Shown piece after piece: positions 1 through 64,000 of a stretch of 64,000 nt of DNA (the stretch's first letter is position 1; the number at the start of each line of letters is the position of its first letter). Origin of the DNA: Nocardia asteroides (GTDB lineage Bacteria > Actinomycetota > Actinomycetes > Mycobacteriales > Mycobacteriaceae). Under the pieces are notes generated by a model. The model ran no database searches. It was not told the origin of the DNA and saw only the letters and a list, made by a program, of their open reading frames with translations. Made by a program: the position numbers and the translations under genes. The DNA lies in NCBI RefSeq assembly GCF_900637185.1, contig NZ_LR134352.1, forward strand, positions 3,772,001 to 3,836,000, written 5' to 3'.

Positions 1-306
1 GAGGGCCAGCGCGTTGCTCGCGATCCCGACGACGATCTGGTCGGCGCGCAGGGCGATACTCCAGACCGCTTGCAGCACCCCGAAGATCAACGAGGCCAGC
101 ACGGCGGTGAGCGCGCCCAGCGTGGGGGAGCCGGTGGTCACGGCGCCGAGCACGCCGGCGAACGCGCCGGTCAGCATCATCGCCTCCACGCTCAGATTCA
201 GGACCCCGGCGCGTTCGCTGATCAGTTCGCCGCTCGCCGCGACCAGAATGGGCAGGGTGAAACCGATACCGCTGGTGGCGATGTCGGTGACCGTGTCGAG
301 ACTCAT
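1..306 (-). CDS. ABC transporter permease, second subunit (partial)
   Basis: This is the 5' end of a gene cut by the window edge; its start ATG is at 306 on the minus strand. The visible residues begin MSLDTVTDIATSGIGFTLP and continue into hydrophobic helices with the ERAGVLNLSVEAMM signature of the inner-membrane permeases that work with BMP lipoproteins (YufQ/NupQ-like branched permease fold). The start overlaps the stop of the upstream permease gene by four bases (ATGA), so the two are translationally coupled. It should form a heterodimeric channel with that permease. Substrate is inferred to be a nucleoside from the family, not from a binding residue. Confidence 0.85.
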   Translation of the reverse strand, partial: MSLDTVTDIATSGIGFTLPILVAASGELISERAGVLNLSVEAMMLTGAFAGVLGAVTTGSPTLGALTAVLASLIFGVLQAVWSIALRADQIVVGIASNALAL

Positions 307-1444
307 CGCGGCGCTCCCGCCAGATCGGTGGATTCGGTGCCCTGCGCAGCCGGGACCGGTGGGGGCGCGCCGGAACCGGCTGGGCGCGCCCGGGTCCAGA
401 GCGCGGCGCCCGCGATGAACACGATCATCAGCGATTCGACGACCGCGATGGTCGAGGCGGGCACGTTCGCCGCCAGCTGCAGGTTGATCCCGCCCGAGAC
501 GAGGAAACCCAGCAGCAGCGACACCGCGACAACCGCGGCCAGCGATCCGCGCGCCAGGAGCCCCACCACCAGGCCGGAGAATCCGTAGCCGGAAGAGAAT
601 CCCTCGGCCAGCACGAACGGCGCGGTGGCCACCAGCAGACCGCCCGCCACCCCGGCGCACGCGCCCGCGGCGGACAGGCTGAGGAATCGCAGCCGCCGCA
701 CCGGCAGGCCGAGGCGGGCCGCCGCGTCCGGATTGCGGCCGACCGCGCGCAGCCGGACACCGAGTGCGGTGTGCCGCACCCGGATCGCGGTGCCCAGCGC
801 CGCCACCAGGGCGATCCACAGCGCCACGGTGGCGGGGGAGCGGTCGATGCCCAGCAACGGCAGATGCGCCGCGGGGGTGAGCGGTGCGGACTGCGGCAGG
901 GTCTCCGAGGAGGTCACCGGCTGGCGCAGCAGGGCGGGCTCGTGCACCACCAGCAGGACCAGCGCCAGGCCGACGAAATTGAGCAGCAGCGTGGTGATGA
1001 TCTCGCTGGTACCGCGCCGCACCCGCAGGAAGGCCGCGATCGCCGCCCACGCCCAGCCCGCCGCCGCGGCGGCGAGCAGGACCGCGGGCAGGGTGATCGC
1101 GGCGGGCGCGCCGGTGAGGGTGGTGCCGATCGCGGTGGCGGCGATACCGCCGGCGCAGATCTGGCCCTCGCCGCCTACGTTCACCAGTCCGGCCCGGTGG
1201 GCGACGGTGAAGCCGACGGCGACCAGCATCAGCGTGGCGGCCACGTTGAGCGAGGCGCCCACGGCGTAGGGCGTGCCGAACATGCCGTCCCACAGTGCGG
1301 TCACGGTGGCGGCGGGAGCCGCACCCGCGACGGCCGCGAGGACCAGCCCGATCCCGCCCGCCGCGAGCATCGCCGCGGCCGCGACCACGAGCGGCTGATG
1401 CGCCCAGCGGCGCAGGGCGGCCACGCCGCCCGGAGGTGACACTC

Positions 1445-1448
<4 letters not shown>
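303..1448 (-). CDS. ABC transporter permease, first subunit (BMP/nucleoside type)
   Basis: A 381-residue integral membrane protein starting MRVSPPGG. It shows about eight to ten hydrophobic segments and the family signature RAGLVNVGGEGQICAGG near residue 90, found in YufP/NupP-like permeases paired with BMP-type binding proteins. The reading frame stays open far upstream, but the start at 1448 is chosen because it overlaps the ATPase stop (ATGA) and hydrophobic sequence begins soon after. It lies third in the order lipoprotein, ATPase, permease, permease. Expected role: half of the membrane channel that imports nucleosides or related compounds. Confidence 0.9.
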
Positions 1449-3004
<1,556 letters not shown>

Positions 3005-3010
3005 GACACC

Positions 3011-4003
3011 TCAGTACGGCTGGACCGCGCCGGTGGACAGCGCCGTCTTCGCCCGGGCGAGCGCGTCGGCGACGGCGGCGTCCTTGCTGCACAGTACGAA
3101 GTCGGTGCCGTGGTTGGGCGAGGTGAGCCCGAAGCGCACGTTCTCGGCCTTCCACGTCTCGTCGAGCACCGCCCGCACGGCGTACTCGACCTCGGCGCCG
3201 ATATCGGTGTGCACATAGCCGAGGTACACAGGGTTGGTGCAGTCGCCGGGAATCGGTCCACCGACCATCGCCGCGCCGGCCTGGGCGGCGGCCTGCTCCA
3301 TGCCCGCCTTGCCGAGGTTCACGATCTGGCCGAGCGCGCCCGCGCCCGCGCCGTAGTCGGCCAGCGCCGCCTGCTTGGCCTTGGCCGGATCGTTGAAATC
3401 GCCGACGTACTGCGGGGTCAGTACCTTCACCTCCGGCTTCGCGAAGCGGGCGCCGTTGCCGAAGGCGTTGGCGGCGTTGACGATCGCGGGCAGCTCCACG
3501 CCGCCGACGAACGCCACGGCGCCGTTCTTCGCCCCTGCCGCCGAGACCGCGCCGCTGAGGAATTCGGCCTCGGCCTGCTGCGGGTCGTAGTAGGCGAGGT
3601 TGGCCAGCGGGGTCGCGTCGGCGGGTCCGCCGATCTCGACGAACTTCACCTGCGGGAACTGCGGTGCCACCTTGCGCAGGTCGGCGTCGGTCTGGCCGCC
3701 GAGGGAGATCACCAGGTCGTTGGTGGAGGCGAAGCGGACCAGGGCCTGCTGATAGTCGCTCGCCGCGACCTGTTCGACCTTGCTCAGTTCCACCCGGTCG
3801 CCGAGCGACTCGGCGACGCGCTGGTAGCCGAGATAGCCCGACTGCATGAAGCCGGTGTCCGAGAGCGAACCGGGAAAGAAGACACCGACTTTCAGCGTGC
3901 CGCCCGCGCCGGAAGTGTCGGAGGACCCGCAGGCCGACAGCAGGGCGGCGGCGGCCAGCGCGGCCGAGGCTGCGGCGATCGCGCGCCGAGTGGACTTGTG
4001 CAC
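3011..4003 (-). CDS. BMP family ABC transporter substrate-binding lipoprotein
   Basis: A 330-residue lipoprotein with a basic N terminus, hydrophobic stretch and lipobox LLSAC (Cys25), so it should be anchored outside the membrane. The mature part starts LKVGVFFPGSLSDTGFMQSGYLGY, a pattern of the basic membrane protein (BMP/Med/PnrA) family that binds purine nucleosides; the later AVAFVGGVELPAIVNAANAF region also fits the two-lobed periplasmic-binding fold. It heads the importer operon ending at the left window edge. The start ATG at 4003 is preceded by a purine-rich AAGGAG motif. The divergent GntR regulator and the palindrome between them suggest repression lifted by the ligand. Confidence 0.92.
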   Translation of the reverse strand: MHKSTRRAIAAASAALAAAALLSACGSSDTSGAGGTLKVGVFFPGSLSDTGFMQSGYLGYQRVAESLGDRVELSKVEQVAASDYQQALVRFASTNDLVISLGGQTDADLRKVAPQFPQVKFVEIGGPADATPLANLAYYDPQQAEAEFLSGAVSAAGAKNGAVAFVGGVELPAIVNAANAFGNGARFAKPEVKVLTPQYVGDFNDPAKAKQAALADYGAGAGALGQIVNLGKAGMEQAAAQAGAAMVGGPIPGDCTNPVYLGYVHTDIGAEVEYAVRAVLDETWKAENVRFGLTSPNHGTDFVLCSKDAAVADALARAKTALSTGAVQPY

Positions 4004-4038
4004 GGGGTACTCCTTGGTCGAACGAACCGCCGAGATAG

Positions 4039-4048
4039 CGGTATACCG
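4039..4048. promoter_or_regulatory. Palindromic operator candidate CGGTATACCG
   Basis: A perfect 10-bp palindrome CGGTATACCG lies in the 136-bp divergent region between the BMP lipoprotein gene and the GntR/FCD gene; the outer bases extend the symmetry partly (AGCGGTATACCGTT). A GTATAC core is typical of operators bound by FCD-type GntR proteins. It sits 36 bases upstream of the lipoprotein start, where binding would affect that promoter. The assignment to the neighbouring regulator is inference from position and symmetry. Confidence 0.55.
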
Positions 4049-4139
4049 TTAAGTGTCAGCCTGAAGTGCCGACATGACGTGCGGATTACCGAAACGTAAG
4101 AATCGGGCGCTGGCGCACGGCGGGACTACCGTGGACGGG

Positions 4140-4886
4140 ATGCGGGTGCGCGAGGATGGTGCGGTGGCGGAAGAACCTGCGAAGAAGTCGCTGCGCGATC
4201 GGGCCTACGAGGAACTGCGCGACCGGATCATCGACCTGCGCCTGAGCCCGGGGCAGCGGCTGGTGGAACGCGAGCTCGCGACCGAGCTGGCGATCTCGCG
4301 GATCCCGTTGCGCGAGGCACTGCAGCTGCTCGAGCGCGAAGGGCTCGTGGTCATCGTGCCGCGTCAGGGCGCGATCGTCGCCCCGTTCACGGTGACCGAC
4401 GTGCGGGACCTGTTCGATGTCCGTGAGAGCCTGGAAGTGCTGGCCGCCCGGCTGGCCGCCGAGCGGGCTGATCCGGCGGGCTTGGCCGCCCTGCGCGAGC
4501 AGCTCGCCGCCGCTCGCCGGGCCACCGCCGCCGGTGATCAGGCCGCGATCGCCGCGGCCAATGCCGGCTTCCACACCCTGCTCGTCGAAGTCTCGGGCAA
4601 CCCGCTGCTGCAATCATTGCTGCGGCCCTTGGAATCTCGCGTCCGCTGGCTGTTCCACCTCACCAAGGAGCGCGACCCCGGCACCCAGTGCGACGAGCAC
4701 GAAGCCCTCTACGCCGCCATCGCCGCGGGCGATGCCGAGGCCGCCGCCGAGATCGCCTACCGGCACGTGGCCTCGGGCCGCGAACCCAGCCTCGCGCTGT
4801 CGGCCCAATGGTCCATGCCCGAGATCGACCCGGTCTCGGCCACCCGCACCCGCCAGCGCACCACCCACCGGGAGAAGACGGCCTGA
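4140..4886 (+). CDS. GntR family regulator, FCD (FadR) subfamily
   Basis: A 248-residue repressor with an N-terminal winged helix (residues about 15-80: SLRDRAYEELRDRIIDL, then ELAISRIPLREALQLLEREGLV) and a C-terminal all-helical FCD domain (VTDVRDLFDVRESLEVLAARLAAE, later the metal/ligand-type histidines in FHTLLVEVSGN and IAYRHVASG). An in-frame ATG exists at 4074, but 4140 lies nearer the conserved domain; GTG at 4164 is a further option. It is divergent from the ABC importer and probably its regulator, sensing a carboxylate or a catabolite as FCD proteins do. It converges on the LysR gene with a four-base gap. Confidence 0.88.
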   Translation: MRVREDGAVAEEPAKKSLRDRAYEELRDRIIDLRLSPGQRLVERELATELAISRIPLREALQLLEREGLVVIVPRQGAIVAPFTVTDVRDLFDVRESLEVLAARLAAERADPAGLAALREQLAAARRATAAGDQAAIAAANAGFHTLLVEVSGNPLLQSLLRPLESRVRWLFHLTKERDPGTQCDEHEALYAAIAAGDAEAAAEIAYRHVASGREPSLALSAQWSMPEIDPVSATRTRQRTTHREKTA

Positions 4887-4890
4887 CCCG

Positions 4891-5820
4891 TCAGGGTGAC
4901 GATCGAGCGCCCGGTCGGGCAGGTGTCGCGGTGCCGCTCTGTGCTGTGCGGGCGGCGTCGCGCAGGGTGGTGCGGGCGGCGTGGATGGCTGGGTGGGTGG
5001 CGGTGCCGTTGCGGTAGGCGAGGTGGGTGTGGCGGCGGGTGGTCAGCGGGGTGAGGGTGACGTCGCCGAGCGGGGACGGCAGGGCCATGGCCGGGACGAT
5101 GGCGGCGCCCGCGTCGGCGGCGACCAGGGCCAGGACGGTGGTGAAGTCGTCGGCGTGGTGACGGATGCGCGGGGTGAAGCCGGTGGCCAGGCAGGCGCGC
5201 AGGGTGACGGTGTGGCACAGGGTGCCCGGTGTGCCCGCGATCCACGGGGACGCGGCGGTGGCGCGCAGCGGGTCGGTGGCCGGGACCGGGTGGCGGGTGG
5301 CCAGGAAGACGGTCTCGGTGTGCAGCGGCTCGGTATGGATGGCCGGGTCGGGGATGGCGGGGACCAGGTCGTAGTCGTGGGTCAGGGCGATGTCGAGGGT
5401 GCCCGCGCGCAGGGCGTCGGGGACCTCGGCGGGGTCGAGCTCGGTGACGGTGAGTTCGAGCCGGGGATGGGCGGTGCTCAGGGCCACCAGCGCGGGCGAC
5501 AGCAGGGTCCGGGCCGCGGTGGGGAACGCGCCGATCCGCAGCGTGCCGACGAGTTCGTCCCGGACACAGGACAATTCGGCGTCGGCCCGCTCGAGGGCGG
5601 CGAGGATGGTCTCGGTGTGGCCGACGAGCAGATGCGCGGCCGGGGTGAGCGTCACCCGCCTGCCCGTGCGCTCCAGCAGCGACACCCCCGCCTCGCGTTC
5701 GAGCGCGGTGAGCTGTTGGGAGACCGCCGAGGGGGTGTAGCTGAGCGCGTCGGCGACCGCGGCGATGGTGCCGCGATGAGCGAGTTCGCGCAGCAGGCGG
5801 AGTTTGCGGACGTCGAGCAT
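4891..5820 (-). CDS. LysR family transcriptional regulator
   Basis: A 309-residue LysR protein. Residues 1-62 form the winged helix-turn-helix (LRLLRELAHRGTIAAVADAL, then TPSAVSQQLTALEREAGVSLLER), followed by a linker helix and a substrate-binding domain that starts LVGTLRIGAFPTAARTLLSPAL. It is divergent from the DapA-family lyase gene with 71 bases between starts, the usual arrangement of a LysR activator with its target. The C-terminal tail is rich in Pro, Ala and Arg and probably disordered. Effector unknown. Confidence 0.88.
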   Translation of the reverse strand: MLDVRKLRLLRELAHRGTIAAVADALSYTPSAVSQQLTALEREAGVSLLERTGRRVTLTPAAHLLVGHTETILAALERADAELSCVRDELVGTLRIGAFPTAARTLLSPALVALSTAHPRLELTVTELDPAEVPDALRAGTLDIALTHDYDLVPAIPDPAIHTEPLHTETVFLATRHPVPATDPLRATAASPWIAGTPGTLCHTVTLRACLATGFTPRIRHHADDFTTVLALVAADAGAAIVPAMALPSPLGDVTLTPLTTRRHTHLAYRNGTATHPAIHAARTTLRDAARTAQSGTATPARPGARSSP

Positions 5821-5857
5821 CAGTTCATCTTACGGTCGCCGTCACCAATGTGAACTG
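5821..5857. promoter_or_regulatory. Inverted repeat CAGTTCA / TGAACTG between LysR and lyase genes
   Basis: The divergent region between the LysR and lyase genes has a perfect 7-bp inverted repeat: CAGTTCA at 5821-5827 and TGAACTG at 5851-5857, three helical turns apart. The left arm abuts the LysR start codon. Two half-sites spaced this way could hold a LysR tetramer, but the spacing is longer than the classic T-N11-A box. Inference only. Confidence 0.35.
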
Positions 5858-5891
5858 GACCTGATGTATCGGTCGGCTCGACCATGGACCC

Positions 5892-6785
5892 ATGACATCG
5901 CTGCAGGGACTGTTCGTCCCCATGATCACCCCCTTCGCCGCCGACGGCGCGGTCGCCGCCGACGCACTGGCACAGCACGCCCACCGCGTCCTCGACGCGG
6001 GCGCGACCGGGCTCGTCGCCCTGGGCACCACCGCCGAACCGTCGACCCTCACCGCCGCGGAACGCGCGCTGGTGCTCGACGTGTGCGCCGCCGTCTGCGC
6101 CGAACGCGACGCCCCGCTCATCGTGTGCGCCGGCGGCAACGCCACCGCCGACTCGGTCGCGGCCGTCGGCGCACTGCGACATCCGGTCGCCGGGGTGCTC
6201 GCCGTGGTGCCGTACTACGTGCGGCCGAGCGAGGAGGGCGTCGTCGCGCACTTCACCGCGCTGGCCGCCGCGAGCCCGGCGCCGGTGTTCGTCTACGACG
6301 TGCCCTACCGCACCGCGCGCCCGCTGTGCGGCGACACCCTCGTGCGGCTGGCGAGCATTCCGAACATCGCCGGATTCAAGCATTCGGTCGGCGGAGTCGA
6401 CGCGGCCAGCGTGGAACTCCTCGCCAGAGCCGGCGCGACGACGACGGTGCTGTGCGGCGACGACCGCTTCGCCTCACCGCTGCTCGCGCTCGGCGCCCGC
6501 GGCGGCATCCTGGCCGCCGCGAACATCGCTCCCGGCGCGTACGCCGCGCTGATCGCGGCCTGGCTGGCCGACGACGCGGCCCGCGGCCGGGCTCTGGGCC
6601 ACCGCCTCGACGCGCTCGGCGCCGCCCTGTTCGCCGAACCCAATCCGACGGTCGTCAAGGCGGTCCTGGCCGCGCGCGGGGAGATCCCGAGTGCGGCGGT
6701 TCGCCTGCCGTTGTTGTCCGCTTCGCCGGAATCGACGGCGGCGGCCCTGGCCGCCGCGGAGACACTCGCCGCCGCGCCGGGGTGA
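5892..6785 (+). CDS. Dihydrodipicolinate synthase/N-acetylneuraminate lyase family protein
   Basis: A 297-residue class I aldolase of the DapA/NanA superfamily (TIM barrel). Visible catalytic elements are the GTTAEPSTLT loop (residues 45-54, family GTTGE), Tyr135 in VYDVPYRTA, and the Schiff-base lysine K163 in IAGFKHSVGG. It should catalyse condensation or cleavage of pyruvate with an aldehyde. A housekeeping DapA role is unlikely to be assured, because the gene is alone next to a divergent LysR regulator rather than in a lysine operon; a catabolic aldolase/lyase is equally possible. The MFS exporter gene follows 64 bases later. Confidence 0.85.
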   Translation: MTSLQGLFVPMITPFAADGAVAADALAQHAHRVLDAGATGLVALGTTAEPSTLTAAERALVLDVCAAVCAERDAPLIVCAGGNATADSVAAVGALRHPVAGVLAVVPYYVRPSEEGVVAHFTALAAASPAPVFVYDVPYRTARPLCGDTLVRLASIPNIAGFKHSVGGVDAASVELLARAGATTTVLCGDDRFASPLLALGARGGILAAANIAPGAYAALIAAWLADDAARGRALGHRLDALGAALFAEPNPTVVKAVLAARGEIPSAAVRLPLLSASPESTAAALAAAETLAAAPG

Positions 6786-6849
6786 AGAACCAGGTCACGA
6801 ACAATAAATTTCGCTGGTCTTCCGAACGAAAAGGTGCCAGGCTCAAGCG

Positions 6850-8376
6850 GTGACGAAACCTCCGGATATCGGCGCCGCCGATCCCACCTCCGACAAGCTG
6901 GACGCCGCCGTACTCAAGGTCGCGGGCGTCGTCGTCCTCGGTGCGGTGATGTCGATCCTCGACATCACCGTGGTCACCGTCGCGATCCCGACCTTCATGG
7001 AGGACTTCCAGGCCTCCGTCGAGGTGGTCGCGTGGACCATGACCGGCTACACCCTGGCGCTGGCCTCGGTCATCCCGTTGACCGGATGGGCCGCCGACCG
7101 CTTCGGCACCAAACGCCTCTATATGGCGGCGCTGTCGTTCTTCATCCTCGGTTCCGTGCTGTGCTCGATGGCGTGGAGCATCGAGTCGCTGGTGGCGTTC
7201 CGCGTCATCCAGGGCATCGGCGGCGGCATGCTCATGCCGCTGGGCATGACGATCATGACCCACGCCGCGGGTCCGCAGCGGATCGGTCGCGTGATGGCCG
7301 TCCTCGGTGTGCCGATGCTGCTCGGCCCGATCTGCGGTCCGATCCTGGGTGGCTGGCTGATCGACGCCTTCAGCTGGCACTGGATCTTCCTCATCAACCT
7401 GCCGCTGGGCCTGGTCGCGCTGGTGCTGGCCTACATCGTGTTCGCGCCCGACAAGCCCAAGGTGTCGGAATCGTTCGACTTCGTCGGCATGCTGCTGGCC
7501 TCGCCCGGTCTGGCGCTGTTCCTGTTCGGTGTCTCCTCCATCCCGGAGAAGGGCACGGTGCTCGCCGCGCGCGTGCTGATCCCGGCGATCATCGGCGCGA
7601 TCCTGCTGGTGGCGTTCGTGTTCCATGCGCTGCGCACCGACCATCCGCTGATCGACCTGCGCCTGTTCAAGAACCCGTCGCTGCGCTCCTCGGTGCTCAC
7701 CATGTCGCTGTTCGCCACGGCGTTCTTCGGCGCCGGCTTCCTGCTGCCGAACTACCTGCAGCAGGTCCGCGGTGAGACGGCGCTGGACTCGGGTCTGCTG
7801 ATGGCCCCGCAGGGCATCGGCGCCATGCTGACCATGCCCATCGCGGGCTTCCTGGTCGACAAGATCGGCCCCGGCAAGATCGTCATGGTCGGCATCACCC
7901 TCATCACCGCCGGTCTGGCCGGCTTCACCCAGCTGGAATCGGACACCTCGTACCTGCTGATCGGCGGCGCGCTGTTCGTGATGGGTCTGGGCATGGGCTG
8001 CACCATGATGCCGGTGATGACCGCGGCCATCCAGACGCTCTCGCACGCCCAGGTCGCGCGCGGATCGACGCTGATGAACATCATCAACCAGACCGCCGCC
8101 TCGATCGGCACCGCGACCATGTCGGTGGTGCTGGCCGCCCAGCTCAACGACAATCCCGCGGCGGGCATCGGCATCGCGTCCAACGTCAAACCCGAGATCG
8201 CGGCGCAGTTCCCGCCCGCGGTCATCCAACAGGGCCTCGACCTCGCGGCCGAGGCGTTCAGCAACACCTACTGGGTGACGGTCATCCTGGCCGCGCTGAC
8301 GCTGATCCCGGCGTTCTTCCTGCCACGCACCAAACCGGCGGCCCCGGTCGACGCGGAAGCTTCGATCATGGTCTAG
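6850..8376 (+). CDS. MFS transporter, DHA2 family (EmrB/QacA type multidrug exporter)
   Basis: A 508-residue protein with about 14 hydrophobic segments. It starts with GTG at 6850; the first helix (VVLGAVMSILDITVVTVAIP) carries the DHA2 motif LDxTVVNVALP, followed by WTMTGYTLALAS and the motif-A loop GWAADRFGTKR. Motif C is visible as GVPMLLGPICGPILGGWLI. These features place it with proton-driven 14-helix drug exporters. It follows the lyase gene on the same strand and is closed by a strong hairpin. Substrate cannot be read from sequence. Confidence 0.9.
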   Translation: MTKPPDIGAADPTSDKLDAAVLKVAGVVVLGAVMSILDITVVTVAIPTFMEDFQASVEVVAWTMTGYTLALASVIPLTGWAADRFGTKRLYMAALSFFILGSVLCSMAWSIESLVAFRVIQGIGGGMLMPLGMTIMTHAAGPQRIGRVMAVLGVPMLLGPICGPILGGWLIDAFSWHWIFLINLPLGLVALVLAYIVFAPDKPKVSESFDFVGMLLASPGLALFLFGVSSIPEKGTVLAARVLIPAIIGAILLVAFVFHALRTDHPLIDLRLFKNPSLRSSVLTMSLFATAFFGAGFLLPNYLQQVRGETALDSGLLMAPQGIGAMLTMPIAGFLVDKIGPGKIVMVGITLITAGLAGFTQLESDTSYLLIGGALFVMGLGMGCTMMPVMTAAIQTLSHAQVARGSTLMNIINQTAASIGTATMSVVLAAQLNDNPAAGIGIASNVKPEIAAQFPPAVIQQGLDLAAEAFSNTYWVTVILAALTLIPAFFLPRTKPAAPVDAEASIMV

Positions 8377-8388
8377 CTGTCGCGCACA

Positions 8389-8429
8389 CGAAAGCCCGGG
8401 CGGAACACGCAGTTCCGCCCGGGCTTTCG
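8389..8429. terminator. Bidirectional stem-loop terminator
   Basis: A perfect 18-bp stem (left arm 8389-8406, right arm 8412-8429) with a five-base loop lies between the convergent exporter and cysteine desulfurase genes. Because CGAAAG/CTTTCG ends the stem, each strand has a short T run in its 3' arm, so it can stop transcription from both sides. Confidence 0.9.
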
Positions 8430-8434
8430 TCGTG

Positions 8435-10129
8435 TCAACGGCGTTCGGCGATCTCGCGCAGCACCCGCACCATCCGATCGATCTCGTCGACGGTGTTGTA
8501 GAAGGCGAACGAGGGCCGCACGGTCGCCTCGACCCCGAGCCTGCGCAGGATCGGCTGCGCGCAATGATGCCCGGCCCGCACCGCGATGCCGCGTTCGTTC
8601 ATGGCGCGGCCGATGTCGACCGGATCGCACCCGTCGAGCACGAACGACAGCACGCTCGCCTTCTCCGCCGCGGTGCCGATGAGCCGGACCCCGGGGACCG
8701 CGGCCACCAGCGGGGTGGCGTAGGCGAGCAGTTCGTGCTCGTAGCGGCCGATCGCGTCCATGCCGATTCGCTGCACGTAGTCGAGCGCGGCCGCCAGGCC
8801 CACCGCGTCGGCGATGCTGCCGGTGCCCGCCTCGAACCGCCCCGGCGCCGGCTGGAACAGCGACCGTTCCAGGGTGACGTCGGCGATCATGTTCCCGCCG
8901 CCCTGCCACGGCGGCATGTCCTCGAGCACCGTGGACCTGCCGTAGACCGCGCCGATCCCGGTGGGCCCGAACACCTTGTGGCCGGAGAACACGAAGAAAT
9001 CGGCGTCGATCGCCCGCACGTCGATCGGGGTGTGCGGGGCCGACTGCGCGCCGTCGATCAGCACCGTCGCCCCGACCCGCCGTGCGGCGGCGACGAGGTC
9101 ACGCACCGGGGTGATCGTGCCGAGCGCGTTGGACACGTGCGTCACCGACACCAGTTTGGTGCGCTCGGTGAGCAACCGGGTGTACTCGTCGAGCAGCAGC
9201 TGCCCGCGATCGTCGACCGGGGCGACCTGGATCCGCGCGCCGGTCTCGGCGGCCAGCAGCTGCCACGGCACGATATTGGCGTGGTGCTCGAGGTGCGAGA
9301 TCAGGATCTCGTCACCGGCGCGCAGATTCTTGCGGCCCCAGGTCTGGGCGATCAGGTTGATGCCCTCGGTGGCCCCGCGCACGAACACGATCTCCTGCGC
9401 CGAACCCGCGCCGAGGAATCGGGCGACGGTCTCGCGCGCCTGCTCGTAGGCGTCGGTCGAGCGGGCCGCCAATTCGTGCGCGGCCCGGTGGATATTGGAG
9501 TTCTCGTGCGCGTAGAAGTGCGCCAGCCGATCGATGACCGCCCGCGGCTTCTGCGTGGTGGCCGCGTTGTCGAACCACACCAGCTGATGCCCGTTGACCC
9601 GCTCGGCCAGGATCGGGAAATCGGCGCGCACGGCGTGCACGTCGAACGGCGGGTGCGGGTCCGGTGCCACCGGCGGCGCCCCGGCGCCGTCGAGGAAATA
9701 GAACGACGGCGAGCCGGCGGCCGCGGGCGGGCCGGGCGAGCGCGGCGGGGACAGGATCTCCCGCAGCGACGGCAGCACCGCGAGGAACGGGTCGACGTGC
9801 ACGGCCTCGGGCTGCGGCGCGACGGCCGCGGGCACGTGCTCGGCGCCCCATCCCGGCACCGCGGGCGCCGCGGTGGGCCCGCCGGGAACCGCAGCGCCCG
9901 CTCCGGTGATCGGTGGTGCGGGCCGGAAGGCCGGCGGCGCCGACGTGCCCGGCGCCGGCGGGGTGAACGGCGGCGACGGTGAATCCGGTTGCAGCAGGGA
10001 CACACCCGGTGTGCCCGTGGCCCCGGTCGGCAGCGCGGCGAAGAACTCGCCGGCGAGGCGGGCGAGCGTCGCCTCGTCCGGCAGTCCGTCGCCGCCCGCC
10101 TCAGCTCCGGTAGGTCGGGGCGTAGTCAT
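8435..10129 (-). CDS. Encapsulin cargo: SufS-type cysteine desulfurase with long disordered N-terminal domain
   Basis: A 564-residue PLP enzyme. Residues 1-160 are rich in Pro, Ala and Gly with two helix-like islands (ATLARLAGEFFAALP at about 20-34; DPFLAVLPSLREIL at about 113-126). The catalytic domain starts near 163 (FDVHAVRADFPIL) and has the PLP lysine K385 in FSGHKVFGP and the persulfide cysteine C523 in RAGHHCAQP. It should convert L-cysteine to L-alanine plus enzyme-bound sulfane sulfur. The start overlaps the encapsulin gene by 29 bases. In family 2A encapsulin systems such N-extended desulfurases are the cargo and the extension directs loading, so this enzyme probably works inside the shell. 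Confidence 0.93.
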   Translation of the reverse strand: MTTPRPTGAEAGGDGLPDEATLARLAGEFFAALPTGATGTPGVSLLQPDSPSPPFTPPAPGTSAPPAFRPAPPITGAGAAVPGGPTAAPAVPGWGAEHVPAAVAPQPEAVHVDPFLAVLPSLREILSPPRSPGPPAAAGSPSFYFLDGAGAPPVAPDPHPPFDVHAVRADFPILAERVNGHQLVWFDNAATTQKPRAVIDRLAHFYAHENSNIHRAAHELAARSTDAYEQARETVARFLGAGSAQEIVFVRGATEGINLIAQTWGRKNLRAGDEILISHLEHHANIVPWQLLAAETGARIQVAPVDDRGQLLLDEYTRLLTERTKLVSVTHVSNALGTITPVRDLVAAARRVGATVLIDGAQSAPHTPIDVRAIDADFFVFSGHKVFGPTGIGAVYGRSTVLEDMPPWQGGGNMIADVTLERSLFQPAPGRFEAGTGSIADAVGLAAALDYVQRIGMDAIGRYEHELLAYATPLVAAVPGVRLIGTAAEKASVLSFVLDGCDPVDIGRAMNERGIAVRAGHHCAQPILRRLGVEATVRPSFAFYNTVDEIDRMVRVLREIAERR

Positions 10130-11033
10130 GGAACTTGTCCACCTCCGCGCCCTCCAGCAGGGCCACCGCGTCGTCGGTCAGGATCGTCAGCGAGCAGTAC
10201 AGCGACACCAGGTACGAGGCGATCGCACTGCGATCGATGCCCATGAACTTCACCGACAGGCCCGGGCCTTGCTCCCCGGCCAGCCCCGGCTGATACAGCC
10301 CCACCACGCCCTGACGGGATTCGCCGGTGCGGATCAGCAGGAACGAGGTCTTGCCGTCGATCACGGGCACCTTGTCCGACGGGATGATGGGAATGCCGCG
10401 CCACGTGATGAATTGGGAGCCGAACAGGCTGACCGTCGGCGGCGGCACCCCGCGGCGGGTGCATTCGCGGCCGAAAGCGGCCACACCCTGCGGATGGGTG
10501 AGGAAGAAGCCGGGCTCCTTCCAGACCTTGGTGATCAGATTGTCCAGGTCGTCGGGCGTGGGCGGCCCGGCCAGCGTGCTGATGCGCTGGCGCGCCACGG
10601 TATTGGCGATCAGCCCGTAGTCCGGGCTGTTGATCAGCTCGCCTTCCTGGTGCTCCTTGATCGCCTCGATGGTCAGCCGCAACTGCTGGGCGATCTGGTC
10701 GTGCGGGCTCGAGTACAGATCCGAGACCCGGGTGTGCACATCCAGAATCGTGTTGACGGCCTTGAGCCGATACTCGCGCGGTTCCTTCTCGTAGTCGATG
10801 AAGGTCTCCGGCAGCGGGGACTCGTCGAAGTTGTCGCACTGGATGTCGACGGTCTGCTCGTGGGTGACGCGGTTGCGCCGATAGATACCGGCCTCGACCG
10901 GTACCCAGTTGAGCAGATGGACCAACCACCGCGGGGTGATCGACTCCATCTGCGGGACGGTCTTGGTCGCGTTGGCCAGTGTGCGAGCGGCGACATCGCC
11001 GAGGGCAACCGGGCCCGGGACAGCTTTGGTCAT
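10101..11033 (-). CDS. Family 2A encapsulin nanocompartment shell protein (SrpI/MMP-I like)
   Basis: A 310-residue HK97-fold shell protein of the family 2A type, related to cyanobacterial SrpI and the mycobacterial 35-kDa antigen/major membrane protein I. Recognisable stretches include ATKTVPQMESITPRWLVHLL, WVPVEAGIYRRNRV, ITKVWKEPGFFLTHPQG and GIDRSAIASYLVSLYCS. Many copies should assemble into an icosahedral protein shell in the cytoplasm. The ATG at 11033 follows an AAGGTGG ribosome site. The desulfurase gene overlaps its 3' end. No serine acetyltransferase or rhodanese gene, seen beside some relatives, is adjacent here. Confidence 0.95.
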   Translation of the reverse strand: MTKAVPGPVALGDVAARTLANATKTVPQMESITPRWLVHLLNWVPVEAGIYRRNRVTHEQTVDIQCDNFDESPLPETFIDYEKEPREYRLKAVNTILDVHTRVSDLYSSPHDQIAQQLRLTIEAIKEHQEGELINSPDYGLIANTVARQRISTLAGPPTPDDLDNLITKVWKEPGFFLTHPQGVAAFGRECTRRGVPPPTVSLFGSQFITWRGIPIIPSDKVPVIDGKTSFLLIRTGESRQGVVGLYQPGLAGEQGPGLSVKFMGIDRSAIASYLVSLYCSLTILTDDAVALLEGAEVDKFHDYAPTYRS

Positions 11034-11066
11034 CGAACCACCTTGCGAATAGGCAAATCGACGGTT

Positions 11067-11098
11067 AACCGGCGGGGTCAGCCTAACCCCGCCGGGTT
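11067..11098 (-). terminator. GC-rich hairpin upstream of the encapsulin gene
   Basis: A 10-bp perfect stem (11069-11078 with 11086-11095) around a seven-base loop sits between the SRPBCC gene and the encapsulin gene, both leftward. It lacks a T run but could end SRPBCC transcription as an actinobacterial I-type terminator, or form a structured leader 33 bases from the encapsulin start. Confidence 0.55.
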
Positions 11099-11155
11099 CT
11101 CCTGTCGCGCCGGAACGCCCGTGTCCGACCGCTGTTCACACGCGGAAACGCAATC

Positions 11156-11587
11156 TCAACCGTAGAGCTTCACGAAGGCCTCGAGCGAGCGTTCGATGTC
11201 GCCGCGCAGCGCCTTGGCCACGGCCGAGCCGATCGGGCCGAACAGCGGTGCGCCGCCGAGGTCGATGTCGACGCCGACCTTCGAGCCGCTGCCCTTGGGC
11301 TCGACGTTCATGGTGAGACCGAACTTGGTGCCGCCGATCCCGGTGCCGGTGAGGGCCAGCCGGCGCGGCGGTTCGGCGGTGCGCACCGTCCAGGTGACCT
11401 TGTTGCGGAAACCCTTGACGCGGGCGATGCCGACGAGCACGGTGCCGGGGGTGAGGTCGTCGGGCAGATCGCCGCGCCAGGCCTCGTGGATGGTCAGCCA
11501 GTCGCCGAGCGCGGGCAGGTCGGACGCGTGCGCCCAGGCCTGGTCCGGCGGGACGGGGACATCGACGGAGAGCTTCAGTTTCGCCAC
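11156..11587 (-). CDS. SRPBCC (START-like) domain protein
   Basis: A 143-residue cytoplasmic protein with one SRPBCC/polyketide-cyclase-like fold: MAKLKLSVDVPVPPDQAWAHASDLPALGDWL is the typical N-terminal strand and helix pair, and the C-terminal helix is GPIGSAVAKALRGDIERSLEAF. It resembles the small mycobacterial SRPBCC proteins of the Rv0910 kind. The start is GTG at 11587. It lies upstream of the encapsulin gene on the same strand, but the hairpin between them makes co-transcription uncertain. No toxin-antitoxin partner gene is adjacent. Ligand unknown. Confidence 0.75.
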   Translation of the reverse strand: MAKLKLSVDVPVPPDQAWAHASDLPALGDWLTIHEAWRGDLPDDLTPGTVLVGIARVKGFRNKVTWTVRTAEPPRRLALTGTGIGGTKFGLTMNVEPKGSGSKVGVDIDLGGAPLFGPIGSAVAKALRGDIERSLEAFVKLYG

Positions 11588-11840
11588 AGCCGGATGGTAT
11601 CCGGTACCCGGGGTTCCGACTCGACCGGACGCGGCATAGCAAACCAGAATAGATCAGCCGCCCAGCACCGCGGGTGGGAATTCTGATGCCGGACAGGACG
11701 ATCCGCGCCGGAGCCGATCAGGGTGCTGCTACTGTGTGCGGGTCGCTGGAAGTGGAGCGTGTGGATCGGATATTCGAGCCTCCGCGCGCTCCGGGCGAAT
11801 GCCTCGCCGGGCGGGCCGGTGAGGGCCCACCGGCCAGGGC

Positions 11841-13253
11841 GTGAAGTGGTCGACGACGACGAAAGATCTGATGAACTCAGGAATTGCGGTGCTGTTACTC
11901 GTCATCGGAGCGCCGCTGTTACTGCTCGCGCTGGCCGTGACGGTCTTCGCCATGCGCAACGAGCGCCAGCAGCGGTTGCGGGCCGACGTCGCCATCCGGG
12001 AACGGGTCGCGGCCGAGAACGCGCTGATCCAGCTGGCGCACACGACCGTGCCCGCGATCACAGAGGCCGTGCGCAGGCACGACATCCCCGCCGTCGGTGT
12101 CGAGGTCCCGCCGGAGCTGCGCGAGACGCGCTTCGCCGAGCTGCTGCAGACCATCGCCACCGGCCACGCCGAAGCCCTGCGTGTGGTCTCCGAGGAGACC
12201 AGGGCGATGGTCGAACGCTACGGCGAGCAGCGCCGGATCAGCGAGGTCCAGAGCGCGCAGGAGGCCGCGCGCGCCGACCTGGCCGCCACCTCACGCGCCG
12301 CGACCAGCGCCGCGGTGCGCTCCTTCGGCACCTCGGTGGTGAGCCTGGGCACCGACCTGGGCCAGGTGGTGAGCACCGCGCTGCGCGAGCACCGCGACGA
12401 CGCGATCTACGAGACGCTGACCAGGATCGACCACACCGTCCAGCAGATGATCCGGCAGGCGCAGTCCTATGTGATCGTCTCCGGCGGCCTGCCCGGCCGC
12501 CGCTGGCCGCAGCAGTCGCTGACCGACGTGGCCGGCGGCGCCACCGGCCGCGTGCGGGAATACCTGCGGGTGCGCTCGGGCCAGTCCGACCGCGTGGTGA
12601 TCAGCCGCGCGGTGGAACCGCTGGTGCACACCATGGCCACCCTGCTCGACAACGCGCTGCGCTACTCGCCGCCGTCGTCGTTCGTGGAAGTCGGCTTCCA
12701 GGAAGGCCATCACGGCGTCACCGTCATCATCGACGACGCGGGCATGCGGATGAGCCCCGAACAGCTCGAGGACGCGCGCCAGGTGCTCAGTGGCGAACGT
12801 TCCGTCGACATCCACGATCTCGGTCCGGCGCCCAAGGTCGGTTTCCCTGGTATCGCGGCACTGGCACGCCGGTACGGCTTCTCCGTGCACGTCGACGGTC
12901 CCAACATCTTCGGCGGCATGCGGGCGATGGTCTACGTGCCCTCGGCGCTGCTGGTCAGCGGTGCCGCGCCGCGACTGCCCGAACCCGAACTCACCGCCCA
13001 GGCCCATGTTCCGGTTCCGGTCCTGGTCGAGGCGGAATCGCGGGGGGCCGACGTGCACGAGATCACCAGTGGGGGATTGCCCAAGCGTCGCCGCAGGCCG
13101 GTGGCGCCGGACCCGGCGGAGGTGTCCGCCGAATCGGGGCAGGCCCGCCCCGACCTCGCCGCTGCCTGGCACAGCGGTTCCCGCAGCGGTCGCGCCGCTG
13201 CGGCCGAGCGAACCACGGAAGGAACAGCCGATGAGCACACCGGTAGCCGATAG
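11841..13253 (+). CDS. cvnA: Conservon sensor-like histidine kinase ATPase (CvnA)
   Basis: A 470-residue membrane sensor. One N-terminal helix (about residues 13-38, GIAVLLLVIGAPLLLLALAV) is followed by a long helical region and a GHKL ATPase domain with N-box LLDNALRYSPP and G1-like VIIDDAGMRMS. No convincing phospho-acceptor histidine is visible, as is usual in conservon sensors. The C-terminal 130 residues are Pro/Ala-rich. GTG at 11841 gives the full ORF; ATG at 11871, just before the helix, is an alternative. The gene overlaps cvnB by 23 bases and heads a five-gene set. In Streptomyces, conservon proteins form a membrane GTPase-switch complex linked to development and secondary metabolism. 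Confidence 0.88.
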   Translation: MKWSTTTKDLMNSGIAVLLLVIGAPLLLLALAVTVFAMRNERQQRLRADVAIRERVAAENALIQLAHTTVPAITEAVRRHDIPAVGVEVPPELRETRFAELLQTIATGHAEALRVVSEETRAMVERYGEQRRISEVQSAQEAARADLAATSRAATSAAVRSFGTSVVSLGTDLGQVVSTALREHRDDAIYETLTRIDHTVQQMIRQAQSYVIVSGGLPGRRWPQQSLTDVAGGATGRVREYLRVRSGQSDRVVISRAVEPLVHTMATLLDNALRYSPPSSFVEVGFQEGHHGVTVIIDDAGMRMSPEQLEDARQVLSGERSVDIHDLGPAPKVGFPGIAALARRYGFSVHVDGPNIFGGMRAMVYVPSALLVSGAAPRLPEPELTAQAHVPVPVLVEAESRGADVHEITSGGLPKRRRRPVAPDPAEVSAESGQARPDLAAAWHSGSRSGRAAAAERTTEGTADEHTGSR

Positions 13254-13641
13254 CACGAACCGCCTGGCATGGCTGCTCGAGGATCTGGAGATCCCCGGCG
13301 TCCGCTTCGCGGTGCTGCTGTCCGATGACGGACTGCGGATCGCGCACTCCCGTGGCGTGGCCAAGGACGACGCCGAGCGGTTCGCCGCCGCCGCGTCGGG
13401 CCTGCGCTCGCTCGGCAAGGCGCTCGGCGAGTTCTGCGGTGGCTCGTCGAACGCAGTGCGCCAGAACATGACCGAGTACGACGAGGGCATGATCATGATC
13501 ACCGCCGCCGGTGTCGGCGCGCTGCTGGGCGTCGCCACCACCGTCGACGTCGACGTGGCGCTGGTGGCGCACCGGATGAACGAGCTGGCCTCCCGGGTCG
13601 GCCACGAGATCGGCAGCGCACCCCGCCACGGTGGCAGGTGA
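13231..13641 (+). CDS. cvnB: Roadblock/LC7 domain protein (CvnB)
   Basis: A 136-residue roadblock/LC7 protein, starting STNRLAWLLEDLEIPGVRFAV and containing the typical SDDGLRIAHS and VDVDVALVAHRMNELASRVG elements. ATG at 13231 follows GGAAGGA. Roadblock proteins of this kind act as GTPase-activating or regulatory partners of small Ras-like GTPases; here the partner should be CvnD two genes downstream. The stop overlaps the start of the DUF742 gene. Confidence 0.92.
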   Translation: MSTPVADSTNRLAWLLEDLEIPGVRFAVLLSDDGLRIAHSRGVAKDDAERFAAAASGLRSLGKALGEFCGGSSNAVRQNMTEYDEGMIMITAAGVGALLGVATTVDVDVALVAHRMNELASRVGHEIGSAPRHGGR

Positions 13642-13991
13642 TGAGCCGGGGCAGGCGCGACCCCGACCTGGTCAGGTCGTATGTGCGCACCGGCGGCCGG
13701 GTCAGGGCCGCGCATGAACTGGACCTGGTGACCCTGGTCCGCGCCGTCGCCGACGCGCGCCCCGACCACCGCCCCGACGAGCGCAGACTGCTCGCGCTCA
13801 CCAGCCGCCGCGGCGCGCTCTCGGTCGCCGAGCTGTCGGCGTATCTGGATCTGCCCGCGTCCGTCGTGAAGATCATCGTGTCCGATCTGCTCGACAGCGG
13901 CCATCTGCAGTGCCCCACCCCGGCTCAGGTGAAGCCGGAACTCGCGTTGATCAAGGAGGTGCTGCATGGTCTCCGTGCCATCGCGGGTTGA
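13641..13991 (+). CDS. cvnC: DUF742 protein (CvnC)
   Basis: A 116-residue DUF742 protein with the family opening RDPDLVRSYVRTGGR and a winged-helix-like second half (LSVAELSAYLDLPASVVKIIVSDLLDSGHLQ). ATG at 13641 overlaps the cvnB stop (TGATG), and GTG at 13638 is equally possible. The function is not known beyond membership of the conservon complex. It overlaps the GTPase gene by 26 bases. Confidence 0.92.
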   Translation: MSRGRRDPDLVRSYVRTGGRVRAAHELDLVTLVRAVADARPDHRPDERRLLALTSRRGALSVAELSAYLDLPASVVKIIVSDLLDSGHLQCPTPAQVKPELALIKEVLHGLRAIAG

Positions 13992-14568
13992 GATCGATTA
14001 TGTCCCCGAGACCGTGACGCGGTCGGTGAAGATCCTGGTCGCAGGCAATTTCGGCGTCGGCAAGACGACGTTCGTGTGCGGAGTGTCCGAGATCAGGCCG
14101 CTGCGCACCGAGGAGACCATCACCGAGGCCAGTATCGGCGTCGACGACATGGCCGGACTCGGCAGCAAGGTGCAGACCACCGTCGCCCTGGACTTCGGCC
14201 GCATCACCCTGAATCCGCAGCTGGCGCTGTACCTGTTCGGCACGCCGGGCCAGGAACGCTTCGCCCCGCTGTGGGAGGAACTGGCCCGCGGCGCGCTGGG
14301 CGCGCTCGTGCTCGTCGACACCCGGCGCATCGAGAAGGCCGACGACGTGCTCTCGGCGCTGGAACAGCGCGGCGTGCCGTACGCGGTGGCGGTCAACGAG
14401 TTCGAGGGCTTCCGCCGGTACCCGCTCGAGGAAGTCCGCGAGGCGCTGGACCTGTCGCCGGAGACCCCGGTGGTCGCGGTGGACGCGCGCCGCCGCGATC
14501 ACGGCCTGCGCGCGCTGATCACCTTGGCGGAGTACCTGTTCCGCAGGCAGGAAGCGACAGCGTCATGA
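13966..14568 (+). CDS. cvnD: Conservon small GTPase (CvnD)
   Basis: A 200-residue Ras/Rab-like bacterial GTPase. Motifs: P-loop GNFGVGKTT (residues 27-35), switch II FGTPGQERF near residue 84, and a weakened G4 motif, AVNEFEG, where NKxD is expected. It should cycle between GDP and GTP states under control of the roadblock protein and the sensor. The start lies inside cvnC and the stop overlaps the P450 start (ATGA), giving tight coupling across the operon. Confidence 0.93.
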   Translation: MVSVPSRVEIDYVPETVTRSVKILVAGNFGVGKTTFVCGVSEIRPLRTEETITEASIGVDDMAGLGSKVQTTVALDFGRITLNPQLALYLFGTPGQERFAPLWEELARGALGALVLVDTRRIEKADDVLSALEQRGVPYAVAVNEFEGFRRYPLEEVREALDLSPETPVVAVDARRRDHGLRALITLAEYLFRRQEATAS

Positions 14569-15770
14569 CGGTGGATCTCTCGGCCGGTGAACGGGTGCCG
14601 ATGTACGCGCCCGAGTTCGCCGCCGACCCGCAGGCGGCCTACCGCGAGATGCGGCGCCGGTTCGGGTCGGTGGTGCCGGTCGAGTTGTCGCCGGGGATCC
14701 GGGCGACGCTGGTCATCGGCTATCACACCGCGGTCCGGATCCTCAACGATCCCGAGCACTTCCCGGCCGATCCGCGGCAGTGGCAGCGCAATATCCCGCA
14801 GGACTGCCCGGTGCTGCCGATGCTGCAGTTCCGGCCCGCCGCGCTGCGCACCACCGGCGCCGAGCACGTCCGGTACCGGCAGGCCAATGTCGCCGGGATC
14901 GCCGGGGTGGACCTGTACGCGATGCACGCCACCGTCGAGCAGTTCGCCATCCCGCTGATCAACAGCTTCTGCGCGAACGGCTCGGCGGACCTGTTGAGCC
15001 AGTACGCGTTTCCGCTGGTGTTCCAGGCGCTGAACTCGATGCTGGGCTGCACCCCGGAGATCGGGCAGCAGGTGGCCACCGGGATGGCGCAGATCTTCGA
15101 GGGTGACGACGCCGAGGCGGGCAACAACCTGCTGGCGTCGGCGCTGTCGGATCTGGTCGAGCTGCGTCAGCGCGAGCCCGGCGACGACGTCGCCACCCGG
15201 CTGCTGCACCACCCGGCCGCACTCACCGACGAGGAGATGGTGCACCAGCTGCTGGTGCTCTACGGCGCGGGCATCGAACCGATGCTCAACCTGGTGGTGA
15301 ACACGCTGCGGCTGATGCTCACCGACGACCGTTTCGCGGGAAATGTGCTGGGCGGCAGCCTGTCCACCCGTGACGCGCTCGACGAGGTGCTGTTCACCGA
15401 TCCGCCGCTGGCCAACTTCTGCATGACCTATCCGCGCCAGCCGATCCTGGTCGACGAGATGTGGCTGCCCGCGAACGAGCCGGTCGTGATCAGCATGTCG
15501 GCCTGCAACAACGATCCCGCGATCGCCGGTCGCGATGTGGTGGACAATCGCGCGCACCTGGCCTGGAGCGCGGGTCCGCACGGGTGCCCGGCCAAGTCGG
15601 TGGCGTATCTGATCGTGCAGGACGCGATCGATCAGCTGCTCGACGCGCTGCCGGAGCTGTCGCTGGCCGTGCCGGAGCAGGAACTGGTGTGGCGGCCGGG
15701 GCCGTTCCATCGGTCGCTGGCCGCGCTGCCGGTCGAATTCCCGAAGACGCCGCCGCTGCCGATGCCCTGA
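14565..15770 (+). CDS. cvnE: Conservon cytochrome P450 (CvnE), degenerate motifs
   Basis: A 401-residue P450-fold protein ending the conservon. The heme loop is AWSAGPHGCPAKS with the thiolate Cys341 kept, but the usual Phe is Trp and the Gly after Cys is Ala two residues later. The K-helix ExxR motif reads DEVLF (E274, F277), so the salt-bridge arginine is missing, and the I-helix AG-x-x-T reads AGIEP, lacking the acid-alcohol pair. It may bind heme but is unlikely to be a normal monooxygenase; a sensory or structural role is inferred. Its convergent TetR neighbour starts a new unit. Confidence 0.88.
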   Translation: MTVDLSAGERVPMYAPEFAADPQAAYREMRRRFGSVVPVELSPGIRATLVIGYHTAVRILNDPEHFPADPRQWQRNIPQDCPVLPMLQFRPAALRTTGAEHVRYRQANVAGIAGVDLYAMHATVEQFAIPLINSFCANGSADLLSQYAFPLVFQALNSMLGCTPEIGQQVATGMAQIFEGDDAEAGNNLLASALSDLVELRQREPGDDVATRLLHHPAALTDEEMVHQLLVLYGAGIEPMLNLVVNTLRLMLTDDRFAGNVLGGSLSTRDALDEVLFTDPPLANFCMTYPRQPILVDEMWLPANEPVVISMSACNNDPAIAGRDVVDNRAHLAWSAGPHGCPAKSVAYLIVQDAIDQLLDALPELSLAVPEQELVWRPGPFHRSLAALPVEFPKTPPLPMP

Positions 15771-15776
15771 GTCCGG

Positions 15777-16325
15777 TCAGCCCGGCCGCAGGGCGGGGCC
15801 GACGAAGCGTTCCACCAGGGCTCGCTCGGCCGCGGCGTCGGGGAGCGGCCAGGTGAGCAGGGACAGCACGACCCGCACGATCCAGCCCGCGGCCGCGTCG
15901 TCGGGGGCGATCCGGGTGAGCGTGGTGGCGATGTGGCCGAGCTCGGGTGCGCCGGCGAGGACTTCGTCGGTGTCGGGGGAGCGGTGCCGGATCAGCCACT
16001 GCCGCAGCACCGGATCGGCGCGGATGGCGGCCACGGCGGCCAGGATCGCCTCGACCGGACGGCGCCGGGCGGGAACCCGCTCGACGGCGGCTTCGACGCG
16101 CGCCGCGACCGTGCCCGCCGCTCGCACCATGACCGCGCGGACCAGGCGGGGTTTGCCGCCGACGTGGCGGTACAGCGTCGCCCGGGAGCAGCCCGCCGCG
16201 GCGGCGACATCCTCGGCGGTGACCGCGTCGATGCCGCGTTCCAGGAACAGGGCCAGGGCGGCCTGTTCGATCCGGTCGATCGCCACGGCGTGGCGGTCGC
16301 CGTCGGTCAGCCAGTCGGCGGTCAT
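15777..16325 (-). CDS. TetR family transcriptional regulator
   Basis: A 182-residue TetR protein. The helix-turn-helix is residues about 15-58 (IEQAALALFLERGIDAVTAEDVAAAAGCSRATLYRHVGGK), followed by a helical ligand domain. The start at 16325 (MTADWL) is preferred over an ATG at 16358 because AGGGAGG lies five bases before it. It is divergent from the canonical P450 gene with about 200 bases between, so it probably represses that gene and itself. Confidence 0.87.
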   Translation of the reverse strand: MTADWLTDGDRHAVAIDRIEQAALALFLERGIDAVTAEDVAAAAGCSRATLYRHVGGKPRLVRAVMVRAAGTVAARVEAAVERVPARRRPVEAILAAVAAIRADPVLRQWLIRHRSPDTDEVLAGAPELGHIATTLTRIAPDDAAAGWIVRVVLSLLTWPLPDAAAERALVERFVGPALRPG

Positions 16326-16523
16326 CCGCCCTCCCTTCGCCATCTCGAGCTGAGACATTCACTGAGTTCTGTCTACCGTATCTGCACTGGACAGGACGTG
16401 TTGTGCGCGCTACGAGCTCCGGGCACAGCCACGGCGACGTCTCATGGTGCGACGGTTGTTGACCCTCCGTTCGCCGCGGAGGCACGGTGGGCACCGACAA
16501 ACCGAGCAGGAAAGGCGGCGGCG

Positions 16524-17762
16524 ATGACCACGGATCTCGCGGCGATCGATCTCTTCGACCCGGGGGTACTCGACGACCCCTACCCCCTGTACCGCCGCCT
16601 GCGCGAGGACGCTCCGGTGTACCGCGTGCCGGGCACCGACTTCTTCCTCGTCGCCTCCTGGGCCGGGGTCGCCGAGGCGACCGCGCGCACCGCCGAGTTC
16701 TCCTCGCATCTGACCGGGGTGCTCGTCGCCCAGCCCGGCGCGCGACCGGTCACCTTCGACCTCGACCCGACCGGCGCGGGCGTGCACGTCCTCGCCACGG
16801 CCGACGGCGCGGTGCACGCCGCGCACCGCGGCATCGTCGGTCCCGCCCTGGCCAAACGGGTCAGGACACTGGGACCGATGGTCACCGCACTCACCGAACA
16901 GCTCTGGTCCGAGGAACTCGACGGCGACCGGATCGACTGGGCGAGCGGAATGGCCGACCGGCTGCCGCTCGCCTTGATCGCCGAACTCGTCGGGCTGCCG
17001 AGCACCGACGTGCCCCGACTGCTGACATGGGCCTACGACTCCACCGAGATGCTGGGCGGGGTCGTGGCCGAGGGCCGGATGACCGAGCTGGTCACCTCCG
17101 CGGCCGAGCTGGCCCACTACGCCTACATCGCCCTCGCGGCCGCGAAAGAACGTGGCGCCGGGCCGGATTCACCCGAGGCGCTGATCGACGTCCTCGCCGC
17201 GGCCCTGGCGGCGGGCCGGATCGACGAGCAGCAGGCCGTCCTGATCGTGGTGCAGCTGATCGGGGCGGGTGGCGAGTCGACGGCGGGCCTGATCGCCGCG
17301 TCCGCCCGGCTGCTGGCCGCCGACCTCGAGCTGCAGGCGCGGCTGCGGGAGCGTCCCGAGCTGGTGCCCGCGTTCCTCGACGAAGCGCTGCGCCTCGAAT
17401 CGCCGTTCCGCGGCCACCATCGCCACGTCCTCACCGACACCCGGCTCGGTGCGGTCGACCTGCCCGCGGGCAGCCATCTGCTGCTGCTGTGGGGCGCGGC
17501 CAACCGCGACCCCGCGATGTTCGACGACCCGGACACCGTGAACCTCACGCGCCGCCGGGGCCGCGGCCACGCCGCCTTCGGCGCGGGCGCGCACTTCTGC
17601 ATCGGCTCCGCCCTGGCCCGGCTCGAGGCGACCACGGCCCTCACCCTGCTGCTCGACCGCACCGAGCGGTTCACCCTGATCGACGACGCGCCGCCGCGCT
17701 GGGTGCCGAGCCTGTTGGTCCGCCGCCACGCGAGCCTGCCGCTGCACGTCGTTCCGCGCTGA
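16524..17762 (+). CDS. Cytochrome P450
   Basis: A 412-residue soluble bacterial P450 with all catalytic motifs: I-helix GAGGEST (residues 248-253, a Glu-Ser-Thr variant of AGxxT), K-helix EALR (E287 to R290) and heme loop FGAGAHFCIG with Cys359. ATG at 16524 follows GGAAAGGCGG. It should be a monooxygenase using electrons from a ferredoxin; no ferredoxin or reductase gene is adjacent. It stands divergent from a TetR regulator. Substrate unknown; the contrast with the degenerate P450 upstream is clear. Confidence 0.93.
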   Translation: MTTDLAAIDLFDPGVLDDPYPLYRRLREDAPVYRVPGTDFFLVASWAGVAEATARTAEFSSHLTGVLVAQPGARPVTFDLDPTGAGVHVLATADGAVHAAHRGIVGPALAKRVRTLGPMVTALTEQLWSEELDGDRIDWASGMADRLPLALIAELVGLPSTDVPRLLTWAYDSTEMLGGVVAEGRMTELVTSAAELAHYAYIALAAAKERGAGPDSPEALIDVLAAALAAGRIDEQQAVLIVVQLIGAGGESTAGLIAASARLLAADLELQARLRERPELVPAFLDEALRLESPFRGHHRHVLTDTRLGAVDLPAGSHLLLLWGAANRDPAMFDDPDTVNLTRRRGRGHAAFGAGAHFCIGSALARLEATTALTLLLDRTERFTLIDDAPPRWVPSLLVRRHASLPLHVVPR

Positions 17763-17789
17763 CCACCCGGGGTGTGGCACCGTAGCGGG

Positions 17790-18593
17790 ATGCGCTCCAC
17801 CCTGCTGCTGTCGGCGTTCCCGGCGGTCGTGCTGATGTCGGCCGGTTGCACCTCCGGCGCGTCCGGACCCGCGCCGGCACCGACGGGCACCACGACCGCC
17901 GCGATCGAGACCGCGACGCCGGTGTCGTCGGCGCTGCCGGAGCCCCCGCCACGGACGGTCGTGCTCGACCCCGGACACAACGGCGGCAATGCCGCGCACC
18001 CCGCGCAGATCACCGCGCCGGTACCGGACGGGCGCGGTGGCACCAAGGCCTGCAACACCACCGGCACCGCCGCCGACAGTGGCTACCCCGAGCACGCCTT
18101 CACCTGGGATGTCAGCCTGCGCGTGCGCGACGCGCTCACCGCGCACGGCGTGCGGGTGATCCTGACCCGCGACGACGACACCGGCGTCGGACCGTGTGTC
18201 GACCGGCGAGCCGCCGTCGGCAACGACGCGGCCGCCGACGCGGTGGTCTCGATCCACGCCGACGGCCACCCGGGCGCCGACGCGCACGGCTTCCACATCG
18301 CCTACGCCGACCCACCGCTCAATCCCGTCCAGGCCGGCGCCGGTGTCGCGCTGGCCACCGCCCTGCGCGACGCCATGGTGCGAGGCGGGGCGATCCCGTC
18401 GACCTACGTGGGGTCGGCGGGCCTGAATCCCCGCGCCGATCTGGCCGGGCTCAATCTCGCGCAGCGGCCCGCGGCGCTGGTGGAGTGCGGCAACATGCGC
18501 TCGGCCGCCGACGCCGCGCTCATCGAAACACCCGAGGGCCGGGCCCGCTACGCCGAGCTCGTCACGGCCGGGATCCTGGCCTTCCTGGGCTGA
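17790..18593 (+). CDS. Exported N-acetylmuramoyl-L-alanine amidase (amidase_3, Rv3717-like)
   Basis: A 267-residue exported peptidoglycan hydrolase. A short hydrophobic signal ends at LMSAGC (Cys20), a weak lipobox, so it may be a lipoprotein or a cleaved exoprotein. After a Pro/Thr-rich linker the amidase_3 domain shows the zinc ligands in DPGHNGG (H63), PEHAF (E101) and SIHADGH, and the catalytic glutamate in ALVECGNM. The layout, with an extra TKACNTTGTAADSGYPEHAF insertion holding cysteines, matches mycobacterial Rv3717/Ami1, which trims stem peptides at septa. The start at 17790 leaves 27 bases after the P450 gene. Confidence 0.9.
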   Translation: MRSTLLLSAFPAVVLMSAGCTSGASGPAPAPTGTTTAAIETATPVSSALPEPPPRTVVLDPGHNGGNAAHPAQITAPVPDGRGGTKACNTTGTAADSGYPEHAFTWDVSLRVRDALTAHGVRVILTRDDDTGVGPCVDRRAAVGNDAAADAVVSIHADGHPGADAHGFHIAYADPPLNPVQAGAGVALATALRDAMVRGGAIPSTYVGSAGLNPRADLAGLNLAQRPAALVECGNMRSAADAALIETPEGRARYAELVTAGILAFLG

Positions 18594-18865
18594 GCCGACC
18601 GGAATTTCGCGGAGACCACGCAACGTTCGCCGGTCTCGCGCCACGACTTGTCCGCCGCCGCGGGCAAGTGTGCTTGTTGCGAATAGTCTGCCGTCTCCGC
18701 AACTTCCGGCAAACCGGGGAAATCGCGCCAGCTGGGTGGATAACCAACAATTTGCCCGTGGTGCGAACCGGTTGGTTCGAACGGGTGATTGTTCGCCGAA
18801 TTCGCAGTCGGGGCGCCCTGGGGTCGAATACCGGTGGGTAGCGGTATTTTTCGCTATTCGATTGC

Positions 18866-18894
18866 TTGACGGTTGATCTTCGTCGCCCTACTGT
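18866..18894 (+). promoter_or_regulatory. Sigma-70-like promoter of the LPMO gene
   Basis: TTGACG at 18866-18871 and TACTGT at 18889-18894 are 17 bases apart, a good vegetative-type promoter. Transcription would begin near 18901 and give an LPMO leader of roughly 100 bases. Confidence 0.6.
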
Positions 18895-18901
18895 TCCGGT
18901 C

Positions 18902-18921
18902 ACAGTTCGATCTCGAACTGT
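18902..18921. promoter_or_regulatory. Perfect palindromic operator at the LPMO transcription start
   Basis: Nine-base arms ACAGTTCGA and TCGAACTGT flank a TC centre, directly after the -10 box. A dimeric repressor bound here would block transcription start. No regulator gene is next to it, so the protein is unknown. Confidence 0.6.
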
Positions 18922-19004
18922 TCGTGTCATCGCTCGAAATGGTTTCCCGGACGGCATGCCGGCCCCTGCCGTCGTCCGTCTGTGTTTTCCAAGGAGTATC
19001 GATA

Positions 19005-19775
19005 GTGCGAAGCCGAATGCTGTCCATCGCCGGAGCCGTGATTCTGGCACCTCTCGCCGGCCTGCTCGTCCCGACCGCGACCGCGAATGCCCACGGCTGG
19101 GTCACCGGGCCCGCCAGCAGACAGGAACAATGCGCCAGGGGCCTGGTGTCGTGTGGTGCGGTGAGATACGAGCCGCAGAGCGTGGAAGGCCCCAAAGGCC
19201 TGGACAATTGCAGTGCGAACAAATATCCCGAACTCGACGACGACAGCCTCGGCTGGGTGCCGCAGAAAGTGTCCGGGCGAACGACTTTCACGTGGAAGAA
19301 CACCGCCAACCATCGCACCCTGAATTGGGAGTACTTTATCGGTGGCACCCGGATCGCGGTGATCGACGGCCGCAACGAACAGCCGCCGATGGAGGTCACC
19401 CACACCATCGACCTGTCGAACTATTCCGGGCGGCAGAAATTGCGTGCCGTCTGGAATATCGGTGACACCGCGGCCGCTTTCTACAGCTGCGTCGACCTCG
19501 AGATCGGCGGCGGGGGCGGCTCCACACCCACCACGACCACACCGACACCGACCACCCCACCCGCCACCACCACGAAACCCCCGGCGACCACCACCCATCA
19601 GCACCCGACGACCACCACCGCGCCTGCCGGCGCGGCCTGGCGGCAGGGCGCCACCTACGCCGTCGGCGACACGGTCACCTACCAGGGCGTCACCTACCGC
19701 TGCCGCCAGGCGCACACCGTGCACGACCCGAATTGGACACCGCCGAATACGCCCGCGCTGTGGTCGCGGATCTGA
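19005..19775 (+). CDS. Secreted AA10 lytic polysaccharide monooxygenase with CBM5/12 (chitin type)
   Basis: A 256-residue secreted copper enzyme. GTG at 19005 follows AAGGAG by eight bases and gives a 29-residue signal peptide ending ATANA; cleavage exposes His30 (HGWVTGPASRQEQC), first half of the copper histidine brace. The second is His103 in TANHRTLNWEYFI, and AAAFY (F159) fits the axial position. A Thr/Pro linker (about 173-209) leads to a C-terminal chitin-binding module of type 5/12 (AWRQGATYAVGDTVTYQGVTYRC to ALWSRI). It should oxidatively cleave crystalline chitin outside the cell. It has its own promoter and palindrome and is read alone. Confidence 0.93.
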   Translation: MRSRMLSIAGAVILAPLAGLLVPTATANAHGWVTGPASRQEQCARGLVSCGAVRYEPQSVEGPKGLDNCSANKYPELDDDSLGWVPQKVSGRTTFTWKNTANHRTLNWEYFIGGTRIAVIDGRNEQPPMEVTHTIDLSNYSGRQKLRAVWNIGDTAAAFYSCVDLEIGGGGGSTPTTTTPTPTTPPATTTKPPATTTHQHPTTTTAPAGAAWRQGATYAVGDTVTYQGVTYRCRQAHTVHDPNWTPPNTPALWSRI

Positions 19776-19889
19776 GCATCCGCACCGTTTCGTGTGTTCT
19801 CCCACCATCGGTCCCGCAATGGGGCCAGGATTGACCACGACTCGCCGGCCTCGCGTTCGGCCGGCTCCCGCAGCACAAGGACGTGAGAT

Positions 19890-20282
19890 ATGAGTGACAG
19901 GAAATTCGCCTTCGCCGTCGCGGCCACCGGGACGGCATTGCTGGCCATGACGATCGGCACCCCCTCGGCCTCGGCTGCGGTCTCGCAGCTGACGGTCGAA
20001 CCGGGCCTCAGCGTCGGCATGGCAACCAACTACGGCACCGGTTGCACCCACCATCTGGTGGCCCGGCTCAGCGTCGGCCTCGAACCTGTCTCGTTCTACG
20101 ACAACGGTGTGCTGCTGGCCGTGGTCGTCCCGCTCGACGGCATCGCCAACCTGGCCTGGGTGCCGTCCAGCACCGGCCCGCACAGCCTGGCGGCGCTGCA
20201 GGGCGGGGTCGGGCGCGGCGCCGACGTGAGTGTCGGCAAGGGGTACCGGTTCGGTGAATCCTGCGTGGTCACCGGCGGCTGA
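19890..20282 (+). CDS. Small secreted protein with Ig-like (Big_3-type) fold features
   Basis: A 130-residue protein with a clear signal peptide ending near residue 29 (TPSASAA). The mature part contains VSFYDNGVLLAVVVPLDGIANLAWVPSSTGPHSLAALQ broken over residues 67-104, which follows the pattern of bacterial Ig-like domain 3 repeats (FYDxGxxLGxxxLxxGxAxxxWxPxxxGxHxLxA). Two cysteines (near 52 and 126) could form a disulfide. ATG at 19890 follows AAGGACG. Function unknown; perhaps a surface or secreted adhesin-like protein. A terminator hairpin follows. Confidence 0.7.
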   Translation: MSDRKFAFAVAATGTALLAMTIGTPSASAAVSQLTVEPGLSVGMATNYGTGCTHHLVARLSVGLEPVSFYDNGVLLAVVVPLDGIANLAWVPSSTGPHSLAALQGGVGRGADVSVGKGYRFGESCVVTGG

Positions 20283-20294
20283 CCCCGGTGACGA

Positions 20295-20328
20295 CGGTGG
20301 CCTGGTCCGCACGGACCGGGCCACCGTT
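20295..20328. terminator. Stem-loop terminator between convergent genes
   Basis: Two 16-base arms (20295-20310 and 20313-20328) pair with one T/G mismatch, between the secreted-protein stop and the AAA+ gene stop. No T run, but it is very stable and serves both directions. Confidence 0.75.
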
Positions 20329-20338
20329 CGCGTTCGCC

Positions 20339-22912
20339 CTACTTCTTCGACCCGGCGGGCTTCTTGCCCTTCGCCGGTTTCTTGGCCGCCTTCTTCTGCT
20401 GCTCGGGTGCGGCACCGTTGGTCTCGGCGCCACCGCTGGGCGCCACCGCGGTGACGACCAGATCGTCGTCCACCGCGTCGACCGCGACCGTCGCGCCCGG
20501 TGCCAGGCCGCCGTCGAGCAGCAGCCGCGAGATCCGGTTGTCGAGTTCCCGCTGTACTGTGCGGCGCAGCGGCCGGGCGCCGAACTCCGGCTGGAACCCG
20601 CGGTCACCCAGCCAGTCCACCGCCGCGTCGGTGATGTCGAGGGAGATGTCCTGGGCCGCCAGCATCCTGCGGGTCTTGTCCAGGATCAGGTTCACGATCC
20701 GTTCCAGCTGCGTCTTGTCGAGCCGGTGGAAGACGATCTGCTCGTCGATACGGTTGAGGAATTCCGGCCGGAAGTGCTGTCGCAGCCGCTCCTCCAGGTC
20801 GGGCACGATCGAGTCCAGATCGCCCTCCGGCGCCTTCAGGATCAGATCCGAGCCGATATTGGAGGTCATGATCACGATCGTGTTCTTGAAATCGACGGTG
20901 CGGCCCTTGGAATCGGTGACCCGGCCGTCGTCGAGCAGCTGCAACAGCACATTGAACACATCCGGGTGCGCCTTCTCGACCTCGTCGAACAGGATCACCG
21001 AGTACGGCTGCCTGCGCACCTTGTCGGTGAGCTGGGCAGCGTCGTCGTAGCCGACGTATCCGGGCGGCGCGCCGACCAGCCGGGAGACGGTGTGCTTCTC
21101 CTGGAACTCGCTCATGTCGAAGCGGATGAGCCGGTCCTCGTCGCCGAAGACGGCCTCGGCCAGCGCCTTGGCGAGCTCGGTCTTGCCCACACCGGTCGGG
21201 CCGAGGAACAGGAACGAACCGATCGGCCGGTTCGGGTCCTTGAGCCCGGCCCTGGCCCGGCGCACCGCCTCGGCGACGGCGACGATCGCCTCGTCCTGCC
21301 CGATCACCCGCTTGTGCAGCACGTCCTCGAGCTCGAGCAGCCGCTGCTTCTCCTCGGCGGTCAGGTCGGCCACCGGGATGCCGGTCTGCCGCGAGATCAC
21401 CTCGGCGATATCGACCACCTGCACCTCGGGCTCACCCGATCGCACGCCGGATTCCTCCAGCTCCTCCTCCTTGGCCGCGATCTCGGCCTTGATCGCGGTC
21501 GCCTTCTCGTAGTCCTCGTCGTCGACGGCCGCGTCCTTCTCCCGGTACAGCCGGGCGATCGCCTCGTCCCTGGCCTTCACCTCCGGATCCGGGGTGCCCG
21601 AGCGCAGCCGGACCCGTGCGCCCGCCTGGTCGATCAGGTCGATCGCCTTGTCCGGCATGAACCGGTCGGTGATGTAGCGATCCGAGAGCTGCGCGGCCGC
21701 GACCAGCGCCTCGTCGGTGTAGCGGACCTGGTGATGTTCCTCGTACACGTCGGCCAGCCCGCGCAGGATCTCGACGGTGTCGGCCACCGAGGGTTCCGAG
21801 ACCATCACCGGCTGGAAGCGGCGCTCGAGCGCGGCGTCCTTCTCGATGTACTTGCGGTACTCGTCGATGGTGGTCGCGCCGACGACGTGCAGTTCGCCGC
21901 GGGCCAGCGCCGGCTTGAGCAGATTGCCCGCGTCCATCGAGCCCTCGCCGCCGCCCCCGGCGCCGACGATGGTGTGCAGCTCGTCGATGAAGACGATCAG
22001 CTCGTCCTTGTGGGCGCGGACCTCGTCGAGGATCTTGGTCAGCCGTTCCTCGAACTCGCCGCGGTACTTGCTGCCCGCCACCAGGGTGCCCACATCCAGG
22101 GCGATCACCCGGCGATCGGCCAGCGTGGACGGCACGTCGTTGTTGACGATGCGCTGCGCGAGCCCCTCCACGATGGCGGTCTTACCGACGCCCGGATCAC
22201 CGATCAGCACCGGATTGTTCTTGCGCCGCCGCGACAGGATCTCGATCGTCTGCTCGATCTCCTCGGCCCGGCCGACCACCGGGTCGACCAGCCCCTCGCG
22301 GGCCTCGGCGGTGAGATCGCGGCCGTATTCGTCGAGGGTGGGGGTGTCGGTCTCGGCCCGCCGTTTGCCCGCGGGCGCGCTCGGGGTCGCCGGACCGGAG
22401 GTGTTGCCGCTCTGGGTGGCGGCGATGCCCGCCATCAGTGCCTGCGCGGCCGCGCTGTCGGAGACCGAGGCGATGCCGAGCAGGATGTGTTCGGGCCCGA
22501 TGTAGCTGCTGCCCGCCTGCGCGGCCTGGCGCTGCGCCGACCGCAGGGCGGTCTTGGTGCCGGGGCTGAGGGTGATGTCGGCGAGGTCGTCCTCGCTGGG
22601 CGAACCGGTGTCGAGGTACTCCTGCATCTGCTCGGCAACCTGATCGGGATCGAGGCTGAGTTCGGCGACGATGCTGCGGCCCGGCTCGGATTCGGTGGCC
22701 GCGTAGAGCAGATGTTCGGGGGTGATCTCCGGATTGCCCCATTCCTGGGCGGCTTCGCGTGCGGATCCGATCAGCAATTTGGCGTTGTCGGTCATCAATC
22801 TGCCGAGGTCGATGCGCTGCACCGGTGGTTTCGCCGACATTCCTGGTCCGAAGAATCGCTGGAAGATGTCGTCGAAGGAGTTCATTCCTGAACCGGGCCA
22901 GCTCGCTGTCAT
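20339..22912 (-). CDS. ClpC/ClpB-like AAA+ unfoldase, no visible ClpP-binding loop
   Basis: An 857-residue Hsp100 protein. Layout: an N-terminal extension ([13 protein letters not shown]), two Clp_N repeats (about 30-160), AAA-1 with Walker [10 protein letters not shown] and Walker B VFIDELH, a short ClpC-style UVR middle segment ([22 protein letters not shown]), AAA-2 with GPTGVGKTE and [11 protein letters not shown], a C-terminal D2-small domain and a Lys/Ala-rich tail ([12 protein letters not shown]). Where ClpC has a V-G-[LF]-G-F loop after TSNIG, this has [14 protein letters not shown], more like ClpB. It could be a disaggregase or remodeller rather than a ClpP partner. Start at 22912 is backed by AGAGG; ATG at 22885 is an alternative. 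Confidence 0.88.
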
Positions 22913-22968
22913 GTCCACACCTCTTCGCTCGTCGTGCCGCGTGGCGGCGACTCCTGCAGATCGGGTCG

Positions 22969-22984
22969 GTACTGCTAGCAATAC
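22969..22984. promoter_or_regulatory. 16-bp imperfect palindrome between clp-like and ligase genes
   Basis: GTACTGCTAGCAATAC pairs with itself at seven of eight positions around TGCTAGCA, 57 bases upstream of the AAA+ start in the 311-bp divergent region. It overlaps a plausible -10 region for the leftward gene. No match to the HspR (HAIR) or ClgR boxes was seen elsewhere in this region. Confidence 0.45.
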
Positions 22985-23223
22985 TTCGGCATCTACGGGT
23001 GGGGTGCAAGCGATTGGACAGTTTCACATCTGCAACGTCGGGGGGTGTGGCGCGCAAACCAAAGTCCGGCCGAAGTGGTCCGAAACCACCGGTTTTGTCT
23101 GATTCTTGATCGAGGAGCGGCACGGACGGGTAGCGTGACGACCCGCGCCGCGGTAGCGACCGCGGCGCCCAGATTTGCCCGCCGACCGACTGGTCGAACA
23201 GGCCGACGGGAAGAGCACGGAGT

Positions 23224-25290
23224 TTGGTCACCGACGTCATCGATGTCACCGCGGATTTCACGATCGCGCGTCAGTCGTTGTGGGATGTACTGCTGGATCC
23301 GCAGAGTTATCCGCGGATGTTCACCGGTATCGGCAGTTGTGAGCGGGTGGAGCGGCCCGACGGGTCGGTGGTGTGGCAGGTGCGGGTGGGGTCGGCCGAG
23401 GCCGGGATCGAGACCCATGAGTTCGTGCTCGAGATCGGGCGCTGGTACGAGAGTTTCGAGCTGCGCAGTCCCGCGCTGGGCAGCTTCGCCGCGGTCCGGT
23501 TGCGCGGGGACGAGCAGCGCACGCGGCTCGACATCACCCTGTTCGCCGCGGCCCGGGTGCATCCGCTGCTGGGCGAGCGCGGCAACGCCACGGTCACCGA
23601 CTGGGTGAAGGCGGGCCTGCGCCGCACCGCCGACGTGATCGCGGGCACCAGGTCCTCGATCGTGATCAACGCCGAACGCTCGGTGCTGCGCCGTAACGCC
23701 GGTGTCGCGCGCAGCATCGCCGCGACCGGGCTGATGCGGCCGGAACCGGTCGCGATGGTGAAGCAGCTGCGTTCCCTGGCCAAGTGGGGTTTCAACCTGG
23801 CGGGCGGCTACGCGGCGGGCGCGGCGCACACCCCGGACCGGCTCGCGGTGATCGACGCGCGGGGTACCAGGACCTACGCCGAGCTCGATGCCAGATCCAC
23901 CGCGCTGGCCGGAGCCATGTACGCGCTGGGGCTGCGCTCGGGTGACGCCATCGGCCTGCTCTCGCGCAATCACGCGGGCATGGTCGAAACCATGGTCGCG
24001 GCGGGCAAACTCGGCGTCGACGTGGCGCTGCTCAACGCCGGGCTGTCCGGGCGCCGGATCGAGGAGATCGTGCAGCGGCACCGGCTCAGCGCGGTCTACG
24101 TCGACGGGCAGCTGGAGAAGCTGATCCGCTATCTGCACGGCGACATCCCGCGGTTCACCACCGACGACCAGCCGCCGGACCCGGACCGCTCCACCGTCGA
24201 CGGCCTGATCGCGCTGGCGCAGAACGACTTTCCGGTGGCGACGAACCCGGGCCGGTTGATCGTGCTCACCTCGGGCACCAGCGGCTCGCCCAAGGGCGCG
24301 CGCCGGCCGCACCCCAAGGGCTTCGGCACCATCGCCGCGCTGCTCTCGCGGATCCCCATGCGGGTGGAGGAGGTGGCGCTCATCCCGGCGCCGCTGTTCC
24401 ACACCTGGGGGCTGGCCGGGCTGCAGCTGAGTACGGCGCTGCGGGCCACCGTGGTGCTCACCGACGGTTTCGACGCCCTCGACTGCCTGCGGGCGGTGGC
24501 CCAGCACCGCATCACCACCCTGTTCGTGGTCCCGACCATGGTGGAACGCCTGCTCGACGTGCCCGCCGAGCTGCGTGCGAACTTCGACCTGACCAGTTTG
24601 CGTCACGTCGTCAGCTGTGGCGCGCCGCTGGCCGGCGCCACCGTGCTGCGCTTCCTGGACACCTTCGGCGACGTGCTCTACAACGTCTACGGCTCCACCG
24701 AGGTCTCCTGGGCCAGTGTCGCCACCCCGGCCGATCTGCGGGTCTCGCCGACCACCGCGGGCCGCCCGCCGCTGGGCACCCGGGTGGCGGTGCTCGGCCC
24801 GGATCTGCGGCCGGTGCCGGTCGGCTCGACCGGGCACATCTTCGTCGCCAACCACATGCTCTTCGACGGTTACGTCAACTCCGCGCCGCCGGAGGAGGCC
24901 GACGGCATGCTCGACACCGGCGACCTGGGGTACCTCGACGCCGCGGGGAGGCTGTTCGTGGCGGGCCGGGACGACGAGATGATCATCTCCGGCGGTGAGA
25001 ACGTCTTCCCCCGGCCGGTGGAAGAAGCGCTGGCGCATCTGCCGCAGATCACCGAGGTCGCCGTGGTCGGGGTGCCCGACCGCGAGTTCGGGCAGCGGCT
25101 GGCCGCGTTCGTGGTGAAAAAGGAAGGGGCGGGGCTGGATCCGGACATGGTGCGTACCTACATCCGCAACCGGCTGAGCCGGTTCTCGGTCCCGCGCGAT
25201 GTCACGTTCCTGTCCGCGCTGCCGCGCGGGGAGACCGGCAAGATCCTCAAGCGCGTGCTGGTGCGACCGGAGTCAGCGCTGAGCGAGTAG
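23224..25290 (+). CDS. SRPBCC domain fused to an acyl-CoA synthetase (FadD-like)
   Basis: A 688-residue two-part protein. Residues 1-150 form a SRPBCC/START-like domain (VTADFTIARQSLWDVLLDPQSYPRM, then helix LLGERGNATVTDWVKAGLRRTADVIA). From about 195 an adenylate-forming enzyme follows, with P-loop LTSGTSGSPKGARR, YGSTEVSW, DTGDLGYLDAAG and the C-terminal catalytic lysine in GETGKILKR. It should activate a fatty or aromatic acid to its CoA thioester, with the N domain perhaps delivering a hydrophobic substrate. The start is a TTG at 23224 without an ideal ribosome site, so the exact start is uncertain, but the frame is continuous and both domains are intact. Confidence 0.87.
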   Translation: MVTDVIDVTADFTIARQSLWDVLLDPQSYPRMFTGIGSCERVERPDGSVVWQVRVGSAEAGIETHEFVLEIGRWYESFELRSPALGSFAAVRLRGDEQRTRLDITLFAAARVHPLLGERGNATVTDWVKAGLRRTADVIAGTRSSIVINAERSVLRRNAGVARSIAATGLMRPEPVAMVKQLRSLAKWGFNLAGGYAAGAAHTPDRLAVIDARGTRTYAELDARSTALAGAMYALGLRSGDAIGLLSRNHAGMVETMVAAGKLGVDVALLNAGLSGRRIEEIVQRHRLSAVYVDGQLEKLIRYLHGDIPRFTTDDQPPDPDRSTVDGLIALAQNDFPVATNPGRLIVLTSGTSGSPKGARRPHPKGFGTIAALLSRIPMRVEEVALIPAPLFHTWGLAGLQLSTALRATVVLTDGFDALDCLRAVAQHRITTLFVVPTMVERLLDVPAELRANFDLTSLRHVVSCGAPLAGATVLRFLDTFGDVLYNVYGSTEVSWASVATPADLRVSPTTAGRPPLGTRVAVLGPDLRPVPVGSTGHIFVANHMLFDGYVNSAPPEEADGMLDTGDLGYLDAAGRLFVAGRDDEMIISGGENVFPRPVEEALAHLPQITEVAVVGVPDREFGQRLAAFVVKKEGAGLDPDMVRTYIRNRLSRFSVPRDVTFLSALPRGETGKILKRVLVRPESALSE

Positions 25291-25851
25291 CAGCCCCACG
25301 GCCCGCTCCAGCGCCGCCGAGGCCTGCTCTGCCGACAGGCCGCGGCGGTCCTGGAGATGATGCCGGGCCGGCCAGGCGAGGGCGGTGTCGACCAGGTCCA
25401 GCAGCTGCTCGTCACCGGCCAGTTCGGGCGCGAACAGGGCCCCGAGGGTCGCGCGGATGCGGGCGTCGGTGCGCCGCATGCGCTCGTCGATCGCCGCGAT
25501 CGTCCGTGATTCCTGCAGGCCGGTCAGACGCGGCAGGCGCTGCAACTCGAAGATGGCCGCGCTCTGCCGCACCGCCTGGGTGATCCGTTCCGGCAGCGGC
25601 ACCGTGGGATCCGCCGCTGGCAGCCGCGACTCCACCGTCTCGGACTGGCGCTCGACGGCGGCGACCAGCAGCGCCGCCCGATCGGGGAAGTGCACGAAGA
25701 TACTGCGTTCGGACGTGCCCGCCCTGGTCGCGATCTCACGGGTGGTCGGCGCGAAATCGCCCTCGATGACCGCGGCCAGCAGCGCGTCGACGATGGCCGC
25801 GCGCGTCTTCGCCGGATCACGCCGCCGCCGCGTCTGCTGCCCTGAGCTCAT
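25273..25851 (-). CDS. TetR family transcriptional regulator
   Basis: A 192-residue TetR protein: helix-turn-helix in residues about 12-60 (AKTRAAIVDALLAAVIEGDFAPTTREIATRAGTSERSIFVHF), then a helical effector domain. Its 3' end overlaps the ligase gene tail by 18 bases, tail to tail. It may control the ligase or the permease gene that follows 34 bases beyond its start on the same strand. Effector unknown. Confidence 0.88.
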   Translation of the reverse strand: MSSGQQTRRRRDPAKTRAAIVDALLAAVIEGDFAPTTREIATRAGTSERSIFVHFPDRAALLVAAVERQSETVESRLPAADPTVPLPERITQAVRQSAAIFELQRLPRLTGLQESRTIAAIDERMRRTDARIRATLGALFAPELAGDEQLLDLVDTALAWPARHHLQDRRGLSAEQASAALERAVGLLLAQR

Positions 25852-25885
25852 CGGCCCATCACAGCACAGACCGGCCCCGGGTGGG

Positions 25886-27313
25886 TTACTCGGACGGCTG
25901 CGGAGCCGTCCGGTTCATCACCGAATGGGTGCGCGAATAGCCGAAGTACACGACCAGACCCACCAGCAGCCAGACCAGGAACCGCACCCAGGTCTCCCAC
26001 GGCAGCGAGTAGATCAGGTACGCCGAGAAGCCGATGCCGATCAGCGGGATCACCGGCATGAACGGCAGCCGGAACGAGCGCGGCGCGTCGGGCCTGGTGC
26101 GCCGCAACACGATCACCGCCACACACACCACGATGAACGCCATCAGGATGCCGATATTGGTGAGCTCGGCGACGGTGTTGATCGGCAGCACACCGGCCAG
26201 GATCGCCGCGCCGATACCGACGATCCAGGTGACCCGGGTCGGCACCTTGCGGGTGGGATGGGTCTTGGCGAACCACGCGGGCAGCAGCCCGTCGCGGCTC
26301 ATCGCGAACCACACCCGGGTGACGCCGAGCATGAAGGTGAGCACCACGGTGACGATGCCGACGATCGCGCCGACCGCGATGATGTTGGCCACGCCCGGCA
26401 TCCCGACCGACTCGAACGCGGTGGAGAAACCACTGGTGGGGCTGATCTCGGTGTACTTCTGCATGCCGGTGAGGACCAGCGTGGCCAGCACGTAGAGCAC
26501 CATGGCGATGGCCAGCGAGTAGATGATCGCCTTGGGCAGGTGCTTGCGTCCGTCCACCGATTCCTCGGCGGCGGTACTCATCGCGTCGTAGCCGAACACC
26601 GCGAAGAACACCGTCGCCGCGCCGGTCCACACCGCGCCCGCGCCGAACGGGAAGTACGGGTCGTAGTTGGCGCTGTCGATGTGGAACACCCCGAGTGCCA
26701 CGATCAGCACGACCAGCGCCACCTTGATCCCCACGGCCACCGTCTCGAACCGGCCCACGCTGTCGATCCCGCGCGAGAGCACCCACGCGGTGCCCAGGCA
26801 GAACAGCACCGCGAACAGGTCCACGACCCGGCCGTCGCCGGTGTCGGGCGCGCCGAGCATCCACTCCGGCAGGGTCAGCCCGACCTGGTCGAGCAGGAAC
26901 CCGAAATACCCCGACACCCCGATGGCCACCACCGCCGCCACCGCGATGTACTCGAGCAGCAGGTCCCAGCCGATGAACCAGCCGGCCAGCTCGCCCAGCG
27001 AGACGTAACCGTAGGTGTAGGCCGAACCGGCTTTGGGCACCATGCCGGCGAACTCGGCGTAGCACAGCGCCGCGGCGGCACTGGCGACACCGGCGATCAG
27101 GAACGAGATCAGCACCGCGGGCCCGGTGACCGAATGGGCGACCGACCCGGCCAGGGTGAAGATGCCCGCGCCGATGATGCCGCCGACACCGATGGCGGTC
27201 AGCTGCCACAGGCCCAGTGATTTGGCCAGCCGCTCGTCGCTGGGGATCTCGTCCTCGACCTCGACGAGGGGTTTGCGCCGCAACATCTGGGCGCGCAACT
27301 CGGCGAAAGACAT
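25886..27313 (-). CDS. APC superfamily amino acid permease (cationic amino acid transporter type)
   Basis: A 475-residue membrane protein with about 12 helices. The first helix carries IGVGGIIGAGIFTLAG, the amino-acid carboxylate-binding signature of APC transporters, and the cytoplasmic N terminus (MSFAELRAQMLRRKPL) resembles the YfnA/CAT branch. ATG at 27313 follows GGAAGGAA. It is upstream of a TetR gene on the same strand and downstream of pruB. The location next to the proline genes is suggestive, but proline as substrate is not shown. Confidence 0.9.
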   Translation of the reverse strand: MSFAELRAQMLRRKPLVEVEDEIPSDERLAKSLGLWQLTAIGVGGIIGAGIFTLAGSVAHSVTGPAVLISFLIAGVASAAAALCYAEFAGMVPKAGSAYTYGYVSLGELAGWFIGWDLLLEYIAVAAVVAIGVSGYFGFLLDQVGLTLPEWMLGAPDTGDGRVVDLFAVLFCLGTAWVLSRGIDSVGRFETVAVGIKVALVVLIVALGVFHIDSANYDPYFPFGAGAVWTGAATVFFAVFGYDAMSTAAEESVDGRKHLPKAIIYSLAIAMVLYVLATLVLTGMQKYTEISPTSGFSTAFESVGMPGVANIIAVGAIVGIVTVVLTFMLGVTRVWFAMSRDGLLPAWFAKTHPTRKVPTRVTWIVGIGAAILAGVLPINTVAELTNIGILMAFIVVCVAVIVLRRTRPDAPRSFRLPFMPVIPLIGIGFSAYLIYSLPWETWVRFLVWLLVGLVVYFGYSRTHSVMNRTAPQPSE

Positions 27314-27463
27314 TCGCGTTCCTTCCGTCGGCGCACACCGCCGCGTCGCGATGTGCGAGCCGACCTCCGCCAGGAGGCTCAGCTGAGTACACCGCCACGC
27401 CGCGGCCGCGGGCGCCGAGAGTGAATATTGTTCAGCGGTGGTGCCCGAAGCGATATGCGGTCG

Positions 27464-28426
27464 TCACCCGCGCCCGCCGACGAGCGCGCGCAGGAAGAAC
27501 CCCAGATTGGCGGGCCGTTCGGCCAGCCTGCGCATGAAATAGCCGTACCACTGGTCACCGTAGGGGACGTACACGCGAACGTGGTTGCCCGCGTCGGCGA
27601 GTCGCTGCTGTTCGTCGGCGCGGATGCCGTAGAGCATCTGGTACTCGTACTCCTCGGTCTTGCGCTGCGCGGACTGCACCGCGACCCCGGCCGCGGCGAG
27701 CACCGCCGGGTCGTGCGAGGCGATCATCGGATAGCCCGAACCCGCGGTGAGGATGGCCAGGCAGCGCAGATACGACGCGTCGACCTCGGCGCGGTCCCGG
27801 AAGGCCACCGACGCGGGTTCGTCGTAGGCGCCCTTGCACAGCCGGATGCGGGAGCCGGGACCAGCCAGGGCGCGGCAGTCGTCCTCGGTGCGGCGCAGAT
27901 ACGCCTGCAGCACGGTCCCCAGCCAGGGGAAGTCGGCGCGCAGCTCGCGCACGATCGCCAGCGTCGAGTCGGTGGTGGTGTGGTCCTCGGCGTCGACGGT
28001 CACCCAGAGACCCGCGTCCTCGGCGGCGGCACAGATCTGGTGCGCGTGCTCGCGGGCGATCGCGTGCCCGTCGCGGGGCAGGGCCTGGCCGAGCGCCGAC
28101 AGTTTCACCGAAACTTCCAGCGGGCGCACGGCGCCCGCCGCGACCTCGGTCTCGGGCAGCCTGCCGAGCGCCGCGATCAGGGTGCGGTACTGCGCGACCG
28201 TGGCCTGCGCGCTCGCCAGATCGGTGGTGTCCTCGCCGAGGTAGTCGATGCTGACGAAATGGCCCGAGCGCAGCAGGGTCTCGGCGGCGCGCACGGCGTC
28301 GCCGGTGCCGGTGCCCGCGACGAACCGGGCGACGACCGCGCGACTCACCGGCAACCGGGTGATCGTGCGTTCCAGCCGCGGCGACCGCGCCGCGGCGAGC
28401 AGGGGCGAGCGCAACAGGGCCGACAT
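27464..28426 (-). CDS. pruB: Proline dehydrogenase (PruB)
   Basis: A 320-residue monofunctional proline dehydrogenase, an FAD TIM-barrel enzyme oxidising L-proline to pyrroline-5-carboxylate. Visible signatures: HFVSIDYLGEDTTD, SVKLSALGQ, VTVDAEDHTTTD, RIRLCKGAYDEPASVAF, and the C-terminal YEYQMLYGIRADEQQRL plus VRVYVPYGDQWYGYFMRRLAERP. ATG at 28426 follows GAGGAGG and shares a base with the pruA stop, so the pair is coupled and the product can be passed directly to PruA. Confidence 0.95.
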   Translation of the reverse strand: MSALLRSPLLAAARSPRLERTITRLPVSRAVVARFVAGTGTGDAVRAAETLLRSGHFVSIDYLGEDTTDLASAQATVAQYRTLIAALGRLPETEVAAGAVRPLEVSVKLSALGQALPRDGHAIAREHAHQICAAAEDAGLWVTVDAEDHTTTDSTLAIVRELRADFPWLGTVLQAYLRRTEDDCRALAGPGSRIRLCKGAYDEPASVAFRDRAEVDASYLRCLAILTAGSGYPMIASHDPAVLAAAGVAVQSAQRKTEEYEYQMLYGIRADEQQRLADAGNHVRVYVPYGDQWYGYFMRRLAERPANLGFFLRALVGGRG

Positions 28427-30078
28427 CAGCGGACCTCCTCCTCGGGCGCCTGATGGGGGTAGCCGTGCTCGGTGGGCGGGGTGAAGGTCTCCTTGATCGT
28501 GCGGGCCGAGGTCCAGCGCAGCAGGTTCTGCGCCGAGCCCGCCTTGTCGTTGGTGCCCGAGGCCCGGCCGCCGCCGAACGGCTGCTGACCCACGACCGCG
28601 CCGGAGGGCTTGTCGTTGATGTAGAAGTTGCCCGCGGCGAAGGTGAGCCGCTCGGTGGCCGCGGTGATCGCGGCCCGGTCCTCGGCGATGATCGACCCGG
28701 TCAGCCCGTAGGGGCTGCCGCCGTCGACCAGGGCCATGGCGTCGGCGAAGGCGGAGGGAGTGCTGTCGTCGTAGACGTGCACGGCCAGGATCGGGCCGAA
28801 GTACTCGGTGTGGAAGACCTCGTCGGTGGGGTCGTCGCCGACCACCACGGTGGGCTCGACGAACCAGCCGGTGCTGTCGTCGCTGTGGCCACCGGCCACC
28901 ACCGTCAGCCCCGGGGTGGCCTTGGCACGTTCGAGGGCCGCGGTGTTGCGGTCGAAGGCGGCCCGATCGATCAGTGCCCCACCGAAATTGGCCAGATCCG
29001 TGACATCGCCGTAGCGCAGCGCGGAGGTCTTCTCGATCAGGTCGTCGGCCATCACCGCCCACACCGACCGCGGCACGAAGGCCCGCGAGGCGGCCGAGCA
29101 TTTCTGCCCCTGGTAGTCGAAGGCGCCGCGCAGCAGCGCGGTGGTGAGCACGGCCGGATCGGCCGACGAATGGGCCAGTACGAAATCCTTGCCGCCGGTC
29201 TCACCGACCAGGCGGGGATAGGTCCGGTACCGGTCGATCCGCTGCGCCACCTCCCGCCACAGGTGCTGGAAGGTGGCGGTGGAGCCGGTGAAATGGACGC
29301 CGGCCAGTCGCGGGTCGGTCAGCACCGCTTCGGAGATCGCCGGGCCTGCCCCGTTGACCAGGTTGATCACCCCGGGCGGCAGGCCCGCGGCCTCGAGCAG
29401 CCGCATGGTCAGGTAGGCGGCGACCGCCTGGCTCCGCGCCGGCTTCCACACCACCGTATTGCCCATCAGCGCGGGCGAGGTCGGCAGATTGCCGGCGATG
29501 GCGGTGAAGTTGAAGGGGGTGACCGCGTAGACGAAACCCTCGAGCGAGCGGTACTGCATCCGGTTCCACACGCCGCGCGTGGAGATCGGCTGCTCGGCCA
29601 GGATCTGTCGGGCGAAGGAGACGTTGAACCGCCAGAAGTCGACCAGTTCGCACGGTGCGTCGATCTCGGCCTGGTACGCGGACTTGGACTGCCCGAGCAT
29701 CGTCGCGGCGGCCACCCGTTCGCGCCACGGTCCGGCGAGCAGGTCGGCGGCGCGCAGGAAGATCGCGGCCCGGTCGTCGAAGGACGTGGCCCGCCAGCCG
29801 GGCGCCGCCGCCGTGGCGGCCTCGACCGCGGCGGCGGCTTCGGCGGTGGTCGCGTCGTGCAGGGTGCCGAGGACGGCGGCGTGCCGGTGCGGCTGCACCA
29901 CGTCGAACCGCGCACCGTCGCCGCGACGATGCTGTCCGCCGATCACGTGACTGATCTCGGTCGGCGTCGCGGCCAGCTCGGCCAGCGCGCTGCGCAGACG
30001 GCGGCGTTCGGGAGTTCCGGGAGCGAAGGTCCCGACCGGTTCGTTGACCGGCGGCGGGGTGGTGGCGATGGCATCCAT
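28426..30078 (-). CDS. pruA: L-glutamate gamma-semialdehyde (P5C) dehydrogenase (PruA)
   Basis: A 550-residue NAD-dependent aldehyde dehydrogenase oxidising glutamate semialdehyde to glutamate. Catalytic glutamate lies in LVGETGGKDFVLAHSSADP and the nucleophilic cysteine in YQGQKCSAASRAF; the N-terminal VIGGQHRRGDG and C-terminal SGTNDKAGS complete the P5CDH pattern. It is the first gene of the pair and faces the PucR-type regulator gene. Single-function proline enzymes in this order match the mycobacterial pruA-pruB locus. Confidence 0.95.
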   Translation of the reverse strand: MDAIATTPPPVNEPVGTFAPGTPERRRLRSALAELAATPTEISHVIGGQHRRGDGARFDVVQPHRHAAVLGTLHDATTAEAAAAVEAATAAAPGWRATSFDDRAAIFLRAADLLAGPWRERVAAATMLGQSKSAYQAEIDAPCELVDFWRFNVSFARQILAEQPISTRGVWNRMQYRSLEGFVYAVTPFNFTAIAGNLPTSPALMGNTVVWKPARSQAVAAYLTMRLLEAAGLPPGVINLVNGAGPAISEAVLTDPRLAGVHFTGSTATFQHLWREVAQRIDRYRTYPRLVGETGGKDFVLAHSSADPAVLTTALLRGAFDYQGQKCSAASRAFVPRSVWAVMADDLIEKTSALRYGDVTDLANFGGALIDRAAFDRNTAALERAKATPGLTVVAGGHSDDSTGWFVEPTVVVGDDPTDEVFHTEYFGPILAVHVYDDSTPSAFADAMALVDGGSPYGLTGSIIAEDRAAITAATERLTFAAGNFYINDKPSGAVVGQQPFGGGRASGTNDKAGSAQNLLRWTSARTIKETFTPPTEHGYPHQAPEEEVR

Positions 30079-30126
30079 GGCTGCGGCTCCTGCGTCGTGG
30101 AGGGGCGGGATGTGACGTAGTCAACA

Positions 30127-30158
30127 CCGATCCGCAGCGGTCATAATCGGTGGATCGG
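30127..30158. promoter_or_regulatory. Inverted repeat CCGATCC / GGATCGG in the pruA-pruC divergent region
   Basis: Perfect 7-bp arms at 30127-30133 and 30152-30158, with a nested ACCGAT/ATCGGT pair, lie between pruA and pruC. CATAAT (30142-30147) between the arms could be a -10 box. A PruC binding site is the natural guess. Confidence 0.45.
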
Positions 30159-30209
30159 ACGAAGAACGTGACCTCTCTTTGTCTGATCGGCCAACGAAGG
30201 GAGCGACCG

Positions 30210-31829
30210 ATGCCGGACGAGGCGACCACCCTCGGGGAACTGCTCATCGCCCTCGATCACACCGTCGCCACGCTGGTCGACGCACCCGCGGGGGAGTCGG
30301 TGCCGCTGCGCGCCGTGGCCCTGGCCGAACCCGCCGACCTACGCGACCAGCTCGATGCCGACGGGCCGCTGCCGGAGGTCTATCTGCTGGTCGGCGACGA
30401 CACCGAGGCGACCCTGCGATGGCTGCACGGTCTGGCCGGCCGCACCCCCGCGCAGCGGCCCCGGGTCCTGATGACCAAGAGCGCCAACGACTCTCCCGCG
30501 GTCCGGGCCGCCGCGCACGCCGCGGGCATCGCCCTGGTGCATGTGCACCGGCAGGCCCGCTGGGACCAGGTGTTCGGGCTGGTGCGCCGGATGCTGGCGC
30601 GCTCACCCGGTCAGCGGGCGGCGGCGGGGGAGCACGATCTGCTGGCCCCGGACACCGACCTGTTCGGTCTGGCGCAGGTCGTCGCCAGGGAAACCGGGGG
30701 GATGGTGTCCATCGAGGATCCGCACTCGCACGTGCTCGCGTACTCCGCCTCCGATGCCGCCGCCGACCGGCTGCGCATCCAGTCGATCCTGGGCCGCGAG
30801 GGCCCGGCCGACTATCTGCGGATCCTGCGCGAGTGGGGAGTGTTCGACCGGGTGCGGCGCAGCGACGAGGTCGTCGACGTGCCCGAACATCCCGAACTCG
30901 ACATCCGCCGCAGGCTCGTCGTCGGCATCCGCCGCGGTGACCCGGCCCGGATGCTGGGCACCATCTGGCTGCAGCAGGGCGACCGGCCGCTGCGGCCCGA
31001 CGCCGCCCAGGTGCTGCGCGGCGCCTCGGCGGTCGCGGCCAGGATCATCGCGCGTGGCCTGGACGCGCCTTCCACCGAGGCGCTGCTGGTGCGCCGGTTG
31101 TTCGGGGCGCACGGCGACGGCGTCGACGTCCCCTCGGTGGCCGCGGCGCTGAACCTGCCCACCACCGGACCCGCGGCGGTGATCGGGTTCGCGCGGGTCG
31201 GCCCGGATCCCGGCCCCGTGCCTTCCAGTGGTCTGATCCGGTTGCACGCCAGCGCTTTCCGGGACGATTCGGTCACCGAGGCGATCGGCGATCGGGTGTA
31301 TGTCCTGCTCCCGTCGTATCACTCCGAGCGCGGTGTGGGCTCCTGGGCGCGCGAGCTCGTCGCCCAGCTGGAGCAGGCGCGCGGCCTGCTGGTGCGCGCC
31401 GCGGTCGCGGCCCCGGTGGCGGGCCTGACCGCGGTGGCGGGCGCCCGCGCCGAGGTCGACCGGGTGCTCGACAGCCCGGCCGCCGCGTCGGGCAGCCGGG
31501 TCGCGACCCTGGCCGAGGCGCGGACCGCGGTGCTGCTGGCCGAGATCGTCGACCTCGTCCGCGCCCGCCCCGACCTGCACGATCCCCGGCTCGCCGCCCT
31601 CGACGCCTACGACCGCGAACACTCCGCGCAGCTGCGGGTGTCGGTGCGCGAATACCTGCGCGTCCACGGTGAGGTGAGCGTGGCCGCGGCCGCCTTGCGG
31701 GTACATCCGAACACGCTGCGCTACCGGTTGCGGCGGGTGGAGACCGTCCTCGGCATCGACCTGGGCGATCCCGCCGACCGCTTGCTGCTGGAACTCCAGC
31801 TGGCGGCGATCCCGATTGCTCAGCCGTAG
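30210..31829 (+). CDS. pruC: PucR family regulator of proline utilisation (PruC-like)
   Basis: A 539-residue regulator of the PucR/CdaR type. It has an N-terminal ligand region, a GGDEF-like middle segment and a C-terminal helix-turn-helix (VREYLRVHGEVSVAAAALRVHPNTLRYRLRR, about residues 485-515) of the HTH_30 class. ATG at 30210 follows AAGGGAG. In mycobacteria the PucR-like PruC activates pruAB in response to proline; the divergent position here supports the same role. Confidence 0.88.
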   Translation: MPDEATTLGELLIALDHTVATLVDAPAGESVPLRAVALAEPADLRDQLDADGPLPEVYLLVGDDTEATLRWLHGLAGRTPAQRPRVLMTKSANDSPAVRAAAHAAGIALVHVHRQARWDQVFGLVRRMLARSPGQRAAAGEHDLLAPDTDLFGLAQVVARETGGMVSIEDPHSHVLAYSASDAAADRLRIQSILGREGPADYLRILREWGVFDRVRRSDEVVDVPEHPELDIRRRLVVGIRRGDPARMLGTIWLQQGDRPLRPDAAQVLRGASAVAARIIARGLDAPSTEALLVRRLFGAHGDGVDVPSVAAALNLPTTGPAAVIGFARVGPDPGPVPSSGLIRLHASAFRDDSVTEAIGDRVYVLLPSYHSERGVGSWARELVAQLEQARGLLVRAAVAAPVAGLTAVAGARAEVDRVLDSPAAASGSRVATLAEARTAVLLAEIVDLVRARPDLHDPRLAALDAYDREHSAQLRVSVREYLRVHGEVSVAAAALRVHPNTLRYRLRRVETVLGIDLGDPADRLLLELQLAAIPIAQP

Positions 31830-31834
31830 CTCAT

Positions 31835-31857
31835 CTATTGCAGTTATGCTGCAATAG
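31835..31857. promoter_or_regulatory. Perfect 9-bp inverted repeat upstream of the alkylsulfatase gene
   Basis: CTATTGCAG (31835-31843) and CTGCAATAG (31849-31857) flank a five-base spacer, 52 bases before the sulfatase start and six bases after the pruC stop. There is no following T run, so an operator for a dimeric repressor is more likely than a terminator. No matching regulator gene is adjacent. Confidence 0.55.
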
Positions 31858-31908
31858 CGGCGCCGGTCGCACCGCCGGGGACGGCGGGATCATCTGAGTG
31901 AGGTTGCA

Positions 31909-33951
31909 GTGGTGGACGGGACGAAGACCGAGCGATTCGACATGTCGCGGCGCGGCCTGCTCGGCGTCGGAGCCGGGGCCGCCGCGGCACTGGCGACCGG
32001 CCTGGCCGTCACCGGTTGCGGTGGCGACCCGGATCCGATCAGCCCGTCGACCACCCAGACCGAGCCCACCGAGGCGATCCGGGACGCGAACCGCCGGCTC
32101 ACCGACACCCTGCCCTTCGGCGACACCGCCGACTTCGCCGACGCCGATCGCGGCTGGATCGCCGCCCTGGAACCCGGCACCGTCACCGACGCCGCGGGAA
32201 AGGTGGTGTGGGACACCGAGTCCTACGACTTCCTCGCCGGTTCCTGTCCGCAGTCGGTGAACCCGAGCCTGTGGCGCCAGTCCCAGCTCACCGTGAAACA
32301 GGGCCTCTACGAGATCGCGCCCGGCTTCTACCAGATCCGCGGCCTTGACCTGTCGAACATGACGCTCATCGAAGGCGAGACCGGCGTCCTCGTCATCGAC
32401 CCGCTGGTCTCGGCCGAAACCGCCGCCGCGGGGCTGGCACTGTATCGCCGGCATCGGGGTGACCGGCCGGTGACCGGCCTGATCTACTCGCACTCCCACG
32501 TCGACCACTTCGGCGGCAGCTACGGCGTGGTCACCCCGCAGGATGTCGCGGCCGGGCGCTGCCCGGTCATCGCGCCCGCCGGGTTCCTCGAGCACGCGGT
32601 CGCGGAGAACATCTACGCGGGGACGGCCATGGCCCGCCGCGCCGCCTACATGTACGGCGCGGCCCTGCCCCGCGGACCGAAAGGTCAGGTGGGCGCGGGT
32701 CTCGGACAGACCACCTCGACCGGGACCATCAGCCTGGTTCCGCCCACGCTCGACGTCACCCGCACGGAGCAGCAGGAGACCGTCGACGGTGTCCGCATGG
32801 TGTTCCAGCTGACGCCGGGAACCGAGGCGCCCGCGGAGATGAACATCCATTTCCCCGACCGCCGGATCCTGTGCATGGCCGAGAACGCCACCCACACCCT
32901 GCACAACATCGTCACCCTGCGCGGGGCGCTGGTCCGCGACCCGCACGTGTGGGCGAAATACCTCACCGATTCCATCAATCGGTACGGCCGTCGCTGCGAC
33001 CTCGTGTTCTCCTCCCACCACTGGCCGATCTGGGGCACCGACCGGATCGTGGAGTTCCTGTCGCTGCAACGCGACATGTACGCCTACCTCAACGACCAGA
33101 CCCTGCGACTGCTGAACCAGGGCTATGTCGGCGCCGAGATCGCCGAGATGATCACCGTGCCACCCGCCCTGGCGGCCTCCTGGTCGACCCGCGGCTACTA
33201 CGGCTCGGTCAGCCACAACGTGAAGGCCGTCTATCAGCGCTACATGGGCTGGTTCGACGGCAATCCCGCGCACCTGTGGGAACACCCGCCGGTGGACAAC
33301 GCCCGCAGACACGTCGAGGCGATGGGCGGGGCCGACGCCGTGCTGCGGCAGGCGCAACAGGCCTACGACGCCGCCGACTTCCGCTGGGTCGTGCAGCTGG
33401 TGAACTACGTGATCTTCGCCGACCCCGGCAACGACACCGCGAAAGCCCTGCAGGCCAGTGCCTTCGAACAGCTCGCCTACGGCGCCGAGAACGCGACCTG
33501 GCGCAACTTCTACCTCAGCGGCGCGCACGAACTGCGCCACGGCCCCTTCGGCACCCCCACCGCGGCGAACTCGGCGGCCCTGGCCTCGGCGCTGAGCGTC
33601 GAGCAGGTCTTCGACGCCATGGCGCTGCGGATCGACGGTCCCAAGGCCTGGGATGTGCGCATGATCACCGACTGGCGGATCAGCGACGAGGGCGGCCGGA
33701 TCCACCGGGTGGAACTGCGCAACGGTGTGCTCGTGCACTACGACCGCTTCCCCGGCGACGAACTGCCCGCGCCCGCGGCGACCGTCACCCTCACCCGGCC
33801 GGTGCTGATCCGCAGCCTGGTCGGCGGCGGTGACCTGAGGAAGAACGTGCTCAGTGGTGACATCGTCATCGACGGCGATGCCACCGTGCTGGCCCAGCTG
33901 CCCGGCCTGGTCGACAAGCCGGACCCGAACTTCGCGATCGTGACGCCGTAG
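31909..33951 (+). CDS. Exported alkyl/aryl sulfatase, metallo-beta-lactamase fold (SdsA1 type)
   Basis: A 680-residue class III sulfatase that should release sulfate from alkyl sulfate esters such as dodecyl sulfate. The N terminus has a Tat-like signal (SRRGLLG) and lipobox VTGC (Cys37), so it is probably a folded, exported lipoprotein. The zinc motif is SHSHVDHFGG (H195, H197, D199, H200); further metal-binding segments occur in EMNIHFPDRRILCMAENATHTLHN. The C-terminal part holds the dimerisation and SCP2-like domains. GTG at 31909 follows GTGAGG. Its stop is two bases from the convergent cupin stop. Confidence 0.92.
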   Translation: MVDGTKTERFDMSRRGLLGVGAGAAAALATGLAVTGCGGDPDPISPSTTQTEPTEAIRDANRRLTDTLPFGDTADFADADRGWIAALEPGTVTDAAGKVVWDTESYDFLAGSCPQSVNPSLWRQSQLTVKQGLYEIAPGFYQIRGLDLSNMTLIEGETGVLVIDPLVSAETAAAGLALYRRHRGDRPVTGLIYSHSHVDHFGGSYGVVTPQDVAAGRCPVIAPAGFLEHAVAENIYAGTAMARRAAYMYGAALPRGPKGQVGAGLGQTTSTGTISLVPPTLDVTRTEQQETVDGVRMVFQLTPGTEAPAEMNIHFPDRRILCMAENATHTLHNIVTLRGALVRDPHVWAKYLTDSINRYGRRCDLVFSSHHWPIWGTDRIVEFLSLQRDMYAYLNDQTLRLLNQGYVGAEIAEMITVPPALAASWSTRGYYGSVSHNVKAVYQRYMGWFDGNPAHLWEHPPVDNARRHVEAMGGADAVLRQAQQAYDAADFRWVVQLVNYVIFADPGNDTAKALQASAFEQLAYGAENATWRNFYLSGAHELRHGPFGTPTAANSAALASALSVEQVFDAMALRIDGPKAWDVRMITDWRISDEGGRIHRVELRNGVLVHYDRFPGDELPAPAATVTLTRPVLIRSLVGGGDLRKNVLSGDIVIDGDATVLAQLPGLVDKPDPNFAIVTP

Positions 33952-33953
33952 CG

Positions 33954-34316
33954 CTACCGCTTGGCGTAGTCGGCGACCCCTTGCCAGTCGAGCATCACGC
34001 AGGCCTCGTCGCCGACCACCCATGCGTCGTGGCCCGGCGGCACCAGCATCACGTCACCGGGACCGAACTCCTGCTGGTCACCGCCGTCCATCTGCACCAC
34101 CATCCGGCCGGACAGCACGTAGCCCATGTGCGGTGCCTGACAGCTGTCGGTCCCCGCGATCGGCTTGACGTGCTGGGACCAGCGCCAGCCGGGCTCGAAC
34201 ACGGCCCGGCCCACCGGTCCGCTGCCGAGCTCGACGAGATCGAGCCTGCCCTTGTTCTCCTCGAAGGGCCTGGTTTCCTCGGGTGAATCGAAGTTCTTCC
34301 GCGTCAGGGCAGACAT
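33954..34316 (-). CDS. Cupin domain protein
   Basis: A 120-residue single-domain cupin. The barrel motifs are VFEPGWRWSQHVKPIAGTDSC and MGYVLSGRMVVQMDGGDQQEFGPGDVMLVPPGHDAWV; two usual metal-site histidines (QHVK and PGHDAW) are present. ATG at 34316 follows AGGAG, so upstream in-frame codons are excluded. Such small cupins may bind a metal and a ligand or act as isomerases; the substrate is unknown. It converges with the sulfatase gene. Confidence 0.85.
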   Translation of the reverse strand: MSALTRKNFDSPEETRPFEENKGRLDLVELGSGPVGRAVFEPGWRWSQHVKPIAGTDSCQAPHMGYVLSGRMVVQMDGGDQQEFGPGDVMLVPPGHDAWVVGDEACVMLDWQGVADYAKR

Positions 34317-34500
34317 CGCCGTCTCCTGGGTCGTCGGTGGTGGCGGGCATGTCGGGTCCACCGGGGACGCGCCCGGCCCGCGACGGCAGCCACCGCAGAG
34401 TCAATGGTTCGCCGGTCGCCGGACATGCGCAAGAGTCATCTGCCGTTCGCGCGGCGAGGCCGGGGCATGGGCCGCGACCACATGCCCCGAGCCGGAGACC

Positions 34501-35301
34501 TCAGGAACCGGTGGGGACCTCGCCGACGGCCTTGGCCGGGTCGATCACACCGAAGACCTCGCCCTGCGGGGCCTGCAGGATGCCCATGCGGCCGAACGGG
34601 CTGTCGTCGGGGCCCATGATCACCGAGGCGCCCAGTTCGGTGGCCTTGGCCAGGGTGGCGTCGGTGTCGTCGACCTGGATCCAGGTGAGCCAGTAGGTGG
34701 GCGTGCCCAGCGCGGAGGCGTCCATCATGCCGCCGACGGTGTGGGTCTCGCCGGGCAGCGCGAAGGTGGAGTAGGTGAAGTTCGCGCCGTCGCCGATCTC
34801 GGTGTAGTTCCAGCCGAACACGGCGTGGTAGAAGTCGTGCGCCTGGTCGTAGCCCGCGGTGTGCAGCTCGTTCCAGCAGTAGGCGCCGTGCTGGTTGTAG
34901 ATCCCGGCGCCGGTGTGCGCCTTGGCTTCCCAGACCCCGAACACGCCGCCGGTCGGGTCGGCGCCGATGAACATGCGGCCCACGTCGAGCACGTCGAACG
35001 GCGGCATGAACACCTGGCCGCCCGCCTTGGACACCTTCTCGGCGATCTCGTCGGCGCGCTGTGCGGCGAAGTAGGTGGTCCAGGCGGAGGGCATCGGCAT
35101 GCCGTCGGGTTTCGGGCCGATGCCCGCGGCGGGCCTGCCGTCGAGCATCGCCATCAGATAGCCGCCCGCGTCGGCGGGGCTGTCCTGGATGTCCCAGCCG
35201 AACAGCGCGCCGTAGAACTCGCGGGCGGCGGCGGTGTCGTCGACCTGACAGTCGATCCAGCAGGGCGTGCCCTGCGGCCAAGCTTCGTCACGTGTCGGCA
35301 T
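34501..35301 (-). CDS. VOC (glyoxalase/bleomycin-resistance) protein, CFP30B-like
   Basis: A 266-residue protein of two tandem vicinal-oxygen-chelate domains. The start GTPCWIDCQVDDTAAAREFYGALFGW and the second-domain WNELHTAGYDQAHDFYHAVFGWNY correspond closely in pattern to mycobacterial CFP30B/Rv0577. ATG at 35301 follows AGGAGG; the longer open frame upstream is rejected. Most likely cytoplasmic or leaderless-secreted, with a small-molecule-binding or glyoxalase-like role. It is divergent from the CocE hydrolase gene. Confidence 0.88.
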   Translation of the reverse strand: MPTRDEAWPQGTPCWIDCQVDDTAAAREFYGALFGWDIQDSPADAGGYLMAMLDGRPAAGIGPKPDGMPMPSAWTTYFAAQRADEIAEKVSKAGGQVFMPPFDVLDVGRMFIGADPTGGVFGVWEAKAHTGAGIYNQHGAYCWNELHTAGYDQAHDFYHAVFGWNYTEIGDGANFTYSTFALPGETHTVGGMMDASALGTPTYWLTWIQVDDTDATLAKATELGASVIMGPDDSPFGRMGILQAPQGEVFGVIDPAKAVGEVPTGS

Positions 35302-35552
35302 TGTCGAACGTCCTCCTCGGCGATGGGATGGAAGCCGGCCGGATCCGCGCCGGCGCTGCCAGTCAACCACCAGCCACCGACACCCGCGCACCCCGGGCGA
35401 GGCGCTGAACTGGAACAACACGTATTCACTGCGACTTTCCGAGCGGGCCGACGGTCGCCCGCGCAACTCGTTACCACTGGTACATTTTCCGCGCCGATCC
35501 TGCGGTGGTCAGATCAACAATGGCGACGAGATACCGGTCGGGGAGCGACACA

Positions 35553-37592
35553 ATGGCGGGTAGAGGTTCCGAACGCGGGTTCGTCCGGATGCTGACGGCG
35601 ATCCTCGCACTGATAGTCGTGCTCGGCTGCGGTGGCGGCCCGGCGGCGGGCGAGCCCGCCGAACCACCGGCCGCGCGCTGGACCGCGCTGCACGACGGCC
35701 CCGCCGCCTACCCGGAGGTCCGGGTCGAGCGCGGCGTCGAGATCACCATGAGCGACGGCGTGGTGCTCAAGGCCGACGTGTACCGGCCCGCGTCCGCGGC
35801 GGGGGTGATCGAGGAGAAGCCGCTGCCCACCATCGTCAGCCTCACGCCGTACTCCAAGCTGATGACCGGTCTCATCGAATCCGCCGCCGCGATCCCCGGC
35901 CTGCAATCCACCGCCGTCGACATCGTGCGCAGGCTCAACCTGTCCGCGACGCCGATCAGCGGGTTCGGCGACCTGATGCAGGCCCTCGACGGCGGCATGA
36001 TCCAGACTATGCTCGGCGTCGACCGCAAACTCATCGGCAGCGGCTACACCGTCGTCGTCGCCGATGTGCGCGGAACCGGTCTGTCCCAAGGCAAATGGGA
36101 CACCCTGGGCGCCCGCGAGCAGCTCGACACCCGCGAGGTGATCGACTGGGCCGCCCACCAGCCCTGGTCCAATGGCCGCATCGGCATGAGCGGCGGCTCC
36201 TACTCCGGCATCAACCAGTTGCGCGCCGCCGAGAACGCGCCGCCGGCGTTGCAGGCGATCTTCCCGGTGGAGCCGGGCAGCGATCTGATGCGCGATGTGG
36301 TGGCGCCCGGCGGCGGGGTCGGCACCACCTTCCTGCCGCTGTGGCTGAACTCGGTGAACCAGCTCAAACTCGTGCCCGATGTCGCCTCGATGGCCGACGG
36401 CACGTTCGACTGGACCTGGTTCCACGACCGGCTGGCCGACCCCACCACCAATTTCGACCTGCTCGCCCAGTCGCTGCTCACCCCGTCGCTGTCGGACATG
36501 CCCCCGGCGCTCGACGGCGCCCTGGACGACACCTCGGCCTTCCGCGAGGCGATCATGGGCCGCCCGGAACAGGTCACCGTGCCGACCTTCGTCTACGGCG
36601 GCTGGCACGACATCTTCGCCAACAGCGCGACCAAGCTCTACGAGCAGATCCCGCTGCCCGCGGGCCGCAAACAACTCGTCGTCGGCGACACCTACCACGC
36701 CAATCCCGGTGCGGGCACCGGTGTTCCGGGTGCGCCGCCGCGCCTGGACGTGTTGCAGCGCGCCTGGTTCGACACCTGGCTCAAGGACATCGACAGCGGC
36801 ATCGGCGAGTTCGGTCCGGTCACCGTCAAACAGCAGGGCGGCAGCTGGATCACGCTGCCGGAGTTCCCGATGCCGGGAGTGGAGCACCGCCGCGTCTACC
36901 TGTCGGCCGCGCCCAGCGGCAGCACCGAGGACAGTCTGCACGACGGCTCGCTGAGCGCGACCGGGCCCACCGCCGCCGAGAACCTCACCGTCGCACCGGG
37001 TCTGAGCACGCTGTGCTCGCGCGACGCGGCACAGGGTTCGGCGGGCATGGCGGCCGCGCTCGACACCTGCGCGAAGGACTCCCGGATCGCCGAACGCAAC
37101 GGCCTCACCTTCACCAGCGCGCCGCTGAGCGAGCCGACGGTGATCTCGGGCCCGATCAACGTGCGGCTCAACACCGTGCACGACGCCACCGACGGCTTCT
37201 GGAACGTCACGGTCAACGACGTGGCCCCGGACGGCACCTCGACCGTGCTGACCACCGGCCAGCTCACGGCCTCGATGCGGGCCATCGACGAACGGCGCAG
37301 CGCCCGCTCGGTCAACGGCGACCTCACCGCGCCGTTCAACCCGCTCACCGTCGACCGGCTGCTGCCGGTGGAGCCGGGCGCACCCACCGCCATCGACATC
37401 GCGGTCATCCCGACCCAGGCGGTGCTGGCGCCGGGACACCGGCTGCGCATCGACGTCTACGCGGGCAACGCGCCCAAGGCGCTGCCGTTCCGGCCGATGC
37501 TCAACGCGTCCGGCCTCGAGCCCCAGCACGTGCGCCTGGATCCCGCGGCACCGAGTTTCGTCAACCTGCCCACCGACCGCCCGATCCCCTGA
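35553..37592 (+). CDS. CocE/NonD family hydrolase, lipoprotein (X-Pro dipeptidyl-peptidase type)
   Basis: A 679-residue exported serine hydrolase. The signal ends in lipobox VLGC (Cys26). The alpha/beta-hydrolase core shows nucleophile Ser216 in GGSYSG, an oxyanion tyrosine region (SLTPYSK), the acid in YGGWHDIF and the histidine in GDTYHAN; an inserted helical cap lies at about 100-165. The C-terminal jelly-roll (GPINVRLNTVHDATDGFWNVTVNDV) is the X-Pro dipeptidyl-peptidase C domain. It should hydrolyse an ester or amide at the cell surface. ATG at 35553 follows GGGGAG. Confidence 0.9.
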   Translation: MAGRGSERGFVRMLTAILALIVVLGCGGGPAAGEPAEPPAARWTALHDGPAAYPEVRVERGVEITMSDGVVLKADVYRPASAAGVIEEKPLPTIVSLTPYSKLMTGLIESAAAIPGLQSTAVDIVRRLNLSATPISGFGDLMQALDGGMIQTMLGVDRKLIGSGYTVVVADVRGTGLSQGKWDTLGAREQLDTREVIDWAAHQPWSNGRIGMSGGSYSGINQLRAAENAPPALQAIFPVEPGSDLMRDVVAPGGGVGTTFLPLWLNSVNQLKLVPDVASMADGTFDWTWFHDRLADPTTNFDLLAQSLLTPSLSDMPPALDGALDDTSAFREAIMGRPEQVTVPTFVYGGWHDIFANSATKLYEQIPLPAGRKQLVVGDTYHANPGAGTGVPGAPPRLDVLQRAWFDTWLKDIDSGIGEFGPVTVKQQGGSWITLPEFPMPGVEHRRVYLSAAPSGSTEDSLHDGSLSATGPTAAENLTVAPGLSTLCSRDAAQGSAGMAAALDTCAKDSRIAERNGLTFTSAPLSEPTVISGPINVRLNTVHDATDGFWNVTVNDVAPDGTSTVLTTGQLTASMRAIDERRSARSVNGDLTAPFNPLTVDRLLPVEPGAPTAIDIAVIPTQAVLAPGHRLRIDVYAGNAPKALPFRPMLNASGLEPQHVRLDPAAPSFVNLPTDRPIP

Positions 37593-37677
37593 TCACCGCG
37601 CGATCCGGCGTTTCCCCGGGCCGCTCGCCGCGCGGTGTGTGAGCCTGTAGGTCAGGGGCCGGGACGAGGAGGTCGGT

Positions 37678-38184
37678 GTGGAGCAACCCGTCATTGTGGT
37701 GATGGGCGTGTCCGGGTGCGGCAAGACGACGGTGGGCGCGCTCACCGCCGAACGCCTCGGCGTGCCCTACGCCGAAGGCGACGACTTCCACCCGATCGAG
37801 AACATCGAGAAGATGGCCGCCGGTATCCCGCTCACCGACGCGGACCGCGCCCCCTGGCTCGACATCGTCGCGGGCTGGCTCGCCGAGCATCAGGAATCGG
37901 GCGGCGTCGCCGCCTGCTCGGCGCTGCGACGTCCCTACCGGGACCGGCTGCGGCGTGGCGCGCCGAACGCCTATTTCGTGCACTTGGCCGCGGGCCGGGC
38001 GGAACTGCTGCGCCGGATGACCGGCAGGCTCGGGCACTTCATGCCCACGGCCCTGCTGGACTCCCAGCTGGCCACGCTGGAACCACTCGAACCCGACGAG
38101 GCCGGGGTGACGCTGAACGCGCTCGAACCGCCGACCATCCTCGTCACCGAGGCCGTGGCGGCTTGGCGCGACGCTCACCGCTGA
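37678..38184 (+). CDS. gntK: Gluconokinase
   Basis: A 168-residue P-loop kinase of the GntK family that phosphorylates D-gluconate to 6-phosphogluconate for the pentose phosphate pathway. P-loop is GVSGCGKTT (residues 10-18); substrate motifs EGDDFHPIENIEKM, CSALRRPYRDRLR and GHFMP are all present. GTG at 37678 follows GGAGG. No gluconate permease gene is nearby. Its 3' end overlaps the opposing M50 gene by ten bases. Confidence 0.95.
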   Translation: MEQPVIVVMGVSGCGKTTVGALTAERLGVPYAEGDDFHPIENIEKMAAGIPLTDADRAPWLDIVAGWLAEHQESGGVAACSALRRPYRDRLRRGAPNAYFVHLAAGRAELLRRMTGRLGHFMPTALLDSQLATLEPLEPDEAGVTLNALEPPTILVTEAVAAWRDAHR

Positions 38185-38921
38185 AGCAGCGGGTGCAGTT
38201 CCTGCACCGGCGCCAGCAGCAACCCGCCGCCGACCACCAGCGCGGCCAGGCACACGGTGCCGAACACCAGCACCCACAGCAGCGCGGGCAGGTGGGTGAG
38301 CCGGGCCAGCTGGTCGGCGTCGGAGTCGGTGCGCCCGGGCTGCCTGCGCCTGCTGCGCTGCAGTTCCAGCACCGGCCGCACCGCGGCGGCCAGCAGGAAC
38401 CACGCGGCCAGATACGCGAAAGCGGCCTGCCACTGGTCGCTGCCGAACCAGGACACCCCGAACACCAGGGCCCCGAGCACCGCCACGGTGAGCAGGCCGT
38501 AGATGTTGCGCACCTTGATCAGCACCGCGGCCAGCATCAGCAGCGTCGCCCACAGCATCAGCGTCACCCGGCCCGAACCGAGCAGCGCCGCGTAGCCCAG
38601 CCCCAGCAGCGCGGGCGCCGGATAGCCCGCGGCGGCGGTGAGGATCATGCCCGGCCCGGTCGGCCTGCCGCTGGACACGGTCAGGCCCGAGGTGTCGGTG
38701 TGCAGGGTGATCGCGTGCAACCTGCGCCCGGTGAGCAGTGCGACCAGCGCGTGCCCGCCTTCGTGCGCCACCGTCACCGCGGCGCGGGTCAGCCGCCACA
38801 GCGGCCGGTAGGCGACCAGGACGAGCGCCACCGCGGCGGTCGCCAGCACCAGCCACCAGGCGGGCGCGGGCTGGGTTTCGAAGAGACGGTCGAGCAGCGA
38901 GCTGGCGGATCCGGTGTTCAC
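38175..38921 (-). CDS. M50 family membrane metallopeptidase (M50B-like)
   Basis: A 248-residue membrane protein with six to seven helices and the zinc motif HEGGH (H53, E54, H57) inside the second helix, as in M50B-type intramembrane proteases related to SpoIVFB. A second ligand could be supplied by the conserved NIYGLL/DQW region. No PDZ domain is visible. It is convergent with gntK. Proteolytic activity and target are not shown. Confidence 0.82.
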   Translation of the reverse strand: MNTGSASSLLDRLFETQPAPAWWLVLATAAVALVLVAYRPLWRLTRAAVTVAHEGGHALVALLTGRRLHAITLHTDTSGLTVSSGRPTGPGMILTAAAGYPAPALLGLGYAALLGSGRVTLMLWATLLMLAAVLIKVRNIYGLLTVAVLGALVFGVSWFGSDQWQAAFAYLAAWFLLAAAVRPVLELQRSRRRQPGRTDSDADQLARLTHLPALLWVLVFGTVCLAALVVGGGLLLAPVQELHPLLQR

Positions 38922-38930
38922 CGCCGCACT

Positions 38931-39536
38931 TTAGCCCTCCACGGCCTGCGGCGTGCGCGCACGCGGAACCTGCGACGGCAGCGGATGATCGGCTTCCAGC
39001 GCCGGCAGGCCGTCGATGCTGGCGGAATTGTCGCCGGCGATGCGGCGCGCGAAATCGGCATCGGTGCGGCGGGTGTGCGCCTCGTCCAGGATCGAGCGCT
39101 CCTCGACCAGCTCGAGGTAAGGCACCGACCAGCCGCACGAATCGGCGATCCGCTCCACCGAGATCGCGATCACCGCACGGATTCCCGTGTGCTCGAGACC
39201 GAAATGCGCACTGAGCATGGCGAATTCGTCCGAGTCGGGTCGCACGATGCGGCCGGTGCCGAACAGTCGCAGGATGCGGGCGGTGCGGGTGAACGAGCAG
39301 AACATCACGGTGATCCGCCCGTTGTCACGCAGGTGGGCGATCGTCTCCGCGCCGCTGCCGAACAGATCCAGGTAGGCGACGGTGTGGTCGTCGATCACCG
39401 CGAAGGTGTCGCGATATCCCTTGGGGGAGACGTTGACGTGGCCACCCGCCGACGGTGCCGTGCCGACGAAGAACATCGGCTGCTCGGCGATGAAGCCACG
39501 TAACTTGTCGTCGATCCGGTCGAACACCTTGGCCAT
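38931..39536 (-). CDS. Pyridoxamine 5'-phosphate oxidase family (FMN-binding split barrel) protein
   Basis: A 201-residue flavin/F420-binding split-barrel protein beginning MAKVFDRIDDKLRGFIAEQPMFFVGTAPSAGGHVNVSPKGYRDTFAV. The VSPKG and TVMFCSFTRTARILRLFGTGR segments are characteristic of the PNPOx-like group. ATG at 39536 follows GAGGGAG. It is only nine bases from the M50 gene stop boundary and is read with it. Probably a flavin-dependent oxidoreductase or heme-associated protein; substrate unknown. Confidence 0.87.
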   Translation of the reverse strand: MAKVFDRIDDKLRGFIAEQPMFFVGTAPSAGGHVNVSPKGYRDTFAVIDDHTVAYLDLFGSGAETIAHLRDNGRITVMFCSFTRTARILRLFGTGRIVRPDSDEFAMLSAHFGLEHTGIRAVIAISVERIADSCGWSVPYLELVEERSILDEAHTRRTDADFARRIAGDNSASIDGLPALEADHPLPSQVPRARTPQAVEG

Positions 39537-39668
39537 GACGCGCTCCCTCGTCCCACCCGGCGGCGGGCTCCCCGCCCCTACTGTATCGACGGGGCATTCC
39601 GGGCCGTCGTTCGGTTCACGCTGAGGGTTACCGCAGACGCGTCGACGGCGATGCCCGACGATGGCGGA

Positions 39669-40496
39669 ATGACCCAGACCGCACCCAGCCCCGTCCACCT
39701 CGTGCAGCAGCGCTACGCCGATCCCGCGACGGAGGTTCCCGAGCAGTGGAATCCGGTGCTCGAGGTGCTGCACGCGCACAAGTCGGTGCGGCGTTACCTG
39801 CCCGACCCGGTCTCCCCGGCGACGATCCGGCTGCTGGTCTCGGCCGCGCAGTCCGCCGCCACGTCGTCGAACCTGCAGGTGTGGAGTGTGATCGAGGTCC
39901 GTGACCCGGCCCGCAAGGCCCGCCTCGCCGACATCGCGGGCGGGCAGGAGCACATCGTGCAGGCGCCGGTGCTGCTGGTGTGGACGGCCGACTTCGCCCG
40001 CCTGCGCCAGCTCGCCGCCGACCACGAGGCGCCGCTCGAGGGCGCCGACTACCTCGAGTCCAGCTATGTCGGCTTCGTCGACGCCGCGCTCGCCGCCCAG
40101 AACGCGGTGGTCGCCGCCGAATCCCTGGGCCTGGGCACCGTCTACATCGGCGCCCTGCGCAACGATCCCGAGCGCGTCGCCGCCGAGCTCGGGCTACCCG
40201 ACCACGTGTTCGCGGTGTTCGGCCTGGTCGTGGGCCACCCGGATCCCGCCGAGGGCACCCGGGTGAAGCCGCGCCTGCCCCAGCCCGCGGTGCTGCATCA
40301 GGAGACCTACGACCTGACCGGGCAGCGCGGGCCGGTGGCCGCGTACGAGCAGCGGATCGGCGAGCTGTACTCCGAACAGGGCCTGCCGTTCTCCTGGACC
40401 GACCGGGTACTGGCCCGGCTCGCCTCGGTGACCTCGCTCAACGGCCGCCACCGCCTGCGGGAGTCGTTGAACACCAGGGGTTTCCGGCTGCTGTGA
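39669..40496 (+). CDS. Nitroreductase-family flavoprotein (NfsA/FRP type)
   Basis: A 275-residue FMN-dependent NADPH oxidoreductase. Motifs: HKSVRRYLPDPV with the FMN-phosphate arginines, SAAQSAATSSNLQVWSVIEV, and GLGTVYIGALRNDPERVAAELGLP. The length and C-terminal extension with RVKPRLP fit NfsA/FRP rather than the shorter NfnB group. ATG at 39669 follows GGCGGA; another ATG at 39651 is possible. It is divergent from the PNPOx-like gene. Reduces nitro- or quinone-type compounds by family. Confidence 0.9.
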   Translation: MTQTAPSPVHLVQQRYADPATEVPEQWNPVLEVLHAHKSVRRYLPDPVSPATIRLLVSAAQSAATSSNLQVWSVIEVRDPARKARLADIAGGQEHIVQAPVLLVWTADFARLRQLAADHEAPLEGADYLESSYVGFVDAALAAQNAVVAAESLGLGTVYIGALRNDPERVAAELGLPDHVFAVFGLVVGHPDPAEGTRVKPRLPQPAVLHQETYDLTGQRGPVAAYEQRIGELYSEQGLPFSWTDRVLARLASVTSLNGRHRLRESLNTRGFRLL

Positions 40497-40505
40497 GCCG
40501 GCAGG

Positions 40506-41498
40506 TCAGCCGTTGATCGCCGCGGCGGTGAGTTCGAGCGAACGGATTCGCGCGTCGATGTCGTAGACCAGGGTGTTGAGCATGAGCTCGTCGGGCGCGG
40601 TCGCGGCCAGCAGGTCGGCCGCCTGCGCGCGCACCGTCGCCGGCGAGCCCTGCAGCTGGCCGGTCTTGCGCTGCGCGGCGAAGCGGCGTTCGGCCTCACC
40701 CGACGGGAACGCGGCGGCCTGCTCCGGTGTGGCCAGCGCCTGCGGACGGCCCGCCCGCAGCTGGGCGAAGGCGAGGTCGCGGGGTGCGGCCAGCCGGTCG
40801 GCCGCGGCGTCGGTGTCGGCGCAGATCGCGGAGGCGGCCACGATCGTGTACGGGGCGCTCAACGTCTCCGAGGGGCGGAAGTTGTCGCGGTAGAGGGCCA
40901 GCGCCGCGGCGGTGTTCTCGGGCGCGATGTGGTGGGCGAAAGCGAACGGCAGTCCGAGTACGGCGGCCACCTGGGCGCTGTACCCGCTCGAACCCAGCAG
41001 CCAGACCGCCGGTTCGGCGTCGCGGCCGGGACTGGCGACGATCCCGTCCGGGTCGGCGCCGCGGAAGAAGCCGATCAGCGCGGTCAGCTCGCGCGGGAAC
41101 GAATCCCCCGAGAGACCGTCGGCGCTGCGGCGCAGAGCCCGCGCGGTGACCGGATCGGTGCCGGGCGCGCGCCCGATCCCCAGATCGATCCGGCCCGGAT
41201 GCAGCGCCTCGAGCGTGCCGAACTGCTCGGCCACCACCAGCGGCGGATGGTTGGGCAGCATCACCCCGCCCGAGCCGACCCGGATCCGCGAGGTCGCCGC
41301 GGCCAGATGCGCGAGCACCACCGCGGGCGCCGCGCTGGCGATCCCGGGCATGTTGTGGTGCTCGGCCACCCAGAATCGCCGAAAGCCCAGCTCCTCGGCG
41401 TGCCGGGCGAGCCGCGTGGTGGCGTGCAACGCCTCGCCCGCGGTCGCGTCGGCCTGCACCGGCGCCAGATCCAGAACCGACAGCGTGACCGCGCTCAT
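40506..41498 (-). CDS. LLM class flavin-dependent oxidoreductase (bacterial luciferase family)
   Basis: A 330-residue TIM-barrel luciferase-like oxidoreductase with [65 protein letters not shown] broken over residues 40-93, and the [15 protein letters not shown] signature. This is the MsnO8-like subgroup. ATG at 41498 follows GAGGAGG. It is convergent with the nitroreductase gene and divergent from the permease gene. Uses FMN or F420 by family; substrate unknown. Confidence 0.92.
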
Positions 41499-41641
41499 GA
41501 GCCTCCTCGACAGTGACTGATCCCGTAGGGGCAACCCGCGCCGGGCAGCCGGTATTTCCGTCCGCCGGTGGTGGTGATCCGGGCCACCATGACCGGCCGG
41601 TAGCGTGCAGGGCTGATCGACGCGAGGGAAGGACACGATCC

Positions 41642-43057
41642 ATGTCAGCTGACGGCACCGGGCTATCCACCGCCGCCGTACCGGCGCCCAACTCGACCAC
41701 CGAATCGGAGGGCTACGCGCGCGGCCTGAGCCCGCGCACCATCCAGATGATCGCCATCGGCGGCGCCATCGGCACCGGCCTGTTCTACGGCGCCGGCGGT
41801 GCGATCGAACAGGCGGGCCCGTCGCTGATCCTGGCCTACCTCGTCGCCGGACTGGCGATCTTCGTGATCATGCGCGCGCTGGGCGAACTGCTGACCTACC
41901 GTCCGGTGTCGGGCAGCTTCGCCGAGTACGCGCACGAATTCCTGGGCCGCTTCGCCGGTTTCGCGACCGGCTGGTCGTACTGGGCGGTGTGGGTGTCCAC
42001 GTGCATGGCCGAGATCACCGTCGCGGGCAAGTACGTGCAGTACTGGTTCGACATCCCGCAGTGGGTGACCGCGCTGGTCGTGCTGGCGGTGTTGTTCGGC
42101 GCGAACCTGATCTCGGTGCGGCTCTTCGGTGAGGGCGAGTTCTGGTTCTCGGCCATCAAGGTCACCGCGATCCTGGCGATGATCCTGATCGGCATCGGCG
42201 TACTGGTGTTCGGCTTCGGCCACGCCGCCGATCCGACCGTGACCAACCTGTGGGCCGACGGCGGTGTCTTCCCGAACGGCTTCGGCCAGACCCTGCTGGT
42301 GCTGCAGATCGTCGTCTTCGCCTATGTCGGTGTGGAACTCGTCGGCGTGACGGCGGGGGAGGCCCGCGACCCGAAGGCGACCCTGCGCAAGGCGATCAAC
42401 ACCCTGCCGTTCCGGATCGGCCTGTTCTACGTGGGCGCGCTGGTGGTGATCATGTCGGTGGCGAGCTGGCGCAGCTTCCACGCCGGGCGCAGCCCCTTCG
42501 TCGAGGTGTTCGAACAGATCGGCATCCCGGCCGCCGCGGGCATCATCAATTTCGTGCTGCTCACCGCGGCGCTGTCGTCGTGCAACTCCGGCATCTATTC
42601 CACCGGCCGGATGCTGCGCAGCCTGGCGCTGCGCGACGAGGCGCCCGCGCGGTTCGCGGCCCTGAGCAAGCAGTCGGTGCCGTTCACCGGCATCTGCGCT
42701 TCGGCCGCGGCCATGGTGATCGGCGTGGTGGTGAACGTGATCTCCCCGGAGAAGGCCTTCGCCTACATCACCTCGGTCAGCACCGTCGGCATCATCGTCG
42801 TGTGGGGCGTCATCCTGGTGTGCCACCTGAAATATCGCGCCAAGGTGCGCGCCGGTGAACTGCCCGCCAGCGATTACCGGCTGCCCGGCGCGCCCGTGAC
42901 CACCTGGGCCGCACTGGGCTTCCTCGGTCTGGTCGTGGTGCTGCTGCTGTGGACCGACGGTGGCCGCACGGCGCTGCTGGTGGGCGCGGTGTGGGCGGCG
43001 CTGGTGTGCCTGGGCTACTACGCGTTCGGTCGCCGCGGCGTCGGCCACACCGGGTAG
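41642..43057 (+). CDS. Amino acid permease, AAT family (CycA/AnsP/GabP-like)
   Basis: A 471-residue, 12-helix APC transporter. The cytoplasmic [29 protein letters not shown] opening is the hallmark of the AAT amino-acid:proton symporters, and [20 protein letters not shown] follows. ATG at 41642 follows GGAAGGA. Substrate could be D-serine/glycine, asparagine or GABA; sequence reading does not decide. It is divergent from the luciferase-family gene. Confidence 0.9.
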
Positions 43058-43106
43058 CCGCCGCAGCCCCTGTTTGCTGGAAAGCCGCTGGCAGACAAGC
43101 GTTTTC

Positions 43107-43128
43107 TGTCATACCCCGCCGGTATCGT
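43107..43128 (+). promoter_or_regulatory. Possible DNA-damage (PafBC/RecA-NDp-like) promoter
   Basis: TGTCA (43107-43111) and TATCGT (43123-43128) are spaced as in the LexA-independent mycobacterial promoter TTGTCRGTG-N8-TANNNT; the -35 part matches at five of nine positions. It also forms ATACC-N5-GGTAT. The predicted start leaves a leader of about 58 bases before the unknown gene. Confidence 0.35.
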
Positions 43129-43192
43129 CGAAGGGTCACACAACGAGCCCGGCGCGAGTGTGGCCGGGCGGTGCGAGGAACGGGGGCACGAG

Positions 43193-44200
43193 ATGAGTGA
43201 CAGGAACCGAGGCGATCTGCTGCCACCCAGCAGGCACGGCACCACCTGGCGGGAATCGGAATACCGGGTGCTGGCCGACGATCTGCGCGCGGGCGCCGAC
43301 CTCGCGCGCACCGCGGACACGGTGGGCCGCACCGAATCCGCGGTCCGCGCGGCACTGCGCAATTTCGTGCCGCCGGAGGAACGGGTGCCCACCGCCGAGC
43401 GGGAACGCTGGATCCGCACCCGCCTGGTCGCCGAACCGGAATGGGACTGGTGGGCGGTGGTCGTCGACCACCACCGCCGATCCCGCAGCGGACTGTGGTT
43501 CACCCGGCACGAACACTGCGCCCGGATCGGCTGGCGCAGACGCACCCCGATGACGGCCCTCGCGCAGGAACTGGGCACTTCCGAGCTGTCGGTCGCCGAA
43601 CTGCTGCGCGCGCTCGGCCTGGTCGAGAGCATCGAGGAGGCCGCCGACCGGCTGGGCGCCACCCCGGGGCTGGCGCTGGCCAAACGGGTCTCGGCCCGCC
43701 GCGACGAGGCGGTCGGCGCCCGCTGGATCCTGGTGATCGACGGCGCCGCGGGGACCACGCGTTCCCGCAACGCCCCCGTGCGCCGGCAGGTCTCGCTGCA
43801 CGAGACCCGTGCGGCCGCCGAATCCGAGCGCGACCGGGTCCTGGCCTGGCACGCGCGCGTCGGCCCGGGCGAACCGGCGGCGACGGTGTGGTGGACCATC
43901 GCCGAACGGGGTCTCGGCGCGACCGCCGGACACACCCGCTGCGGCACCTTCGATCCGGCCGCCGCGTCCGGCGGTCCGATGCGTGCCGAAGCGCTCGCGG
44001 TGGGCGACGTGATCCGGGTGGCCGTGCCCGACGGCGGCTTCCTGCAGGACCGGATCACGGCTATCGCGCAGGCGGGCGCGGGGGCTCCGATCGTCGTCGA
44101 CCTCGCGCCGGTGGCGAACTCCCGGGTGCGTCGCGTCGTGGAGTTCGCGCCGGGCGAGGTCGTGGACGTGGTCCGGGGACCGGCGGAACGCGCGAGCTGA
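43193..44200 (+). CDS. Unknown protein with Myb/GcrA-like helix-turn-helix segments
   Basis: A 335-residue soluble protein I cannot assign. Residues about 17-62 (TTWRESEYRVLADDLRAGADLARTADTVGRTESAVRAAL) have the Trp, acidic and LGRT-SAV-like spacing of Myb/GcrA-type DNA-binding helices, and residues about 117-146 (MTALAQELGTSELSVAELLRALGLV) look like a second helix-turn-helix. The C-terminal half is a beta-rich region with WTIAERGLGATAGHTRCG and GDVIRVAVPDGGFLQDRITAI. ATG at 43193 follows a purine-rich GGAACGGGGG. A nucleic-acid-binding role is inferred; the promoter upstream hints at stress control. Confidence 0.7.
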   Translation: MSDRNRGDLLPPSRHGTTWRESEYRVLADDLRAGADLARTADTVGRTESAVRAALRNFVPPEERVPTAERERWIRTRLVAEPEWDWWAVVVDHHRRSRSGLWFTRHEHCARIGWRRRTPMTALAQELGTSELSVAELLRALGLVESIEEAADRLGATPGLALAKRVSARRDEAVGARWILVIDGAAGTTRSRNAPVRRQVSLHETRAAAESERDRVLAWHARVGPGEPAATVWWTIAERGLGATAGHTRCGTFDPAAASGGPMRAEALAVGDVIRVAVPDGGFLQDRITAIAQAGAGAPIVVDLAPVANSRVRRVVEFAPGEVVDVVRGPAERAS

Positions 44201-44207
44201 CCGCACC

Positions 44208-44241
44208 GTGGTGATCCGCTCCGAACCGGGCGGATCACCGT
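44208..44241. terminator. Stem-loop terminator between convergent genes
   Basis: GGTGATCCGC (44210-44219) pairs perfectly with 44230-44239, and a nested CCG/CGG stem closes the loop. It lies between the stops of the unknown gene and the membrane-protein gene. Confidence 0.75.
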
Positions 44242-44251
44242 GCCGTGCCAC

Positions 44252-44800
44252 TCAGCTCCGCCGTGACCCGGTGACCCAGACCGGCCCGGTGAGCAGCCAG
44301 ATCACCGTGATCACACCGAGCGTGCCGAACACCCCGGTCAGCTGTTCCCGCTGCTCGGCGTCGGCCACCGTGTAGGCGAGCGCGAGCGTCAATGCCCCGG
44401 CGATGGCCGCCGCGCCCAGCCACCGGCCGAAATCGGCCCACTCCTTGCGGACCCGCTCCGGACCTTCCTTCGGCACCCGGACCGGCGCGGGTCCACCGGC
44501 GAAGCGATACGCGAACCGCTCGTCGAGCCACTGGATCATCCGATGCCCGAACATGACGGTGCAGCCCAGATAGATCCCGGCCAGCCGATGCGCGAAACCC
44601 ACCTCGCCACCCCGGTGCAGGTCGATCGCCACCGCGACCACCAGCACCACGTCCAGGACCGGCACCAGCGCCAAGGCCACCATGCCGGCCCGCCGCAACC
44701 CGGCCAGATACCGCAGCAGCAGCCCGCCGACCACCAGCACCCAGAAACCGATCTCGCAGGCGGCGATCGTCAGCAGCACCGGGTTTCGCAGTTCGTCCAT
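44252..44800 (-). CDS. Integral membrane protein of unknown function
   Basis: A 182-residue protein with about five hydrophobic helices (TIAACEIGFWVLVVGGLLL; VALALVPVLDVVLVVAVAI; IYLGCTVMFGH; WLGAAAIAGALTLALAYTV; LGVITVIWLLTGPVWV) and a charged cytoplasmic loop with RVPKEGPERVRKEWADFGRW. ATG at 44800 follows GTGAGG; the open frame extends further but without a ribosome site. It is divergent from the two-component system. No family motif that I recognise. Confidence 0.75.
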   Translation of the reverse strand: MDELRNPVLLTIAACEIGFWVLVVGGLLLRYLAGLRRAGMVALALVPVLDVVLVVAVAIDLHRGGEVGFAHRLAGIYLGCTVMFGHRMIQWLDERFAYRFAGGPAPVRVPKEGPERVRKEWADFGRWLGAAAIAGALTLALAYTVADAEQREQLTGVFGTLGVITVIWLLTGPVWVTGSRRS

Positions 44801-44908
44801 GACCTCACTGTGCCGCTCGAGACCGGTCCCGGTCGTCCCACTGCCGGTGGTCGCCGGGTCCGTCCTTCGGGGGACCCGGCGTGGTCCCGGCATGTGCTGG
44901 AATGAGGT

Positions 44909-46057
44909 ATGCCGCTGCCGACCCGACCTCCGAGCAGGCTCGTGGACGCCGTCGACAGTTCGACCGCGGCCGCCGTGGCGGTGTTCCTGGTCGGGCTGCT
45001 GTTGTGGGCGGCCGACGGGTGGGCGATGGTGACCGATCGCGACGTCTACCCGGCGCCGGTGAAGCTGGCGCTGCTGTGCGCGGCGTTCGCCATCCAGATC
45101 AGCGCACAGTACCGGCCCGCGCTCGCGTTCGGCCTGATGGTCGTGCTGCTGGCCGTCGACATGGGGTTCGGCCCGTCGCTGCCGCTGTGGATCGCGCTGA
45201 CCGACGTCATCTTCCTGGCCGTGAGCACCGGATCGGACCGCCTGGGCCTGGTGGTCACCGGATTCGCGTTGATCACCACTCTCGGCGGCGCCGCATTGGG
45301 CCTGGCCTTCGTCGGGGTGCGGGCCGGACTGTTCATCGCGCTGGCCGGTGTCGCGCTCACCTGGTCGCCGCTGGGCTACGCCCGGGCGGTCCGCGCGTCA
45401 CGGCGCACCGTCGAGGTCGAACGCCACGCCGCCCGCGCCGATCTCGCCGCCCGCGACGCCGAACGCGTCGCCGCCCTCGGCGACGAACGCCGCCGCCTCG
45501 CCCGCGACCTGCACGACACCGTCGCGGGCCACCTGTCCGCCGTGGCCATCCTCGCCGAAGTAGCGCAGAAGAAACCCGGCGACCTCGCCGTCCTCCAGTC
45601 CATCCGATCGGGTAGCCTCGCCGCGCTCGACGAGATGCGCGCGACCATCGACCTGCTCACCTCCCCGGACGACACCGCCGTCACCGCCCGGCTCGCCTCA
45701 CTGGACGGGCTGATCGACGCCGCGCACGCCGCGGGCGGATCGGTCACCCTGCACCGGCCCGCGGACCTGAGCCTGCCCACCGCCGTCGAGGCCGTCCTCA
45801 CCCGAATCCTCGGCGAGACCATCGCCAACGCCACCAAACACGCGCCGGGCACACCCCTGGACATCGACGTGCGCCGCGACGCCACCGCGGTGGTGTTGAC
45901 CGCCACGAATCCGATCGTGCCCGGCAGACCGATCGGAGAGGGAAACGGCTTGCGCAACATGATGTTCCGCGCCGAATCGATGGACGGTGTCCTGTCCGCC
46001 GGCGCCGAGGACGGCCACTGGCGAGTACACGCCCGGATACCGGCGGACCAGCGATGA
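44909..46057 (+). CDS. Two-component sensor histidine kinase, NarL/DesK type
   Basis: A 382-residue sensor with four to five N-terminal helices (residues about 15-155) and a HisKA_3/HATPase_c kinase core. The phosphorylated histidine is H202 in RRRLARDLHDTVAGHLSAVA; the ATP-binding N box is LGETIANATKHAPG and the G box GEGNGLRNMM. ATG at 44909. Its stop overlaps the response-regulator start (ATGA). The signal is likely a membrane event, as no large extracellular loop exists. Confidence 0.93.
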   Translation: MPLPTRPPSRLVDAVDSSTAAAVAVFLVGLLLWAADGWAMVTDRDVYPAPVKLALLCAAFAIQISAQYRPALAFGLMVVLLAVDMGFGPSLPLWIALTDVIFLAVSTGSDRLGLVVTGFALITTLGGAALGLAFVGVRAGLFIALAGVALTWSPLGYARAVRASRRTVEVERHAARADLAARDAERVAALGDERRRLARDLHDTVAGHLSAVAILAEVAQKKPGDLAVLQSIRSGSLAALDEMRATIDLLTSPDDTAVTARLASLDGLIDAAHAAGGSVTLHRPADLSLPTAVEAVLTRILGETIANATKHAPGTPLDIDVRRDATAVVLTATNPIVPGRPIGEGNGLRNMMFRAESMDGVLSAGAEDGHWRVHARIPADQR

Positions 46058-46692
46058 CGGTCACGGTGGTGGTGGCCGACGACCACGCCACGATCCGCGC
46101 CGGCATCACCATGCTGCTCGAGTCGTCGGGTCAGGTCCGCGTCGTCGGCGAAGCGGGCGACGGCGTCGCCGCCATCCGGCAGGCCCGCGCACTGCGCCCC
46201 GACGTGGTCCTGATGGATGTGCGCATGCCCCGAGTCGACGGCCTCGAGGCCACCGCGGCGGTGGTCACCGAGACCACGGCAAAAGTGCTGGTGCTCACCA
46301 CCTTCGCCATCGACGACTACGTCCTCGGCGCCCTCGCCGCGGGCGCGAGCGGCTTCCTGCTCAAATCCGTCGGCGGCGACGACCTCGTCCGCGCCGTCCT
46401 GGCGGTGGCCGACGGAGACGCCGTTCTGGACCCGAAGGTGACCCGCGCGGTGATCGCCGCCCTCCCCGCCGCCACCTTCCACGCACCCACACCCGACCTG
46501 TCCGCCCTCACCGAACGCGAACGTCAGGTCCTCGCGGGCATGGGCGCCGGCCTGTCGAACCACCAGATCGGCACCCGCCTGCACATCGGCGAGGCCACCG
46601 TGAAGACCCATGTCTCCCGGGTCCTCACCAAACTCGGCGTGCAATCACGCGTCCAGGCAGCGGTCATCGCGACCCAAGCGGGACTGGCCTGA
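46054..46692 (+). CDS. Response regulator, NarL/FixJ family (LuxR HTH)
   Basis: A 212-residue response regulator. The receiver domain has acidic D9/D10, phospho-acceptor D55 (VVLMDVRMP) and K105-region LLKSVGG; the output domain is a LuxR helix-turn-helix (SALTERERQVLAGMGAGLSNHQIGTRLHIGEATVKTHV). It is translated from an ATGA overlap with the kinase gene and should be its partner. Target genes unknown. The gene is convergent with the reductase pair. Confidence 0.95.
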   Translation: MTVTVVVADDHATIRAGITMLLESSGQVRVVGEAGDGVAAIRQARALRPDVVLMDVRMPRVDGLEATAAVVTETTAKVLVLTTFAIDDYVLGALAAGASGFLLKSVGGDDLVRAVLAVADGDAVLDPKVTRAVIAALPAATFHAPTPDLSALTERERQVLAGMGAGLSNHQIGTRLHIGEATVKTHVSRVLTKLGVQSRVQAAVIATQAGLA

Positions 46693-46763
46693 CAGAAATA
46701 CTCGGCCGCTCGGTGTCGCGCCGTGGTCGGGCTTCAGGTGGGCTTTGGTCGGTGTGCCGGGTT

Positions 46764-47360
46764 TCAGCGGGCGATCGAGACGGCGAACGGTGTGAAGCCG
46801 GAGGAGCGGATGACGTGGGGGACGAACAGGATCGCTGCCTCGGTGGCGCGGGCGGTTTCGATGCCGCCGAGGTCGCTGATCCATTCCGGTGGCCAGCTCA
46901 GGTCGGTGAGCAGCGCGGCGACCGTCTGCTTGGCGTCGGCGTCGTCGCCGGACAGGAACGCGGTCGGTGGGTGGGTGAGCGCCGTGGGCTCGGTCATGAC
47001 CGAGAACAGCATGGTGTTGAGGGTTTTCACCACGCGCGTGTCGGGCAGGCTCTGCTGGAGCTGTTCGGCCAGGCTCGACCCGGGGTAGAGCAGGGCCGCT
47101 GGTAGCCCGTCCGGTCCGTCGAGGGTGGCGTTGGCGACATCGACGAGGATCGTGCCAGCCAGCTCGTCGGCGAGGGCGACGAGTCGTTCGAGTGAGCTCG
47201 CGCCGGGGGTGGCGTTGATGACGATCGCGGCGGCGCGGATCGCGGCGGTGACGGCCTCGGGGGAGCGGTCGGGCACGCGGACGTCGTGGCCGGCGGCGCG
47301 CAGCGCGGTGGCGAGCGAGCCGCCGACGCGGCCGCTGCCGAGAACGGTGATCGTGGTCAT
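46764..47360 (-). CDS. NAD(P)-binding F420H2:NADP oxidoreductase-like protein
   Basis: A 198-residue Rossmann protein with GSGRVGGSLATALRAAGHDV (dinucleotide loop at residues 8-13), INATPGASS and TRVVKTLNTMLFSVM, the pattern of the NADP oxidoreductase coenzyme-F420-dependent family. ATG at 47360 follows GAGGAGA. It is 31 bases downstream of the inositol-phosphatase-like gene on the same strand and is likely co-transcribed. It may exchange hydride between F420 and NADP or act on another substrate. Confidence 0.85.
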   Translation of the reverse strand: MTTITVLGSGRVGGSLATALRAAGHDVRVPDRSPEAVTAAIRAAAIVINATPGASSLERLVALADELAGTILVDVANATLDGPDGLPAALLYPGSSLAEQLQQSLPDTRVVKTLNTMLFSVMTEPTALTHPPTAFLSGDDADAKQTVAALLTDLSWPPEWISDLGGIETARATEAAILFVPHVIRSSGFTPFAVSIAR

Positions 47361-47391
47361 GGAAGTGTCTCCTCGGAGGATCGACGGGTGA

Positions 47392-48207
47392 TCAGCGTGC
47401 AAGGGTGCCGACGGCAGCGGCGTGGACCCCGGGGCCGGTGGCCAGGAAGCTGTCGGCGGCGGGGGTCCATGGCCGGCCGTCGGCGGTGGAGATTTGGCCG
47501 CCTGCCTCGGTGACGAGCAGGGCGCCGGGCAGCAGGTCGGCGCGAGCACCGGCGAACTGCCAGAAGCCGTCCACGCGCCCGGCGGCCACGTTCACCAGGT
47601 GCAGGGTGGCGGGCACCGCGACTCGCACGACGAGGGCGTCGAGGAACATCGCGCTGATCGACGCGCCGAGCCGCCGCACGACGGCGTGGTCCTCGTCGGG
47701 GCGGGCCTGGCTGGTGGCCATGACGGCGAGCCCGAGATCGGTTGTCGCCGAGACCCGCAGCGCGCGGCCGTCGAGGTGCGCGCCTGCACCGGCCCGCGCG
47801 GTGTAGGTCTGGCCGGTCAGTGGCAGATGGACCACGGTGAGGACGGGCTCGTTGTCGCGGACCAGGGTGGCGGTGATCGCCCAGTCCGGGAGGGCGTGCA
47901 GGTGGTTGATGTTGCCTTCGACAGGGTCGACCACCCACCACTCACCCTCGGGGAGTTCGCCGGCGTCGAGTTCCTCCTCCACCCAGCGCGCGTCCGGACG
48001 CAGTGCCTCGAGCCGCGGGCGCAGCACACCGAGCACGGCGTCGTCGTTGGCGGCCAGGGCGTGTACGAGGTCGTCGCGGCTGTCGTAGGTGACGATGTCG
48101 TCGAACCGTTCCCGCAGGGTCGAACCCGCCGCGCGGACCGCGATCTCGGTCTGGGTCAGCAGTTCGGCGTCGGTGGTGACACCGGCGGGGAGGGTTGTTT
48201 CGGGCAT
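47392..48207 (-). CDS. Inositol monophosphatase-family protein with altered metal motifs
   Basis: A 271-residue protein with the IMPase fold (WVVDPVEGNINHLHALPDWAITATLV; C-terminal GALLVTEAGGQIST). The motif DP[IV]DGTxNF is changed to DPVEGNIN, the W-D of the second motif is replaced by GARADLLPG, and the EE pair of WVEEELDA stands where GEE is usual. It may be a phosphatase with a different metal site or a catalytically impaired relative. It is divergent from a LysR gene and co-oriented with the Rossmann-protein gene. Confidence 0.82.
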   Translation of the reverse strand: MPETTLPAGVTTDAELLTQTEIAVRAAGSTLRERFDDIVTYDSRDDLVHALAANDDAVLGVLRPRLEALRPDARWVEEELDAGELPEGEWWVVDPVEGNINHLHALPDWAITATLVRDNEPVLTVVHLPLTGQTYTARAGAGAHLDGRALRVSATTDLGLAVMATSQARPDEDHAVVRRLGASISAMFLDALVVRVAVPATLHLVNVAAGRVDGFWQFAGARADLLPGALLVTEAGGQISTADGRPWTPAADSFLATGPGVHAAAVGTLAR

Positions 48208-48333
48208 GACGAATCTCCTTGTCCGTGAGGGGTGTTGGGTTCGGGCCGGGGTGGAAACTCGGGGGCCCGGTGCTCGTCTTCGACGCTATGCCCACCGATA
48301 GTTAACTTCAAGTGCATGTAAAGCACGGATAAG

Positions 48334-49290
48334 ATGACTGTCATGCAATTGGACCTGAACCTGCTCGCGGCGCTCGATGCCCTGCTGGAGGAGGGCAGCG
48401 TGGCCGGCGCCGCGCAGCGGTTGCACGTGACGGCACCGGCGATGAGCCGCAGCCTCGGGCGGATTCGGCGCACCACCGGGGATCAGATTCTGGTGCGCAC
48501 CGGACGGTCGATGGTTCCCACGCCCTACGCCCTCGCGGTCCGGGAGCAGGTGCACGACCTGCTGGCCCAGGTGCGCGGAGTCCTCGCGCCCACTCGCGTG
48601 CTCGACCTCGACACCCTCGACCGGGCCTTCACCCTGCGCTGGCACGACTCGCTCGTGGCGCTGGCCGGCCCGGCGCTGCTGTCGGCGGTGCGGGAGCGGG
48701 CGCCGGGTGTGCGGCTGCGGTTCATCGCGGAGTCCAGCGTCGACACACCTGAATTACGCCGCGGCGAAGTCGATCTCGCCGCGAACGCCGACCGGCCGAC
48801 CACTCCCGAGATCCATTCGGTGCGGGTGGCTGACACCAGCCACGTCGCCGTCGTACGGCACGGCCACCCTCTCGCTGACGGGCAACCCCTGACTGCCGCG
48901 CGGTATGCCGGGGCGCACCACCTGGCGATCTCGCGGCGCGGCACGTTGACCAACCTCATCGACGACGAGCTCGCCCGGATCGACCTCACCCGGCGGGTGG
49001 TGGCCGGCGTGCCCACCGAACACGCGGCGTTCGAGTTCGTTCGCGGCAGCGATCTGCTGGTCACCGTGCCCGAAGCCAGCACCCGCACCGCGGCATCCGA
49101 CCTCGGCCTGGCCGTGCTCGCACTGCCGCTGGACCTCCCGTCGGCGACGGTGTACCTGTCCTGGCACCAGCGCTACGACACCGACCCCGCCCACACCTGG
49201 CTACGCGAGCTCGCCCGCGCCGCGCTCGCGACCTCCATCGCGACGCTCGAGCCGGCGCAGCGAGACGCCGGCGCCGTCGAGGGTGCGTGA
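48334..49290 (+). CDS. LysR family transcriptional regulator
   Basis: A 318-residue LysR protein. Helix-turn-helix: LDLNLLAALDALLEEGSVAGAAQRLHVTAPAMSRSLGRIRRTTGDQILVR over residues 6-55; substrate domain from about 90. Start is ATG at 48334, with ATG 48343 also possible. It faces the IMPase-like gene across 126 bases that include the partly symmetric ACTTCAAGT and GTGC-N7-GCAC, possible LysR sites. Likely regulator of the phosphatase-like/reductase pair. Confidence 0.9.
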   Translation: MTVMQLDLNLLAALDALLEEGSVAGAAQRLHVTAPAMSRSLGRIRRTTGDQILVRTGRSMVPTPYALAVREQVHDLLAQVRGVLAPTRVLDLDTLDRAFTLRWHDSLVALAGPALLSAVRERAPGVRLRFIAESSVDTPELRRGEVDLAANADRPTTPEIHSVRVADTSHVAVVRHGHPLADGQPLTAARYAGAHHLAISRRGTLTNLIDDELARIDLTRRVVAGVPTEHAAFEFVRGSDLLVTVPEASTRTAASDLGLAVLALPLDLPSATVYLSWHQRYDTDPAHTWLRELARAALATSIATLEPAQRDAGAVEGA

Positions 49291-49495
49291 GCCCGGCAAA
49301 AGACCAGCAACCGGACTCGCTCAGGCGGCTGGGCGGACCCTTCTCGAAAGATGTTGCCTCACAGTGCCTGATTGTTGATCGTGTGAGTACGAAACGGCCG
49401 AGCATCCCCGGCTGGAGCAGCAGGCGACTACCGTCGTGCCGGTGGCAGAACAAGATCGAGCTCGAGTGGTTCGGGTAGTCCGCGCGGTTCAGCGG

Positions 49496-49696
49496 ATGAA
49501 CCTGACGATCGACAACCGGTTCGCTCTCATCGAGCCGGATCCGGCCGGAGTCGAGCTCGCGACCGTGGATGAGGGCGAGGGGCCAGTCGAGTTCGATCTG
49601 TTCGCCGTGAAGCTGTCCAGCGGTGAGGTTCACCGCGACCTCACCGACTTGGAAGCGCTCGACCTCGCGAGATGGTGGTGTTCGCTGCACAGCTGA
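49496..49696 (+). CDS. Small protein of unknown function
   Basis: A 66-residue soluble protein, MNLTIDNRFALIEPDPAGVEL and on to a Trp-Trp tail. The frame is open to 49436, but third-codon GC rises sharply only after the ATG at 49496, which supports this start. I recognise no family. It lies alone between a LysR gene and a kinase gene; a short ORF by chance cannot be excluded. Confidence 0.45.
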   Translation: MNLTIDNRFALIEPDPAGVELATVDEGEGPVEFDLFAVKLSSGEVHRDLTDLEALDLARWWCSLHS

Positions 49697-50074
49697 GTGT
49701 CTGGGTTCGGCACCTGGTTCTCGGCCTGTACTGCTCCGGCCGGGCACCACCGGCAGTTTCGCGAGCTAGCCAGCCTGACCTCTAGACCTGCTCCGCATCG
49801 GGTCGGTTCTTCGACGGCTTCGGCGACGAGGAACCGAGGCGCGCAGAATGTGTTTCGGGTCGGTCCCGATGTCATCGACAGCCTGGGAAGAGGGACCGAT
49901 CCGCCGACCGGCGTGGGACGACGCGATTCGCGCGGGTCGCCACCGCCTACAGATCCGGCCACGGTGCCTGAACGTAGTAGAGGCAGGTCCCTATCCCGAA
50001 AGTCGTATGAACGGGACACCGAAGTCACCCCTCGGGTCGACGCAGCGGTGTGCCCGGCGACCTACGGTGTGTCC
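49697..50074. other. 378-bp region without a supported gene
   Basis: One reading frame stays open and runs into the kinase gene, but it lacks coding character or known motifs. No convincing hairpin, repeat or promoter was seen. Confidence 0.6.
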
Positions 50075-51247
50075 ATGCTGGACGAACGCCTGGTGCGGTG
50101 GTGGGCCTGCTCCCCGGTTGGGGCCGACGCGGTGATGGTGTCGGTCCTGGTCGTGATCTGTGCGGGCGCGGGTTTGCTGGTAGACGCGGGCGTCGACTAC
50201 TTCGTGTTCTCGGCGGCGCTGTTGGCCCCGCTCGCGGTGCGGCGTCGATGGCCCGAGGCGTCGGCGGCGATCATCGCCGTGGTGGCCTTCACCCAATGGG
50301 CGTGCGTGCGTGACACCACCGGCGCGGTGCTTGCCGATGTGGCGGTGCCGCTGGCGATCTACACTCTCGCGGCCCACGGCGAACGATGGGCCGGCCGCGC
50401 GGGTCTGCTCGCGGGTCTGGGCGGGGCGGTTCTCGGCGGCTGGAGCTGGCCGCAACTGCCGATGCCCGCGCTCGCGCATGTCCTGGTGGGCGTGTCACTG
50501 GCCGGGATCGTGGTCGCGGCCTGGCTCGCGGGATCGTGGCAGCGATCCCGGCGCGGGGAAATCGCGGCGCTGACCCGGCACGCGGCTCTGCTGGAACAGC
50601 AGCAGGAGCAGCGAACCCGCCTGGCGGTCCTGGAAGAACGCACCCGCATCGCCCGCGACCTGCACGACATCCTCGCCCACTCGCTGGCCGTGGTCATCGC
50701 CCAGGCCGACGGCGGCCGCTACGCCGCCCGGGCCGAACCCCGGCGGGCGATCGAGGCATTGGCCGCGATCGGTGACCAGGGACGAACCGCCCTTGCTGAA
50801 ACGCGCCGCGCCATCGGTGTCCTGCGCGACGATCCATCCGCTTCCCCCGATCCGGCTCCCGCGCCCGGTATCGCGGACCTGTCCGCCCTCGCCGACGACC
50901 TGCGCGCCGCGGGCCTGCCGGTGGATCTGACCATCGACCTGTCCGGGCCGCCGCTGGATGCCGGACTCGGCTTGCTCGTCTACCGCATCGTGCAGGAAGG
51001 ACTGACCAACGTGGTCAAACACGCGGAAACCGCTGCGCGAGCAGAAGTCTCGGTCCGGATCGACGGGCCGCAGTTGCACATCGATGTCTCCGACGACGGC
51101 CGAGCGAGCGGGACCGGCACTCGCCCCGGTTTCGGACTGATCGGAATGCGGGAGAGAGTGGGTGCCTACGGAGGAAGCGTGGAGCTGCGGAACCGGCCGC
51201 ACGGCGGGCACCGGCTGGCCGTCGTCGTCCCGCTCGGGACCCGATGA
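50075..51247 (+). CDS. Two-component sensor histidine kinase, NarL/DesK type
   Basis: A 390-residue membrane kinase. Four to five helices (residues about 17-155) precede a coiled linker (ALLEQQQEQRTRLAVLEERTR) and HisKA_3 motif with H197 in RIARDLHDILAHSLAVVI; the ATPase N box is VQEGLTNVVKHA. The frame is open another 126 codons upstream, but the conserved membrane part begins with ATG at 50075. It is coupled to the response-regulator gene by an ATGA overlap. Unrelated in sequence detail to the kinase at 44909. Confidence 0.92.
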   Translation: MLDERLVRWWACSPVGADAVMVSVLVVICAGAGLLVDAGVDYFVFSAALLAPLAVRRRWPEASAAIIAVVAFTQWACVRDTTGAVLADVAVPLAIYTLAAHGERWAGRAGLLAGLGGAVLGGWSWPQLPMPALAHVLVGVSLAGIVVAAWLAGSWQRSRRGEIAALTRHAALLEQQQEQRTRLAVLEERTRIARDLHDILAHSLAVVIAQADGGRYAARAEPRRAIEALAAIGDQGRTALAETRRAIGVLRDDPSASPDPAPAPGIADLSALADDLRAAGLPVDLTIDLSGPPLDAGLGLLVYRIVQEGLTNVVKHAETAARAEVSVRIDGPQLHIDVSDDGRASGTGTRPGFGLIGMRERVGAYGGSVELRNRPHGGHRLAVVVPLGTR

Positions 51248-51894
51248 TGATCACCGTGCTCCTGGTCGAGGACCAGATCCTGGTGCGCGCGGGCTTCCGG
51301 ATGGTCGTGGACTCACAACCCGACATGCGGGTGATCGGTGAAGTGGGTGACGGCGAAACCGCGGTGGCTACAGCGGCGAGACTCGCCCCGGATGTGGTTG
51401 TGATGGACATCCGGATGCCCGGTGTCGACGGCATCGAGGCAACCCGCCGGATCATGGCGGTACCGAACCCGCCCCGGGTGCTCGTGCTCACGACCTACGA
51501 CCTCGACGATTACGCGACGGCCGCCGTGCGCGCGGGGGCCAGCGGGTTCCTGCTCAAAGACGCACCGGCCGAACACTTCTTGGCCGCCATTCGCTCGGTG
51601 CACGCCGGAGACGCGGTGCTGGCCCCCTCGACCACTCGGCGGTTGCTGCACGTACTCGCCCCCGCCGTCGACCCCGCGGCCCGCGAACTGGTGTCGACGC
51701 TGACCGAGCGCGAGACCCAGGTGCTGCGCATCCTGGCCACCGGAGCGTCCAACGCCGAGATCGCCGAGGCCCTCGGAGTGGGGGAGGGCACGGTGAAAAC
51801 CCATGTCCGCCATATCCTGACCAAACTGTCCGCCCGCGACCGGGTGCGGGCGGTCATCGTCGCGCACGAGGCCGGGCTCACCGGGCTCGGCTAG
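51244..51894 (+). CDS. Response regulator, NarL/FixJ family (LuxR HTH)
   Basis: A 216-residue regulator with receiver residues E9/D10, phospho-site D55 (VVVMDIRMP) and LLKDAPAEHF, and a C-terminal LuxR helix-turn-helix (STLTERETQVLRILATGASNAEIAEALGVGEGTVKTHV). ATG at 51244 overlaps the kinase stop, and a second ATG follows at once. Its stop overlaps the convergent hydrolase stop by four bases. Partner of the upstream kinase. Confidence 0.95.
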   Translation: MMITVLLVEDQILVRAGFRMVVDSQPDMRVIGEVGDGETAVATAARLAPDVVVMDIRMPGVDGIEATRRIMAVPNPPRVLVLTTYDLDDYATAAVRAGASGFLLKDAPAEHFLAAIRSVHAGDAVLAPSTTRRLLHVLAPAVDPAARELVSTLTERETQVLRILATGASNAEIAEALGVGEGTVKTHVRHILTKLSARDRVRAVIVAHEAGLTGLG

Positions 51895-53453
51895 TCTTCG
51901 TCGCGCGAGCAGGCGCTGTCGGTCGCGGGCAGTGCCCCGTCGAGGAGGTAGGCGGTCACGGCCGAGTCCACACATGCCGAACGGTCGAAGAGGAACACGC
52001 CGTGCCGAAACGCCTCCCGCAGCGTGACGGCGCGGGCCGCGGGCATGGCCGCGGCGAGCGCGTGCAGACCGGCCGCGGGCGCCACCGGGTCACCCTCGGC
52101 TCCGACAAGCAGCGCGGGGGTGTCGTTCGCGATCACGGTGGTGGGTTCGGCGGGTTGGACCGGCCAGAACGCGCAGGGGCCCGGGTGCCTGGCGAGAGCG
52201 CCGAACAGCGGTTCCGCGTCACGATGGTTCGTGATGTCGACGGCGTAGTCGGCGGCGGGCCGAGCCGGGCGGTCGGCGCACTGATTGGCCACGGTGGCGC
52301 TGAAACCGAACTCGGGTGTCACCCCGGTGTCGGCGCAGAGCGCGAGTTTGGCCGCCAGGGCGGGCGGTGGGTCGATCGGCAGGCCGTGGGCCGCGTCCGA
52401 CAGTGCCCGGACCTGGTCGGTGAAAGCGGTGTAGGCCTCGGTGGAATCGTCCACGGTGAGCAGCAGTCCGGGCACCAGGTCGGCGGTGACGGTGACTCCG
52501 GCGAGGGTGATCGGCTCGACCGCGACCCGCGCGATCAGAGCGTCGACGGTGCCGAGGACGTCCGCCGTGGTCGCGCCCAACCCCAGTTCCGCGTTCCGCT
52601 CGGCGGCCCAGCGCGCCCAGTCCGCGAGCGCCGCGGCATCGGCGGCCGCGGTGTGGCGGGTGAGGTCGGGTCCGGCGGCATGTGGGTCGAGCGGGCTGTC
52701 GAGGACCATCCGATCGACGTGGTCGCCGAACAGTTGCGCGTAGACAGCGCCGAGATAGGTGCCCCACGACCAACCCAGATACGACAGCGAGGGCTCACCG
52801 AGCAGGGTCCGCAACATGTCCAGATCGCGGGCCGCGGCGCGGGTCGAGGCGTGCGGCAGCAGATGCCGCCACGGGGTACAGCGGTCGGCGAGCCCACGGG
52901 CGGTGTCGAGCGCCCGCTCGACACCGGCACTGTCGGTCGGAGCCGCCTGCGCGAGTCCGAGGTATTCGCCGGTCGGCCAGCCACATTCGAGCGGCGAGCT
53001 CGCGCCGAAGAAGCGGGGGTCCATACCGACCAGGTCGTAGCGCTCGGCCAGTTCCGGGGCGGCGGCATGGCCGCCCTCGGGGCCGTCGAGCAACAGGGAG
53101 ACTCCGTCCCGGGACGGTCCGGGACCGCCGGTCTCCACCACGAGCGTCCCGAGTCGGCGGGTGGGATCGGTCGCCGGCCGTCGGGCCACGGCTATCGTGA
53201 TCGTCGCACCATCAGGGTTCGAATAGTCCACGGGCACTGGGAATTCACCGCATTCCGCGCCGACTGCGGTCAGCCGCGCGCCGATCGGGTCGCTGTCCCC
53301 GACAGCACAGGCGTGCCAGGCGATGCGTTGCTCGCGGCTACCCGTCGGAAGTCCGGACGGTTCCTGTTCCACCGGCGCGCACGCGAGCGACGCTGCTCCG
53401 CACAACGCCACCGCCACTGCCGCCGACCCGATTTCATATCTGGAGAAAGTCAC
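51891..53453 (-). CDS. Exported alpha/beta hydrolase, tripeptidyl-aminopeptidase (TAP) type lipoprotein
   Basis: A 520-residue surface serine hydrolase. The signal ends in SLAC (Cys25, lipobox). Core motifs: oxyanion loop VVETGGPGPS, nucleophile Ser229 in GWSWGTYLG, acid in LLVGAEGDPVAP and the C-terminal TAP-like domain with histidine in FRHGVFLF. It resembles mycobacterial and Streptomyces exported peptidases. GTG at 53453 is the only sensible start, though no clear ribosome site precedes it. Role: peptide hydrolysis outside the membrane, by family. Confidence 0.9.
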   Translation of the reverse strand: MTFSRYEIGSAAVAVALCGAASLACAPVEQEPSGLPTGSREQRIAWHACAVGDSDPIGARLTAVGAECGEFPVPVDYSNPDGATITIAVARRPATDPTRRLGTLVVETGGPGPSRDGVSLLLDGPEGGHAAAPELAERYDLVGMDPRFFGASSPLECGWPTGEYLGLAQAAPTDSAGVERALDTARGLADRCTPWRHLLPHASTRAAARDLDMLRTLLGEPSLSYLGWSWGTYLGAVYAQLFGDHVDRMVLDSPLDPHAAGPDLTRHTAAADAAALADWARWAAERNAELGLGATTADVLGTVDALIARVAVEPITLAGVTVTADLVPGLLLTVDDSTEAYTAFTDQVRALSDAAHGLPIDPPPALAAKLALCADTGVTPEFGFSATVANQCADRPARPAADYAVDITNHRDAEPLFGALARHPGPCAFWPVQPAEPTTVIANDTPALLVGAEGDPVAPAAGLHALAAAMPAARAVTLREAFRHGVFLFDRSACVDSAVTAYLLDGALPATDSACSRDED

Positions 53454-53613
53454 AGGTCGACCGTATTTTCCGGGTCGCCATCGGGTCGTCTACCCGGGGA
53501 ACGATATCTGTGGGGACCAACCTCGCCCGAAAGAGAGACAACAGGGTTCGTGAGGTGGGCTGTTCCCCGCGCCGGACCGCCGGTGTGCCGGGTAGGCGAA
53601 GCGGTCCGGCGGT

Positions 53614-54420
53614 TCAGTGGGCGGGCTCCCAGACCGCCGGCCAGTCGCGTCCCCGGAACGCCGCGTCGACGCCGCCGTCGACGAACACCACCGACCCGAC
53701 GAAATAGGTGGATTCCGGACCGAGCAGGAACGCGACGAGTGCGGCGACTTCCTGTGCGGTGCCGCCTCGTCCGGCCGGGACCGTGGCCAGGAATCCTTCC
53801 ATGGCCGCCCCGATGAGCGGGTCCTTGCGGCCTTCCTGTGTCATCGGGGTGTCGATGATGCCCGGTGCGACCGCGTTGAGACGAATGCCGTCTCTGATGT
53901 AGCTCGCCGACTGTGTCCGCGCGTAGTAGGCCAGCGCCGCCTTGGTCGCGGGGTAGGCCTGGATGGCTGCGATCTCGCCGAAGGACGCGGCGATCTCGTT
54001 CGCTCGCTCCTCGTCGTGATCGAGGCAGGCGTCGGCGAGGGCGGTGGGCCAATTCGGTTGTGTGGTTGTCGAATTGGAACTGACCAACACGACCGAGGGA
54101 TTCTGGCCGGCGGCGAGCAACGGCCGCAGACCTTCCAGCAGGTCGATGGCGCCGAAGTAGTTGACCCCGATCATCCGCGAAGCGGACCTGCCGGTGGTGG
54201 CGGCGAGACCGGCGAAGGGGACGAATCCGTCGAGGCTGCCGTCGAGCAGGGAGGTGGCCTGTGACAGTGCCTCGGCCCGGCCCGCCGCGGTACTGAGATC
54301 GACCGTGATGTCGGCTTCATGGAGGTCGATACCGATCACGCGGTGACCGTCGGCCTCCAGGCGTTGCTTGGTGGCGGCGCCGATACCGGACGCTGCTCCG
54401 GTGATGACGTAGGTGCTCAA
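53614..54420 (-). CDS. SDR family NAD(P)-dependent oxidoreductase
   Basis: A 268-residue short-chain dehydrogenase: cofactor loop TGAASGIG (residues 7-14), serines at 114-115 (VLVSSNS), catalytic YPATK (Y156, K160) and the C-terminal YFVGSVVFVDGG. The pattern with DLHEADITVDL is close to 3-alpha-hydroxysteroid dehydrogenase/carbonyl reductase types. The start is TTG at 54420 behind AGAGGA. It lies alone before the MCE locus, so a steroid/lipid link is possible but not shown. Confidence 0.92.
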   Translation of the reverse strand: MSTYVITGAASGIGAATKQRLEADGHRVIGIDLHEADITVDLSTAAGRAEALSQATSLLDGSLDGFVPFAGLAATTGRSASRMIGVNYFGAIDLLEGLRPLLAAGQNPSVVLVSSNSTTTQPNWPTALADACLDHDEERANEIAASFGEIAAIQAYPATKAALAYYARTQSASYIRDGIRLNAVAPGIIDTPMTQEGRKDPLIGAAMEGFLATVPAGRGGTAQEVAALVAFLLGPESTYFVGSVVFVDGGVDAAFRGRDWPAVWEPAH

Positions 54421-54745
54421 CGGATTCCTCTCGGGGGGGCGGGGGAAAGAAGGAAGGCCAGGCTAGCGGCATGCAGCCGCCACACCCGCGCAACATCCCG
54501 CTGGGAGGGAGAGAAGACAGCATCTGGTGACCTGGGCAGAGGCTGTCGGCCCTCGACCCCTATGTCTAGGGCGGTTTACTGTCTCAGAATGTCGACATCC
54601 AGTTGATTCGATATGTCCCGAGCGAGGTCGTCATCGGCTGGGTGAGGCGGTCTGGCGTGCAGAAATTGCCTCTAGCTGTTTGTTTGTATGGCACGGACGT
54701 GTCATAGCTGTCTGGGTCAATCGGTGGCGAGTTGCACTTGGGCCG
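54421..54745. other. Non-coding region upstream of the MCE-linked promoter
   Basis: No supported gene, repeat or RNA seen; short ORFs lack motifs. The rightmost part leads into the promoter and operators listed next. Confidence 0.6.
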
Positions 54746-54775
54746 TTGACTTGCTGTCGCGGGCGGGTCTAGTGT
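54746..54775 (+). promoter_or_regulatory. Promoter of the MpaB-family gene
   Basis: TTGACT (54746-54751) and TAGTGT (54770-54775) are 18 bases apart. The first operator starts two bases after the -10 box, so a bound TetR dimer would cover the transcription start. Confidence 0.6.
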
Positions 54776-54777
54776 TT

Positions 54778-54791
54778 CTACTCACGCGTAG
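54778..54791. promoter_or_regulatory. TetR operator candidate A1, CTAC-N6-GTAG
   Basis: CTAC TCACGC GTAG, with partial symmetry in the flanks. First of four copies of this palindrome in the MCE locus; 22 bases from copy A2, about two helical turns. Confidence 0.7.
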
Positions 54792-54799
54792 TAATACTT

Positions 54800-54813
54800 C
54801 TACGCAGTCGTAG
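54800..54813. promoter_or_regulatory. TetR operator candidate A2, CTAC-N6-GTAG
   Basis: Within TTCTACGCAGTCGTAGAA the arms are seven bases and perfect. Located 22 bases before the MpaB-family start codon. Confidence 0.75.
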
Positions 54814-54834
54814 AAAACGGATTGGAAACCCGCT

Positions 54835-55917
54835 ATGGCAACAATTGCTTCGCTACGGGAGTGGCTGTCGCTTCCCCCGCTGACGCCCGCGGAGGACTAC
54901 GGCTTCTTCGGTCCGGAATCGGTCGCGTGGCAGGTCTGGAGCTATCCGACCAGCTTGACGGTCGGCTTCCAGCGCGCGGTGGTGATCGAAGAGCTGGACC
55001 CGGCGCTGGTGGCCTCGGTCGACGCCACGCATGCGATCTACGACCGGCCGCGCACCCGATACGACCGCACGCTGAGATATTTCGCCATGGTGCTGTTCGC
55101 CGACAGCCGGTCGACCGCGCACGCGGCCGACATCCTGGTGAAGATCCACTCCAAGGGGATCGGCGTCGACCCCGTCACCGAGCGGACCTACGACGCGAAC
55201 GATCCGCACTCGCAGCTCTGGATCCACCTGACCGCATGGCATTCCATTCTCGTCGCCTACGAGAAGTACGGTCCGGGCCGGCTCAGCGAGGCCGACGAAC
55301 TGCAGTACTGGGCGGAGTGCGCGCGGGCGGCGGAGTTGCAGACCTGCGACCCGGCGGAGGTGCCGCGCACCAGGGCCGGGGTCAGCGAGTACTTCGAGCA
55401 GATGCGCCCGCAGCTGATCGGGTCCGGCATCGCCCGCAAGGCGATGCGCCACCTGCTGCAGGCGGAGGTGATGATGCCGGAGATTCCGCTGCTGCTCCGG
55501 CCGATGTTCAAGGTGGTGTACGCCTTCCTGCGCCGGGGCACTCTGGCCACCATGCCGCGGTGGATGCGGGAGATGGCGGGATTGCCCAAGGGCAGGCTGC
55601 TCGACGCACTCGTCACGACGCCGATGAGCGTCGCTTTCACGCTGGTGAGCATGAACGCGCGCTTGCAGATTCAGCTGCTGCGGCTGATCTCGCCGATGAC
55701 GGTGCCGGTCGCCGCTCCGGTGCTGCTGAAGATCGCGCCCGCGAGCACCACGACGATGACCCCGCGGCAAGCGCAAGAACTCTACGGCTACGACATTCCC
55801 GCGCAGGCCCACCAGGCCTTGCGGGACAAACAACGCGCCCGGGTCTTCGGCCGCGGGGAGGCGCCCGACGATCAGGGTCTGATCGAATCCCAGGCCGTGC
55901 TCGGCGAGATCTCCTGA
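54835..55917 (+). CDS. MpaB/DUF2236-family oxygenase-like protein
   Basis: A 360-residue protein of the MpaB/latex-clearing (DUF2236) family: GFFGPESVAWQVWSYPTSLTVGFQRAVVIEEL, the histidine-containing NDPHSQLWIHLTAWHSILVAYE and later RKAMRHLLQ. Members bind heme and include rubber oxygenases; others act on fungal or plant lipids. The ATG at 54835 follows GGAAACC. It is the first gene behind the A1/A2 operators and runs toward the TetR gene. Joint control with yrbE/mce suggests it processes the lipid that the MCE system imports. Confidence 0.85.
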   Translation: MATIASLREWLSLPPLTPAEDYGFFGPESVAWQVWSYPTSLTVGFQRAVVIEELDPALVASVDATHAIYDRPRTRYDRTLRYFAMVLFADSRSTAHAADILVKIHSKGIGVDPVTERTYDANDPHSQLWIHLTAWHSILVAYEKYGPGRLSEADELQYWAECARAAELQTCDPAEVPRTRAGVSEYFEQMRPQLIGSGIARKAMRHLLQAEVMMPEIPLLLRPMFKVVYAFLRRGTLATMPRWMREMAGLPKGRLLDALVTTPMSVAFTLVSMNARLQIQLLRLISPMTVPVAAPVLLKIAPASTTTMTPRQAQELYGYDIPAQAHQALRDKQRARVFGRGEAPDDQGLIESQAVLGEIS

Positions 55918-55928
55918 GAGGTGACGTG

Positions 55929-56144
55929 ATGATCAAAGAACTGCTCGGCTATCGAATCAGCCTGCGCCAGCTCATCTTCCTCGGCATCGCCTTCGGGGTG
56001 CCCTACTTCCTGATCGGGTTGTTCTGGCTGGGGGCGCACTATGAGCACCTCGACGATCTGCAGGGCTTCGACAAACTGTTCTCGGCGATCGGCGAGATCA
56101 TCGCCTGGCCGCCGTTGGTGATCTCGGATATCCGGTTACGGTGA
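55929..56144 (+). CDS. Small membrane protein
   Basis: A 71-residue protein with one to two helices (LRQLIFLGIAFGVPYFLIGLFWL, and IAWPPLVISDI). It begins 12 bases after the MpaB-family stop (ATG 55929; GTG 55926 also fits) and probably shares its transcript. Its 3' end overlaps the convergent TetR gene by nine bases. Similar short membrane genes accompany mce loci; exact role unknown. Confidence 0.72.
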   Translation: MIKELLGYRISLRQLIFLGIAFGVPYFLIGLFWLGAHYEHLDDLQGFDKLFSAIGEIIAWPPLVISDIRLR

Positions 56145-56903
56145 CGTGGGCCGGTCATGAGGTGCCTGGGCGTCCTCGGCTTGCCATGCCGAAACCACCG
56201 ATCCGCCGGACGGGATGATCCGGGTCCCCGTGTCGTCCCTGGGCAGCGTCCTGGTCAGTGCCCGCGCCGTGGGCCGAAGTGCCTGGGGGGAAGCGAGTTC
56301 CGGATTCGACAGCACCAGTCGGCCGAGCGATTCGATGAACCCGAGCATGACGCGACTGGTCAGTTCGACGTCGACGTCCTTGGGGCCGCCGCGGCGCGCG
56401 ATGCCCGTCTCGAGCAGGTGGGCGCAGCGGGCGACGACCTTCTCCCTGGCGTCGGCGAGCAGGCCGCGGTAGGAGGCGGGCGCGCCGTCCGCGGGCACGA
56501 GGATCAGCCGCCAGCGCACCGGATCGTCCTGTACCGCGGTGAGAAAGGCGATGACCGCCTCCTCGAATTCCACATCGGGATCGGAGTCGTCGAAATCCGC
56601 GGGAAGCGCCTCGAGGACCTGTGCGATGCCCCGTGTGTGCTCGCGCCGCAACAGTGCGTCGAGCAGCTGGGGCGCGGTGGGGTAGATCGCGTACAGCACA
56701 GGTTTGGCGACGCCGGCCTCTTTGGCCACCGCCTGCATCGTGAGCTCGGCCAAGCCGTCCCGGCCCGCGACCGCGCGAGCCGCGTCGAGCAGTTGCTCGC
56801 GACGCTCCTCCGGCGGTAGTCGGGGGCCGTTGCGGCGCCGCGGCCGGGCAGGTCGCGGTGGGGCGATCCGCCAGACGCCGTCGGTGTCCTCTTCGATGCT
56901 CAT
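56136..56903 (-). CDS. TetR family regulator of the MCE locus
   Basis: A 255-residue TetR protein: basic lead (PRPARPRRRNGPRLPPEERREQ), helix-turn-helix LLDAARAVAGRDGLAELTMQAVAKEAGVAKPVLYAIYP over residues 44-80, and a helical ligand domain. The Pro/Ser-rich tail may be disordered. ATG at 56903 is chosen; GTG at 56921 is an alternative. It lies between the oxygenase and yrbE promoters, each with two CTAC-N6-GTAG palindromes, and its own promoter must share the right-hand pair. It is the obvious repressor, probably released by a lipid ligand. Confidence 0.9.
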   Translation of the reverse strand: MSIEEDTDGVWRIAPPRPARPRRRNGPRLPPEERREQLLDAARAVAGRDGLAELTMQAVAKEAGVAKPVLYAIYPTAPQLLDALLRREHTRGIAQVLEALPADFDDSDPDVEFEEAVIAFLTAVQDDPVRWRLILVPADGAPASYRGLLADAREKVVARCAHLLETGIARRGGPKDVDVELTSRVMLGFIESLGRLVLSNPELASPQALRPTARALTRTLPRDDTGTRIIPSGGSVVSAWQAEDAQAPHDRPTSP

Positions 56904-56963
56904 CAGAAAATGATCCCCCACGGGCAGGGTGCCGCGTCGGCGGCGCTGCTGGTGTCCACATAT

Positions 56964-56977
56964 CTACTCTAGCGTAG
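56964..56977. promoter_or_regulatory. TetR operator candidate B1, CTAC-N6-GTAG
   Basis: CTAC TCTAGC GTAG, followed by AAAAA. In the 202-bp region between the TetR and yrbEA starts. Confidence 0.7.
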
Positions 56978-56987
56978 AAAAATATAG

Positions 56988-57001
56988 CTACGGCCACGTA
57001 G
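56988..57001. promoter_or_regulatory. TetR operator candidate B2, CTAC-N6-GTAG
   Basis: CTAC GGCCAC GTAG, 24 bases after B1, with five-base perfect arms (CTACG/CGTAG). Completes the second operator pair; TATAGC just before it may be a -10 box for yrbEA. Confidence 0.7.
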
Positions 57002-57105
57002 AAAATGTTCGCGGTGAATTCAGGCGTCGCGCCGAGTTCACAGCTCGGAGCCGCGACAGCAGCACATCGTTCCAGCCCATCAGCAACCGCCGAGAGTGAA
57101 CCATC

Positions 57106-57999
57106 ATGCAGCAGTCGTCGACCAGGATGTCCGGCGAATTCAGTGACGGGGCAACAGCTCCGCCGCAGGGCGTCGACGCCCGTGATCAGATCATCACCGC
57201 CGGGCTGACCTACTGGCGCGAACACCCGCAACGCGCCGTCGAGACCGCGGGGCGCCAGGTCCTGATGACGGGCCGGGCGCTCGCCGAACTGGTCCGCGCC
57301 CTGCTCACCCGGCGTTTTCCCACCACGGAGTTCGTCAAGCAGTGCGCGTTCATGGCCAGTGTGTCGGCCACTCCCACGCTGCTGGTCGCGATTCCCATCG
57401 CGGTCGTGGTGTCGATCCAGGTCGGCTCGCTCGTCAGCCAGGTCGGGGCGACCACCTTCATCGGCGCGGTCAACGGGCTCGGGATCATCCGCCAGGGCGC
57501 CCCATTGGTGACCTCGCTGATGATCGCGGGCGCGGTGGGGTCGGCGATCTGCGCGGATCTCGGTTCGCGCACCATCCGGGAAGAGATCGACGCCATGACA
57601 GTGATGGGCGTCGATCCGGTGCGCCGCCTGGTCGCCCCTCGCCTCGCCGCGGCGGTCGTGGTCAGCACCCTGCTGTGCGGGCTGGTCGTGTTCGTCGGGT
57701 TCGCGACCGGCTACGTGTTCAACGTCTACATCCAGGACGGGACGCCGGGCTCCTATATCAGTACCTTCGCCTCGTTCGCGGTGGCCGCGGATCTGGTCGT
57801 CGCCATGGTCAAGGCGACGGTCTTCGGCGCGCTGGCGGCGATCATCGCCTGTGACACCGGGCTGCACACCAGGGGCGGACCGGCCGGGGTGGCCGACGCT
57901 GTGAATTCCGCGGTCGTCAACTCCGCGATCGTCCTGTTCGCGACCAACATCATCCTCACGCAGCTCTACAACGCTGTCTTCCCGTCGAAGGTGCTCTGA
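57106..57999 (+). CDS. yrbEA: MCE-associated permease YrbEA (MlaE family)
   Basis: A 297-residue permease of the MlaE/YrbE family with five to six helices. Typical segments: FMASVSATPTLLVAIPIAVVVSIQVGSLV, GAPLVTSLMIAGAVGSAICADLGSRTIREEIDAMTVMGVDPVRRL across residues 126-172. It should pair with YrbEB as the ABC-type inner-membrane part of an MCE lipid importer; the ATPase (MceG) is usually encoded elsewhere and is not in this window. First gene of the operon behind the B1/B2 operators. Confidence 0.93.
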   Translation: MQQSSTRMSGEFSDGATAPPQGVDARDQIITAGLTYWREHPQRAVETAGRQVLMTGRALAELVRALLTRRFPTTEFVKQCAFMASVSATPTLLVAIPIAVVVSIQVGSLVSQVGATTFIGAVNGLGIIRQGAPLVTSLMIAGAVGSAICADLGSRTIREEIDAMTVMGVDPVRRLVAPRLAAAVVVSTLLCGLVVFVGFATGYVFNVYIQDGTPGSYISTFASFAVAADLVVAMVKATVFGALAAIIACDTGLHTRGGPAGVADAVNSAVVNSAIVLFATNIILTQLYNAVFPSKVL

Positions 58000-58000
58000 G

Positions 58001-58864
58001 ATGGCCTCCGGTTACGTTCCACCCCTGGCGCGTCCGGTGCGCAAGCTGCGCGCCGCCGCCGCCGTGCCGGCGACCGTCCCGGTGCGGCTCGGACACCAAG
58101 GGCTCGTGTTCTTGCAGGCGGTCGCGGCGATTCCCTTCGTGCTCAGGCACTATCGGAAAGAACTGCTGCGATTGATCACCGACGTGAGCTTCGGCAACGG
58201 CTCGTTGATCGTCGGCGGCGGGGTGATCGGCGTCGTGGTCATTCTCTGCGGTTTCGGCGGGATCACCGTCGGCATGGAGTCGCACACCGCGCTGAATCTG
58301 CTCACCATGAGTCCGCTCACCGGCGCCATCTCCGGATTCGCCACGACACGGGAATTGGCACCGCTGCTGGCGACGCTGGCCTTCGGCGCCCAGGCGGGCT
58401 GCCGGTTCACCGCGCAGTTGGGCTCGATGCGGATCTCCGAGGAAATCGACGCCTTGGAATCGATCGCGATCCGGCCGCTGCCCTATCTGATCACCACGCG
58501 CATGCTGGCGGCCGTCGTCGCCATCGTGCCGCTCTACACCGCGGGCCTGGCCGTCGCCTATATCGCGACGCGGCTCACCGTGGCCTTCCTCGGCGGGACG
58601 ACACTGGGTACCTACGACCACTACTTCCACCAGTTCCTCGACCCGGTGGACGTGGCCTACTCGATCCTCAAGATCATCGTCTTCGCCGCCGTGGCGACCT
58701 TCATCCAGTGCTACTACGGCTACACCGCCGCGGGCGGGCCCGAAGGTGTCGGAGTGGCGTCCGGCCGGGCGATCCGGATGACCATCGTCACTGTCGTCTT
58801 CGTCAATCTCCTGTTCTCCCTGTCGATCTGGGGGATCGACCCGGGCATCAGGATCACGGGATAG
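58001..58864 (+). CDS. yrbEB: MCE-associated permease YrbEB (MlaE family)
   Basis: A 287-residue MlaE-family permease starting one base after the yrbEA stop. The helices include GSLIVGGGVIGVVVILCGFGGITVG and the conserved FGAQAGCRFTAQLGSMRISEEIDALESIAIRPL region (residues about 127-160). With YrbEA it forms the heterodimeric transporter on which the Mce proteins assemble. No anomalies seen. Confidence 0.93.
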   Translation: MASGYVPPLARPVRKLRAAAAVPATVPVRLGHQGLVFLQAVAAIPFVLRHYRKELLRLITDVSFGNGSLIVGGGVIGVVVILCGFGGITVGMESHTALNLLTMSPLTGAISGFATTRELAPLLATLAFGAQAGCRFTAQLGSMRISEEIDALESIAIRPLPYLITTRMLAAVVAIVPLYTAGLAVAYIATRLTVAFLGGTTLGTYDHYFHQFLDPVDVAYSILKIIVFAAVATFIQCYYGYTAAGGPEGVGVASGRAIRMTIVTVVFVNLLFSLSIWGIDPGIRITG

Positions 58865-58873
58865 GTCGCGACC

Positions 58874-60286
58874 ATGATCATCGACCCCAGCGGGCGTGGC
58901 CCGAGTGCTCTGCGGCTCGGTCTGCTCGGCGTGCTCATCGCCGTGCTCATCGCGATCACCGTCTATCTGCTCGGACTGCGCTACAACGGCGAGTTCCTCG
59001 ACACCGTCGAGGTGACCGCGGGCATGACCAGCACCGGCGACGGCGTACCCGAGCGTGCCGACGTCACCTTCCGTGGCGTGCTGGTGGGCCAGGTCGCCCG
59101 CACCGACATCGCTGCCGGCGGCGAACGCCAGAACATGCTGCTGCGCATCGAACCGTCTATGGCCCACCGCATTCCGGCCACGGTCACCGCCCGCGTGGTG
59201 CCCAACAACATCTTCGGTGTCACCGCGGTGGAACTCGTCGACAACGGTCCCGCGCCGGATCGGCTACGCGACGGAGCGACCATCACGCAGGACACCAGCG
59301 AGGTGGGCGCTCAGTTGCAGACGACCCTGACCACCCTGCGGACCGTTCTCGACGCCATCGATCCGATCCGGCTCGCCGCCGTCCTCGGCACGTTGGCCGA
59401 CGCGCTCGACCCCGCCTACCGCATGCCGGGCTCCACCATCGAGCGGCTCGACACCTGGACCACCCAGGTCAGGGCGACGCCGGGGATCGGCAACCTGCTC
59501 GGCGATCTCGGGGCCGCGGCCTCGGCGGTCAACGAGTCGGCGCCTCAACTGGTCGACACGCTCGTCTCCTCGGTGACCGCGGCGCGCACGCTCACCGAGA
59601 AACGCGCGAATCTGATCTCACTGCTGACCGCCGCCCGCGGCGTGGTGGGCGTCACCAACACCTTGTTCGAGCGCAATCCGGATGCGGGCCCGGAGCTGGT
59701 CGGCGGGCTGCACGAGACCTTCGGCGCGCTGGCCGCCGACTCCGGCGCCATCGGCACCGCGGTCGCCAACCTCGAGACGGCGCTGAACAAGCTGGCGACG
59801 GTGTTCAACTGGGGACCCGACAAACACATGCGCTGGGTCGTGGACGTGAGTTTCACCCCCTTCACCCAGTACACCGCCGCGGACTGTCCTCGCTACGGCG
59901 AGCTCGCCGGGCCACGCTGCGGGGGCTCCTCGGTGCCGTATACCGCTCCGGAACAACGTATTCCGACCCAGTTGCTGCCAAGGCGGCTGGAAGCGGCCGG
60001 CCCGCCCGCTGTCGTTCCCGGCCTCCCGGCGATCCCCGCTCTTCCCGCGATTCCGGGACTGCCCGCGATCCCCGGCCTGCCCGCGGTTCCCGGCCCGACA
60101 CCGAACGAGCCTGCTCCCGGACCCGCCGTGGCCCCCGCCTCCGCTCCGGCCGCCCTGCACGGCGTGGACGCCATCGAGGCGCTCGTCGGGCGAGCTCCGA
60201 ACGCCGCGCACCTGGTCCTGCTCACGCCGGTCCTGGCCGGCGGAGCGGTCAACGTCACCTACTCCAACCAGCCCCGGGGGAACTGA
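58874..60286 (+). CDS. mceA: MCE family protein MceA
   Basis: A 470-residue MCE protein with one N-terminal helix (GLLGVLIAVLIAITVYLLGL) and an MlaD domain (DVTFRGVLVGQVARTDI; RVVPNNIFGVTAVELV) at about 45-140, then a helical needle region and a Pro/Ala-rich C terminus with four PxLPAI repeats (about 382-405). A-type features are NNIFGVTAVEL and the C-terminal extension. It should form, with B to F proteins, a periplasm-spanning lipid channel. Confidence 0.92.
   Translation: MIIDPSGRGPSALRLGLLGVLIAVLIAITVYLLGLRYNGEFLDTVEVTAGMTSTGDGVPERADVTFRGVLVGQVARTDIAAGGERQNMLLRIEPSMAHRIPATVTARVVPNNIFGVTAVELVDNGPAPDRLRDGATITQDTSEVGAQLQTTLTTLRTVLDAIDPIRLAAVLGTLADALDPAYRMPGSTIERLDTWTTQVRATPGIGNLLGDLGAAASAVNESAPQLVDTLVSSVTAARTLTEKRANLISLLTAARGVVGVTNTLFERNPDAGPELVGGLHETFGALAADSGAIGTAVANLETALNKLATVFNWGPDKHMRWVVDVSFTPFTQYTAADCPRYGELAGPRCGGSSVPYTAPEQRIPTQLLPRRLEAAGPPAVVPGLPAIPALPAIPGLPAIPGLPAVPGPTPNEPAPGPAVAPASAPAALHGVDAIEALVGRAPNAAHLVLLTPVLAGGAVNVTYSNQPRGN
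60017..60088 (+). repeat. Four tandem 18-bp repeats encoding PxLPAI
   Basis: Within mceA, four units PGLPAI, PALPAI, PGLPAI, PGLPAV lie head to tail. The DNA copies differ at several synonymous sites, so the peptide pattern appears conserved more than the bases. Confidence 0.85.
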
Positions 60287-60287
60287 C

Positions 60288-61313
60288 ATGATGAAGACCC
60301 GCACCGCGGTGCTGATCGTGACGCTGTTCGTCGGCGTGGCCCTGGTGGCCGGTTACACCATCTTCTCGACCTTGCAGCGCGGGGTCAGCGGTGACACCGT
60401 CCGCTACAGCGCGACCTTCGGCAATGTCCTGGGTCTGCGGGTCGGCGACGACGTCCGCATGGCCGGAATCCGCGTCGGCCGAGTGGATTCCATCGAACTC
60501 GACGCGGATCGGCGCGCGTCGGTGGTGCTGCGCGTGCAGTCGCGCCATCAGCTCACCACGACCACGAAAGCGCTGATCCGTTACCAGAACCTGATCGGGC
60601 AACGATATGTCGCGTTGGCCGCCGGGGAGCGGGGAGGAGACCGGCTGCCGCCCGACGGGGCCATCCCCTACGAGCGCACCGAGTCGTCCTTCGATGTGTC
60701 CACGGTGCTGGCGGGTTTCGAACCACTGTTCGCCACCTTGGAGCCCGACGACATCAATTCGTTGTCGCAGACGCTCGTTCAAGCTCTCCAAGGCGACGGC
60801 GTATCGCTGAGCGCGCTGGTCACCCAGGCCGCGCAACTGGCCGGCACCTTCCGCGACCGTGACGAGATCCTCGGACAGGTGATCACCAACCTCGGCGGGG
60901 TGGTGGAGGGCCTGGCGAACCGCAGTGGCGAGCTGGAAACGCTGATCACCCAGACACGGATGCTGACCGTCGACCTCTACGAGCAGGGTACGACGCTCGC
61001 GACCGCGGTCGAACAGGCATCCGGGTCGACCAGCCGGCTCGCCGATCTCATCGCGCGGATCAGGCCCGGGCTCGCGCAGGCGCAGCAGTCCGCCGCCGAA
61101 GGCGTGCACCTGCTGATCTCCAACGGCGCCCGACTCGACATCACCGCCGCCGAACTGCCTTTCGTCCTGGCCGGTCTCGCCCGGATCAGCGGCAACGGCG
61201 CCTACATCAACTCCTACTTCTGCAATCTGGATGTCTCGCTGTGGGGAGTCCTGCTTCCGCCCGGGATGTTCAACCAGATCGGTGGCAATTCCCAATCGGA
61301 GGTATGCCGGTAA
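60288..61313 (+). CDS. mceB: MCE family protein MceB
   Basis: A 341-residue MCE protein: N-terminal helix (TAVLIVTLFVGVALVAGYTIF), MlaD domain with YSATFGNVLGLRVGDDVRMAGIRVGRV and LIRYQNLIGQRYVALAAGE, then a long helical region and a C-terminal FCNLDVSLWG. The RYxNLxGxRYxxL string marks the B type. Starts one base after the mceA stop region; ATG 60288 and 60291 are adjacent choices. Its stop overlaps the mceC start (TAATG). Confidence 0.93.
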   Translation: MMKTRTAVLIVTLFVGVALVAGYTIFSTLQRGVSGDTVRYSATFGNVLGLRVGDDVRMAGIRVGRVDSIELDADRRASVVLRVQSRHQLTTTTKALIRYQNLIGQRYVALAAGERGGDRLPPDGAIPYERTESSFDVSTVLAGFEPLFATLEPDDINSLSQTLVQALQGDGVSLSALVTQAAQLAGTFRDRDEILGQVITNLGGVVEGLANRSGELETLITQTRMLTVDLYEQGTTLATAVEQASGSTSRLADLIARIRPGLAQAQQSAAEGVHLLISNGARLDITAAELPFVLAGLARISGNGAYINSYFCNLDVSLWGVLLPPGMFNQIGGNSQSEVCR

Positions 61314-62404
61314 TGACGTCCACCCGACCACCCGAGCGCCTGACCCGGGTCATCGACGACATCCTCACCACGCTGCGGCTACCCACCGTGGGCCGAATGT
61401 GGCAGGCTATTCCGAGCTATTCGGGCAATCGCCATTGGTGGCTCGGTGTGGGTGCCGGTGCGGTGGTGGTGGTCCTGCTGTTCGGGTCGAGCGCGCTCAC
61501 CCGGTTCGATCTCGGCAGCCGGACCGTGCACGCCGAGTTCGCCCAGACGGCAGGCCTGCGCGCGGGAGACAGCGTCGATATCGCGGGCATCGAAGTCGGA
61601 ACGGTGAAGTCGACGCGGCTGGCAGGGGACCGGATAGAGGCCGCGCTCGCGATCGACAGCGAAATCCGGGTCGGCGACGATGCCAAGGCCGCGATCAAGA
61701 TGTCGACGATCCTGGGCCGGATGCATGTCGAACTCGACCCCGGTGCGCCGTCGGCGCCGCGCAGTCGCCGCATTCCGCTGGAGCGGACCGAAGTTCCCTA
61801 CAACCTGGCCAAGGTCGTCGACGACGACAAATACACCCATTCCTTCGAACACCTCGAGCGGATGGACCCGGTGGCGTTGCGGGCCTCGCTCGACGCGCTC
61901 GCCCGGCAGTTGGGGGACTCGCCGCAATTGACCGCGGCGGCACTGGATTCGGTGGGTTCGCTGGCCGCGGTCATCAGTGATCGTCGTGACGAGGTCGAGC
62001 GGTTGCTGCGCAATATCGACAAGGTCTCGAGCGTGGTGTCCGACAACCAGAACGCCGTACTCCTGCTGCTGACCCGTGGCCAGGCCATCGGCGACGCGGT
62101 CGCCCGACGCCAATCGCTGGTCACCGAGCTGCTCGACAGCATCGCCGCGCTCTCGGCGGATCTGCAGGCGATGGGCGTCGAGAACGCCGGACAGCTCGCA
62201 CCGTTGATCGCCGATCTCAACACCATGTCGGCGGGCTTGCAGAACAACAAGGCCAATCTGGACAACCTGTTCCAGATCATGCCGGTCACGCTCCGGCAGT
62301 TCAACAACTCGCTCGGAAACGGCCCCTACGGGGAGATCTACCTGCCGTGGATGTTCCCCGACAACTGGCTGTGTGCCGTGCAGGCCGTGGAAGGTTGCCG
62401 CTGA
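61313..62404 (+). CDS. mceC: MCE family protein MceC
   Basis: A 363-residue MCE protein. A long N-terminal segment precedes the membrane helix (WWLGVGAGAVVVVLLFGSSAL, near 42-62); the MlaD domain has AEFAQTAGLRAGDSVDIAGIEVGTV and AAIKMSTILGRMHVELDPG, C-type signatures. A helical needle region and a C-terminal cysteine motif (WLCAVQAVEGC) follow. ATG at 61313 has GGAGG eight to nine bases upstream, which rules against the ATG at 61304. Confidence 0.92.
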   Translation: MTSTRPPERLTRVIDDILTTLRLPTVGRMWQAIPSYSGNRHWWLGVGAGAVVVVLLFGSSALTRFDLGSRTVHAEFAQTAGLRAGDSVDIAGIEVGTVKSTRLAGDRIEAALAIDSEIRVGDDAKAAIKMSTILGRMHVELDPGAPSAPRSRRIPLERTEVPYNLAKVVDDDKYTHSFEHLERMDPVALRASLDALARQLGDSPQLTAAALDSVGSLAAVISDRRDEVERLLRNIDKVSSVVSDNQNAVLLLLTRGQAIGDAVARRQSLVTELLDSIAALSADLQAMGVENAGQLAPLIADLNTMSAGLQNNKANLDNLFQIMPVTLRQFNNSLGNGPYGEIYLPWMFPDNWLCAVQAVEGCR

Positions 62405-63498
62405 TGCGCACGACATTCGTCCGCCTGGCCGTGCTGGCCGCTGTCGCCGTCCTGGCTGCGGGCTGCTCCGCGCTGCCGCACAGCCTGACCTCGTTGCCGG
62501 ACCGGCTGCTCGGCAAGGAAGAGACCATCACGGCGGACTTCGAGAACGTCGCCGGCCTCTACGTCGGCAACGAAGTCTCCGTCCTCGGCATGCCGGTGGG
62601 CCGGGTGACCGAGCTCGTGCCGCAAGGAAAGTACGTGCAGGTGCACATGGTCGTCGATGCCGAGGTCGACCTGCCCGCCGACGTGGTCGCGGCGCTGGTC
62701 TCGCCCCAGATGATCACTAACCGCCACATCGAACTCACCCCCGCCTACACCGGCGGCCCCACCCTGCCCCGCGGCAGCCACATTCCGTTCGGCCGCACCA
62801 GAACGCCCGTCGAGCTGGACCGTATCCTGCGCAATTTCGATGACATCGGAAAGGCGCTGGCGGGCAGCAACACCGACGGCCCGATGGCGAGCCGGGTGCT
62901 GTTTCCGCTGCTCGACGGCAACGGTGACCGCATCCGCGAGACCTTGGCCGCGCTCTCCGGGGCCTTCGAGGTGACCTTGGCCAACAAGGATCAGATCTCC
63001 AACGCGATCGTCCGGCTCAACGACGTCACCCAGATCCTCGCCGAGAACGACGCGACGGTCCGCGACTTCAGCGCCCGGCTGACCCAGCTGGTCACCCTGA
63101 TGCGGGAGCAAGCTCCGGGACTCCAGGCGGTCCTCGCCCAGCTCAACGACTTCGTCGCCAACACCAGCGCCGTCGTCGGGGAGAACGAGCAGCCGCTGAC
63201 GGACGCGCTGCTGCGATTGATCACGATCACCGCGCAGATGCGCGACCACGCACGAGGACTCACCGAGGTCGTCGACATCGCCCCGCTGTTCCTCGGCAAC
63301 CTGGGCAACGCGGTGAGCCCCGAAGCCAAGGCCGTTCGCCTGCATCTGCTCACGGACAAGAGCCTGCTCGACAACGAACTGCTCTCGCTGTTCTGCCAGC
63401 GGGTCGAGCTCCGGGCAGACGGCTGCCGAACCGGCAGGCTCGAGGACTTCGGCCCCGACTTCGGGCTGTTCGCCGCGCTGCTGGGGCTGACCCGATGA
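62404..63498 (+). CDS. mceD: MCE family protein MceD-type, predicted lipoprotein
   Basis: A 364-residue MCE protein with D-type MlaD motifs (GLYVGNEVSVLGMPVGRV; SPQMITNRHIELTPAYTGGP; IPFGRTRTPVELDRIL). Unlike the D proteins of classical mycobacterial operons, the N-terminal helix ends in a lipobox LAAGC (Cys21), so it should be lipid-anchored. It is also shorter, lacking the long Pro-rich tail. Its start and stop overlap the neighbouring genes (TGATG, ATGA). Confidence 0.9.
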   Translation: MRTTFVRLAVLAAVAVLAAGCSALPHSLTSLPDRLLGKEETITADFENVAGLYVGNEVSVLGMPVGRVTELVPQGKYVQVHMVVDAEVDLPADVVAALVSPQMITNRHIELTPAYTGGPTLPRGSHIPFGRTRTPVELDRILRNFDDIGKALAGSNTDGPMASRVLFPLLDGNGDRIRETLAALSGAFEVTLANKDQISNAIVRLNDVTQILAENDATVRDFSARLTQLVTLMREQAPGLQAVLAQLNDFVANTSAVVGENEQPLTDALLRLITITAQMRDHARGLTEVVDIAPLFLGNLGNAVSPEAKAVRLHLLTDKSLLDNELLSLFCQRVELRADGCRTGRLEDFGPDFGLFAALLGLTR

Positions 63499-64000
63499 GC
63501 CACAGCCTCTCCCGTGCGGCGGTGCTGGCGCTGACGATCTGCTCGGTGGCCGGCTGCACGATGACCGTCGACTCCATGCCCCTGCCCAAACCCGGCCTCG
63601 ACGGCCCCACCTACACGGTCCGGGCGATGTTCGACAACGCGTTGAACCTGCCCGATCGCGCGCACGTGAAGGCAGGCGGCACCGACATCGGCATCGTCAC
63701 CGGCCTCGACACCACCGATTTCGTGGCGACGGTCGAGCTGGAGATCCGCGCGGACGTTCGCCTGCCGCGCGGATCTCGGGCCGAACTTCGCCAGCCGACA
63801 CCGCTGGGCGACATCTATGTCGCGGTCGTGCTGCCCGAACTCCGCCCCGGCACACCGATGCTGGCCGACGGCGACGTCATCGACCAGGACCACACCTCGG
63901 CGGGCGCCTCGGTGGAGGAGCTGATGATGTCGCTGTCGATGTTGCTCAACGGCGGTGCGCTGAGTCAGGTGGCCCGGATCACCAGCGAGTCGAACTCGAT
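63495..64000 (+). CDS. mceE: MCE family lipoprotein MceE-type (partial, runs off the window)
   Basis: The first 168 residues of the next MCE protein. Signal and lipobox are LTICSVAGC (Cys near residue 21), followed by PLPKPGLDGPTYTVRAMFDNALNLPDRAHVKAGGTDIGIVTG broken over residues 28-70, typical of the LprK/MceE lipoproteins. It starts by ATGA overlap with mceD. The remainder, and an expected mceF, lie beyond 64000. Confidence 0.9.
   Translation, partial: MSHSLSRAAVLALTICSVAGCTMTVDSMPLPKPGLDGPTYTVRAMFDNALNLPDRAHVKAGGTDIGIVTGLDTTDFVATVELEIRADVRLPRGSRAELRQPTPLGDIYVAVVLPELRPGTPMLADGDVIDQDHTSAGASVEELMMSLSMLLNGGALSQVARITSESNS

Follow-up and report, generated by a model that had tools for sequence, protein, structure and literature searches.

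The genome of Nocardia asteroides studied here is one 6.98-Mb contig, and the stretch of it that was analysed (the window, 64,000 nucleotides) carries an intact and unremarkable example of a known system: a Family 2A encapsulin shell with a SufS-type cysteine desulfurase as its cargo. New are the behaviour of this pair as a two-gene cassette, the existence of a site that carries it in some genomes and lacks it in others, an upstream element shared among cassettes, and linked partner genes that were not found with the queries used. The two genes probably encode a functional nanocompartment loaded with the desulfurase, inside which sulfur would be retained as in other species. The evidence consists of sequence, residues, motifs, gene order and co-occurrence. 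The genes and the signals around them are as follows.

10101..11033, minus strand: Family 2A encapsulin shell gene, 310 residues, assigned by profile and sequence matches to solved shells
8435..10129, minus strand: cargo cysteine desulfurase gene, 564 residues, assigned by profile matches
10101..10129, minus strand: overlap of 29 bp between the shell end and the cargo start
11038..11044, minus strand: AAGGTGG, putative RBS-like sequence of the shell gene
10139..10146, minus strand: GGAGGTGG, putative RBS-like sequence of the cargo gene, within the shell gene
8389..8429, no strand assigned: GC-rich hairpin that probably terminates both of its flanking genes, MFS and cargo, which converge on it

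The original prediction took the pair to be a Family 2A encapsulin and a SufS-type desulfurase cargo, and profile searches bear this out. The HMM search that it had proposed for the 310-residue protein gives 522.6 bits against NF041162, the curated Family 2A shell model, whose cut-off is 380. PF19307 is the sole domain found at E values up to 0.001 (334.2 bits). The shell also narrowly passes the Family 2B model (408.3 bits against a cut-off of 400), with the first 207 positions of that model lying outside the best stretch, and the domain search at E values up to 0.001 gives no match in the shell to the cNMP-binding domain that divides 2A from 2B. In sequence comparison, the shell matches five solved 2A shell sequences over nearly the full length (E values from 4e-154 to 6e-141), including A. 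baumannii 8t6r, M. smegmatis 8wol and SrpI 6x8m. At least 8000 relatives are found at E values up to 1e-30, and the nearest among those listed is 97% identical and named as a Family 2A shell of Nocardia sp.

The shell is predicted to have the HK97 fold. The mean pLDDT of its AlphaFold2 model was 38.4 with 16 sequences and 60.1, a moderate confidence, with 69 sequences. A Foldseek search with the 69-sequence model placed 2A shells at the top (8t6r, E = 4e-31) and 2B shells next, followed more weakly by the T5 and gene-transfer-agent (GTA) capsids (E = 2e-3 and 4e-3). The absence of an encapsulin-family hit, or a structure prediction without this fold, had been named as grounds for rejecting the assignment; the encapsulin matches are strong, and the predicted model finds 2A shells, 2B shells and capsids. 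Because the overall superposition of 2A shells on the model is poor (TM about 0.5; rmsd of 14–18 Å), the fold claim is carried by the near full-length homology to solved shells. G195, P197, F263 and Y274 align with SrpI G194, P196, F262 and Y273, of which the first two belong to the pore and the last two lie near cargo density, according to passages of PMC8049743. The position of SrpI R304, described there as a charged but poorly conserved pore residue, is occupied by alanine in the shell.

The cargo protein scores 844.4 bits against NF041166, the curated model of Family 2A cargo desulfurases (cut-off of 800), over a best stretch from model position 216 to 622 of 623 that leaves the variable N-terminus outside, and 555.4 bits against TIGR01979 SufS (cut-off of 475.1). 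Inspection of the residues shows that both catalytic positions, K385 and C523, are retained, in agreement with the intact PLP lysine and persulfide cysteine of the original prediction. K385 in SGHK is presumably the PLP-binding lysine, a role known from class V aminotransferases, and C523 in RAGHHC we take to be the persulfide cysteine, as known from SufS. An anti-phage reading of the enzyme was rejected, as its scores for SspA (178.3 bits) and DndA (170.3 bits) are far under its SufS match. A second SufS-family gene lies elsewhere in the genome beside sufC- and sufU-like genes (by eye), and for this reason the encapsulin cargo enzyme is probably not the Fe-S housekeeping one.

8975..8977, minus strand: codon of the PLP-binding lysine 385 (SGHK)
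8561..8563, minus strand: codon of the persulfide cysteine 523 (RAGHHC)
9650..10129, minus strand: cargo residues 1–160, N-terminal domain rich in proline, alanine and glycine by composition, with a putative targeting role taken from the family (PMC8049743)
10040..10066, minus strand: targeting motif 1, LARLAGEFF, residues 22–30, resembling the published LARLANEFFS
9686..9703, minus strand: targeting motif 2, FYFLDG, residues 143–148, resembling the published AASPYYFLDG

Among 148 Nocardia genomes, 26 have a 2A shell over the cut-off, and these same genomes are the ones whose cargo passes its own cut-off. The shell model is matched at some level in 108 of the 148; of the matches listed below the cut-off, most align with its later part and lie in longer frames, as would be expected of 2B shells, the 2B model having been run on the window genome's copy only. 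The overlap given in the original prediction is correct: both genes lie on the minus strand, shell first, and share 29 bp. All 26 cassettes have the cargo frame open from the corresponding overlapping ATG, with an overlap of 29 bp (26 bp in one), which is far beyond chance, and all 26 have GAGGT just upstream of the cargo ATG. The overlap and GAGGT would fit translational coupling from shell to cargo. At the other end of the cargo gene, the hairpin folds at -46.7 kcal/mol (z of -8.2); a terminator scan that requires a T run left it unflagged. In S. elongatus, the cargo N-terminal domain is necessary and sufficient for loading; LARLANEFFS and AASPYYFLDG are present in most such cargos (PMC8049743, in part). 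The Nocardia N-termini range from 55 to 330 residues. Motif 2 (YFL) is seen by eye in 26/26 cassettes, and 25 of the 26 rows show motif 1 itself or something close to it; the row of L064 is cut short of motif 1, which was recovered there by a pattern search. G036 keeps both motifs within an N-terminal domain of 55 residues.

A short conserved element and a candidate promoter hexamer lie upstream of the shell gene.

11052..11069, minus strand: 18-base element GTTAACCGTCGATTTGCC upstream of the shell gene
11080..11085, minus strand: TAGGCT, candidate -10 hexamer

The pattern GGTWRCSGTNGATTTGCC, which was derived from these same loci, is found in the last 60 bases before the shell start in 23 of the 26 cassettes when up to 3 mismatches are allowed, and in none of 130 pieces from further upstream. 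The exceptions are L062 (4 mismatches), L064 and L066, and the last two have the two most divergent shells of the 26. TANNNT stands shortly before the element in 22 of the 23 element-bearing cassettes; a sigma-70 consensus scan gives no match. Third codon positions differ on average by 34% in the shell and by 36% in the last 400 cargo codons (253 pairs from 23 genomes). Against this divergence of the shell, conservation of the element across unrelated neighbourhoods suggests that it has a function. The cassette's own site is the best in the genome (1 mismatch), followed by four sites at 2 mismatches. No genome-wide regulon is visible: when up to 3 mismatches are allowed, the pattern matches 112 times and its reversed control 80 times. 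The promoter/operator-like element is so far known from Nocardia alone: none of 16 non-Nocardia actinobacterial loci has it at up to 3 mismatches within 100 bases upstream, the best having 6. Two other readings of this region were dropped. An upstream ORF over the element, proposed by eye as leaderless from few loci, does not keep its frame, and the window lacks an ATG there. A conserved leader RNA structure is too weak, with a consensus energy of -2.4 against -0.7 (sd of 1.0) for shuffled columns. A search of known RNA families gave two matches at E values up to 1, both far below gathering scores.

The original prediction had called the neighbourhood of the pair notable, which the comparison within the genus does not support. 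Genes called by a simple scorer were compared over about 8 kb on each side of the window's pair and of the 25 other cassettes. Taking one shared flanking family as a sign of kinship, the 26 pairs stand in 12 neighbourhoods; when two or three are required, they stand in 15. The neighbourhood therefore does not belong to the system, and nine relatives have the window's setting without the pair. At two or more shared families, ten loci fall into one neighbourhood, and that of the window is shared by G125 alone. The shell and the cargo are the only families common to all 26 loci.

8430..11155, minus strand: extent of the cassette, about 2.7 kb, by comparison with the empty site of relatives

Matches to the gene at 11156–11587, next to the cassette, occur in 108 of 148 genomes. 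The best loci outside the window's own genome, 29 in number, were viewed; 13 of them were extended and 11 of these analysed. The nine relatives with the site but without the pair are G032, G046, G058, G061, G065, G113, G114, G127 and G128. In these, the MFS gene and the 11156–11587 gene converge directly, 55–64 bp apart (149 bp in G065), with a GC-rich hairpin between them (by eye). The window and G125 have a like hairpin beside the MFS gene, with the cargo stop within a few bases. The MFS gene was not found at that place in G038 and G136, the other two analysed. G146, which ends at a contig end, and G070, without other window genes nearby, are outside the 11. None of the 13 extended genomes is among the 26 with a 2A shell over the cut-off.

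On gain or loss at this site, the trees differ. The cassette tree joins the window and G125 with an SH-aLRT of 100. In the rpoB tree, G125 and then the window fall outside the 12 included cassette-less kin (100/98), and this placement fits a common ancestor that had the cassette and a single loss since. In the tree of the short 11156–11587 gene, the window falls among cassette-less kin (96), with G125 on a long branch, which would fit a gain or several losses, and the MFS gene tree is unresolved. The rpoB comparison used 23 of the 26 genomes and left aside G022, G066 and G074, where rpoB matches come in pieces. A quick method was used for the cassette and rpoB trees. Several close relatives are grouped alike in both, while G024 and G057/G063 are placed differently, with starred support; base composition was flagged as unusual in G063 and G125. 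These conflicts hint that some cassettes have moved between members of the genus, though a single marker gene is thin evidence. Frequent transfer of Family 2 operons has already been proposed (PMC8346489, in part). A phage origin of the window copy was rejected, there being no PHROG match; a phage collection gave two matches, and the one inspected looks like a bacterial contig.

CysE and rhodanese are enriched accessories of Family 2A, and membership of the family needs neither. Searches with the CysE and rhodanese sequences of S. elongatus and of an Acinetobacter-type record found neither near the pair in the 26 genus loci or in 16 further actinobacterial loci; these 16 remain from 30 named actinobacterial loci once 14 Nocardia contigs that the 26 already include are set aside. 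A cysK-like match occurs in one genus locus. Of the two accessories, 41 of 50 proteobacterial loci have both (one of the 41 lies on a contig that stops short of the cargo), 8 have rhodanese without CysE and 1 has CysE without rhodanese. The named loci, 80 in all, are the top-ranking ones of at least 578. A Nocardia rhodanese query gave a weak match, 35% over 85 residues, in the Nocardia locus L065; this control is itself weak, as two of its queries (L273 and L274), picked by length, are probably in the wrong frame. Rhodanese-matched stretches number 13 elsewhere in the genome and none in the window. Because the Acinetobacter-type CysE query finds nothing in the window genome, the tblastn result that actinobacteria lack CysE has a weak control. 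A CysE family search supports the absence for the window genome alone, its best score there being 31.1 bits against a cut-off of 210.65 that 8 of 14 control genomes pass. Besides the pair, none of the 22 called genes at 303–27313 is a serine acetyltransferase or rhodanese accessory, the two most enriched types in PMC8346489 as far as its passages tell. Those passages hold no statement of an accessory-less actinobacterial form; the literature searched was that under open licence, with most subscription papers outside it.

The closest well-described comparison is SrpI-CyD of Synechococcus elongatus PCC 7942 (PDB 6x8m/6x8t; PMC8049743, in part), whose shell is 68.1% identical. Cargo type, both targeting motif types and the shell-then-cargo order are alike. 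However, the S. elongatus pair is plasmid-borne, flanked by cysK, serine acetyltransferase and rhodanese, and its genes are 234 bp apart, whereas the Nocardia pair overlaps, lies on the 6.98-Mb contig and has no such neighbours that were found. The Mmp1 encapsulin of Mycobacterium smegmatis (PDB 8wol and 8won), to which 9ksl is similar in sequence, is an actinobacterial 2A shell of another genus with a nearly full-length match. The cargo-loaded 2A encapsulin of Acinetobacter baumannii (PDB 8t6r) is the best PDB match in both sequence and fold. A record filed as Acinetobacter phage resembles the Nocardia pair in a shell/cargo overlap of 26 bp, but serine acetyltransferase and glpE, of the rhodanese type, precede its shell, unlike in Nocardia. 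By its features, the Nocardia locus belongs among the 193 actinobacterial Family 2A desulfurase operons of Andreas and Giessen 2021 (PMC8346489). The passages of that paper name Nocardia for peroxidase and Flp encapsulins only and do not describe the behaviour of the cassette at the genus level.

In the mechanism that we consider probable, a promoter immediately ahead of the shell gene would drive both genes, and the cargo would be translated by coupling through the 29-bp overlap. Sixty shell subunits would assemble into a shell of about 25 nm, as known for SrpI, and the cargo would be loaded into it. Cysteine would enter through the pores, and the PLP enzyme would convert it into alanine and an enzyme persulfide. 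The sulfur may then stay in the shell in the form of polysulfide or elemental sulfur and serve as a reserve or a sink, as is in print for other species. Elemental sulfur storage was reportedly shown by Benisch in 2024. The sulfur-handling compartment of the original prediction is the right inference from the family, while the sulfur role itself would hold by analogy. In S. elongatus, the shell is a T=1, 24.5-nm particle, the desulfurase has about sevenfold higher turnover inside it, and the system rises under sulfate starvation (passages of PMC8049743). Growth of the knock-outs is unimpaired according to the same source, which counts against the storage explanation. Sulfur storage by encapsulins is also stated, in one cited phrase each, in passages of PMC12407261 and PMC12140327.

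The same parts could serve a delivery device without a store, in which the shell restricts which rhodanese- or SufU-like acceptor takes the persulfide, so that sulfur goes to chosen products. Such a role was proposed for family members with linked rhodaneses (PMC8346489, in part), and the 13 rhodanese-matched stretches and the sufU-like gene (by eye) elsewhere in the genome speak for it. However, a linked rhodanese occurs in 0/26 genus and 0/16 further actinobacterial loci against 49/50 proteobacterial ones, a negative that is weakly controlled and qualified by the one weak match in a Nocardia locus, and we regard delivery as doubtful here. The cassette might also be a cysteine sink that lowers free cysteine or makes sulfide or persulfide for redox defence, with retained sulfur as a by-product. 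No linked cysteine-making serine acetyltransferase was found, in favour of a sink, and passages of PMC8049743 weigh other sequestration roles such as limiting cytosolic cysteine loss. The rise under sulfate starvation in S. elongatus (same source) suits a reserve better, and a sink is unlikely. It is very improbable that the pair is a passenger, under no selection for function here and on its way to being lost. In favour of this, no more than 26 of 148 genomes have the pair, the site is without it in nine relatives, and G088 has a cargo-like stretch in two frames with no 2A shell over the cut-off. However, both frames are open in all 26 cassettes; the window copy retains its catalytic residues, and the 26 retain their type of overlap and of motifs, despite third-position differences of 34% and 36%.

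Storage within the shell remains the reading that we prefer for this locus. Its extension to the genus can be put forward tentatively: in Nocardia, and perhaps in actinobacteria more widely, Family 2A may be a self-sufficient two-gene sulfur-storage cassette with its own promoter/operator-like element, shifted as one unit between sites in genomes and lacking the partners that make cysteine and accept sulfur in proteobacteria and cyanobacteria. If partnerless storage is true, the cell would have to recover the stored sulfur through reduction or through proteins of general use. The comparison across the genus makes storage and release of sulfur by Family 2A without dedicated partner genes testable, and likewise the switch of the cassette, given an element common to 23 of 26. 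Relatives that differ by the cassette at one site provide a natural comparison of cells with and without it.

The gene that borders the encapsulin cassette on the shell side encodes a type II toxin of the Rv0910 family according to NCBIfam, with a score of 186.5 bits against a cut-off of 100. Beyond it, at higher coordinates, come a conservon-like set of genes and then a P450 gene.

11156–11587, Rv0910-family type II toxin
11841–15770, conservon-like set (HATPase_c protein, with a match just below the cut-off; Roadblock protein; DUF742 protein; small GTPase-like protein; P450-like protein)
16524–17762, P450 with a Pfam match

The P450-like protein within the conservon-like set has no Pfam match despite its P450 look. 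A family search of the whole Nocardia asteroides genome gave no match to CysE above the family cut-off.

In other genomes of the genus, a further rpoB match is located about 4.5–7 kb from the match to the cargo desulfurase. The genomes with this nearby match are seven in number (G041, G008, G048, G059, G017, G080 and G121), and all of them come from the group of ten loci that share one cassette neighbourhood.

At 6179–9042 of locus L067 in genome G105, a desulfurase gene lies directly 3' of a shell gene; this shell gene scores below the Family 2A cut-off and has a length like that of Family 2B, and the N-terminal extension of the desulfurase is, as judged by eye, seemingly near absent. At 7852–9059 of locus L069 in genome G088, similarity to the cargo-type desulfurase is split into two pieces in different frames. 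G088 is outside the 26 genomes with a 2A shell above the cut-off in the profile search of the 148 genomes.

The 2A shell also has matches in a pair of records that bear the name Acinetobacter phage MD-2021a, one of 328530 bases and the other of 378590 bases. In the stretch inspected from one of them (L271, CAKLQH020000001.1), a 2A operon lies amid ordinary bacterial genes, and this record seems to be a bacterial contig that was entered under the name of a phage.

The N. asteroides genome encodes a Family 1 encapsulin at 6840303–6841055 of the same contig (L269; PF04454, 331.6 bits), and the gene preceding it seems to encode a peroxidase of the dye-decolourising type that carries a targeting peptide at its C-terminus. 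At 5818–9602 of another locus of this genome (L068), a Family 2B encapsulin shell gene (722.4 bits) is followed by genes for a terpene synthase and a methyltransferase, an arrangement typical of 2-methylisoborneol systems. This single genome thus has three encapsulin types, namely Family 1, Family 2A and Family 2B.
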